From a virus, in IMG/VR virus record IMGVR_UViG_3300011114_000074, positions 1 to 33,965 of that record: 33,965 nucleotides of DNA; one strand, written 5' to 3'. The position numbers were made by a program, and so were the translations under genes. Of this stretch, positions 1-33,965 are shown one piece after another. The notes beneath the pieces are model-generated. The model did not search any database and was not told the origin of the DNA. It saw only the letters and a program-made list of their open reading frames with translations. Numbering within the stretch: the first letter of the stretch is position 1; the number at the start of each line of letters is the position of its first letter.

Positions 1-127
1 CCACGTTTGAGCCGCCTTGCTGTGTTGCCACGCGAACAAAGGCAGATTCAATTGTCAAAGGGCGCTCGTAGTAGGCTGTGATCGTTGTGCTGGCAGCGGT
101 TTGGGATTGGCTGACCGTGTATGTGCC
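1..127. repeat. Left copy of exact terminal direct repeat
   Basis: The first 127 bases recur exactly as the last 127 bases (33839-33965). Because a gene reads in frame through the join, this is a circular assembly closed on an overlap, giving a unit genome of about 33,838 bp. An overlap of exactly 127 fits a k-mer-based assembler overlap better than a biological terminal repeat; that reading is inference. Confidence 0.97.
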
Positions 128-520
128 GCCCTCATTGACGTTGCCGCCAGCGCCCGTTCCGAACCCCACAATCGTTGTGCCTGCGGTGATGCCCGTGCCG
201 CTGATGGTCATGCCCATTGTGATTGCGCCAGAAATTACACCATCAACAGGAACGGTCAGGGTTGTGCCTGCAATTGAACCAGTAAAAGATGCACCAACCG
301 AACCAGACGGGCCAAGCGTGTATTGAACTGTGTTTTGAACGGTCTGAAAAATGATTTCGGTTTTGTAAAAAACCATCATGTTTTCGTTTGACCACTGGGC
401 GCACATGTCATTGAGCATGTCAAACGCATCTTGCGCTGCATCTGATGATGGGATTTCTCCAGCCTCTAACGCGCCAATGTCTTTAAGCGCCCTGCTAACA
501 ATGTCGTATGGAGTAGTCAT
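1..520 (-). CDS. P22 gp4-like head-to-tail connector, N-terminal part (gene continues across the join at 33838)
   Basis: The start is the ATG at 520. Reading leftward through base 1 and on from 33838 to 33384 gives one open frame of 324 aa. This part encodes residues 1-173, allowing for the join. The N-terminus, with [14 protein letters not shown] and [20 protein letters not shown], is typical of the P22 gp4 (tail accessory factor) family, which assembles under the portal and seals the head before gp10 is added. Residues about 77-148 are not part of the usual fold. They form a GTTLTV-type module ([10 protein letters not shown] to [11 protein letters not shown]) inserted just before the conserved [12 protein letters not shown] strand, and they match two modules in the next gene, gp10. 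The gene lies between a DUF7936-like gene and gp10, as expected for a P22-like tail block. The assignment is from remembered family features and synteny. Confidence 0.85.
77..292 (-). repeat. GTTLTV-type inserted module in the gp4-like protein
   Basis: Residues about 77-148 of the gp4-like protein run from [13 protein letters not shown] to [13 protein letters not shown]. The order of motifs (GTTLTV, then G-M-T-I-x-G-x-G-I-T, then GTGxGG, then GTYTV-x-x-SQT) is the same as in two modules of the adjacent gp10-like protein. The segment looks like a small all-beta domain inserted in a loop. It is about six residues longer than the gp10 copies because of an extra GGNVNEGG stretch. Confidence 0.8.
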
Positions 521-529
521 GGCATTTTC

Positions 530-844
530 TTAAAATTTAACGCTGAAAATCTGATCTTTCCAAGGAACATCAGTGTTTGGGGCGTTTTTTAGGTAGTCCA
601 ATTGTTCTTGTAATCGGGATTTTAGAGAGTTTGGGTCATCTTGCATATACATTTCTGTTAGGCAAGCAAATATAGTTGATTCCCTGATTTCGGCGTATGG
701 GACAGTGATTTTCCCAACAACATCCGCATGGCCTTGGCTTTGCACTTCGTTGGCGTCATCTTTAGCTGTCACCAAATAATGAACGCTAACCAATTCCTTG
801 CCAATTGAAGATGTTTGCAAAATTTCCCATTCAAACGTTGTCAT
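530..844 (-). CDS. Conserved small phage protein, DUF7936-like
   Basis: A protein of 104 aa. Its opening MTTFEWEILQTSS and later ITVPYAEI resemble the small proteins grouped as DUF7936, which are often found near tail and structural genes in tailed phages. No catalytic motif, signal peptide or membrane segment is visible. The composition is mixed alpha/beta with an acidic, helical second half (residues about 57-90). It lies 9 bases upstream of the gp4 start in the same transcription unit and overlaps the end of the 33-aa gene before it. A role in tail or host-range functions is inferred from location only. Confidence 0.7.
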   Translation of the reverse strand: MTTFEWEILQTSSIGKELVSVHYLVTAKDDANEVQSQGHADVVGKITVPYAEIRESTIFACLTEMYMQDDPNSLKSRLQEQLDYLKNAPNTDVPWKDQIFSVKF

Positions 845-932
845 TTTTTATCCAAGATTTGGTGTTTTCATCCAACTTGTCACACTCTTGTGGAATGACA
901 AAGTTTTTGTGGCGTTCAAGACAAATAACCAT
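831..932 (-). CDS. Hypothetical 33-aa protein
   Basis: A short frame from the ATG at 932 to the TGA at 831 exactly fills the gap between the oxygenase gene (stop 935-937) and the next gene (start 844, overlapping by 14 bases). The product begins MVICLERHKNFVIPQECDKL and is charged and soluble, with no recognisable domain. The 2-base spacing upstream and the overlap downstream fit the packing of this operon, which is the main argument for it being real. No strong ribosome-binding site is visible, so translation would depend on coupling. Confidence 0.5.
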   Translation of the reverse strand: MVICLERHKNFVIPQECDKLDENTKSWIKNDNV

Positions 933-934
933 AT

Positions 935-1477
935 TTATAGAGTTTTTGGGCCTTGCACCCAGCATGTAGCCGAGTAGCGGATGCCTTTAGTTACAGGTGT
1001 CACTTGGTGGCTAGTAAATGACGGAAACACAATTAATGTTCCGCGCTTCATTTCTACGGGATCATCTTTAAATTGAAATTGCCCACCTTCAAATTCTTCG
1101 GGGTTAGACAGCAAAAGAACGATGCTTAACTTTCTAACATGGGGGGTTTTAGCTAACGGCGTCCAGTCTTCGTGCCAACCATAAAATCCATCTATATCGT
1201 AGGATGCAAGCTGCACAGGCTCTGGGCGACCAACTTGAAACTTCCACTCCGTAAGTTCGTTTGCATATAAAGCGTGGTTATACATAACGGATTCCACCCA
1301 ATGGTTTTGTCGTACCCAACAAATTTTTGAGTTTCGTACAGAAAGAATTGTTGTATTTGCTAAACCAATTTGGCCTTGTGTTTCTTGTAAAACTTTGCGT
1401 TCTTCTAAAAGAATATCACACATAGCGGGAGAAACAGCATCATCCCATTTCCAATATGTTGGCGAAGATTCATTCAA
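935..1477 (-). CDS. 2-oxoglutarate/Fe(II)-dependent oxygenase, prolyl-4-hydroxylase-like
   Basis: A 180-aa protein with the double-stranded beta-helix signature of the P4Hc/PKHD hydroxylase family. The iron ligands are His102 and Asp104 (GWHEDW) and His157 (FTSHQVTPV), and the 2-oxoglutarate-binding Arg is Arg167 (KGIRYSATCWV). The intervening LLLSNPEEFEGGQFQF strand and GTLIVFPSF are also characteristic. Such enzymes hydroxylate protein side chains, usually prolines, using O2 and 2-oxoglutarate; the substrate here is unknown. The gene follows a cupin gene and sits between fibre genes and gp4 in the late operon, so a structural or host protein is a more likely target than a small metabolite, but this is inference. 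All catalytic residues are present. Confidence 0.9.
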   Translation of the reverse strand: MNESSPTYWKWDDAVSPAMCDILLEERKVLQETQGQIGLANTTILSVRNSKICWVRQNHWVESVMYNHALYANELTEWKFQVGRPEPVQLASYDIDGFYGWHEDWTPLAKTPHVRKLSIVLLLSNPEEFEGGQFQFKDDPVEMKRGTLIVFPSFTSHQVTPVTKGIRYSATCWVQGPKTL

Positions 1478-1512
1478 ATAAATACCCCTAGACTGTAAAA
1501 ATTTTAACCGCT

Positions 1513-1791
1513 TTACATTTTACTTTGAGCAAATACGTTGACAAATACCGTTCCATCTTCAAGCGCTTCAAGTTCGTGCCACTCATTAGCTGTCAGGTTG
1601 ACAGGCTGCGTATCTTTGGTCATTACAAGTTCACGGTTTTCTTTTCTGATGATGCAGCTACCCGCATGGCACATGGTTAAATGTGCAAACGGGTGCTCAT
1701 GGCGCAATAATCCTTGGCCTTTGTTGCAATGATATATATTCATCATTACGCCATCATAGGCGAGCACATGTTTCGGCCCCGCAGAAATCAT
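1513..1791 (-). CDS. Small single-domain cupin-like protein
   Basis: A 92-aa protein that fits a minimal cupin barrel. A His-rich first motif, RHEHPFAHLTMCHAG (His31, His33, His37, His42), is followed by a second-motif-like stretch with His72 in NEWHELEA. These could bind one metal ion. The start ATG overlaps the preceding stop as ATGA (1788-1791). The next gene is the 2-oxoglutarate oxygenase, itself a cupin-fold enzyme, so the pair may act together. No substrate can be read from the sequence. A sugar- or amino-acid-binding cupin without catalysis is an alternative. Confidence 0.7.
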   Translation of the reverse strand: MISAGPKHVLAYDGVMMNIYHCNKGQGLLRHEHPFAHLTMCHAGSCIIRKENRELVMTKDTQPVNLTANEWHELEALEDGTVFVNVFAQSKM

Positions 1792-2087
1792 AGCGTCTGA
1801 GTACCAGTAGTTATTGTAGAAACTACAGGCTCATTTGGTTGTGGAGAATTAAAAACTTCTAATGTCCCAGATACGCCAACCGTTGGGGCAATTACAGTTC
1901 GTTTTTGTTCGTCCCACAAAGAAATGGGCGCAAATGCCCTTATAACGTCTTCAAGGCTTTCACCTTCAAACGGAAGTCTTGCTCCAACGTGCATTGTTTG
2001 ATGCCCGTCAGCCGTGTAAATAACTTCCATGCACCGTGCGGCTTCATTTACTAAAAAAACGGTATAGCTAAAATTTGTGATGCTCAT
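1788..2087 (-). CDS. Conserved hypothetical protein of the fibre cassette
   Basis: A 99-aa protein with no domain I can name with confidence. The central segment, HQTMHVGARLPFEGESLEDV followed by APISLWDE, looks conserved and soluble; the C-terminus is rich in Thr and Ser. It overlaps the upstream glycine-rich gene and the downstream cupin by 4 bases each (ATGA), so the three are probably translated together. The position directly after two fibre genes suggests a fibre-associated or assembly protein, which is inference. Confidence 0.75.
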   Translation of the reverse strand: MSITNFSYTVFLVNEAARCMEVIYTADGHQTMHVGARLPFEGESLEDVIRAFAPISLWDEQKRTVIAPTVGVSGTLEVFNSPQPNEPVVSTITTGTQTL

Positions 2088-2902
2088 GTTATTGCTCCCA
2101 ATCTAGTTCCAGTAGTTACGTAAGTTATGTTGCTGTTACCAGATATACACGCGCCAGCACCGCCGCCACCGGCTGCTCCCGGTGCGTTAAATCCAGTACA
2201 TGGGTCGTTAGATCCACCACTACTACCGGAAGACCCCCATGTACCACCAGTACCTCCAGCGCCGCTGTAGCCAACTGGCGCACTCAGACCAGCACCTCCA
2301 GTGCCGCCAGCAGAACTAGTTCCAGCAGAACCCGAATTCCCGTTGCCACCAGATGCAACACCGCCAGCGCCGCCCCCTGAGTTGGTTGCACCTGTGCGCC
2401 CTCCACCGCCGCCACCGCCGCCACGGAAGTAGTAAGTCGGGCAACACCCACCTTGAATACCTAGCGAACCCGAACCCCCTCCACCACCACCGCCACCACC
2501 TCCAATTGTGCCGTTGTTGGTAATAGTGACTGCGGATGAAACAAGAAGCGCTCGTCCACCACTACTACCAGCAACACCGAGCTTTCCTTGTTGGCCCGGA
2601 GCACCGATAAGGTTAGCTGCTCCACCGTTTCCACCAGCACCGCCCATACCTGTAATAAAGCCATTGTTTACAAGCGAAACACCGCCGGGCCAAGCGCCGT
2701 CAATCGTTAGGCCATCGCTACCAGTTGAACTAGCGCTGACGTAAATGCCAGAATTAATTGTTGCAACAACTTTAGTTGTTCCAGCCCATCCAGCATTTAC
2801 TGCAAGAGTTCGTAAATTTGCATTGGTCTGGTTTGTGCTAATCGTGAAAGTAAAATCAGGAGCAGCGCCGCCAGCCAACAAAAAGTTTTTAGCGGCAAAC
2901 AT
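2084..2902 (-). CDS. Glycine-rich tail protein / probable receptor-binding adhesin
   Basis: A 272-aa protein. Its N-terminal third (residues 1-80) is a beta-rich region with NAGWAGTTKVVATINSG. From about residue 85 to 260 it is a very glycine-rich region with uninterrupted runs of 8-10 Gly. These are interleaved with NNGTI/NNGFI repeats and small Ser/Ala segments. Similar polyglycine architecture occurs in phage adhesins such as T-even gp38, where it forms the receptor-contacting tip, and in lambda-type fibre tips. The start ATG overlaps the stop of the long fibre gene (TAATG), as expected if this is its distal partner or tip. A pair of cysteines at about 153-154 stands out. Adhesin function is inferred from composition and position. 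Confidence 0.7.
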   Translation of the reverse strand: MFAAKNFLLAGGAAPDFTFTISTNQTNANLRTLAVNAGWAGTTKVVATINSGIYVSASSTGSDGLTIDGAWPGGVSLVNNGFITGMGGAGGNGGAANLIGAPGQQGKLGVAGSSGGRALLVSSAVTITNNGTIGGGGGGGGGGSGSLGIQGGCCPTYYFRGGGGGGGGRTGATNSGGGAGGVASGGNGNSGSAGTSSAGGTGGAGLSAPVGYSGAGGTGGTWGSSGSSGGSNDPCTGFNAPGAAGGGGAGACISGNSNITYVTTGTRLGAIT

Positions 2903-5178
2903 TATGGTGTGTAACCTTGTGCGGCAGAACCATACCAGTTTGTGCCATCAGCAATAAAAGTCAGAATGTCCATCTTGCCAGCCGTTGCTGTAATTGTTGG
3001 TGCACCAGCCGCAGCCCACTTCACGCTGGTAAATGTTGCCGTACCATTTCCTGTGGCTGCTGCCTGTTTGAGCAAAAGCACAAAAGACTTGCCTGCGGTT
3101 GCGGTTGGCATTGTGAACGTGCAAGCAGTTGATGCGGTCAGGGTAGCGGTTTGCACCGTGCCGTTGGTTAACGCCAAGGTGTTGGTTGTTGTGACCGTGC
3201 CAATTGCAACCACGCTTTCAACATAGTTTGTTACTGTTGGATTTGTGATGGTTGGCGTACCGCCCAACGTGTACGTTCCAGCAATTGCGCCTGAAAATGT
3301 AGGCGTGACAATTGTTGGGCTGCTTATGCCAGTGACACTCAAATAACCCGTTGACGGAATAAAAGAAAATTTGGTGGACGCAGTTTTCTGCGGCAAATTG
3401 CCCGTGGTCGTTGTCACCCAAGTTGGGTAGACCGCCGTAGCCGTGGTTGTGTCGTCAGTTATGCCCGTGTTGGTTGCGTTTGTTGCGTTTGTTGCATTGG
3501 TCACAGCGGTTGTGCTAATAGCTGAAACAATTTGTGCTGCGGTTGCCGCAGTGAATGCGCTTGTGCCATTTCCAAACGCCAATCCGCTTAAAGTTGCAAC
3601 ACCAGTGCCGCCATTACCGACCACCAAAGTGCCAGCAACAGAAACCGCGCCTTGCGTGGCTGTGGCAGGCGTCAATCCAGTAGTTCCAAACGAAATGCTA
3701 GAAACTGCGGAACTTGAAAGCGCCGCCCAAGATGGGGCCGCGCCTGTATTTCCAATTAAAATTTGGCCTGTTGTTCCCGCAGCGGTTGCCACGGGTGCGC
3801 CAGCTGCGCCGCCACCATAAACAACACCATATTGCGTTAAAGCGCCTGATGATGCCCATGTGGATGCGCTGGAAAAGTAAGGAATGCCGCCTGATGTTCC
3901 CGCCACAGTCAAGGCCAAAGTGCCAGAAGTGGTGATAGGCGAACCAGTTACCGAAATCAAACCACCTGTAAAACTTTGACCAACAGAAGTTACTGTTCCA
4001 GCTGTGGATGTTGCCCAAGATGGAATGCCTGCCGCTAAAGTTAAGACTTGACCGTTTGAACCAGCCCCAAGCATTGCGGTAGTGCCAGCCGCGCTTTGAT
4101 ATGGCAACGAACCAGCAGCGCCGCCAGCTAAGTTGGTGGAAGTTGTTGCTGAAGTGGCAGTCGCCGCATTGCCAGACGTATTTTGGTTAAAGGTAGGCCA
4201 AGTAAATGTGCCGGTGGAAAAATTACCCGATTGTGGCGTTCCCAAAATAGGGGTTACCAAACTTGGGCTTGTGGCAAACACCAGTGATCCAGTGCCTGTT
4301 TCATCAGTTACCGCCGCCAGCAGATTGGCGCTAGATGGCGTTGCAAGCCAAGTTGCTACCCCAGTACCCAAACCAGTGATTGACCCAACTGCGGGGGTTA
4401 TAGTGGTGTTTCCAGCCAATGTTAGTTGCCCTTGGGCATTGACTGTAAATGTGCCAACTTGCGTTGCTGAACCGTAAGCAGCGGCTGCAACAGCAGTGTT
4501 TGTAATGCTGAACTGTGTCCCTGCCAATGTCAGGCCAGTGCCAGCGGTATAAGTGGAAGAAACAGAGAAATTTGACCAGTTGTTGGCGGTTACGCCCAAA
4601 GTCCCGCCCGGTTGCGCCGTACAAAACCAAGCCGATCCAGATTGCGACCCCTCAACCACAAACACAATTGCGCCAATAAATTCTTCCCACACATCAGCGC
4701 CTGGGCTGCGTGTCCAAGCGCCAGATGAAGCCACATAAATGCCATTGTCTGCCGCATTGGTTTGGTTTTTTACCAAAACAGTCTCGCCAGCCATTAAGGT
4801 AACCGTGTCAACAGTCAGCAAACCCGACAAACTGGCAATGTTTACCGTAGATGCTGCGGTTACAGGCGCTTTCCAGCTTAATCCTGCGGCGTAGTAGTCC
4901 ACATATTGCTTGTTTGCAATGTCGGTTGCCCCCGTGGGCGCAGCCGCCACTGTGCCTGAAGTAAAAGCCGCCGTGGATGGGGTTGTTGCCCCAATTGTGG
5001 TGCTGTTAATCGTGCTGTTTGTGATGTTCAAACCAGATTGGTTTGGACTAATGCTGGCGTAGAACGGCGTTCCTGCTGGCCCGATCAATGTGATCAGGTC
5101 AAATGTTGGGGCTGGTTGGAAAATGCCCTGTACAGGAACAATGTTTGTCGTTGATGTAACGGCGGCTTCGTTGGACAT
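2902..5178 (-). CDS. Long repetitive tail fibre protein
   Basis: A 758-aa protein almost entirely of Ala, Gly, Ser, Thr and Val in short beta repeats (TGATxxxG, AAGTTG, GNGGTGVATLSGLAFGNG). The repeats are the kind that form trimeric beta-helical or triple-spiral fibre shafts. Near residues 88-215 there is a more complex region, with AAPTGATDIANKQYVDYYA and then WTRSPGADVWEEFIGAIVFV and SAWFCTAQPGGTLG, that recurs in many phage fibres. The N-terminus is probably the virion-proximal end. It overlaps the glycine-rich adhesin gene by one base and lies downstream of the head genes. It is the longest host-recognition protein in the window. Confidence 0.8.
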   Translation of the reverse strand: MSNEAAVTSTTNIVPVQGIFQPAPTFDLITLIGPAGTPFYASISPNQSGLNITNSTINSTTIGATTPSTAAFTSGTVAAAPTGATDIANKQYVDYYAAGLSWKAPVTAASTVNIASLSGLLTVDTVTLMAGETVLVKNQTNAADNGIYVASSGAWTRSPGADVWEEFIGAIVFVVEGSQSGSAWFCTAQPGGTLGVTANNWSNFSVSSTYTAGTGLTLAGTQFSITNTAVAAAAYGSATQVGTFTVNAQGQLTLAGNTTITPAVGSITGLGTGVATWLATPSSANLLAAVTDETGTGSLVFATSPSLVTPILGTPQSGNFSTGTFTWPTFNQNTSGNAATATSATTSTNLAGGAAGSLPYQSAAGTTAMLGAGSNGQVLTLAAGIPSWATSTAGTVTSVGQSFTGGLISVTGSPITTSGTLALTVAGTSGGIPYFSSASTWASSGALTQYGVVYGGGAAGAPVATAAGTTGQILIGNTGAAPSWAALSSSAVSSISFGTTGLTPATATQGAVSVAGTLVVGNGGTGVATLSGLAFGNGTSAFTAATAAQIVSAISTTAVTNATNATNATNTGITDDTTTATAVYPTWVTTTTGNLPQKTASTKFSFIPSTGYLSVTGISSPTIVTPTFSGAIAGTYTLGGTPTITNPTVTNYVESVVAIGTVTTTNTLALTNGTVQTATLTASTACTFTMPTATAGKSFVLLLKQAAATGNGTATFTSVKWAAAGAPTITATAGKMDILTFIADGTNWYGSAAQGYTP

Positions 5179-5190
5179 TCCAACCCCCTT

Positions 5191-5529
5191 TTAACCCGCT
5201 TGTGCGGCTGTGATGTAAAGTGTATTTGTGCTGGAACTGATAGCTTTAATGTAGAAAGGCGCTTTGGGGGCAGCAATCAACAAAGGAAAATTCATGGCTG
5301 CTGGCAACACAAATGAACCGCTATTGCCAGTGGATGCCACTGTGGGGGTTGTTACGGTGCTGGAATTTGAAAATTCAACCGCAGCAACGCCAGAACCTGT
5401 GTTTATCAATGAAACATAGTTGGTTTGATCGTTTGTAGTGGCTTCAATCAACAGCGCAGTACTGGCTGAAGTTGTCAAATTTAGGGCGTATGTGCGTCCA
5501 CTTGGGCGCATTACAGAAGTGTTGACCAT
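5191..5529 (-). CDS. Hypothetical structural protein, beta-rich, 112 aa
   Basis: I chose the ATG at 5529 (MVNTSVMRPSGRTYALNL) because AGGGA lies 6 bases upstream. A longer open frame to 5583 would start inside the terminator hairpin. The protein is Ser/Thr/Ala-rich and beta-prone, with SLINTGSGVAAVEFSNS and FYIKAISSSTNTLYITAAQ. This resembles small virion decoration or fibre-associated proteins, though no family is recognised. It is the first gene after the terminator that follows the coat block, so its expression depends on read-through or on a promoter I did not identify. Confidence 0.75.
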   Translation of the reverse strand: MVNTSVMRPSGRTYALNLTTSASTALLIEATTNDQTNYVSLINTGSGVAAVEFSNSSTVTTPTVASTGNSGSFVLPAAMNFPLLIAAPKAPFYIKAISSSTNTLYITAAQAG

Positions 5530-5573
5530 TTTGAGTCCCTCAAAAGTTTGTTGAATTATAGGCTTACAAATAG

Positions 5574-5601
5574 AAAAAGCCACCCCTTTTGAGGATGGCT
5601 T
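5574..5601 (-). terminator. Intrinsic terminator after the coat block
   Basis: On the minus strand the arms AAGCCATCCT (5601-5592) and GGGGTGGCTT (5586-5577) pair over 10 positions, with two G-U pairs, around a CAAAA loop. They are followed by TTTTTC and more T residues. It lies 19 bases after the stop of the gene at 5620-6051. It probably boosts the head genes relative to the downstream fibre genes by partial termination. Confidence 0.85.
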
Positions 5602-5619
5602 CTTCTAACTCATTCCCGA

Positions 5620-6051
5620 TTAAAACTCGGAGAAATCGTATCCATACACAAAAATGTCTACAGTGCCGCCAGCGACTGCTGTGCCGACCTTGACATAAAG
5701 GGTTTGGGCTGTCAAACGAGTCGCCTTAGTACCAGCAACCACGGTTGAATTGGTGACATAGGTTGAACTTGTGTTGCTGGTCAAAGATGCGTTAGTCACG
5801 ATCTCAGTGCCTGTGCCTGCTGGCGCTGTCCAGATAGCCAATGCGCCGCCGCTAACGTCTACGTTTGCGTTGGTGATGGCTACAAATTGAACGTTGTAGC
5901 TGGAAGTGTTGTTAACTGGAATAGTGACTGCTGCATCACCTGTTGCAGAAATAGGAACTGCACTTGCAAAGGCCAAAAGGCGCACTGCTTGGTTAGTTGC
6001 CAAATTGCTTGGGTGAATCGTTTGGGTAGTTGCTGGGCCGGGATTTGCCAT
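5620..6051 (-). CDS. Putative head decoration/stabilisation protein, 143 aa
   Basis: A 143-aa beta-rich protein (PVNNTSSYNVQFVAITNANV, TRLTAQTLYVKVGTAVAGG). It lies 25 bases after the coat gene and is closed by an intrinsic terminator, so it should be made at levels close to coat. Small beta proteins encoded directly after coat are often capsid decoration proteins; that is the basis of the call, not a recognised domain. There is no membrane segment or cysteine. The SD AAGGAAAA lies before the ATG. Confidence 0.6.
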   Translation of the reverse strand: MANPGPATTQTIHPSNLATNQAVRLLAFASAVPISATGDAAVTIPVNNTSSYNVQFVAITNANVDVSGGALAIWTAPAGTGTEIVTNASLTSNTSSTYVTNSTVVAGTKATRLTAQTLYVKVGTAVAGGTVDIFVYGYDFSEF

Positions 6052-6076
6052 GATATGTTTTCCTTAAAATGGTTAA

Positions 6077-7324
6077 TTAAGCTGCAACGCGGCAGGCAAG
6101 TTCAGGGTACAGCGGAGCCCAACCGTACAGCACATCAACGCGAGTCGGGATCGAATCGTTGTTGATAGTGTACTGACGAACCACACGCATTGACAGACCC
6201 AGTTCCTTATCGCTTGCGCGACCAGCAAAGTGAACGCCATCAGGCAATTCCAAGTCAGCACAGGCCAAAGTGAAAGCATTTTTGTGCATCACGATATTCT
6301 GTGGGGACACAGTGCCAGTGTTGTTGAATGGAGTCACAACAGCGGTTGCGCTGGTTGTTGCCAAGTTAACGTTCTGGAACTGACCAGCAGTAATCACAGC
6401 AGGGCTAACGATTACAGAAGTTGTGCCAGAAGTTGCCACGGTCACAGGCGCGGTCACCACAAAGTTACGCAGACGGTTGCTGCCGTAGGCTTGACGGTTC
6501 TGTGGGTTGACAGCGAAAACGCCAGCAATCGTGATCACATCACCTTGTTTCAGGCCAGCGGTTGCTGTGGTTGCGGTCAGTGCAATGGTGGAAGTGGATG
6601 CCCAGCCGCTGGTCAAGAAACCAGTTGCAGTGGTGGTAGCGCAAGCCAAAGTAGCGGTTGCATAAGAACCGAATGTTTGCGCCACAACGTTTTGATCCAT
6701 CTTCCAGTTCATGCCTGCTGAGTCACGACCCATCATGCCTTTGCTGTATTGAGCCGAAATCTTGTCTGAGGGAACAAACAGACCTTTCAAGCTGTCAACA
6801 ATGGTTGCGCCAGTAAACGGCTCAACGATACATGAACGGCGACCATCGCGGGGTGCGCCCTCGCTGTCAAGATACGCGCCTGCGGTCAGGTATGTAATCA
6901 AGCCAGTTGGGGGTGTACCAGCAGTGCCAACAATGTTAGCGGTGTTGTTTTTTGCCATTGTCAGACCGTCAAAGTCAATCTTGTTGGCAATAGCGGCGAC
7001 AGCGGGTTTCAACACACGGTCAGAGAACATATCCAAAGACAAAGCCAAGTCTTGGCTAGTGAATTGGGTGTCAACGTGGAACTGTGTGGAGAGGGTCACA
7101 GGCACTGAAGTCTCGTTGAAATCTTCAACGTTCAAAGCAGGGCCAGATGTGCCAATGAAACGACCGGGTTTGCGGACGTTCAGGGTAGCACCGATCTTTG
7201 CGCCAGTTACGGCGAATTGATCGTCATAGTTGCGTTCGACTTCGCTGGAGAAAGTCAATTCGTTTTCCAAGACCATCAACGCTTCGTTGGTGATCATGCT
7301 GATGGTTAGCAGATTATTTGCCAT
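6077..7324 (-). CDS. Major capsid (coat) protein, P22 gp5-like
   Basis: A 415-aa protein whose N-terminus (MANNLLTISMITNEALMVL) and following segments GATLNVRKPGRFIGTSGP, NVEDFNETSVPVTLSTQFHVD and ITNKIDFDGL-like helices are characteristic of the P22 coat family (HK97 fold). The length is close to P22 gp5 (430 aa). The middle (about 215-320), Ala/Thr-rich and including GDVITIAGVFAVNPQNRQAYG, corresponds to the region where P22-like coats carry a surface-exposed insertion. The C-terminus, with LGLSMRVVRQYTINNDSIPTR and DVLYGWAPLYPELACR, is also typical. It follows the scaffold by 23 bases. Encoded in the order portal-scaffold-coat. Confidence 0.95.
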   Translation of the reverse strand: MANNLLTISMITNEALMVLENELTFSSEVERNYDDQFAVTGAKIGATLNVRKPGRFIGTSGPALNVEDFNETSVPVTLSTQFHVDTQFTSQDLALSLDMFSDRVLKPAVAAIANKIDFDGLTMAKNNTANIVGTAGTPPTGLITYLTAGAYLDSEGAPRDGRRSCIVEPFTGATIVDSLKGLFVPSDKISAQYSKGMMGRDSAGMNWKMDQNVVAQTFGSYATATLACATTTATGFLTSGWASTSTIALTATTATAGLKQGDVITIAGVFAVNPQNRQAYGSNRLRNFVVTAPVTVATSGTTSVIVSPAVITAGQFQNVNLATTSATAVVTPFNNTGTVSPQNIVMHKNAFTLACADLELPDGVHFAGRASDKELGLSMRVVRQYTINNDSIPTRVDVLYGWAPLYPELACRVAA

Positions 7325-7347
7325 TTTGTTTCCTTAAATGAATGAAT

Positions 7348-8253
7348 TTAGCGAATCTTTCCAGCCAATCTTGCTGCTCTCCAAGCCTGATATGAACCAT
7401 GAAATTGACCATCACTGGTCAGGTTTACATCACGCCCGTTAGCAGCTGATCGAATTGGATTGATCGGCGCTGGGGCTTTACTTTTCCCAACAACAGGCTT
7501 TGTCTGTGGGTCAGTCTTTTCATACTGTCCCTCCAATTTCCCTATTGCTTTCAAGGCGGCGGTCAAGGTCATGCCTTGCAGCTTTACAGCAAAATCAGGA
7601 TTCTCAGCAAGGTGATACAGGATGCGTGGGCCAACCTCAGATTCAAAAATCGCATCCCGCACTTCGTTACTTACCGTAACGTCTGTGGAATTGATCATGT
7701 CATCAAAGTCTGGCATTTCGGCTTTAGCTTCCTTTACCCGTTGACCCCAAGTATCAATTAACTTGGCGTGTTCGGCGGCAGCTTTAGCCTGCACTTCCTT
7801 TTGCTTTTCTTCCGTCAATCGCTGCTCAACACGATAGTCTGTCAACGCCTTGGCGTATTCGTACATATCGCTGAACTGCTCTGGCAATGGTTCTGTTTCG
7901 GCTACTGGTTCAGCTTTAGGCTGAATTTTGGCCTCCAAGTCCCTTACCTTTGTTTCCAGATCTTCCCTAGCTTGGCGTTCCCTACGGGCTTCTTCCCGTG
8001 CTGATTCGCGTTGCTTGGTTATTTCCGAAAACCGTCTTTCCAGCTTGGGATTTTGTTTTCTATCCTCTGTTGCTGTCGCTTCGTTCTCTACCTCAGCTGG
8101 TTCACTCTGTCCTTGATCAACCTCTTGCGGCTCTGTCGGTGCAACAGCCTCGCTTGGGGATGGATCAGCTAAACCCATTCGTTTGGCATTAAATTCAGCT
8201 AAATTTTCACTTGTCACCACATTGGCGGCAAGTCGTTCTGCTACTTCTGACAT
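7348..8253 (-). CDS. Scaffolding protein, P22 gp8-like
   Basis: A 301-aa, strongly charged, mostly helical protein. A long coiled-coil-like region (about 60-190) is rich in Glu, Arg, Lys and Gln (REEARRERQAREDLETKVRD). The short basic C-terminus (AWRAARLAGKIR) is the kind of helix that contacts coat subunits in P22 gp8. The length matches gp8 (303 aa). The position between portal and coat is diagnostic of the P22-type order. The protein should fill the procapsid and leave before DNA packaging. Sequence identity to gp8 cannot be judged by eye; the call rests on composition, size and synteny. Confidence 0.88.
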   Translation of the reverse strand: MSEVAERLAANVVTSENLAEFNAKRMGLADPSPSEAVAPTEPQEVDQGQSEPAEVENEATATEDRKQNPKLERRFSEITKQRESAREEARRERQAREDLETKVRDLEAKIQPKAEPVAETEPLPEQFSDMYEYAKALTDYRVEQRLTEEKQKEVQAKAAAEHAKLIDTWGQRVKEAKAEMPDFDDMINSTDVTVSNEVRDAIFESEVGPRILYHLAENPDFAVKLQGMTLTAALKAIGKLEGQYEKTDPQTKPVVGKSKAPAPINPIRSAANGRDVNLTSDGQFHGSYQAWRAARLAGKIR

Positions 8254-8275
8254 TGAGTTTCCTCAAAGAATTCAC

Positions 8276-8292
8276 CCAGTTGACCCAACTGG
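8276..8292. promoter_or_regulatory. Perfect 7-bp inverted repeat in the portal-scaffold gap
   Basis: CCAGTTG-ACC-CAACTGG is a perfect inverted repeat in the 81-base gap between portal and scaffold. With only a 3-base loop and no T run, it is a better candidate for an operator or mRNA-stability hairpin than for a terminator. Confidence 0.5.
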
Positions 8293-8305
8293 TAAGGTTT
8301 TGCGG

Positions 8306-8334
8306 TTTTTACCACGAAATTATATTGCTGTCAA
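8306..8334 (-). promoter_or_regulatory. Possible promoter ahead of scaffold and coat
   Basis: On the minus strand, TTGACA (8334-8329) is a perfect -35 hexamer. Seventeen bases downstream lies TAAAAA (8311-8306), a weak -10. It overlaps the last codon of the portal gene and would add transcription of scaffold and coat, the most abundant head proteins. The poor -10 keeps confidence low. Confidence 0.35.
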
Positions 8335-10527
8335 TTATTGCATTGGTTGTTCAAATGACTGTTGCATTGGCGGCTGCATAGGTTGCTGCATTGGTTGCGC
8401 CATTTGCTGCGGCGGCTGTATCAAAGGGTTTGCACCTTGGGAAATGTCTTCGGCGGCTGCGGTAGCATATTGTTGCTGTTCAGCATTACGCTTGGCAATT
8501 TCCATTTCAAGCCTGCCAGTGTCCATGTGATGCAGCAGTAATTGCACAATTGCATCAATTTCAGTCTTATTTTGGCTAGTAATGGCGCGGGTGTTTTGGT
8601 CATTAACCTTAACCTCTGCATTTGTTTCGGTGTTATGCGCCCTTGCAGTAACGTCCATAAGTTTGCGTTTAGTAGCGCCTTCCTCGCGGATTTGGGCAAC
8701 CTGACCACGGTTGTTGATCTCCAGCATGGCGGCTTGCAATTGTTGCTGCATATCCTGCACTTGTTTCTGTGCTTGCGCCAGCCGCATTTGAACTTCAGGC
8801 GGTATATCTGATTTCTGATCAATATTTGCCATTGGGTTCATGGCGGCAAGGCGGTCAGCAATTACATCAGCGCCGGGAAAGTCCATGTTCCTGAACACCA
8901 AGTCACCAGCAACATTGAACAATTGCTCATTGCCCGTCAGCAGGGGCATCATTGCCTCAACTGCTTGCTGGCGCTTGCTTTGGAATCCCGGCCCTGTGTC
9001 CATCACCACATCATATTCGCCAACGGTCACATCATTTAGCACCTCACCAACTTCATTCTTTTGATTGATTTCGGTCATGTCAGGCTGACCGTCTGAACCA
9101 ATTATCCGCATTACCCGCGCTGTGTCGTAAATATGCGGTATCAAGTCCAACAGGATTTTGCCTGTATGCCGAATAGATCGGGTCATGTTGTCATAGAAGT
9201 GGAAGTTGCTTAAATCCACCTGATTTTGTTGACCAGCCAAGGCTTTGCCTGAAATATTGCCACTTGGTAGCTGGTTGGGGTCAACAATCCCTAGCACCAT
9301 CTGCAAGTCTGCTGAAATAGCGGCAGCGGCTTCCATGATGCCAGACGGGGGCGGTTCTGGTTGCAGTCTGGTTGGGGCTGGGGCTGGTACGCCCTCAATG
9401 TCTTTTTGCTTGTAACGTAGGACGGGGCTGGACTTGATGTTAGCCATCGCCCATTCGTTTTCGTGTCCTTCGTCTTGGCCCTCAGCCAGCAGCCATTTAG
9501 CTTTTGGTGCAAGCGCAACCGATTCGGTCATGCTGGTGCGCCAGAAGTTATACATCCGTTGCGGGTCTTTGGCAAACCGCACCAAGCCATATTTCTTGCG
9601 CTTGTCATCCACAATAACCTGTGCGCCATAGCAAGGCACAACGGGAATGTATTTACCCGCCCATGTCTTTTCTTCCAAGATTTCTAGGGCAGTCATCTTG
9701 CACCACTTTACCGCCTTGCGGAAGCTGTCGCGCTCATCCACCACGGTCAGGCCAGCAGCTTCAACACGCTCAAAGAATCTTTCGGAATCAGCAAATTGGC
9801 GTGTGCCATCACTCAGCAAATACAGCTTGGCGCGTTCACGTTCAATGTGAAAGAATTCAGCAACCCTTATATCTTCTTTAGTGATCCAGCTTGCGGTGTC
9901 ATCTCCAGTTGATCGCTGGGTGAAGTTAGCGCCATCATCAGCATTTGGGTGGTATTCGCGGAAAATCTTCTTATCCAGCACCGTAGTGATCAAGCAGCGT
10001 TCAGCGTCTGACCCATCAGGCAATATTGAATTTGGGTCAAAGTACACGGTAAACGGGTTGTCAATCGTGTCGATGTAGATTTCCTGATCAAACGAATCCT
10101 CGCTTGTGTAGCGGGTGTTGATCCTCCAATAGCCCCAGCCCATCCGCACGGCGTAGTCAAAGGCGGTGTCGTAGGCGGTGTCAGCATTGGAATTGACTTC
10201 AATGTGGCGAGTCATGCCCTCAATCACTTGGGCAATTTTGTAATCAGCCAAGTTGTTTACAGGATGCACCTTGATGCGTGGGCGCTGCATCCGCTGCTGG
10301 TTAGTTACCTGACGGATGTAAGAGTCAATCTTGTTGATGGTCAGGCAGGGTCTGGCTTCTAAGTTCCTGCTGTTCTGTATCTCAACAGGCCATTGATCGC
10401 CAGCGGCAAATTTAATGTCTTGCAATGCCTCTGCCCGGTTGCTTGAGTCTGCGTCATTGACCAACCGCCAAAATTCTATGGCTTTGTTGATTCTTGTGTC
10501 TTTGCCTGATGTGTCTTGGTAAGCCAT
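8335..10527 (-). CDS. Portal protein, P22 gp1-like
   Basis: A 730-aa protein, the size of P22 portal (725 aa). The N-terminal half carries the family pattern FAAGDQWP, RPCLTINKIDSYIRQVTNQQ and YDTAFDYAVRMGWGYWRI. The core has GSDAERCLIT, TWAGKYIPVVPCYG and KDPQRMYNFWRTSMTES. QNQVDLSNFHFYDNMTRSI leads to the crown helices. The C-terminal part (about 575-700) is helical with a long Gln-rich coiled coil and ends in repeats of QPMQQP. Twelve copies would form the head vertex through which DNA enters. It lies 18 bases after the large terminase. The P22 portal has a long helical barrel at this end; the Gln/Met/Pro-rich tail here is extra. Confidence 0.95.
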   Translation of the reverse strand: MAYQDTSGKDTRINKAIEFWRLVNDADSSNRAEALQDIKFAAGDQWPVEIQNSRNLEARPCLTINKIDSYIRQVTNQQRMQRPRIKVHPVNNLADYKIAQVIEGMTRHIEVNSNADTAYDTAFDYAVRMGWGYWRINTRYTSEDSFDQEIYIDTIDNPFTVYFDPNSILPDGSDAERCLITTVLDKKIFREYHPNADDGANFTQRSTGDDTASWITKEDIRVAEFFHIERERAKLYLLSDGTRQFADSERFFERVEAAGLTVVDERDSFRKAVKWCKMTALEILEEKTWAGKYIPVVPCYGAQVIVDDKRKKYGLVRFAKDPQRMYNFWRTSMTESVALAPKAKWLLAEGQDEGHENEWAMANIKSSPVLRYKQKDIEGVPAPAPTRLQPEPPPSGIMEAAAAISADLQMVLGIVDPNQLPSGNISGKALAGQQNQVDLSNFHFYDNMTRSIRHTGKILLDLIPHIYDTARVMRIIGSDGQPDMTEINQKNEVGEVLNDVTVGEYDVVMDTGPGFQSKRQQAVEAMMPLLTGNEQLFNVAGDLVFRNMDFPGADVIADRLAAMNPMANIDQKSDIPPEVQMRLAQAQKQVQDMQQQLQAAMLEINNRGQVAQIREEGATKRKLMDVTARAHNTETNAEVKVNDQNTRAITSQNKTEIDAIVQLLLHHMDTGRLEMEIAKRNAEQQQYATAAAEDISQGANPLIQPPQQMAQPMQQPMQPPMQQSFEQPMQ

Positions 10528-10545
10528 ATTTGCCCCTTTGTGGGA

Positions 10546-11820
10546 TTATCCCATCCAACCGCCAGCCATTGCAACTTGTGCTTTTGCTTTGCGCTTAGGT
10601 GTGTCTTGAATCATCAGGGCAATGTAGCGAAATGCGTCAGCCCCGTGCGAATAATGGTCATGTAGCGGGTTGCGGCTGAACTGCCCTGTGGCTGGGTCAA
10701 CCTCATATCGGTAATGGCGCAAGCAGTTAATCCCGTCTGCGGCGTGTTCCCTGTCAAACCAGCAACTGGGGAATATTGTCCTTGCGGCGTTGATTGAGTC
10801 AATGATGGGCACTCTTGGCAAAATCCGGGTCTTGTAGCCTGCCGCCCTCACAATGTCATCAATTGACCGTCCAGCTGCCGCCAGCGTTTGGTTCTCAGCG
10901 TCATGCGGCAACCAAACCGTTTCGTACACATAACCAAAGGTCTGCATGGTTGCCAAATAATGGGTCATGGTCTTCTGGCTGTCCTCAATGTACCGGATCA
11001 GGCGGGTTTCCATGCCCACAAACTGCAAGAACCAGATTGATGTGCTGTCAGACCAGCCAAGGTCAAAGATGGCATGGACGGGCTTTGTAGCGTCATAAGC
11101 CACACGGGTAAGCCTGCCCTCAACTTCTGCCTGTTGCAGTTCCTTGGCAAAGATAGCCCCATCCACCGATTGGCGGCACAAGCCTTCCCAGACTTGGTTG
11201 TAGGATTCAAAGTCGCGGTTCTTCAGCGCGTCCTTTTCCAGCTTCAGCGTTTCAGGAAACCAAGGGTTATCCGACCAGTTGATCTTGATCTGTATGCAGC
11301 TGGCAGGAGGGTTAAGCACAAACCGCTGGTAAGTTTCGTCTGTCTCCAACTCAGGATTGAACGAAATCCATATCTCACTGCCTTGCTTTCGGATGGTGGG
11401 GATCAGGATGTTCCAGCTTAACCGGCTGGTGGTCTGCGCTTCCTCTACCCAGCAGATGTCAACGCCCTCAAAGGATTTAATGTTGGCAATGTTGTTCTTC
11501 AGGCCAGCAAAGGCGAACTCTGTGCCATTCCTGCCCCTGATGCTGTTTTGGGTGATCTCATAGAAACCCAACAGGCCAAGGGCTTCGATCTGGTCACACA
11601 GCAGCTTATGGACAGAATCCTTGATGCTGGTCTGGAACTCTCGCGCACACAAGATGCGTAGCGGGTCTTTAGCGCCCTTGATCAGTAGCGCCCTTGCAAT
11701 GCCCCATGACTTAGCCCCACCCCTGCCGCCGTAGGCTACCTTGTAGCGGGATGGCTTGAACAAGCCTTGCAGCTTGATTGGAAACTCAGCTTTGGCAATG
11801 GCACTGGCAACATCACTCAT
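10546..11820 (-). CDS. Terminase large subunit
   Basis: A 424-aa protein of the TerL family (Terminase_3/6 type). The ATPase domain has a Walker A at residues 31-38 (GGRGGAKS) and a Walker B at 121-127 with Glu126/Glu127 (GVDICWVEEAQT). The motif SFNPELETDETYQRF follows. The C-terminal RNase H-like nuclease shows acidic residues Asp253 (IFDLGWSDSTS), Asp307 (LPHDAENQ) and Asp395 (HGADAFRYIAL). It pumps DNA through the portal and cuts concatemers. The start overlaps the small subunit by 8 bases (ATGAGTGA), so the two are coupled. Length is usual for the family. Confidence 0.97.
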   Translation of the reverse strand: MSDVASAIAKAEFPIKLQGLFKPSRYKVAYGGRGGAKSWGIARALLIKGAKDPLRILCAREFQTSIKDSVHKLLCDQIEALGLLGFYEITQNSIRGRNGTEFAFAGLKNNIANIKSFEGVDICWVEEAQTTSRLSWNILIPTIRKQGSEIWISFNPELETDETYQRFVLNPPASCIQIKINWSDNPWFPETLKLEKDALKNRDFESYNQVWEGLCRQSVDGAIFAKELQQAEVEGRLTRVAYDATKPVHAIFDLGWSDSTSIWFLQFVGMETRLIRYIEDSQKTMTHYLATMQTFGYVYETVWLPHDAENQTLAAAGRSIDDIVRAAGYKTRILPRVPIIDSINAARTIFPSCWFDREHAADGINCLRHYRYEVDPATGQFSRNPLHDHYSHGADAFRYIALMIQDTPKRKAKAQVAMAGGWMG

Positions 11821-12232
11821 TGGGCTTCACAAATGTCACCTGAATGCCTGTAAGCAATGGCACACCGTCTGCACCTGTGATTTCTTGCTTGGTGCTTTCC
11901 CGGTACTTCTTCGGAAACCTTGCAGCCATTGACCGTGACCACAATGACGGGTTCAAGCGGTCACTCTCTTTGCTCTCAACCATGTACGATTGGGCTTGTT
12001 CTTCCCACCATGCTTGTTCATAAGACTTGGCATCCTCCAAGGCTTGCGAAAATTCTGGATGCCTATCCCGCCATTCGTACAATGTTCTTACCGGCGTGTG
12101 CAATTGGTAACATATTTGTTCAATTGACTTGCCAATACGCCCTAGTTCCACGACCTTTTCGCAATATGCTGGGTCATAGGTGGATGGGCGACCTACTGGG
12201 CGCTTTTCTAGGACGGGGATTGAGTCAGTCAT
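11813..12232 (-). CDS. Terminase small subunit
   Basis: A 139-aa protein with an N-terminal DNA-binding helix-turn-helix at about residues 18-60 (GRPSTYDPAYCEKVVELGR, then KSIEQICYQLHTPVRTLYEW). A helical middle rich in Trp and Gln (AWWEEQAQSYM) fits oligomerisation. The C-terminal TKQEITGADGVPLLTGIQV resembles the tail that contacts TerL in other small terminases. It recognises the packaging site and loads the large subunit. Both ends overlap neighbours: ATGA with the upstream 51-aa gene and 8 bases with terL. Confidence 0.92.
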   Translation of the reverse strand: MTDSIPVLEKRPVGRPSTYDPAYCEKVVELGRIGKSIEQICYQLHTPVRTLYEWRDRHPEFSQALEDAKSYEQAWWEEQAQSYMVESKESDRLNPSLWSRSMAARFPKKYRESTKQEITGADGVPLLTGIQVTFVKPNE

Positions 12233-12384
12233 TTCTTTTTAGGCGTGGCTTTTTTGGCCTTTGCAGCTTCATTCTTGACCGAATAGCCAATGGCGACAGC
12301 CTGCTTTACGGGCTTACCGGCTTCTATTTCGGCCTTGATGTTAGCTTTCAGCGCCTTGGGGGTCATTGACTTGATTAGCGGCAT
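12229..12384 (-). CDS. Small basic conserved phage protein, 51 aa
   Basis: An ATG at 12384 opens a 51-aa frame beginning MPLIKSMTPKALKANIKAEI and continuing EAGKPVKQAVAIGYSVK with a Lys/Ala tail. The pattern of a PLIKS start, EAGKPxKQA(V/L)AI(A/G)Y and a basic end is one I recognise from many tailed-phage genomes, but the function is unknown. The stop overlaps the terS start as ATGA, and GGAGAGCAAAG lies just upstream of the ATG as a ribosome-binding site. It also overlaps the 58-aa gene at 12341-12517 in another frame. The basic charge suggests nucleic-acid binding. Confidence 0.8.
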   Translation of the reverse strand: MPLIKSMTPKALKANIKAEIEAGKPVKQAVAIGYSVKNEAAKAKKATPKKK

Positions 12385-12517
12385 CTTTGCTCTCCAATTG
12401 GTTTAGCCAATAATGGCAGTCTTGGATCGCCCCGCTAATCATGTGGAGGTTTGCCTCCATTTGTTTAGCTTGGGCGGTCAAGACCTCAATGCGGCTTTTC
12501 AGGGCTTCTACGTTCAA
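12341..12517 (-). CDS. Small conserved helical protein with TTG start, 58 aa
   Basis: A frame beginning with TTG at 12517 encodes NVEALKSRIEVLTAQAKQME then NLHMISGAIQDCHYWLNQLES. This is a helical protein whose GAIQDCxYWLxQL core recurs in small phage proteins. The TTG overlaps the stop of the upstream gene as TTGA, an analogue of the ATGA couplings seen elsewhere here. No separate strong SD is present. It overlaps the 51-aa gene by 44 bases. Heptad spacing of hydrophobic residues suggests a short coiled coil. Function unknown; confidence rests on the coding pattern and the exact fit of the overlap. Confidence 0.7.
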   Translation of the reverse strand: MNVEALKSRIEVLTAQAKQMEANLHMISGAIQDCHYWLNQLESKDAANQVNDPQGAES

Positions 12518-12978
12518 GATGCACCATGAATGACGGCAAAGTTGATCACAACAGCTTCAGCCAGTGCGCCAGCAGTGCCGTTGTACAAACCAATAACAGC
12601 AGAACCTGCGGCTTGGCTAGAAACATAAGGCCAGTAAGCGCCAGCAGTACCGCCGCCAGAGATGCTTGCAATCACCACATCATTTGCAGAAATTGTGCTG
12701 TTGGTCAAAGTAAATGTCACGCTTGCGCCAGCGCCCAAAGATGCGGCGTTCATGGTGATTTTGCCCATGCTCTTGTTCAAAGTCACGCCAGTTGATTTGC
12801 TGGTGGCTTGGGTCACAGTGCCTTGAGCCGCGCTTGAATAGCCAACTTCGCTGGTGGCATACACGGTTGTGCCAACAACGGTTGATGGTGTGGTTGCGCC
12901 AATGGGTGAATCGTTTAGCGAACCGCCTGTGATATCTTGGTCTTGGTAGGCTACGCCAATTGCTTTTGAGTTTGACAT
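12514..12978 (-). CDS. Conserved beta-rich phage protein, possibly virion-associated, 154 aa
   Basis: A 154-aa protein in two parts. Residues 1-45 are a variable N-terminus. From about 46 the pattern is GYSSAAQGTVTQATSKSTGV, LNKSMGKITMNAASLGAGAS, VTFTLTNSTISANDVV and ALAEAVVINFAVIHG. This second part recurs in many phage-encoded proteins and looks like a compact beta-sandwich; its role is not established to my knowledge. AAAGGAAC precedes the ATG at good spacing. It is placed just before the packaging genes rather than with the fibres. A head or fibre surface protein is my inference. Confidence 0.78.
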   Translation of the reverse strand: MSNSKAIGVAYQDQDITGGSLNDSPIGATTPSTVVGTTVYATSEVGYSSAAQGTVTQATSKSTGVTLNKSMGKITMNAASLGAGASVTFTLTNSTISANDVVIASISGGGTAGAYWPYVSSQAAGSAVIGLYNGTAGALAEAVVINFAVIHGAS

Positions 12979-12989
12979 GATATGTTCCT

Positions 12990-13262
12990 TTAACAGTTCC
13001 AGTTTTTAAGGGATGCCTTGGCTCGCTCTGCTGGGCCTTTGGCGTTTTTTACTACCCCCTCCATCCTAGCGCAAAAACTGGCCTTACGACCAGCATCAGC
13101 CTTGGTTTTTGGATTCGGGGCAGGCGGCTTTAAATTGCTGTTGTTTTTAGCGTTGTATTCAGCACGGCCCTTAGCAGTCATTCCAGCGCCCTTTTCCACA
13201 GGGTTGTAGGTTTTACCCTTACCTGTGGTGGTGTGGGCAATGGGCTTGTCGTGCTTTTTCAT
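12990..13262 (-). CDS. DUF6321-like small basic protein
   Basis: A 90-aa protein with GKGKTYNPVEKGAGMTAKGR, then KASFCARMEGVV, and a C-terminal NWNC. These are the marks of the small, strongly basic DUF6321 proteins common near phage packaging genes. It is rich in Lys and Ala with two widely spaced Cys (SFCAR and the last residue). Its start overlaps the stop of the next upstream gene (ATGA at 13259-13262). The charge suggests DNA binding, but no function is known for the family. Confidence 0.8.
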   Translation of the reverse strand: MKKHDKPIAHTTTGKGKTYNPVEKGAGMTAKGRAEYNAKNNSNLKPPAPNPKTKADAGRKASFCARMEGVVKNAKGPAERAKASLKNWNC

Positions 13263-13420
13263 TTTTTGGCGGTTTTGGCAGATTGCTTGAATGCCGCCGC
13301 AGTGGGTGCGCCCTTTGCGCCCGGTGTTCTCATGCGTTCAGGTGTCTTACCCGCAGCCTTTTGCTGTTCGATACGTGCCTGTTTTTTATGGATGTTTGCA
13401 TAAAGTCCAGCTTTTGCCAT
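13259..13420 (-). CDS. Small basic conserved protein, 53 aa
   Basis: I take the start as the ATG at 13420 (MAKAGLYANIHKKQARIEQQ), with GGAGG 4 bases upstream. An ATG three bases earlier is equally possible. The C-terminal MRTPGAKGAPTAAAFKQSAK is the most conserved-looking part and is a pattern seen in other phage mini-proteins placed next to DUF6321 genes. It overlaps the GroES-like gene by one base (TGATG) and the DUF6321 gene by four. Strongly basic, with no known function. Confidence 0.75.
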   Translation of the reverse strand: MAKAGLYANIHKKQARIEQQKAAGKTPERMRTPGAKGAPTAAAFKQSAKTAKK

Positions 13421-13677
13421 CATGCCTCCAGCACCGCACAAATGTCGGCTTCTTGAATGATCTGATAGTCCTGCCCATCAATGTGGTGAACAGGCCACTT
13501 TAAATAATCACCGTTACCGTACTTAATAAAGTCGCCCACCTGTGTCTGGTCTGCCTTTGGGCCAACCGCCACGACTGTTCCTTCATTGAACGATTCCTTG
13601 TTGTTGACATAAATTATGTCGGACAACTTGCGAACATTTGGGCGAACAACAACCCGGTCATGCAGTGGCTTGATCAT
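13420..13677 (-). CDS. Phage GroES-like co-chaperonin
   Basis: An 85-aa protein that follows the Cpn10 fold. MIKPLHDRVVVRP is the classic N-terminal strand. Residues about 14-31 form a shortened mobile loop with the hydrophobic IIYV (21-24) where GroES has its IVL contact with GroEL. GTVVAVGPKA, VGDFIKYGNGDY and the C-terminal IIQEADICAVLEA follow the GroES order. E. coli GroES is 97 aa; the losses are in the mobile loop and roof. I chose ATG 13677 over an upstream GTG at 13695 because the protein then begins at the conserved position. It probably redirects host GroEL to fold coat or another large virion protein, as T4 gp31 does; the substrate is inferred. Confidence 0.88.
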   Translation of the reverse strand: MIKPLHDRVVVRPNVRKLSDIIYVNNKESFNEGTVVAVGPKADQTQVGDFIKYGNGDYLKWPVHHIDGQDYQIIQEADICAVLEA

Positions 13678-13894
13678 TTTTTGGCTTTCTTCCACGTTTT
13701 TTAGGTTCGGTAACAGTGTCAGTCATGATGTCATACACAGGCAGATTCACCATTTCGGGTTCAATTTGCTGCAACGCAACATGCTCCCCACACCAATCAT
13801 TCATGTGCCTGTTGATTGTGTGCGGGTAACGGCGACAGCTACCCATGATCTGAGCATTTACAAAAAACTTGCAGCCTGCACAACTAAGCGCCAC
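13658..13894 (-). CDS. Small four-cysteine zinc-ribbon protein with AT-hook-like tail
   Basis: A 78-aa protein with Cys5, Cys8, Cys20 and Cys35 (CAGCKFF, GSCRRYP, DWCGEH) arranged like a structural zinc site in many small phage proteins. The C-terminus, PKKRGRKPKN, is a basic RGRKP segment like an AT-hook or DNA-minor-groove binder. It ends inside the GroES-like gene (20-base overlap) and starts inside the 3' end of the next upstream gene. A DNA- or RNA-binding regulator is possible; no function is established. Confidence 0.75.
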   Translation of the reverse strand: MALSCAGCKFFVNAQIMGSCRRYPHTINRHMNDWCGEHVALQQIEPEMVNLPVYDIMTDTVTEPKKRGRKPKNDQATA

Positions 13895-14081
13895 GGCTTG
13901 GGTATCCTGCTTCTTCAGCCAAGACAGCTTTGTTCAAAGCTGCTGACATTTCTTCAGCCAATGTTCTTGTGGCTTTTTCAAGCATCCTGCCCTCTCGATG
14001 TTCAGCGGGACTTAGCGGCAAAGCCTCTGTAGGTGTTTTCCGAAATAGCGCCGCTTCTTCGGGCCTGTTCAAGCGTGTCAT
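13884..14081 (-). CDS. Hypothetical helical protein, 65 aa
   Basis: The ATG at 14081 (MTRLNRPEEAALFRKTPTEA) is preceded by AAAGGAAG at good spacing, so I prefer it to the longer frame. The rest, SPAEHREGRMLEKATRTLAE and MSAALNKAVLAEEAGYPS, is a charged amphipathic helical protein with no family I recognise. It overlaps the 3' end of the zeta-toxin-like gene by 80 bases in another frame and the next gene by 11. An antitoxin role was considered because of the neighbour, but the order (after the putative toxin) and the lack of any recognisable antitoxin motif leave this open. Confidence 0.65.
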   Translation of the reverse strand: MTRLNRPEEAALFRKTPTEALPLSPAEHREGRMLEKATRTLAEEMSAALNKAVLAEEAGYPSRGA

Positions 14082-14898
14082 ATAACTTCCTTTCAACTTG
14101 ATTTTCGTTCAATTTAGGCAGCTTGTCAAGCGAACTTACAAAAGATTTGCCAGCGCCACGCGAATTATCAATGACTTGTATCTTGACTTTTGGGTTATTT
14201 TTGTATTTTTCCTGCAATTCATAAACAGTGTTTAATGCGCCAATGTGCGTTTTTAGATGTTCGCCGATGGGCACAGTTCTGCCAGTGCCAAATTCTTTTT
14301 CTTGCCCGTTGGCGCGTTTTAGCGCACCATTTTCTAAGGCTTCTACAGGATCGCGGTAGGTGTAAATGATCTGAACGTTGCGGTTGCCTCTTAACGCCTG
14401 CTGGATTTTTTTGTCGGAACTTTCAAACTTGTTCATGTTGGTGTCGTACACTATTTCGGCCCGTTTGACCAATTCAGAGACGTTTGTAAGCCCTTTTAAA
14501 GCAGTGGTTTTTCCAGCCCCAGTGCCGCCAGCAGTGAAAACAACCGTGTTGTCGCTTCCCTTTGGGGTTGGATTTGACAGCTTTTCCGCATAAACCCGCT
14601 TGATAAATTGGCTAGATGGCTCATGCACATTGGCAGACTTTGTGCGGTCAGCCAAGTAGTGCGGGGACAATTCCCGCGCAATGTCTGTGCTTAAAATTTT
14701 CCCGCCGTCAGAGTCTTTTATAGCAGCGTAATTCTGACGCAATTTTAAATAATTATTATTTAAATTGTCAAAATACTCCTGCTCAATCGGGTCTTGCGAT
14801 TGTGGCTGGCCCTGCGGGATAAGCGCCGATGCCCTGTTTTGGTCAGGAACAGGCGCTGGTTGTCCCGCCGCCATCATGCTGGACAGCGGAATTGGCAT
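14002..14898 (-). CDS. Zeta-toxin-like P-loop kinase domain protein
   Basis: A 298-aa protein. Residues 1-110 are Gln/Asn-rich and then helical (STDIARELSPHYL). The P-loop GGTGAGKTT is at about 124-132 (FTAGGTGAGKTTAL), followed by AEIVYDTNMNKFESSDKKI and a second strand NVQIIYTYRDPVEALENGAL. The arrangement of an N-terminal STD...S/H-Y element, GxxGxGKT and the following D/E is that of the zeta-toxin/UDP-GlcNAc-kinase superfamily, which also has many phage members of unknown role. A second SRGAGKSF at about 246-253 mimics a P-loop. No epsilon-like antitoxin is visible. It could be a virion or late kinase rather than a toxin. Confidence 0.75.
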   Translation of the reverse strand: MPIPLSSMMAAGQPAPVPDQNRASALIPQGQPQSQDPIEQEYFDNLNNNYLKLRQNYAAIKDSDGGKILSTDIARELSPHYLADRTKSANVHEPSSQFIKRVYAEKLSNPTPKGSDNTVVFTAGGTGAGKTTALKGLTNVSELVKRAEIVYDTNMNKFESSDKKIQQALRGNRNVQIIYTYRDPVEALENGALKRANGQEKEFGTGRTVPIGEHLKTHIGALNTVYELQEKYKNNPKVKIQVIDNSRGAGKSFVSSLDKLPKLNENQVERKLYDTLEQARRSGAISENTYRGFAAKSR

Positions 14899-15110
14899 TA
14901 CTGGCTACATTTGCGGTCATGCGAGTAGCAAACGCCGCTGGAACGTCCACCGCCAAATGACTTGTCAGCGCCAGTCATGTTGGTTTTAGCAGCGGGAATG
15001 CTTTTTTTGGCGCTTCCCTGTGTGCCTGTGGCGTCAGAAGCGGTTGCTTTGCCCGACATAGAAGCAGACGCGCCGTAGCCTTTGGGTTCGTTCTTCATCA
15101 TATTCGCCAT
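14898..15110 (-). CDS. Small low-complexity protein, 70 aa
   Basis: A 70-aa protein rich in Gly, Ser, Ala and Lys (GYGASASMSGKATASDATG and ADKSFGGGRSSGVCYSHDRK). It is predicted disordered apart from a short cysteine-containing end (VCYSHDRKCSQ). AAGGAAAAATC precedes the ATG. Its stop shares a base with the start of the zeta-toxin-like gene (TAATG), so they are coupled. Similar small disordered proteins precede P-loop genes in other phages, but no role is known. Confidence 0.75.
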   Translation of the reverse strand: MANMMKNEPKGYGASASMSGKATASDATGTQGSAKKSIPAAKTNMTGADKSFGGGRSSGVCYSHDRKCSQ

Positions 15111-15119
15111 GATTTTTCC

Positions 15120-15479
15120 TTAGTTAAGAAAACGCAGTTTGTACAAGGTTGAATTGATCAAGTCGGCGATTTCATCCACCAAATTTTGCAATTCTGAGTC
15201 TTGTGGTAGTTCCTCGCGGGATTCTTCCACAAATTCTTTCATTCCTTCCAAGTATTTCACGGGGTCTTTTTCTGTGTGAAACTCATCAGGAAATTTTTTA
15301 AGCTGATCATATTTGCCCATATACGCTTCGGCAAATTGGTCAACCAAGTCAACAATTTGGACATAGTACTCCCCTAACGCTACATGTTTTGCATAGCTGG
15401 TCGTTGACCAGTGCATGAAATGCGTCACCGTACTGCTGTGCAGCAGTTGCGCTACAAATTCGGCTACTTCTTCGTTCAT
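15120..15479 (-). CDS. DUF5856-like helical (ferritin-like) protein; first gene of the late operon
   Basis: A 119-aa, all-helical protein. AQLLHSSTVTHFMHWSTTSY then AKHVALGEYYVQIVDLVDQF and AEAYMGKYDQLKKF follow the pattern of the DUF5856 family found in many large tailed phages. These look like ferritin or DNA-starvation-protein bundles, with conserved His and Glu residues (here around 14-45). Its function is not established. The gene begins 15 bases after a strong terminator. No SD is visible, but TATAGT is centred about 10 bases before the ATG, so the transcript could be leaderless. Confidence 0.8.
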   Translation of the reverse strand: MNEEVAEFVAQLLHSSTVTHFMHWSTTSYAKHVALGEYYVQIVDLVDQFAEAYMGKYDQLKKFPDEFHTEKDPVKYLEGMKEFVEESREELPQDSELQNLVDEIADLINSTLYKLRFLN

Positions 15480-15485
15480 GTTGGC

Positions 15486-15491
15486 ACTATA
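15486..15491 (-). promoter_or_regulatory. Possible -10 element of the late promoter
   Basis: TATAGT on the minus strand lies between the terminator U tract and the late-operon start codon, and places the transcription start at about 15479, the ATG itself. The -35 region falls in the terminator stem and does not match consensus, so an activator would be needed; the zinc-ribbon protein at 15793-15978 is one candidate. Low confidence. Confidence 0.3.
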
Positions 15492-15493
15492 TC

Positions 15494-15520
15494 AAAAAAA
15501 GGGGGGTTGCAACACCCCCC
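15494..15520 (-). terminator. Strong intrinsic terminator ending the replication operon
   Basis: On the minus strand GGGGGGT (15520-15514) pairs with ACCCCCC (15507-15501) around GTTGCA and is followed by seven T residues. It sits one base after the stop of the HNH-like gene. It separates the leftward early/middle operon from the late operon. Confidence 0.93.
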
Positions 15521-15521
15521 G

Positions 15522-15854
15522 TTAAGACAACTGCGCTTCCATTATAGGCAGCGGAACGTCAGAGGGCCAAGCCCCTTGGTCACACAATTTTTCAACCGTA
15601 GCAGCGTGGGCCTTGCGCCACTTTTCTTGGCGTTCTTCCTTGGTCAGGTCTTTGCCTTGGTCAATCTCAAAATGGCACTTCAGGCACAGCGCCGCCACAA
15701 GGTTGTCATCAGCCTTGATGCCTCGGCCCTTGCCGCCTCCCCAGTTGCTGTGCGCTGCCTGCACCATGCCGCCTGACCCGCAGGCTTGGCAGTCAAGCCC
15801 CGCCACTAGTCTTAATAGCTTTTTGCTTCTTATGTATTGGTGTTTTTGAAACAA
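15522..15854 (-). CDS. DUF1364/YbcO-like HNH-type nuclease
   Basis: A 110-aa protein of the YbcO-like group. Metal-binding residues are visible as Cys22-x2-Cys25 (DCQACG) and Cys57-x2-Cys60 with His61 (LCLKCHFEIDQG). His35 (VQAAHSNWGGGKGRGI) takes the general-base position and DDN lies at 49-51. YbcO is a predicted structure- or strand-specific nuclease of the lambdoid nin region; the same role in recombination or packaging is inferred. I accept the TTG at 15854 because GGAGA lies 6 bases upstream and the N-terminal RSKKLL matches the usual start of the family. It overlaps the previous gene by 62 bases and ends at the terminator. Confidence 0.87.
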   Translation of the reverse strand: MFQKHQYIRSKKLLRLVAGLDCQACGSGGMVQAAHSNWGGGKGRGIKADDNLVAALCLKCHFEIDQGKDLTKEERQEKWRKAHAATVEKLCDQGAWPSDVPLPIMEAQLS

Positions 15855-15978
15855 TTATTGTCTCCAGTGTGGTGAATCGGTGCAGATTGGCGCATTCCAT
15901 TTTTCGGCGGCGGCTGGTGTCTGTAATTAATCGGGTGTCTTTTACTGTTGTCCAAGCCCCGCATTCGGGACATTTCAT
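15793..15978 (-). CDS. Ogr/NrdR-like zinc-ribbon protein, possible late-gene regulator
   Basis: A 61-aa protein with Cys3-x2-Cys6 (MKCPECGAW), then DTRLITDTSRRRKMEC and ANLHRFTTLETI. The spacing, the R-x-I-T-D-T segment, the single Cys29 followed by Asn and His, and the FTTLE ending resemble P2 Ogr/Delta late activators. The RRRKMEC...RFTTLE part also resembles the NrdR zinc ribbon. The fourth ligand is uncertain, with His32/His33-like residues replacing a second Cys. It starts with an ATGA overlap to the upstream gene. As the second-to-last gene before the late operon, a late activator would make sense, but that is inference. Confidence 0.65.
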   Translation of the reverse strand: MKCPECGAWTTVKDTRLITDTSRRRKMECANLHRFTTLETIIVSKTPIHKKQKAIKTSGGA

Positions 15979-16304
15979 TGATGCGCCCTATCTTGCAGTC
16001 GATTGGTGGCTTCGCGTGTTCGCCAGATTTCAATGTCAAGCCTAGCAGCTTCAATTTGCCATTTAAGGGTTTCCTCCTGCTCAATTGCCACAGCCAAACC
16101 GTTCAACAGCTTTTGGTAAACAGGGCTTGCGTAGGCTTCGCGCTCTTGGGCATTGGCAGCTTCGTAGCCCATCTCTAAGGATTCTTTCATCAACATAGCT
16201 TTTTGGCTTTTGCGGAATTCTTCAAGGTAAACCCGCTGGGCTTTGGCTTCACCGTAGGCCGGGGCTTTGTTGCGTATGCTTTCGGCGGCTTCTTCAGGCT
16301 TCAT
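15975..16304 (-). CDS. Conserved helical phage protein, 109 aa
   Basis: A 109-aa protein that is almost wholly helical and charged (AKAQRVYLEEFRKSQKAMLM, then EQEETLKWQIEAARLDIEIW). The N-terminal EAAESIRNKAPAYGEAKAQR and the ending REATNRLQDRAHQ recur in phage proteins encoded next to recombination and nuclease genes. Its function is unknown to me. It is coupled on both sides by ATGA overlaps (15975-15978 and 16301-16304), so it belongs to the recombination/replication operon. Confidence 0.8.
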   Translation of the reverse strand: MKPEEAAESIRNKAPAYGEAKAQRVYLEEFRKSQKAMLMKESLEMGYEAANAQEREAYASPVYQKLLNGLAVAIEQEETLKWQIEAARLDIEIWRTREATNRLQDRAHQ

Positions 16305-16567
16305 TTCAACACTCCAATCATGCGTAGGGCGGCTTCAGGGCTGTCAATTCTTGCCAAGGTACTGCCAGACCAATTCTTAAAAAAATCGTCTTGTAGGGCC
16401 GTTAAACGCTTTTTAGCGTTGGTTTTGACTTCCACCAAGAATGTGTGACCCTTGTAACCAACCAAAAGGTCAACTGGCAGACTGATGATCCACACATAAG
16501 CGCCAGCCGCCCTAAGTGCGCTTACGATTTGCGCTTGATTGGCATCAATTCTTGCTGCGTGTCTCAT
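16301..16567 (-). CDS. VRR-NUC / Holliday-junction-resolvase-like nuclease
   Basis: An 88-aa protein with the PD-(D/E)xK core. Asp33 lies in PVDLLVGYKG, followed by Glu46-Val-Lys48 in FLVEVKT and a possible motif-IV Gln59. Preceding helices (RIDANQAQIVSALRAAGA) and the terminal RIDSPEAALRMIG match small phage VRR-NUC or Hjc-type resolvases. It probably cuts branched DNA during replication or recombination. The start overlaps the previous stop as ATGA (16564-16567) and the end overlaps the next gene by four bases. All three expected active-site residues are present. Confidence 0.85.
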   Translation of the reverse strand: MRHAARIDANQAQIVSALRAAGAYVWIISLPVDLLVGYKGHTFLVEVKTNAKKRLTALQDDFFKNWSGSTLARIDSPEAALRMIGVLK

Positions 16568-16736
16568 GCTGCTGCCTGTTCATTTCGTTTATCAAGATAT
16601 CGGCTGTAGCCTGCCCACGAATCTGCACAATGTCTGTTTTCACTTGATGCCACCAGCTTTGCGCTCTCACACTGCCCAATTGTTTCACCTTGGCCCGATA
16701 GCGCCGATGCCATTCCCGCGCTTCGCAGCGGATCAT
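16545..16736 (-). CDS. Small basic Trp/Arg-rich protein, overlapping in a second frame, 63 aa
   Basis: The ATG at 16736 opens MIRCEAREWHRRYRAKVKQL then GSVRAQSWWHQVKTDI and ADILINEMNRQQ. This is a helical, basic protein of a type I recognise from phages of related bacteria, without known function. Almost all of it lies inside the gene at 16564-16839 in another frame. It ends 22 bases inside the resolvase gene. The protein-like composition (WW, EAREW) argues that it is coding, but no SD is evident. Confidence 0.6.
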   Translation of the reverse strand: MIRCEAREWHRRYRAKVKQLGSVRAQSWWHQVKTDIVQIRGQATADILINEMNRQQHETRSKN

Positions 16737-16839
16737 GTAGGTCGCCACTTGCGTAGAGGGCGGCGCTGATTTCTTCAAGGGTGTACCTGTGTCCTTCACG
16801 GGCTTTGTCCAAAAGTTTGTTTGCTACTTCACGATTCAC
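16564..16839 (-). CDS. Hypothetical 91-aa protein with GTG start
   Basis: The GTG at 16839 overlaps the stop of the replication gene (GTGA) and has AAGGAGA just upstream. The frame encodes NREVANKLLDKAREGHRYTL, then EEISAALYASGDL, then a less ordered Ser/Gly/Ala-rich half. It ends with an ATGA overlap onto the resolvase start, so both ends fit the operon. The first 36 residues look like a family; the rest may be the by-product of a gene in another frame (16545-16736). Confidence 0.6.
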   Translation of the reverse strand: MNREVANKLLDKAREGHRYTLEEISAALYASGDLHDPLRSAGMASALSGQGETIGQCESAKLVASSENRHCADSWAGYSRYLDKRNEQAAA

Positions 16840-17609
16840 ATGCTCTCCTTCACACCGCCGCGAATAGCTGCCATCTTCGCCAAAACCTCCAAGGAAGGGC
16901 CGCTGCAATTTCTGTCAGCCTCCTCCCTTAGTCTGCGTTGCGTGTCCTCATAGGCTTGATTTCTAGGCACTGTTGTTCGGGCTATATCCGCATTGATCTG
17001 TGCAAAAGATGCCTTCGGGACTGACTGATTGCGAACCCAGTTGCGCCATGTCGCCAGCCAATCCAGCTTAACACCACCAGACCCAGCCTTTGCAGTCCAA
17101 AAGTCTTTAAACGAATCAAACGTGTTCTGCAAGTTAAGGTCTGGTCGTTGCTGTATGCAGAAGTCTGCCCATTCCTTTGGGAACACAAAGTCTTGAGGCA
17201 GGCGCGACCCGCGCTGCTTCTTCAATAGTTCTTGGTTAATGGTTATTGGTTCTTGGTTATTGGTTGGTTGAACGTCCGTTGAACGGGGGTTGCTCCGGCG
17301 TTCAGCAGATGCTTTACCAGCCCTAGACGCCTGTTCAATTTTCCCTTTGAAGTGGGCAATTTCCTTGTCTGCACGGGTGTTTATCCAGCCATCTTCAGTC
17401 AGCTTAAAAAATTCCTGAAGTACCTCATGTACCTCTGATTCATGATCTTTTAAGCCGATCTGCCGTGCAACCACCGCTATACCGCTGTTCAACGGGCGTT
17501 CACTTAGATAGTAGGCATCAAGCAAGCGCCTGTAAGCAATGTCTTCGATGGGTGAGAGATGCCGGGTGTGGCTTACATAGTCACCAATGTTGAATTGGTA
17601 GTAGTGCAT
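16836..17609 (-). CDS. DUF1376 replication protein (initiator-like)
   Basis: A 257-aa protein. I chose the ATG at 17609 because it begins exactly at the conserved DUF1376 sequence (MHYYQFNIGDYVSHTRHLSP then IEDIAYRRLLDAYYLSERPL). The frame is open for a further 41 codons upstream, but that part coincides with a structured RNA. DUF1376 is a winged-helix-like domain typical of phage replication initiators. A linker (about 95-145) is rich in Asn/Gln/Arg, and the C-terminal half (about 150-225) has LPQDFVFPKEWADFCIQQRP and WLATWRNWVRNQS, as in DnaT/primosomal C-terminal domains. It probably binds the origin and recruits the host helicase. The only SD-like sequence is a weak GGAC. Confidence 0.88.
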   Translation of the reverse strand: MHYYQFNIGDYVSHTRHLSPIEDIAYRRLLDAYYLSERPLNSGIAVVARQIGLKDHESEVHEVLQEFFKLTEDGWINTRADKEIAHFKGKIEQASRAGKASAERRSNPRSTDVQPTNNQEPITINQELLKKQRGSRLPQDFVFPKEWADFCIQQRPDLNLQNTFDSFKDFWTAKAGSGGVKLDWLATWRNWVRNQSVPKASFAQINADIARTTVPRNQAYEDTQRRLREEADRNCSGPSLEVLAKMAAIRGGVKESM

Positions 17610-17616
17610 AAAGTCC

Positions 17617-17717
17617 AAAAAAAAAGACTTAGGCGAGACACTCACCGTTTCCGGTGTTGGCGGACTGGTCAGCACCAGCAGTGTCCCGTCTAAGTCTTGC
17701 TGAAAATTCCCCGCCAA
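17617..17717 (-). ncRNA. Pseudoknotted three-way-junction RNA with 3' U tract, upstream of the replication gene
   Basis: Reading the minus strand, a 19-position stem P1 (17698-17680 with 17642-17624) has 17 Watson-Crick pairs, one G-U and one A-C mismatch. It encloses hairpin P2 (CTGGT-GCTG-ACCAG, 17678-17665) and hairpin P3 (CACCG-GAAA-CGGTG, 17656-17643), a GNRA loop. The 8 bases between P2 and P3 (17664-17657, TCCGCCAA) are complementary to TTGGCGGG at 17717-17710 upstream of P1, giving a pseudoknot of seven Watson-Crick pairs plus one G-U. Nearly every base is assigned. Nine T residues follow P1 directly, so it could act as a terminator/attenuator 7 bases before the replication ATG. No known family is recognised. 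Confidence 0.72.
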
Positions 17718-17838
17718 GGGATGTGAAATCATACATCAAAATTAAAAGGTGGGGGTACTCGCTGCGTCTGGCGTTTTGGGTTCAACCTGCGCCGCCTAGA
17801 ACAACGACTTGCCAGCATCCGCTTTCCCCCCTGTAAAT

Positions 17839-17997
17839 TTATTTACCAAACCAATCAGGGCGCATGGCTTTCAACTGCCACACCCGTGCCTGTGGGATGG
17901 TCACACCCCACTGGCTGATGGCGGCACGGCTGATCCCTAGCATCTCTGCTAATTTTCTCGCCGACCCCGCTAAATTTATTGCTTGCTCTTTTTCCAT
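17839..17997 (-). CDS. Cro/CI-like helix-turn-helix regulator, 52 aa
   Basis: A 52-aa protein starting at the ATG at 17997. The helix-turn-helix is GSARKLAEMLGISRAAISQWG at about residues 12-32, followed by TIPQARVWQLKAMRPDWFG. Both parts are typical of the small Cro/YdaS-type proteins of lambdoid phages. No other domain is present, so it lacks the cleavage domain of a CI-type repressor. It is transcribed leftward from a promoter whose predicted start is the A of the ATG (leaderless). It faces the rightward early operon and is the best candidate to bind the TAAGC-NN-GCTTA operators at 18008, 18083 and 19067. The GAGG touching the ATG is too close to serve as an SD. Confidence 0.85.
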   Translation of the reverse strand: MEKEQAINLAGSARKLAEMLGISRAAISQWGVTIPQARVWQLKAMRPDWFGK

Positions 17998-18003
17998 CCT
18001 CGC

Positions 18004-18033
18004 ATAGTAAGCCAACTTATGCCAACTTGTCAA
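18004..18033 (-). promoter_or_regulatory. Leftward promoter of the HTH regulator
   Basis: On the minus strand TTGACA (18033-18028) is a perfect -35 and TACTAT (18009-18004) a good -10, spaced 18 bases. The predicted +1 is 17997, the A of the regulator's ATG. The direct repeat GCCAACTT (18011 and 18021 on the plus strand) and a degenerate operator lie between the hexamers. Confidence 0.8.
18008..18019. promoter_or_regulatory. Degenerate operator in the regulator promoter
   Basis: TAAGC-CA-ACTTA matches the palindrome TAAGC-NN-GCTTA of the two rightward promoters at 9 of 10 half-site bases. It overlaps the -10 of the leftward promoter, so binding would allow autoregulation. Confidence 0.5.
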
Positions 18034-18069
18034 TACCCGACAAAGTTAAGGGGGCTTTACAAACAACAG

Positions 18070-18098
18070 TTGACAAGGCTATTAAGCTAGCTTATTAT
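18070..18098 (+). promoter_or_regulatory. Rightward early promoter 1
   Basis: TTGACA (18070-18075), a 17-base spacer and TATTAT (18093-18098) form a near-consensus sigma-70 promoter. The predicted start is about 18105, 40 bases before the LPD29 gene. Confidence 0.88.
18083..18094. promoter_or_regulatory. Palindromic operator in early promoter 1
   Basis: TAAGCTAGCTTA is a perfect 12-base palindrome in the spacer of the rightward promoter, reaching into the -10. A bound HTH dimer would block RNA polymerase. The same half-sites occur at 19067-19080. Confidence 0.7.
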
Positions 18099-18145
18099 TC
18101 AGTCATTCCCTAGCAAATTGCACGGGGTCTTTAAGGAGAAAGCAA

Positions 18146-18736
18146 ATGTCAAGCACTCAATACCTCTCTTGTTCCGAAACCGCAAAGTTGGTTCGGGCGG
18201 CTCTCAAAGAGTCATTCCCCGGCGTCAAGTTCAGTGTCAAGTCCAGCAGCTACGCTGGCGGCGCTAGCATCAATGTTTCCTACACTGACGGCCCTAACGC
18301 CAGCCAAGTCAAGGCTGTTGTCAGCATGTTTGAAGGCTCTTATTTTGACGGCATGACCGATTACAAGGGCAACAATTACAGCAGCTTGGACGGTCAGCCA
18401 GTTTCGTTTGGTGCTGATTTTATTTTTGTAAATCGCCGGTTTACCGCACCAATTTTGACAGGCGTGGCTGTTGATGTGTGCAACCGTTTTGGGTTCGACA
18501 ACGAAGTTTTGATTGATAGCGGCGGTCAGTATTTTGGCGCTTCGATTAAGGCAGTCGGCCCCAACGCTGGCAGCGCTTCTCGCGGTTACGAAACTAGAGA
18601 CATTGAACGAATCATTCGGGAAGCAGCCAGCGAATACAGCATGGACGATGCCGCACAAAGCGCCACGTTAGCCCGTGTAGCCTTTCTAGGTGATGACGGT
18701 TACGGCTACGGTGCAGTGGGCTTGTTGGCAGCTTAA
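18146..18736 (+). CDS. LPD29-domain protein (early)
   Basis: A 196-aa protein. Residues 7-95 (LSCSETAKLVRAALKESFPG, GGASINVSYTDGP, FEGSYFDGMTDYKG and then FGADFIFVNRRF) correspond to LPD29, a domain first described in large polyvalent proteins of phages and mobile elements; its biochemical role is not established. The second half (about 105-196) has DIERIIREAASEY and a Gly/Tyr-rich end. AAGGAG lies 7 bases before the ATG. It is the first gene after the operator-controlled promoter, a usual place for genes that neutralise host defences; that role is inference. Confidence 0.82.
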   Translation: MSSTQYLSCSETAKLVRAALKESFPGVKFSVKSSSYAGGASINVSYTDGPNASQVKAVVSMFEGSYFDGMTDYKGNNYSSLDGQPVSFGADFIFVNRRFTAPILTGVAVDVCNRFGFDNEVLIDSGGQYFGASIKAVGPNAGSASRGYETRDIERIIREAASEYSMDDAAQSATLARVAFLGDDGYGYGAVGLLAA

Positions 18737-18742
18737 TCAATC

Positions 18743-18758
18743 GGGGGCGCAAGCCCCC
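18743..18758 (+). other. GNRA hairpin between early genes (copy 1)
   Basis: GGGGGC-GCAA-GCCCCC is a perfect 6-bp stem with a GCAA tetraloop. It lies just after the LPD29 stop codon and just before the AAGGAG of the next gene. No T run follows, so mRNA processing or stability control is more likely than termination. Confidence 0.75.
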
Positions 18759-18774
18759 TCTAAGGAGTAAAAAA

Positions 18775-18990
18775 ATGGTTATTTCTCAAATTTCAAACAC
18801 CGCGCAAGTGGCAACATTTGTCAACGTTTTTTACGGCATTTCTTCTTTGGTCACTCAGACCAAAAAAGGCTACGCAGTGACCCTGCTGGACACTGATGCC
18901 GAAATGATTGTTGCCACCCGCATCTATTCCGCCACCATGTTGGATCAGGCTGTTGCCTACGCCAAAAAAATTGCTGACGTTCAAGAGTAA
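18775..18990 (+). CDS. Hypothetical early protein, 71 aa
   Basis: A 71-aa protein with AAGGAG before the ATG. The middle reads TQTKKGYAVTLLDTDAEMIV then ATRIYSATMLDQAVAYAKKI. This could be a small beta-beta-beta-alpha fold, but I recognise no family. There is no membrane segment. It is the second gene of the operon from early promoter 1 and is followed by promoter 2. Confidence 0.78.
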   Translation: MVISQISNTAQVATFVNVFYGISSLVTQTKKGYAVTLLDTDAEMIVATRIYSATMLDQAVAYAKKIADVQE

Positions 18991-19055
18991 AAAATGGGAG
19001 TTTTACAAGTTGTGGCTTTTTTGAACAACTTAGGGAAAACACCTAGCGAAAAGGC

Positions 19056-19083
19056 TTGACCTCTTGTTAAGCCTGCTTAATAA
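19056..19083 (+). promoter_or_regulatory. Rightward early promoter 2 (paralogous to promoter 1)
   Basis: TTGACC (19056-19061), a 16-base spacer and TAATAA (19078-19083). The region to the next ATG aligns with promoter 1 and its leader: both have GCTTA[at]TA[at], CATTCC and GGGTCTTTAAGGA before the ATG. A weaker match to consensus than promoter 1. Confidence 0.7.
19067..19080. promoter_or_regulatory. Palindromic operator in early promoter 2
   Basis: TTAAGC-CT-GCTTAA has perfect 6-base inverted half-sites and lies between -35 and -10, exactly as the operator of promoter 1 does. The same regulator should act on both. Confidence 0.7.
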
Positions 19084-19130
19084 TACATTCATTCCCCAGC
19101 ACAACGCATAGGGTCTTTAAGGAAATCAAA

Positions 19131-19382
19131 ATGCAAGCTACTCAATCAAACAACCAAGCTATGTACGGTGTCAATGACATCAATCAATTCATTGCTTCGG
19201 TCAAAAACTCAGTCACCTACAAATTTACTGGCGCAAACATGGTGGTTGCTGGCCTGATGTCAGATGCTCAAACACAAATAGAGTTTGATGATTTAGAGGG
19301 CGCTAGACAAAGCCTAAATCGTGCCAAAGCCATTTTGTTTGAAATCATGGATGGCGCTTTAGTTGGCACTGTCAAAGAGTAA
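19131..19382 (+). CDS. Hypothetical early protein, 83 aa
   Basis: An 83-aa protein with TAAGGAA before the ATG. It is helical: YGVNDINQFIASVKNSVTYK, then AQTQIEFDDLEGARQSLNRA and KAILFEIMDGAL. The repeated-helix pattern DDLEGARQSLNRAKAIL resembles a TPR-like helical hairpin but is too short to name. It is the first gene after the second operator-controlled promoter. Confidence 0.75.
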   Translation: MQATQSNNQAMYGVNDINQFIASVKNSVTYKFTGANMVVAGLMSDAQTQIEFDDLEGARQSLNRAKAILFEIMDGALVGTVKE

Positions 19383-19389
19383 ATTTAAC

Positions 19390-19403
19390 GGGGCGCAAGC
19401 CCC
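19390..19403 (+). other. GNRA hairpin between early genes (copy 2)
   Basis: GGGGC-GCAA-GCCCC repeats the hairpin at 18743-18758, again placed between a stop codon and the AAAGGA of the next gene. Confidence 0.75.
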
Positions 19404-19418
19404 ATCAAAGGATCAATC

Positions 19419-19535
19419 ATGTTTGAAATAGAAAAGTACAGCAAGCCTACCGACTGGGCGCAAGTCGCCCTGTGGATCGTGTCCATTACAGCAATCGTAG
19501 TGGTTGCCCTTGATGTTTTTATCTGGAGGCCATAG
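19419..19535 (+). CDS. Small single-pass membrane protein, 38 aa
   Basis: The ATG at 19419 has AAAGGA 7 bases upstream. The product is MFEIEKYSKPTDWAQ followed by a hydrophobic segment (VALWIVSITAIVVVALDVFI, residues about 16-35) and WRP. This predicts one transmembrane helix with a short soluble N-terminus. The function is not known; small early membrane proteins often affect host processes or superinfection. It is too short for confident annotation, but the SD and membrane segment support it. Confidence 0.65.
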   Translation: MFEIEKYSKPTDWAQVALWIVSITAIVVVALDVFIWRP

Positions 19536-19584
19536 CCCTATGAAATACGTTTTTTTAACCCATGTTACGCACTAAGGAGAACCC

Positions 19585-20148
19585 ATGAAACAAATTGCAA
19601 CCGCACTTGTCAAGGCACAAAAGGCTTTTGGCCCAGCCCTGAAGTCCAGCACCAACCCGCACTTCAGATCGCGTTACGCAGACCTTTCTGCCTGCGTAGA
19701 AGCTGTCATCACAGGCTTGAACGACAACGGGATAGCACTGATCCAAAAATGCTATGACTGCACAGACGGCGTGATGGTGGAAACAGTCTTTGTCCACGAA
19801 AGTGGCGAAACGTTGGAATGCGGCATCCTCCACGTTCCCGCCGCCAAACATGATCCACAGGGATACGGGTCAGCCTTGACCTACGCTCGTAGGTATTCGC
19901 TGATGGCAGCAGCTGGGATTGCGCCTGAAGATGACGATGGCAACAGCGCCAGCCGCCGCACCGAAATCAAGTCCACGGTCAATGAAAACCAAATAATCGA
20001 CCTGATGGCGGCAATGGACGAAACCACCACGCTAGAAGATTTGCAAAAGACTTACAAGGCAGCGTATGCCGCAACCAATGGTGACCCAACTTGGCAAAAG
20101 AAAGTCATTGCACATAAAGATGCCAAAAAATCAAAAGTGGGGGGATAA
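19585..20148 (+). CDS. erf: ERF-family single-strand annealing protein
   Basis: A 187-aa protein of the ERF superfamily (P22 Erf and relatives). The N-terminus, ALVKAQKAFGPALKSSTNPH and FRSRYADLSACVEAV, and the core GYGSALTYARRYSLMAAAGI with EDDDGN are the family's hallmarks. The C-terminal third is a variable helical tail. It anneals complementary single strands and, with the exonuclease two genes downstream, forms a Red-like recombination pair that can circularise or repair phage DNA. AAGGAGAACCC precedes the ATG. Confidence 0.93.
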   Translation: MKQIATALVKAQKAFGPALKSSTNPHFRSRYADLSACVEAVITGLNDNGIALIQKCYDCTDGVMVETVFVHESGETLECGILHVPAAKHDPQGYGSALTYARRYSLMAAAGIAPEDDDGNSASRRTEIKSTVNENQIIDLMAAMDETTTLEDLQKTYKAAYAATNGDPTWQKKVIAHKDAKKSKVGG

Positions 20149-20370
20149 ATGAAACCTGAAATTTCTCTTGACACACTGGTCATGGCAAAACGCGCTTTAG
20201 AGGAACTATCGCAGTCGCACATGGAACTGGCAATGAAAGATTTAGAAGAATTTCATCGCACTTCCGATATGCGTAAACGTGCCTACAAAGCCGCAAGCCA
20301 AATTGACATGGCTATTTATTTTCTTTTAAATCAAACAAAACTGGAGATTACAAATGGAACAACGATCTGA
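20149..20370 (+). CDS. Hypothetical helical protein between annealase and exonuclease, 73 aa
   Basis: A 73-aa protein starting immediately after the erf stop (TAA ATG), with GGGGGA upstream as its ribosome-binding site. It is all-helical and charged (LDTLVMAKRALEELSQSHME, then KDLEEFHRTSDMRKRAYKAA). No family is recognised. It overlaps the exonuclease gene by 17 bases. Its place between the two recombination genes suggests an accessory role. Confidence 0.78.
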   Translation: MKPEISLDTLVMAKRALEELSQSHMELAMKDLEEFHRTSDMRKRAYKAASQIDMAIYFLLNQTKLEITNGTTI

Positions 20371-20965
20371 AGAATGGTTTGCCGCTAGGTGTGGCAAGGT
20401 CACCGCTAGCCGTGTGGCAGACATTATCGCCAAGACCAAAACAGGTTACAGCACCAGCCGCGAGAACTACCTTGCCCAACTGGTCTGTGAGCGCATGACG
20501 GGCAAACCCGCAGAGTCATACAGCAATGCGGCAATGGCTTGGGGTACTGAGCAAGAACCTTTTGCCCGTGCCGCCTATGAGTCTGCCAAAGACGTTTTAG
20601 TTGAAGAAGTGGGGTTTGTACCGCACCCATCATTTTCAGAGGCTGGCGCGTCCCCTGATGGCCTTGTGGGGGAATTTGGGCTGGTGGAAATCAAATGCCC
20701 CAACACCGCAACCCACATTCAAACATTGCTTGAACAGAAAGTGCCTGAAAAGTACAACACGCAAATGCAATGGCAAATGGCTTGCACTCAGCGCCATTGG
20801 TGTGACTATGTAAGTTTTGATCCACGCATGGCAGAGGGCTTGCAGCTGTTCATCAAACGGGTTGAATTTGACCCTGTTTATGTTGGCAAACTTGACAAAG
20901 AAATCATCAATTTTTTGCTTGACTTAGAAGACAAAATTACCCAACTTAACAAACTGAAAGACTGA
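20354..20965 (+). CDS. YqaJ/lambda-exonuclease-type recombination nuclease
   Basis: A 203-aa protein of the YqaJ viral recombinase family. The N-terminal RSEEWFAARCGKVTASRVAD is diagnostic, as is AAMAWGTEQEPFARAAYE. The PD-(D/E)xK active site is Asp102 (GASPDGLVG), Glu112 and Lys114 (LVEIKCP), followed by Gln137/Gln141 (YNTQMQWQMACT). It should degrade one strand of double-stranded DNA ends 5'-3' and hand the product to the ERF annealase. CTGGAGATTACAA before the ATG provides the SD. Confidence 0.94.
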   Translation: MEQRSEEWFAARCGKVTASRVADIIAKTKTGYSTSRENYLAQLVCERMTGKPAESYSNAAMAWGTEQEPFARAAYESAKDVLVEEVGFVPHPSFSEAGASPDGLVGEFGLVEIKCPNTATHIQTLLEQKVPEKYNTQMQWQMACTQRHWCDYVSFDPRMAEGLQLFIKRVEFDPVYVGKLDKEIINFLLDLEDKITQLNKLKD

Positions 20966-20966
20966 C

Positions 20967-21221
20967 ATGAAAAAATTTAAAAACATTGTTGTGATCACTG
21001 GCACATACAAAACCCGCGAGGGGCAAGAGAAAAAACGTTACCAAACCATTGGATCAGTTTTTTTAGATGACAACGAAAACCTAAAAATCAAACTTGATTC
21101 ACTTCCCCTAAGTGATGGTGGCTGGAATGGCTGGGCTAATTGCTACGACTTAGAAGAAAAAGAAGCGCCCAAAGCCCCCCAAAGCGGGTTTGACGATATG
21201 CGTGATGACATACCCTTTTAA
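20967..21221 (+). CDS. SSB-like single-stranded-DNA-binding protein
   Basis: An 84-aa protein. The first 65 residues are strand-rich (NIVVITGTYKTREGQEKKRY, TIGSVFLDDNENLKIKLDSL and GWNGWANCYDLE), compatible with an OB-fold. The acidic end MRDDIPF closely matches the SSB C-terminal tip (DDIPF) that recruits DNA repair proteins. It is shorter than bacterial SSB (about 175 aa) but its position right after the exonuclease gene fits. There is no strong SD, and translation probably depends on the upstream gene. Confidence 0.78.
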   Translation: MKKFKNIVVITGTYKTREGQEKKRYQTIGSVFLDDNENLKIKLDSLPLSDGGWNGWANCYDLEEKEAPKAPQSGFDDMRDDIPF

Positions 21222-21230
21222 GGAATAGCC

Positions 21231-21530
21231 ATGCGGCATCCAAGAAACAGAAAAACAGACCCTTTGACCAGCTGGCAGGCGGCGGGGTCTGCAAAAGACC
21301 TTGCCAAACGCCACGCCCAAATGATTGTGGATTGTTTAGCCAAAGGTGGCGCATTGGGTAAAGATGGCATAGCCGCCATAACGGGGCTTGAATCCATGCA
21401 AGTTGCTAGACGGCTGCACGAACTAGAACGTGAGGGCGAAATCTGCTTGACGGGTAATGTTGTCAAGTCTTATTCAGGGCGCATGGAACGCGAATGGAAA
21501 ATTAGCCCATTTCAAAGGGAATTAATATGA
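21231..21530 (+). CDS. Winged-helix DNA-binding protein, 99 aa
   Basis: A 99-aa protein: RKTDPLTSWQAAGSAKDLAK, then HAQMIVDCLAKGGALGKDGI and AAITGLESMQVARRLHELER, then EGEICLTG. The central part (about 30-75) forms the three helices of a winged-helix domain, with LESMQVARRLHELE as the recognition helix. The TDPLTSWQAA opening is often seen in such phage proteins. AAGGAATAGCC is the SD. The target is unknown. Confidence 0.8.
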   Translation: MRHPRNRKTDPLTSWQAAGSAKDLAKRHAQMIVDCLAKGGALGKDGIAAITGLESMQVARRLHELEREGEICLTGNVVKSYSGRMEREWKISPFQRELI

Positions 21531-21796
21531 ATAGGCAATGCGACACGGGGGGCATCTGCCCACATACGCCACAATGCGCCAGCTTCTGCCAATTTACGGA
21601 TGCTATTCTTGACACGGGGGAGACAACCATTCGCAAGATCGCCCCGTATCCGGCGATACCCGCCAACATCGACCCAGTGCCGGACACATGGCACACAGTG
21701 GGGCGGCTGATGATCGGCGCTGTAATGGCAGTGCTGATGGTGTTCTTTGCTATGGCGTTTTTTACCGGCCTTTGGATTTGGAGTTTACTGATATGA
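21527..21796 (+). CDS. Small cysteine-containing membrane protein, 89 aa
   Basis: An 89-aa protein. The N-terminal 30 residues contain four Cys (QCDTGGICPHTPQCASFCQF), which could bind a metal. The C-terminus (residues about 62-88) is a transmembrane helix ending in FFTGLWIWSLLI. That ending recurs exactly in the 31-aa gene at 22065. ATGA overlaps join it to the genes on both sides, and AAGGGA is its SD. The function is unknown. Confidence 0.72.
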   Translation: MNRQCDTGGICPHTPQCASFCQFTDAILDTGETTIRKIAPYPAIPANIDPVPDTWHTVGRLMIGAVMAVLMVFFAMAFFTGLWIWSLLI

Positions 21797-22068
21797 CCAA
21801 CGAAGACATCATCCGCATGGCGCGTGAGGCTGGTGACGATTGGGAGCACACTCTTAAAGAAGACCGTAAATTCCTTGAGCGCTTTGCCGCCCTTGTCGCA
21901 GCAGCAGAGCGTGAAGAAATCTACGCTGAGTGGCACTCATGTGTAATGTCCGACCTTGAAAACGGCGTGAAATGGCTGAATGAAAAGGCTTCTGCTGATT
22001 GGCATAAAAATTATCCAGCGCAGAGCAAGATGTTTCCAAAATGGATTGAGGCAAGGGGACAAGCATGA
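21793..22068 (+). CDS. Conserved phage filler protein, 91 aa
   Basis: The ATG at 21793 overlaps the preceding stop (ATGA). The protein begins MTNEDIIRMAREAGDDWEHT and has LERFAALVAAAEREEIYAEW, a helical pattern very common in small early-region phage proteins of related hosts. A Trp-rich second half (WLNEKASADWHKNYP) follows. No function is known for the family. The end overlaps the next ORF by four bases. Confidence 0.75.
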   Translation: MTNEDIIRMAREAGDDWEHTLKEDRKFLERFAALVAAAEREEIYAEWHSCVMSDLENGVKWLNEKASADWHKNYPAQSKMFPKWIEARGQA

Positions 22069-22160
22069 CTAAACACGAAGCACTGAAGCTGGTGGCGCTG
22101 GTGGTGATAGCGGCCCTGATGTTCTTTACGGGGCTTTGGATTTGGAGTCTGCTGATATGA
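22065..22160 (+). CDS. Very small membrane protein, 31 aa
   Basis: An ATGA overlap provides the start at 22065; the product is MTKHEALKLVALVVIAAL followed by MFFTGLWIWSLLI, a single membrane helix. Its first nine residues match the start of the 142-aa protein at 22420 (MTKDEALKL), and its last twelve match the end of the 89-aa protein (FFTGLWIWSLLI). The DNA around both joins is similar as well. It looks like a recombinant between two neighbouring genes, and its packing suggests it is translated. Confidence 0.6.
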   Translation: MTKHEALKLVALVVIAALMFFTGLWIWSLLI

Positions 22161-22423
22161 AAAAAAGCTACATCACAGGAAGAAACCACGACTTCTACGA
22201 TAAGGGCAAGGCGATGTTTTACCGGATACAGGTGTTGCCTGAGCACCAAGCCATTACCCAAGCCATTCCTCAGATTCCTCAAGAGCATTCCTCAAACCGA
22301 CAATGGGTCGGCCTGACCGAGTGGGAGCGCGAGGCTATTGCGCTTGAGTGCGGGGCCATGTCTGCCGACTGGCTGGTGTTTATGGAGGCTGTGGAAAAGG
22401 CTTTGAAGGAGAAGAACACATGA
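22157..22423 (+). CDS. Conserved small early protein, 88 aa
   Basis: The ATG at 22157 overlaps the preceding stop (ATGA). The protein begins MKKSYITGRNHDFYDKGKAM and continues FYRIQVLPEHQ, then WVGLTEWEREAIALECGAMS. The ITGRNHDFYDKGKAM opening is a recurrent pattern in phage accessory regions, without known role. It overlaps the next gene by four bases. Confidence 0.72.
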   Translation: MKKSYITGRNHDFYDKGKAMFYRIQVLPEHQAITQAIPQIPQEHSSNRQWVGLTEWEREAIALECGAMSADWLVFMEAVEKALKEKNT

Positions 22424-22848
22424 CTAAAGACGAAGCACTGAAGCTGGCGCTGGAATATTTGAAGCTGCAAAAAATGTACAGCCCCGCAATGGGCTTTGGC
22501 AATACTACGATTGATGATGCCATCACCGCCATCAAAGAAGCCTTGGCACAGCCAGAGCAGGAGCCTACCCGCGAGGAAGTCAATGCTGAAGCAGCGCGTG
22601 ATGTGAATGACACAAACGCAAAACTGGCGTCACATTACTTTGACCTGCTAAAAGTGGTTGAACGGTATGAAGCGCATGGCGTAACTTGTCAGACATTCCG
22701 ACACTTTGTCACTGAGCCTTGCGCTGAATGTAACTGTGTAGCACCCCTGCCAGTGCAGGAGCGCAACTTCTGCCCCCGCTGCGGCAAGCGCACTGCTGAC
22801 CTGACCACAATTCACACATGCACACCACCAATTGCAACCAACCTCTAG
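22420..22848 (+). CDS. Small protein with zinc-ribbon C-terminus, 142 aa
   Basis: The ATG at 22420 overlaps the previous stop (ATGA). The N-terminal half is MTKDEALKLALEYLKLQKMY, then TIDDAITAIKEALAQPEQEP, a pattern common in phages of related bacteria. The C-terminal half has Cys101, Cys104 and Cys106 (CAECNC) and Cys118 and Cys121 (FCPRCGKR), enough for a zinc ribbon, with a further Cys134. It may bind nucleic acid. It is near the end of the rightward operon. Confidence 0.72.
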   Translation: MTKDEALKLALEYLKLQKMYSPAMGFGNTTIDDAITAIKEALAQPEQEPTREEVNAEAARDVNDTNAKLASHYFDLLKVVERYEAHGVTCQTFRHFVTEPCAECNCVAPLPVQERNFCPRCGKRTADLTTIHTCTPPIATNL

Positions 22849-22934
22849 GGTTTTTACGGATTACCGAGTGGGTTGGTAAGTTCGCCAAACGCAGGCGGCA
22901 AATGCGTGACTGCTGGAGAGACAGCACCCACTAA
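22818..22934 (+). CDS. Small basic protein, 38 aa, last of the rightward operon
   Basis: The ATG at 22818 lies inside the 3' end of the previous gene (other frame). The product MHTTNCNQPLGFLRITEWVG continues with KFAKRRRQMRDCWRDSTH, basic with two Cys. It fills the gap before the convergent endolysin gene (stop 22934, facing stop at 22940). Small NCNQ-containing basic proteins occur at similar places in other phages, but the evidence here is limited to position and composition. Confidence 0.45.
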   Translation: MHTTNCNQPLGFLRITEWVGKFAKRRRQMRDCWRDSTH

Positions 22935-22939
22935 AGGCG

Positions 22940-23350
22940 CTACGCAAATGGCCTAGTTCCTGATTTGTCAATCACCAGCGCCTGCCTGCGCGGTGTGTCG
23001 CTGATGCTAATGTGCGTCCATGCGTCAAATTCACGGATGATCTGATCATAAGGTAGGCCAGCCGCAATGATTGCCCTCACCACTGCGTCAGGGGTCATGC
23101 TAGGCACTTTAAAATCAGCGGCGCAGCCCGTTCGGTGCTGGCTGGTGTCTTTGCTGCCTACAGAGTCGTTGACTTGCTTTGACCGGAAAGCGCTGTTAAT
23201 CATGATTGGCTTTCCGTCTAACGCTTCTTTGACTTGTTCTAAAAACTCAGCCAGCTTTTGCAAGTTGGCAGTTTCTGTTTCGTTTGGCGTGTTGTCAAAC
23301 TGGCGGTGGCTGGTGGCGGTCAGTTCCGCAAGCGTAAAATGTTCTGTCAT
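22940..23350 (-). CDS. Endolysin: M15-type zinc D,D-/L,D-peptidase
   Basis: A 136-aa protein of the peptidase M15 family (VanY/M15_3-like). The zinc ligands are His72 and Asp79 (QHRTGCAADF) and His113 (AWTHIS), with Glu107 nearby (IIREFDAW) as the catalytic acid/base candidate. Arg56 (SAFRS) is also conserved. FTLAELTATSHRQFDNTP is the usual start. It cleaves peptidoglycan peptides at the end of infection. No signal peptide is seen, so release needs the holin encoded directly upstream, with which it overlaps by four bases (ATGA). Confidence 0.93.
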   Translation of the reverse strand: MTEHFTLAELTATSHRQFDNTPNETETANLQKLAEFLEQVKEALDGKPIMINSAFRSKQVNDSVGSKDTSQHRTGCAADFKVPSMTPDAVVRAIIAAGLPYDQIIREFDAWTHISISDTPRRQALVIDKSGTRPFA

Positions 23351-23844
23351 TTGATTGCAGGCGCTTTAGAAAGTAGATCGGTTTTGGCTTGTGAACCAGC
23401 TGATGAGCCGAAATAGTAAGCAATGATTCCTGTCCAAGCGGTGGACAAGCTGCCAAGCATCATTAAAATTGTTGGGTTGTTTCCGTCTACTTTTCCAAGC
23501 ATCATCATAATTAGAATGCTAAAAAAGCCAACAGTGATGATTGCAGCCAGCGCAGGCGGCACGATTGATCTTGTCGCAGCCTGCATGTCACGCGCAGACT
23601 TTCGATCTTCTACAGACAGCTTTTCAAAGTTAAGGCCAAGTTCCTGCGCCTGCTTTTGCAGTTCAATCTCTGCAATCTTGACCTGAGCAATTTGCTCTGC
23701 TGTCAGTTTGTTGTTGGAGATCAAGTCGCCCACCTTGTCGGGGTCAACACCGATAGCTTTAGAGATGGCAGAGACAGCCATGCCAGCTAGTGGGCCACCC
23801 ATTGCAGTGGCAATTGTGGGCGCAATTTGTTTTAGCCAATCCAT
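23347..23844 (-). CDS. Holin, 3-TM superfamily (GTA-type)
   Basis: A 165-aa protein matching the 3TM/GTA holin family. Residues 35-90 are an amphipathic helical region (KLTAEQIAQVKIAEIELQKQ) ending in DRKSARDMQAATRSIVPPAL. Membrane helices follow at about 96-116 (LAAIITVGFFSILIMMML) and 125-146, with the family signature LGSLSTAWTGIIAYYFGSSA and GSQAKTDLL. The N-terminal hydrophobic stretch (residues 8-30) may be a third helix. It permeabilises the inner membrane and times lysis. It overlaps the endolysin gene by four bases and shares one base with the gene upstream. Confidence 0.88.
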   Translation of the reverse strand: MDWLKQIAPTIATAMGGPLAGMAVSAISKAIGVDPDKVGDLISNNKLTAEQIAQVKIAEIELQKQAQELGLNFEKLSVEDRKSARDMQAATRSIVPPALAAIITVGFFSILIMMMLGKVDGNNPTILMMLGSLSTAWTGIIAYYFGSSAGSQAKTDLLSKAPAIK

Positions 23845-24452
23845 TACTGTTTACTCCTTGAAAGCATTGTTGCTGCAATTTGTAGCATGGCACGGGTGCT
23901 GTCCATGTCTTCTGGTTCTGCCGCCCATCCGACTGTAATTTGTCCAACAAATCTGCCGGGTTCAGGTGGCACGGAAATGCGGCATGTGTAGGCAACACCT
24001 TTGGAAATATACCAAAGCCCCATTTCACTTTGTGCTGAACGATATTCTCCGCATGGAATTTCGTTTGCCATCAGCTTGACTACATCGGCATTGTTGGCTG
24101 CGTTCTGGGTGAACAGGCCAACGTCTAGCCCGTCATTTGTTTTGTCTCTGCCATTCTTTCCGTAAGCCCTATACAGCACCCTTGTGCCAAACATGCTGTT
24201 GACCTTGAAGACCGCCACCACCAACGCACCTGACTGCTTGAACAGGTGGGCAGCAGCGTCCTCGACCCGATCTTCTGCAATGGACGGAATCTTTTTGGAT
24301 TCCTTGTAAGCACCAATTAGAAGTTCTTGGTTTGTATATACAAAATAGCCTGCAAATGTTAAGACCGCCATTAACACCATTGCGAACAACCGAAACGGGC
24401 TGCTGACATACGCCAGCACCTTGTCAACTAGGCTCAGTTGTTCGGCGCTCAC
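23844..24452 (-). CDS. Membrane-anchored protein of the lysis block, 202 aa
   Basis: A 202-aa protein with one membrane helix at about residues 20-40 (FRLFAMVLMAVLTFAGYFVY). A soluble domain follows that begins LIGAYKESKKIPSIAEDRVE, then FKQSGALVVAVFKVNSMFGT, and it contains Cys134 and Cys157. The soluble part, with MANEIPCGEYRSAQSEMGLW, looks like a sensor-type alpha/beta domain, but I cannot name it. Encoded just before the holin and just after another TM protein, it may tune lysis timing or exclude superinfection. Overlaps its upstream neighbour by four bases (ATGA). Confidence 0.7.
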   Translation of the reverse strand: MSAEQLSLVDKVLAYVSSPFRLFAMVLMAVLTFAGYFVYTNQELLIGAYKESKKIPSIAEDRVEDAAAHLFKQSGALVVAVFKVNSMFGTRVLYRAYGKNGRDKTNDGLDVGLFTQNAANNADVVKLMANEIPCGEYRSAQSEMGLWYISKGVAYTCRISVPPEPGRFVGQITVGWAAEPEDMDSTRAMLQIAATMLSRSKQ

Positions 24453-24919
24453 CCACGCTGCTCCATGATGCCAAAGCTGAAATAAAGGATAGCGCCAAGC
24501 AAGCTAAAAAAGACAAGCGCCATCAGCGCAAGTTCAATTGCTTCATCCATCTCTCGCTTGCGCTGCGCCGCCGCTTCTCGTTCCCGTCTAGCGTCATGGG
24601 CAGATTCCACATCCATTGCCGCCGCCCTAGACTTGATCTTGTTCCACACATCAATCTTTCCGCTTTGCATAAACAAGAGCTGTAGCTCATCCTCAAACCG
24701 CTTGGCCTGATCCAGCGCCATCTCGATTTGGATAGCAGTCCCCATCGAGGACTTGGACTTCTTGGCCTGAACAACAGCTTTAGTAGCCGTGGACTTGGCA
24801 TCGAAGTACTTGCCCAAAACGGGGCCGAGCGAGGACACATCGTCAACAGTTTTGCTGACTTTTTTGATGAGAGCAACAGCTGCCTGTATGCCTGCTAGGG
24901 CTGTAAGTGGATCAATAAT
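24449..24919 (-). CDS. Membrane protein of the lysis block with probable ATT start, 156 aa
   Basis: Taking ATT at 24919 as start gives 156 aa beginning with M-IDPLTALAGIQAAVALI then KKVSKTVDDVSSLGPVLGKY. The frame upstream of the GTG at 24838 is open and reads like a normal N-terminus. GGAGAAG lies 7 bases before the ATT, and there is no other in-frame ATG, GTG or TTG. The rest is a charged helical region (residues about 55-128: DAKRFEDELQ-like helices and HDARREREAAAQRKREMDEA) and a C-terminal membrane helix (about 132-151). The fallback start is the GTG at 24838 (129 aa). Function is unknown; the layout resembles spanin or holin accessories. Confidence 0.7.
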   Translation of the reverse strand: MIDPLTALAGIQAAVALIKKVSKTVDDVSSLGPVLGKYFDAKSTATKAVVQAKKSKSSMGTAIQIEMALDQAKRFEDELQLLFMQSGKIDVWNKIKSRAAAMDVESAHDARREREAAAQRKREMDEAIELALMALVFFSLLGAILYFSFGIMEQRG

Positions 24920-25037
24920 TTTTCTTCTCCCGCCACTGCAAGCACCAGACCAGCAGACGGTCAGGTGTCCAAGTCCATTTTATGCACTCAAAGACAGGCG
25001 ATTGCGCCGCTGGCGGGGGTGGTGGCAGCGCTTCCAC
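24912..25037 (-). CDS. Small proline-rich protein with GTG start, 41 aa
   Basis: A GTG at 25037, with GGAAG 7 bases upstream, opens a 41-aa frame: EALPPPPPAAQSPVFECIKW, then TWTPDRLLVWCLQWREKKNY. The stop overlaps the next gene's probable ATT start by 8 bases. The PPPPPA segment followed by Cys/Trp-rich strands occurs in small proteins of phage lysis regions; with no signal peptide or lipobox visible, a spanin (Rz1-like) role is only a possibility. Confidence 0.62.
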   Translation of the reverse strand: MEALPPPPPAAQSPVFECIKWTWTPDRLLVWCLQWREKKNY

Positions 25038-25038
25038 A

Positions 25039-25239
25039 TCAGTGCTTCCAATTGTTCAGGAGGTAACCAACCACAGCAGACATGCCTGAAACAAACGTCA
25101 TGCCAAACCAAAAGCCACCGCGCCCCTTGTTTGCCAAGGCAACCAGTTCTTCAAGTTGGCGTTCAACCTTGTCCATTTTTTTGTCCATGTCCTGAACTTT
25201 TTGCCAAAGCACACCGTATTTGACTAGATCAACTTCCAT
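25039..25239 (-). CDS. XhlA-like coiled-coil membrane protein, 66 aa
   Basis: A 66-aa protein: a charged coiled-coil segment (residues about 12-37, WQKVQDMDKKMDKVERQLEE) followed by a C-terminal membrane helix (about 45-62, FGMTFVSGMSAVVGYLL). This is the layout of haemolysin XhlA, a lysis accessory in other phages. It is the first gene of the lysis block after the collar-domain fibre, from which it is separated by 2 bases. Confidence 0.72.
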   Translation of the reverse strand: MEVDLVKYGVLWQKVQDMDKKMDKVERQLEELVALANKGRGGFWFGMTFVSGMSAVVGYLLNNWKH

Positions 25240-25241
25240 GA

Positions 25242-26030
25242 TTAGCTTTTCATGATATACGCCAGCGCGTAATAAGGTGGCAAGTTTGCGTTTGTGCCAG
25301 ACACACCAGCAGTAGTTGTTGTGCCGCTAACGGTGTGGGTATGGGTTGGGATGGTAAGTGTTGCTGTATTTTGGCTTCCAGTACCGGCTGCACCTTGAGG
25401 ACGATTTGACAAACTACCAGATGTAGCAAAAACCCCAGTAGCGCCATTAAATATACCAAAGTCGCTACCAAAGCCGCCAGTAACAGTACCAGTTGCAGAA
25501 CCAGCCGATCCGGTTGTAGAACTGTATGTGTGATCGTGGGAAACAACGATTGAATTAGCAGTGCCGCCACTTGCACCAACCGCATAGGTTGAACCAGCCG
25601 CAACTATAAATTTATCGCGCAAATCAGGTGTGCCATTTGCGCCATCGCACAAATACCAGCCTGTTGGAACGCTGCCAATCGACCCGTACCAAAGCGTAAT
25701 CACCCCTAGTGGGATGGTAGTGCCAACCGCAGTTTGAACGCCCACAATGCCGTAAATATTGTCATAAGTGCCAATGGTGCTGCCTGCGGAATTTTTTAAC
25801 ACAAACTTATAGTTCACGCCATAAGTTAGCCAAACTTCACTAGCCAAACGTCCAGATGCGTCCAGCACAATTGGATTGGCATTAGCAACAGTGGCGTTGA
25901 TGTCTGTATAGGTTGCCAGCGGGGTGGTTGATCCAGCTTGGTAGGTATACAACAACCCACCATTTAAAGGAATTCCAGTGTTGTCAAAGAATTGCTGGGC
26001 GTTGCCAATCGGCGAAAGATTTACTGCCAT
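25242..26030 (-). CDS. Tail fibre/tailspike-type protein with collar domain
   Basis: A 262-aa protein. Residues 1-100 (GNAQQFFDNTGIPLNGGLLY, TYQAGSTTPLATYTD, PIVLDASGRLASEVWL, YKFVLKNSAGSTIG) are the head-binding type of beta domain that begins many podovirus tailspikes and fibres. GVITLWYGSIGSVPTGWYLC followed by DGANGTPDLRDKFIVAAG is the phage tail-collar domain. The C-terminus, IPTHTHTVSG and NLPPYYALAYIMKS, is the usual end of such proteins. With only 262 aa it lacks a depolymerase. It is in the P22 gp9 position, after the ejection proteins. Confidence 0.85.
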   Translation of the reverse strand: MAVNLSPIGNAQQFFDNTGIPLNGGLLYTYQAGSTTPLATYTDINATVANANPIVLDASGRLASEVWLTYGVNYKFVLKNSAGSTIGTYDNIYGIVGVQTAVGTTIPLGVITLWYGSIGSVPTGWYLCDGANGTPDLRDKFIVAAGSTYAVGASGGTANSIVVSHDHTYSSTTGSAGSATGTVTGGFGSDFGIFNGATGVFATSGSLSNRPQGAAGTGSQNTATLTIPTHTHTVSGTTTTAGVSGTNANLPPYYALAYIMKS

Positions 26031-26039
26031 GATGCTTCC

Positions 26040-28715
26040 TTATTTGTTCAAATCGTTAATTTTATTTTGACCTGATTGTTTACCAAGCGCCTTAGCTTTT
26101 TCCATTTCTTTTTGGGCTTTCAAGGCTTCTTTATTTAGTGCTTTTGCTGCCATTTTTTCTGATGCTCTTACACCAGCTTGACCGCCAATGTAAGCACCAA
26201 TAGCAGCGCCGGGCGCTTCTCCAATAGCGCCGCCAATAGTTGCCCCTGTTCCTGCCCCTAACTTGCCTAAATTACCCTCAATTAAGCCAACGCGCCTTCC
26301 TTGAAGTGCTGCGCCCTCATAGCCGTGTATACCCGGCATTAAGTGACCAGCATAATTTAAAATGTGGAATTTTTGTATTTCAGTTGGTGGAAACGTTTCT
26401 AGGATTTTTTGTCCCACAACCGAGTTCATCACATTGTTTGCTGAATTCTGATTCCATTCGCCCATTTTTGATGCACCAGCTTTTTGGATTTCACGGGCCA
26501 AAGCCCCATCCATTTCAGCTACAGCAGCTTTAGCTGATTGCATCAATTCTGGCGGTATAGGCGGCATTCCTTCTGGCGCGTTTCTAATTCTTCCGCTTGC
26601 TAGTTCGTTCAACGTGTCCCGAATATGCCGCCATTGGTCTTTGGGCATATTGTTCAACTTGGATGGTATTTTTTCCAGAGCTGTAGCTGACGTAACCACA
26701 CCATTTTTGTCAACTTCACCAAAAATTTTGTCTATGCCTCTAGATTCAAATAATTCTTTTTCTAGCTTGTGAATTTTGTCGCCAAGTTTGTAAAGGGATG
26801 GGTCAGCAACCGCCGCAATATCCTTATTGATGGCTGCGTTTATTTTTCTAATTGTGTTTGCTTTTTCTGGAGTCCATGCAGCGTTGTTGCTTTTTATTAC
26901 CGCATTGAGGGCAGCCACAGAATTAGCTGGAGCTATTTTTCCATCAGGCAGTTCATACCCTACAGTTTTTGCCAGTTCAATTTCTTTTTTTGCCCCATTT
27001 AAAAAATTAAGTGTTCCATCTTTTTCAGCAGTTGCTAATTGTTGTGCGTTGTTAAAAAATGAATCTGTATTTGCGGTTTTAATTTGATTGTTGCCAACAC
27101 GTTGAAAAGCGGAATCGTAAATTTGTTTTTTGGAATCTTTAAAATAACCCATCAAGCTCAATGGGCCTGAGCCGTCTGGCGATACGCCATGAATTACGTC
27201 ATTAATGCTTTGCCCACGTTGTTCATCATTAATTAGGCTGCGGGATGCGCCTGTAGCGTTTACCCGATCTTCGGCATATTTTGACAACGCTGTTTGTTCA
27301 TTGGCAATTTGTTGCTTAAACAATTGGCCTTCTGGCGTGTCTAATTTTGCCTTTGTGTATTCGTTCCGCAATAGGTTTTCGTTACCAGTGACAACACCCG
27401 GTCTAACACCGCCGCCCGGCATAATTTCCTGAGCTATTTGTGACCGAAGCATTTGCTCGTTCACTGGCACATCGTTCGGGGTCTTGGATAGCTTGACTTG
27501 TGGGAATTGACCGCGAACGGTTTCTTCGCCTGTGATCTTGCCAAAATATGGATTGTTTTGTGTCCCAGCCGCGCCTACGCTACCAGCTGGAATTTTTCCT
27601 TGTGCAGCTTCAAACTGCGCCTGCATTTGTTGTTTTGTCAGCTGTCCGGGGCCGACTATCTCCAATTCTTTTGCCATTTCACGCAAAGGTTGAACTGCTT
27701 TCCCAACAACTGGCGAAACTTCTCTGATGGCTTGAGGCAAAGCAGCAGACCCAATGACAACCATGTTTCTAATATCTTCGGGCGGTATGCCTGTTTTTTC
27801 AGATATTTGTTCTGGAGTCATTCCCAAAGCGTTAAACATCTTGTTAACTTGCTGAGCAATTGGTTCAGTTATCCCGCCCAATGGCTTTTGATAGGCTTCG
27901 CTGCCAGTGATGCCAATTGCTTTGCCTAATGGCTTGTCAATCGATGCAGCTGCGGCTTGTCCAATTTGTTCGGCCCTTTGTGGCGTGTTTACGGTTCTAG
28001 CCAAAGCCTGAACACCAGCGCCATACATAGTAGGCACGATTCCATAAGCGGTATCAATAGCCCCAACAACACGTTCTCCCAAGTCTCTTTTTACGTCTTG
28101 ATACTTATTAAATGTCTGGGCTGCTATGTTGGCAATTCTGGATGGCTGTGCTTGACCAGAAATTGCTGGGGCTGGCTGCGCTACGGTTTGGGCTGGTTGG
28201 GCTGGCTGGGCTGGGGCGGCCTGTGATGGTGCGGTTGCAGGCTTACCAGACAAGAACGCTTCCAATGGATCAGCAGAAGTCTGTGCAGGCGCGGCTGGTG
28301 CAGTTGAAGTTGTTGATGGCGCTGCGGCTTGACCTTGCTTGACCTTGTTGACATAGCCCGATGGGTCTTTGGTTATAAACCCGCCATATTGTGCCAGCGC
28401 CTTATCCACATCGCCTTTGTTACGGTCAACCAATTGGCCCAAATAGGTACGCGCAGCTTCTCTGGCTTGCTTTTCATTAAACGGGTTAAATTCTATGCCT
28501 TGCTTGTGCAGCATTTGCACGGTTTCTGGCATAAATTGATAAGCGCCCATTGCCTTGGACTGTTTGTTTAAGGCAAACGGGTCTTTATCGCTTTCGACCT
28601 TTTTTAAGCTATCCAGCAATTGATCCGTAACCACAGACCGTCCGGGTGTGGACGGCGTAGGCGTGGACGGGGCAGCCGCTTTCCCGCCGCCTAGATATTG
28701 TTCTAAAACATCCAT
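26040..28715 (-). CDS. Ejection protein with N-terminal lytic transglycosylase domain (P22 gp16-like position)
   Basis: An 891-aa protein. Residues about 28-130 form a lytic-transglycosylase-like (SLT) domain. The probable catalytic Glu41 is in LLDSLKKVESDKDPFALN, followed by MGAYQFMPETVQMLHKQGI and LAQYGGFITKDPSGYV. A Pro/Ala-rich linker (about 130-195) and a long helical body (about 200-800) follow. The end has a Gly/Ala-rich membrane-like helix (GAGTGATIGGAIGEAPGAA) and a basic tail. It would be carried in the head, cross the envelope and open peptidoglycan to let DNA through. It overlaps the upstream ejection gene by one base (TAATG). Confidence 0.87.
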   Translation of the reverse strand: MDVLEQYLGGGKAAAPSTPTPSTPGRSVVTDQLLDSLKKVESDKDPFALNKQSKAMGAYQFMPETVQMLHKQGIEFNPFNEKQAREAARTYLGQLVDRNKGDVDKALAQYGGFITKDPSGYVNKVKQGQAAAPSTTSTAPAAPAQTSADPLEAFLSGKPATAPSQAAPAQPAQPAQTVAQPAPAISGQAQPSRIANIAAQTFNKYQDVKRDLGERVVGAIDTAYGIVPTMYGAGVQALARTVNTPQRAEQIGQAAAASIDKPLGKAIGITGSEAYQKPLGGITEPIAQQVNKMFNALGMTPEQISEKTGIPPEDIRNMVVIGSAALPQAIREVSPVVGKAVQPLREMAKELEIVGPGQLTKQQMQAQFEAAQGKIPAGSVGAAGTQNNPYFGKITGEETVRGQFPQVKLSKTPNDVPVNEQMLRSQIAQEIMPGGGVRPGVVTGNENLLRNEYTKAKLDTPEGQLFKQQIANEQTALSKYAEDRVNATGASRSLINDEQRGQSINDVIHGVSPDGSGPLSLMGYFKDSKKQIYDSAFQRVGNNQIKTANTDSFFNNAQQLATAEKDGTLNFLNGAKKEIELAKTVGYELPDGKIAPANSVAALNAVIKSNNAAWTPEKANTIRKINAAINKDIAAVADPSLYKLGDKIHKLEKELFESRGIDKIFGEVDKNGVVTSATALEKIPSKLNNMPKDQWRHIRDTLNELASGRIRNAPEGMPPIPPELMQSAKAAVAEMDGALAREIQKAGASKMGEWNQNSANNVMNSVVGQKILETFPPTEIQKFHILNYAGHLMPGIHGYEGAALQGRRVGLIEGNLGKLGAGTGATIGGAIGEAPGAAIGAYIGGQAGVRASEKMAAKALNKEALKAQKEMEKAKALGKQSGQNKINDLNK

Positions 28716-30094
28716 TATTGCGTCCCTGTTTCAGATAATTTTTTTAGATTTCTATACTTGTTTAAAAATTCATCGTGTTTAGCTTTTGACGGAAACAGCC
28801 TGTCCAATTCTTTCTTTAGTTTGGCAGGGTCTTGTTCACTTTTAATAATGTTCATTGCTTCAAAAATTTTGCTGTCCGCATTGGCGTTCCAAGCCTGTTG
28901 ATAGGCTTTCATGTTGTTGTCGCCAAACCTTTGAGCAAATTGTTGTGCGCCCTTTGCTTGCAAATCAAGGTTAGTTTGGTCGGCTTGCACTCTTTGAGCA
29001 ATTTCTATTAACTTTTCAGGGGGCATTTTGATTGTGCCATTTGCCACTGACTGCATATCCAAACCTGAAACGGTATTACTTGCACCGCCCAAAGCATTTG
29101 CGTTAGACAAAGCCAGCTTTGCAAGGTCTTTAGCCAAAACTTCGTATTCTGCACTGTTGATTGCCATTCTAATTTTTTGACCAGCCTTGCCAATAAGACC
29201 GCCGCCCTTTTCTATTTCAAAAAGGTTTTGACCAATAAGGTTGGCTTGTTTTATAACTTCTTCTACGTTTCGGCGATTTTCAGACAAAGTGCCTTGGGCG
29301 TTTACTATGCGATTACGGTATTCAACTCCTGAATTTTGGTCTGCAATTTCAGTAGGTTCAGGTCTGTAAGGCGTGTCAGCCTTTCTAACAGGGTAAGGCA
29401 CACGCATACCGGGCGCAACTTCTGCACCTGCGATAACGTTAGTAGGGGCGTTTGTTTGAAATCCAACAGCCTGTCCAACTTCTACTGTCGGTGCTCTGCC
29501 TATATTTGGTGTTTGAGTAATTGTGCGACCGCTTGCATCAACTTGCGTTGTTGGTTGATATGAAGAAACTTGTGCTGCGTCATTTAATCCTTTTATGTGA
29601 CGTTGAATCATGTAATCACGCAAAGCAGCGGGATTGTTATTGGCAATGTCAATATAGGGGGCAGCAAGTTCAACGGCTCTATCTTCTGGAATTCCTCCAG
29701 CTTTGGCTTGAGTTTTAGCCCAATTTTGTACAAAATTTACTAATTTGCTTTTATCAATTCCGTTGGGGTTTTTTGCCGCCTCCAAAATCAAAGGGTCATT
29801 TACTGCGCCCACATACCCACTACCAATTTCTTTTGCTTGGTCTTGCTTTAATTTCATAGCCGCAGATTGCGAACCTGTTAAAGAAGTAGCAGCCTCGCTT
29901 ATAGCAGTAGAAATTTTAGGCGCAGCAGTTTGCTCTGCAACATCAGTTGTAGCTAGTTGCTGGCGCAATAACAATGGGTTGACTTGTTGCGCTTGCTGGT
30001 ACGATTGTATGCCGCCAGCAAGGTTAACCATTTCAGCCAAAGACATTGGCGGCGTAGGTTTTGATAGCGCCGCTACTGGTGTGTAAGTTGCCAT
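28715..30094 (-). CDS. Putative ejection protein (P22 gp20-like position), 459 aa
   Basis: A 459-aa, mostly helical protein rich in Ala, Gln and Asn. It opens PMSLAEMVNLAGGIQSYQQA, and a long helical region (about 100-400) includes LAKLALSNANALGGASNTVS. No catalytic motif or membrane segment is clear. The place between the 241-aa gp7-like protein and the transglycosylase-containing protein is that of P22 gp20, an ejected protein. The call therefore rests on synteny and composition. It shares one base with the next gene. Confidence 0.68.
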   Translation of the reverse strand: MATYTPVAALSKPTPPMSLAEMVNLAGGIQSYQQAQQVNPLLLRQQLATTDVAEQTAAPKISTAISEAATSLTGSQSAAMKLKQDQAKEIGSGYVGAVNDPLILEAAKNPNGIDKSKLVNFVQNWAKTQAKAGGIPEDRAVELAAPYIDIANNNPAALRDYMIQRHIKGLNDAAQVSSYQPTTQVDASGRTITQTPNIGRAPTVEVGQAVGFQTNAPTNVIAGAEVAPGMRVPYPVRKADTPYRPEPTEIADQNSGVEYRNRIVNAQGTLSENRRNVEEVIKQANLIGQNLFEIEKGGGLIGKAGQKIRMAINSAEYEVLAKDLAKLALSNANALGGASNTVSGLDMQSVANGTIKMPPEKLIEIAQRVQADQTNLDLQAKGAQQFAQRFGDNNMKAYQQAWNANADSKIFEAMNIIKSEQDPAKLKKELDRLFPSKAKHDEFLNKYRNLKKLSETGTQ

Positions 30095-30103
30095 TTTTTT
30101 TCC

Positions 30104-30829
30104 TTAACCAATATTGACATCAAATGGTTCACTAATAGGGCTGCCAAATTGCGGTTGCATTTGCGGTTGCGGTTGACGGCGCAACAATTGAGACAACATA
30201 TATGAATTACCAGCGCCCCCTATAGCGCCGCCGTAAGCATTGCCTGCGGCAACCTGACCGCCACCAATTGCAGAACCAGCACCAGAAATAGCATCCCCAA
30301 TGCTTTGTCCTGCGCTGGATGAAAGCTGTCCTGTTTGACCAAGTGAAGTTTGACCCAGCCCCGCAATAGATGCTAAGTTGTTGTAAATGTTGCTTCTTTG
30401 TGTTTGAAAACGATTAAAAACATTTCCATATTCTGTGCTTGCTGCGCCTTGACCATAATCCACCAATCCCTTTAAGGCATTACCGCCTATAGCGCCACCA
30501 GACCGATTACCCATGTTAGTGGTTGCCAAATTGCCTTGCTCAAACCTAAATTTATAGCTTGGATCAATTCCTGCCTCAAAATCCTCTGGCCCAAATTGCT
30601 TGGTCAGATACGGTTTCATTCCGGAAATATCGCCTAATGCGCTATATCCAGCTTCACGATATGGCCTTTGATTTTCGTTCTGAACATCAAACATTTCTTT
30701 CTGCAATCGAGCCGATTCCCGCATTGCATCTGCTTGTGTTTTTGCGCCTGCTTTAGCGCCTTGACCAGCCATGTAGCCGCCAACTATTCCCATGCCACCA
30801 GTAATTAAAGCCGCTGTTACAAAACTCAT
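30104..30829 (-). CDS. DNA-transfer/ejection protein (P22 gp7-like)
   Basis: A 241-aa protein. The N-terminus (MSFVTAALITGGMGIVGGYMAGQGAK region) is hydrophobic and Gly-rich. A coiled-coil-like stretch (ARLQKEMFDVQNENQRPYREA) follows, then PSYKFRFEQGNLATTNMGNR and a Gly/Ser/Ala-rich half (GQSIGDAISGAGSAIGGGQV). This is the pattern of the DNA-transfer proteins found in P22-like and BcepC6B-like phages. It is probably packaged and then released into the cell envelope. It lies 1 base after the gp14-like gene. Confidence 0.85.
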   Translation of the reverse strand: MSFVTAALITGGMGIVGGYMAGQGAKAGAKTQADAMRESARLQKEMFDVQNENQRPYREAGYSALGDISGMKPYLTKQFGPEDFEAGIDPSYKFRFEQGNLATTNMGNRSGGAIGGNALKGLVDYGQGAASTEYGNVFNRFQTQRSNIYNNLASIAGLGQTSLGQTGQLSSSAGQSIGDAISGAGSAIGGGQVAAGNAYGGAIGGAGNSYMLSQLLRRQPQPQMQPQFGSPISEPFDVNIG

Positions 30830-30830
30830 G

Positions 30831-31295
30831 TCATTCCCCTTTAATTTCCAAAACTTTCAATTTGTTGCTTGAATCAAACAATGAAAGTTCATCAGGCTCA
30901 ACCAAATCTTTTTCTAATTCATCCAAGTCGGTTTTATCGGTCTTGTGAAATGTGATGCCGATTGCATCAGTCACCGCCAACGTGACCCGCTTTGTGCCGG
31001 GTCTGCTCTCAATGATGTCACCCGCATACAGATGCACCATTCCTTTTTCTGACCAAGAGATTATTTCACCTTTGGCACATAAAAAATAGTGGTCTTGCTT
31101 ATGAACCTTGCCCACAATCAAACAGCCTGCTGGCCTGCTTAACTTTCTGGCATACATTCCAGCATGAAAATAATGCTCTGTTTGCATGGCATCAGCCGCC
31201 AGCTGCAATTCAGACTGCGGCATTGCAGACATTTCCGCTTGCAGCTTTTCGATCTGCTCACGGGTTGGCACAGCTGTTGGAGTTACATCGTTCAT
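30831..31295 (-). CDS. Cupin-fold conserved protein in the P22 gp14 position
   Basis: A 154-aa protein with cupin-like strands: EHYFHAGMYARKLSRPAGCL, IVGKVHKQDHYFLCAKGEII, GDIIESRPGTKRVTLAV and TFHKTDKTDLDELEKDLV. The pattern of a metal-binding H-x-H-like pair (VHKQDHYF) and a final TFH is one I recognise from phage proteins of unknown function next to the ejection genes. P22 gp14 has a comparable size and place. It is coupled to the 76-aa gene upstream by an ATGA overlap. Confidence 0.75.
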   Translation of the reverse strand: MNDVTPTAVPTREQIEKLQAEMSAMPQSELQLAADAMQTEHYFHAGMYARKLSRPAGCLIVGKVHKQDHYFLCAKGEIISWSEKGMVHLYAGDIIESRPGTKRVTLAVTDAIGITFHKTDKTDLDELEKDLVEPDELSLFDSSNKLKVLEIKGE

Positions 31296-31522
31296 TGGTT
31301 GTAATAGGGAACTTTGTAAGCCACCCCATTCACTGTGACATTGATGAACCCAACAGGGTTTGCTGGCAAACTTGCCGATCCAGCTGTTGCAGTTGTTGCG
31401 CTGCTGAAGTTGAGCAAGTTAATGAAAAACTGTTGCCATGCCCTTGTAGGGCGCTTGGTCTGCCCATCCAAAAATTCTGATTGTGGATATGGCTGGGATT
31501 GTGGGTTGGGTAGCAATGCCAT
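31292..31522 (-). CDS. Small tail protein in the P22 gp26 position, 76 aa
   Basis: The start is the ATG at 31522, sharing a base with the gp10 stop (TGATG); a longer frame starts in gp10. [20 protein letters not shown] is followed by TKRPTRAWQQFFINLL and VGFINVTVNGVAYKVPYYNQ. In P22 this place holds the 233-aa tail needle gp26, but this is far shorter and lacks its coiled-coil. It is perhaps a plug that replaces the needle. The RAWQQFFINLL helix recurs in phage fibre or plug proteins. Confidence 0.72.
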   Translation of the reverse strand: MALLPNPQSQPYPQSEFLDGQTKRPTRAWQQFFINLLNFSSATTATAGSASLPANPVGFINVTVNGVAYKVPYYNQ

Positions 31523-33384
31523 CAATTTTCCCCTTGGGTTGCTTTGAGGTTGGCAGACACTATCACGCACTTAACCGGATCAGAAACAGACACTTCAAAA
31601 ATCCGATCCCTTGCCGTACCCAGCCGCCGCCAAATTGCGCGGTTGGTGTATTTTCCCATGCGCCCGATGGAAGTCCAGTGTTCATTCGACCAAGTAGAAC
31701 CGCCATCATTCGACCACCGCAACATGGCTTGCGGGTCGTCCCCTATGCCTGTTGATAAGCCTACACCGGGTTGAAACTGTATCTGCAATTCATCAAAGTA
31801 TTCCCGCTGGAAATCGGCAACCAAGTGAGGGGCGCGGCGTAACCGCCTGACATTTTGCCCGTCATCTGTGTAAATGTTTTTGTCCAAGTGATAAATTTTG
31901 CCGTTAGAGTAGTCGCCAACCAAAACATATCCCTGAAAGACTGCCGCGCAATTCCCACGACATCTTTCGTATTGACCTAGATTATTTGTATACAACCACT
32001 TGTGCCACATTCCTGAAGCAATGTCATAGCACCAAGTTAGTTGAATTGAGGGGAAGCTAATGACATAAACTTCGTGTCCCTCTATTTGATACGTCCAAGC
32101 CACTGCGTCAGTAATGGTTTGACCCGATAAACTATTTTCCACCGCATGGGTTGAAATTCTTTGTGGGACATAGCCATTCATTTGAACAATCTGCGCTGTT
32201 CCACGATTGTTTTTTGACAAATATGCAAATGAATTACCAAGCCTAGAAACGCTAAATGCGCTAACAATGCCGTGCTGGGTAGATGTGCCGGGGACGCGCT
32301 GAAATGGAAATGGGCTTGTTCCCTGATCGACCCAAACTTCGCTAGAAGTCTCACCCAGCAAATAAATTTCACGGTGATCAACAATCAAAGTCACCAGATC
32401 ATCGGGTGCGCCATCTTTGCTTGAAAAACTTAACGCTGGCGAAATAGGGGACAAAACCGCAGAAGCGCCAAATTGCTGCGTGTCGGGGCGGTTGTAGACA
32501 AAGTAATTGTCCACAATATCCACATTTGTGCCGCCAGTGAATGCCCCATCAGTGCTAGGCAGCACCGACCAGTTCAAGCCATACATCGTGATTGAACTAA
32601 TCGTTTGGGAAAAGTTAACCGTGTAAGTCCCTGCGCCACCAGTGCCAGTTCCAAGGGCTGTAATGATGGTGTTTGCCGTGATGCCAGCGCCTTGAATGGT
32701 CATGCCAGCCGCCAAAGTGCCGCTGCTGACTGCTGAAACCGTCAAAGTCGTGCCTGCAATTGCACCCGTGATTATTGCGCCAGCCGTAGCTGAATTCATT
32801 TGCTGACTAGCATTGGTTTGGGAAAGATTGATTGTGTAAGTGCCAATCCCGCCTGTTCCCGAACCTAAAGCCGTGATCACGGTTTCTTGAGTAACCCCAA
32901 CGCCAAACAGCACCTGACCCACCGCCAAAGCGCCGTTTGTTATGGCTGTCACCGTAAGGGTTGTGCCGCTAGTTGACCCCGTAAAAACCGCGCTAGACGG
33001 CGTTGAAATGCGCCATGTGTAACGGTAAGTTCCGTCAACAATGTAGACATTAACGCCATTGTCGGTTATGCCTACGCGACCAGTGCTAGAGTTTAACTGT
33101 CCAACCAATGTTGACACAAAACTGCTTGTCAGGGCGTAGACGTAAGGGCCGCAAACCGCAACCATAATGCTGCCACCCGACAAGGTGACCATGCCGCGCA
33201 CCTCTTGTTGGTTTTGAAATAGCACCAAAGAGGACAACCCCGGCGTTGGGTACAGCGCCACCACCCCTCGGTCACCGGGTTGCTTCAACGGGTCAATTTC
33301 AGGAAACCAATTGATGCACTCTTGGGCATCTTGGTAGATGCTTGGCGCTTCGTAGGATGGGCCGACAAAGCCAAAGTCTGCCAT
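31522..33384 (-). CDS. P22 gp10-like tail hub / packaged-DNA stabilisation protein
   Basis: A 620-aa protein. The opening [20 protein letters not shown] then [12 protein letters not shown] is characteristic of the P22 gp10 family (472 aa in P22). [54 protein letters not shown]-like and [20 protein letters not shown] form the beta-propeller-like body. The greater length comes from two tandem insertions (residues about 133-197 and 204-268) of a GTTLTV module that also occurs in gp4. It binds gp4 and closes the tail tube. Its start is next to the gp4 stop (33384 shared). Confidence 0.92.
32581..32775 (-). repeat. GTTLTV-type inserted module 2 in the gp10-like protein
   Basis: Residues about 204-268 ([18 protein letters not shown] to [12 protein letters not shown]). 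Same motif order as the neighbouring copy and as the gp4 copy: GTTLTV, then [10 protein letters not shown], then GTGTGG, then GTYTV, then SQT. Confidence 0.82.
32794..32988 (-). repeat. GTTLTV-type inserted module 1 in the gp10-like protein
   Basis: Residues about 133-197 ([18 protein letters not shown] to [13 protein letters not shown]). Separated from copy 2 by only six residues, so the two form a tandem pair inserted in one loop of the gp10 fold. Confidence 0.82.
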
Positions 33385-33965
33385 TATCTGAAGCCCCCAT
33401 CCATGATAAAGCCAGCATCTTTTGCTCGACCAACCATCAACGCATCAGGATACCGCGCCACTTGTGCAGGCTTCATGTTGGTTCGCTTGATGATAGCTTT
33501 TGCGTTCCCCGCAAATGAATTGATCATTTGGATTTGAGTCGATGAAGCCTTTCCATACATTGGCATCATGCGTTCAGCCAAGCACCACCGCAGCGCCATG
33601 TTGTAGCCTTGCGGCAGCGTGATTGTGTCGTACAGCGTATTGAACGTGCGGAACATGGTGTTTGCAAACAAGTGCAGTTCACCAGATGACGGGTTGGGGA
33701 ACACATACAGCGTTCCCAATGTCTCGCTTGGCTGGTAATAGACCATTTTCGCCCACGGGCCGTTAAGCTGCTTGATGCCCAAAGATTCGTATTCTTCTAG
33801 GCTTAAAATTGCCACTGGGTAGTCGAGATAGCCGCCAGCCACGTTTGAGCCGCCTTGCTGTGTTGCCACGCGAACAAAGGCAGATTCAATTGTCAAAGGG
33901 CGCTCGTAGTAGGCTGTGATCGTTGTGCTGGCAGCGGTTTGGGATTGGCTGACCGTGTATGTGCC
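33384..33965 (-). CDS. P22 gp4-like head-to-tail connector, C-terminal part (continues from 520 across the join)
   Basis: This is the distal part of the 324-aa gene that starts at 520 on the other side of the circular join; bases 33839-33965 duplicate 1-127. It encodes residues from about 132 onward, including [18 protein letters not shown], then [20 protein letters not shown] and [20 protein letters not shown]. The end, [20 protein letters not shown] then [20 protein letters not shown], is the conserved C-terminal helical part of the gp4 family. The stop at 33384 abuts the gp10 start. Confidence 0.88.
33839..33965. repeat. Right copy of exact terminal direct repeat
   Basis: Identical to bases 1-127; see the left copy. 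The same coding sequence of the gp4-like gene is therefore present twice in the linear window. Confidence 0.97.

Follow-up and report, generated by a model that had tools for sequence, protein, structure and literature searches.

A conserved, pseudoknotted RNA of ~105 nt is encoded on the minus strand (about 17721-17617) of the 33,965-nt stretch of viral DNA analysed here, which we will call the window. It belongs to a sizeable RNA family whose fold has no counterpart in Rfam and whose two pseudoknots are unusually well supported; in many uncultured phages, a member of this family stands at the beginning of early operons. From position and sequence, we propose that its members may be cis-acting conditional terminators, that is, attenuator leaders placed at +1 of a phage early operon, a reading to which we assign a probability of roughly 0.45.

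Position, fold, and boundaries of the element

The element lies between a divergent gene, which starts at 18146 on the plus strand, and a DUF1376 gene whose likely start is the ATG at 17609-17607. From 5' to 3', it can be divided into a hairpin (P1), a 19-position stem (P2) enclosing a three-way junction with two further hairpins (P3 and P4), and a run of seven to nine U residues flush with P2 (Table 1). The P2/P3/P4 junction is perfect, with one conserved unpaired base, a C, which is also the only such base outside the U tract across the family. Two pseudoknots complete the fold: PK1 joins the loop of P1 to the P3/P4 linker by base pairing, and PK2 joins the loop of P3 to the strand that follows P1. 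The isolated element has a minimum free energy of -46.7 kcal/mol, as compared with a mean of -32.2 for shuffled sequences (z -4.2), and none of the 200 shuffles was equally stable.

Table 1. Features of the element and its surroundings in the window
Feature	Position	Strand	Detail or basis
-10 hexamer TATGAT	17728..17733	-	6 nt ahead of the first P1 base
P1, 5'-terminal hairpin	17708..17721	-	TCCC (17721-17718)/GGGA (17711-17708), 6-nt loop TTGGCG
PK1 strand a, P1 loop UUGGCG	17712..17717	-	Partner 17662-17657
PK2 strand a, UCAGC, abutting P2 on its 5' side	17699..17703	-	Partner is the P3 loop
P2, 5' strand, 19 positions	17680..17698	-	Conserved mid-stem mismatch; here an A.C, at position 10 counted from the top
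P3 hairpin GCUGG/CCAGU, loop UGCUGA	17664..17679	-	First pair is an invariant G.U
PK2 strand b, GCUGA inside the P3 loop	17669..17673	-	Pairs with UCAGC 17703-17699
P3/P4 junction strand, C + CGCCAA	17657..17663	-	CGCCAA is PK1 strand b
P4 hairpin CACCG/CGGUG, GNRA loop GAAA	17643..17656	-	Covariation
P2, 3' strand	17624..17642	-	Covariation
U9 tract flush with P2, predicted intrinsic-terminator tail	17617..17625	-	Sequence
Weak Shine-Dalgarno GGAC and start codon ATG	17607..17616	-	Sequence
DUF1376 (PF07120) primosomal/replication gene, first of the operon	16836..17609	-	Pfam E 6.5e-24; PHROG primosomal protein E 1e-41

An earlier sequence-only reading of the window had already located the 19-position stem, the P3 hairpin, the P4 hairpin with its GAAA loop, and the nine U residues where we find them, as well as the 7-nt gap between the end of the element and the ATG. 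It had also recognized an end resembling an intrinsic terminator ahead of the DUF1376 gene, which agrees with the stem being flush with the U tract. The 5' boundary, which had been set at 17717, should be moved to about 17721, as the four bases TCCC pair with GGGA to form P1. The 8-bp pseudoknot proposed at that stage is real, though its conserved part comprises 6 bp (17717-17712 with 17662-17657) and the remainder is flanking sequence that includes a G.U pair; the second pseudoknot, UCAGC (17703-17699) with GCUGA (17673-17669), had been missed.

Homologues and covariation

The BLAST matches of the element lie in Pseudomonas phage AH02, where an intergenic gap contains it (72% over the element), and in two genomes of metagenomic phages (the Manatee Spring records). 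When four further members were compared with phages in the same way, only the two Manatee Spring records or no match were returned, and a search of plasmids gave nothing convincing. Searching the IMG/VR proteins with the DUF1376 gene led to 80 loci, several of which carry the same RNA upstream. A spaced DNA pattern then retrieved at least 119 stretches, and later patterns (without the U tract, without PK1, or with a degenerate PK1) brought the collection to at least about 196 distinct structured sequences. Nearly all of these are phage contigs, and AH02 is the only phage isolate with a family member in these searches. An exact-pattern scan of 84,980 bacterial and archaeal species gave four true matches, one of them a Polynucleobacter isolate, and a covariance-model search of 399 genomes of that isolate's family added two more. 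The known spread of the family is mostly in viral contigs, and it is rare in bacterial genomes. The prophage-like region of Polynucleobacter (L240, 2090-4841) has a lambda-like order, that is, a divergent HTH repressor, the family member, a replication gene, and a helicase loader.

One copy per contig is the norm, being found in nearly all of ~97 contigs. Two related phage contigs possess two copies each, one per divergent early operon; in L212 (2335-4216), a family member and an HNH-like gene stand at the start of both divergent early operons, and the second copy carries the PK1 variant UUGGAG/CUCCAA.

A MAFFT alignment of 42 sequences (A1) supports a single structure, in which 98.2% of 1792 cells pair and 32 of the 43 pairs show double-sided changes; pairing falls to only 33-45% when the partners are slid by 1-3 columns. 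A covariance model (R1) was built on the nested part only, with the pseudoknots left out, and 101 members were realigned with it (A3, 100 distinct sequences). In this larger alignment, 97.9% of the cells are paired and double-sided changes occur in 36 of the 43 pairs. The covariation score is 0.673, as compared with 0.170 in the shuffle control, which ignores relatedness, and with at most 0.117 for slid pairings, which retain relatedness and score far below the real structure. The element is far beyond chance because this level of pairing is accompanied by covariation above both the shuffled and the slid controls. The improbability of a chance origin had been remarked upon from the window, and the compensatory changes in homologous upstream regions whose absence would have spoken against the element are abundant.

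The evidence extends to every helix of A3. P1 has four pairs, with 100% of cells paired and double-sided changes in three pairs; P2 covaries in all 18 modelled pairs; P3 is likewise paired in 100% of cells, with double-sided changes in 3/5 pairs; and P4 is paired in 97.9%, with double-sided changes in 5/5. PK1 taken alone is 100% paired, with 32 double-sided-change cells (3.6 in shuffles), and the strand a variants UUGGAG, UUGGUG, UUGACG, and one UUGGGG have their pairing partner every time. One might suspect that the near-invariance of PK1 is an artefact of the first search pattern, and degenerate patterns, in which nine letter combinations were allowed at PK1 position 13 or 12, rule this out, showing that PK1 covaries. 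Among the matches with a proper P2, position 13 gave 24 A-U, 9 U-A, and 1 G-U, with no unpairable combination, and position 12 gave 28 A-U and again zero unpairable combinations. For PK2 alone, 87.7% of cells are paired versus 59.3% in shuffles, the score is 0.694 versus 0.221, and double-sided changes are seen in 5/5 pairs.

Of 147 members, 127 keep exactly one mismatch in P2 (A.C, A.G, U.U, and others), which in most cases falls at position 9 or 10 counted from the junction, and because it is kept, non-pairing at this point seems to be selected. In a crude rigid-body model, PK2 can form in cis only if at least two to three bottom pairs of P2 open or the stem kinks by 60-80 degrees at the mismatch, which points only weakly to PK2 and a complete P2 being mutually exclusive.

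Other readings of the conserved sequence were examined and set aside. The idea that the element functions as DNA, or from the opposite strand, is contradicted by 241 G.U cells versus 19 A.C cells on this strand, and by the promoter, the U tract, and the gene orientation as well. Pairing of J3/4 with the Shine-Dalgarno region (UUGGAGG in some members) fails since complementarity to a sequence's own J is no better than to other PK1 variants. One might also attribute the element to chance hairpins or to constraint from an extension of the open reading frame, given that the frame from the ATG at 17732 reads through the element and is open in the window up to that ATG. This explanation has a negligible probability, considering the covariation on 36 of 43 pairs and the in-frame stops between P1 and the start codon in 105 of 129 homologues, by which codon-driven conservation, the alternative raised for the window, is contradicted.

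Promoter, downstream genes, and other RNAs in the same slot

A -10 match occurs 3-9 nt before P1 in 80% of 194 distinct upstream regions (13.8% when shuffled), with a spacing peak at 6-7 nt. Many members have -35-like hexamers at a spacing of 16-18 nt, and the window's own -35 is poor. Since the -10 box typically precedes P1 by 6-8 nt, the transcript is predicted to start at the element, the putative start in the window being its first base, ~17721. At the other end, most members have seven to nine U residues, and a T run of at least five follows P2 in 142 of 147 members, a figure partly selected by the first search; two loci (L294 and L312) have the fold without a U tract. In most of the 138 sequences compared, 8-13 nt separate the U tract from the start codon. 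A second promoter would not fit into this gap, and transcription of the first gene would therefore depend entirely on read-through of the element. The upstream neighbour in the window is divergent, and the leader must therefore be transcribed for DUF1376 to be expressed.

The genes behind the RNA are varied. Among 88 non-redundant first-gene proteins, 12 are DUF1376 and 13-14 are HNH nucleases (13/88 match HNH_3); some of the others are replication proteins of primosomal or O-like type, and the remaining first genes include ParB-like, GIY-YIG, RecT, and others. The tie to replication genes that had been suggested is therefore too narrow, as HNH, GIY-YIG, ParB-like, and other early genes also lie downstream. 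Homing-type nuclease genes are frequent first genes behind this RNA family. Further along the minus strand of the window, a strong intrinsic terminator at 15520-15501 (GGGGGGTGTTGCAACCCCCC TTTTTTT) is probably the end of the leader's operon, and a gene at 14002-14898, in the region toward the terminase genes, has a Zeta_toxin Pfam match (PF06414, E 3.4e-12); its product may act as a kinase of the phage or resemble a toxin.

Other RNAs can occupy the same slot. In relatives with DUF1376 proteins up to 68% identical, the int-alpA RNA (RF02996) is found at the same place, directly upstream of DUF1376 (L010 3227-3302, L018 3912-3980, L025, L027, L031, L034, L042, L080, and L082), and in sibling phages it begins ~6 nt past the -10 box. 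The window shares with L010/L012 a promoter block, GCAGCGAGTACCCCCACCTTTTRATTTT (one difference), up to the -10 region, after which the sequences diverge completely. The int-alpA family may be under-modelled in Rfam, because several of the sibling-phage matches score under the gathering cutoff. An internal strand of int-alpA apparently complements the DNA that immediately precedes the start codon, e.g., CGAACCUCC with GGAGGUUUGCG in L026.

A third structured leader, family C, precedes DUF1376 in L067 (3245-3395), L070 (3858-4008), L079 (785-937), L083, L084, and L086 (alignment A4). Its hairpin loop GUGAGAA is complementary to a distal UUCUCAC (GUGGAAA/UUUCCAC in L070), and a long helix may form over the Shine-Dalgarno region. 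No Rfam match was found in L067 and L079, and family C is possibly another new RNA family. All three RNA families of the slot have a base-paired 5' end at about +1. Because different first genes stand behind one RNA and different RNAs before one gene, the slot can be regarded as holding a cis leader module.

Possible functions and comparison with known RNAs

As a conditional terminator, the leader RNA would fill all of the interval between the transcription start and the ribosome-binding site. RNA polymerase would start at P1, and the RNA would fold in the order P1, P3, both kissing pseudoknots, and P4, until closure of P2 against the U tract completes the intrinsic terminator. Many transcripts would then end as a short RNA of ~105 nt, and the first gene would be expressed only where polymerase reads past the U tract. 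The folded core would set, and perhaps switch, the efficiency of termination, and in this manner the attenuator would time or limit the early (often replication) genes. We infer from the fold and its placement that polymerase terminates here, that it does so conditionally, and that control is exerted by the pseudoknots. A stem flush with a U tract predicts termination, and expression would therefore need either leakiness or control. Against this reading, L294 and L312 do without a U tract, the geometric conflict between PK2 and the base of P2 is only modest in the crude rigid-body model, and the same picture would be expected of a short RNA that is made constitutively and ends in a leaky terminator. 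No conserved antiterminator pairing was found in the family. The alternative pairing AAGTC/GACTT, proposed as a competitor for the base of the main stem, does form part of a significant trend (P2b/post-U complementarity of 7.4 with a member's own sequence versus 5.5 when permuted, with 0-1 of 2000 permutations as high), though it is absent from large subgroups. If the element gates read-through, phages would time replication genes by RNA structure and not by protein, and polymerase factors acting on it would be new targets to seek. A bolder form of the proposal, which we hold only tentatively and consider doubtful, is that these RNAs are phage switches of a new class: a co-transcriptional 5' double kissing-loop pseudoknot would directly govern termination at its own closing stem with no ligand pocket. 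If it were true, the interchangeable RNAs (this family, int-alpA, and family C) would represent a modular slot for operon-start control across uncultured phages.

Among the alternatives, the one that deserves most attention, though we regard it as unlikely, is that of a phage small RNA acting in trans, with a promoter and a terminator of its own, in which the short form is functional and the next gene is served by leaky read-through. Hfq-bound RNAs carry U tails of the kind seen here (U7-9); the discrete promoter-RNA-terminator unit would suit such a role, as would the fact that the identity of the next gene matters little. A trans-acting RNA would have no need for the kept spacing of 8-13 nt to the start codon, and it should expose a conserved single-stranded seed, whereas nearly all conserved bases are paired internally. 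A precedent for a phage leader that is both small RNA and mRNA is IsrK of Gifsy-1, according to the description cited (PMC4825925). Rather less probable is cis antitermination by analogy with the put sites of HK022, which act through the zinc-binding domain of the RNA polymerase beta' subunit; here, the folded leader would bind RNA polymerase and cause it to ignore its own and later terminators. The position resembles that of putL, at the 5' end of early transcripts and, in the cited account, independent of any dedicated protein (PMC9378689). For our family, too, we noticed no protein that consistently accompanies it, and the two-copy phages carry the element on both divergent early operons. 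Yet nearly all of the ~97 contigs have a single copy, whereas put is present on both arms, the fold differs from the two stem-loops of put, and the element would need to overcome the terminator that it contains.

Ranking after the put-like reading in likelihood, the element could be a structural cap that protects the 5' end of the early mRNA from RNase E/RppH, with the U tract serving as an S1-binding translation enhancer and not as a terminator. This would explain the paired 5' end at about +1 in all three RNA families, the U tract immediately ahead of the Shine-Dalgarno sequence, and the retention of the fold in the two loci without a terminator. A simple 5' block, however, makes an elaborate double pseudoknot with near-invariant kissing sequences unnecessary, and a U tract flush with P2 is terminator-like. 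A promoter, a pseudoknot RNA, a terminator, and a toxin follow one another in ToxIN, and this identical gene order brings to mind the RNA antitoxin of a type III toxin-antitoxin system. That is very improbable, as the downstream genes (DUF1376, HNH, GIY-YIG, ParB-like, and others) include no common endoribonuclease toxin, and the RNA is single copy, with no tandem repeats seen.

The absence of a recognized family, already remarked upon from sequence, was borne out by the Rfam 15 covariance models, which at gathering score gave no match in the window and none on the element in 17 loci; the best weak match was to bglG-cis-reg (19.8 bits versus a cutoff of 80). The int-alpA model (RF02996) did not match the element even at E up to 10. 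A literature search for DUF1376 RNA motifs found none, and no Rfam family and no open-access paper found by word search describes the element; the family is apparently undescribed so far, although an earlier description elsewhere is possible. Two ribozymes bear a formal resemblance, as the 5' hairpin loop of the pistol ribozyme pairs with a junction linker and the HDV ribozyme has a similar strand order; both were rejected since there was no Rfam match and there are no conserved unpaired catalytic bases.

Attenuators and terminator-type riboswitch leaders share with the element a +1 leader, a complex 5' fold, and an intrinsic terminator right before the gene. The element differs from them in having no conserved unpaired pocket or antiterminator and in that its downstream genes are mutually unrelated. 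The riboswitch-like sensor that had been considered for the window thus finds little support: a single conserved unpaired base outside the U tract argues that conservation serves the fold and not a ligand pocket, and a metabolite riboswitch in particular was rejected because the downstream genes (replication, homing nucleases, and ParB-like) do not form one pathway.

Closer parallels can be found among phage leaders. The IsrK transcript can be a short RNA or a longer mRNA (PMC4825925); this likeness in transcript form is set by that description, and IsrK comes from one Salmonella prophage, unlike the wide family presented here. The put sites of HK022 (putL and putR) are folded cis RNAs that start the early transcripts, apparently with no dedicated phage protein, and resemble the element in this placement. 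They are ~70 nt long with two stem-loops, as compared with ~105 nt, a three-way junction, and two pseudoknots, and the account cited describes no built-in terminator, whereas the element has a terminator-like end (PMC9378689). The int-alpA RNA is, like the element, phage-associated and structured, and spans the interval between the -10 box and the DUF1376 gene, beginning at +1, although its sequence and fold are unrelated and it has no flush U tract before the start codon. It now gains a context, since the two RNAs share one +1 slot behind closely related promoters.
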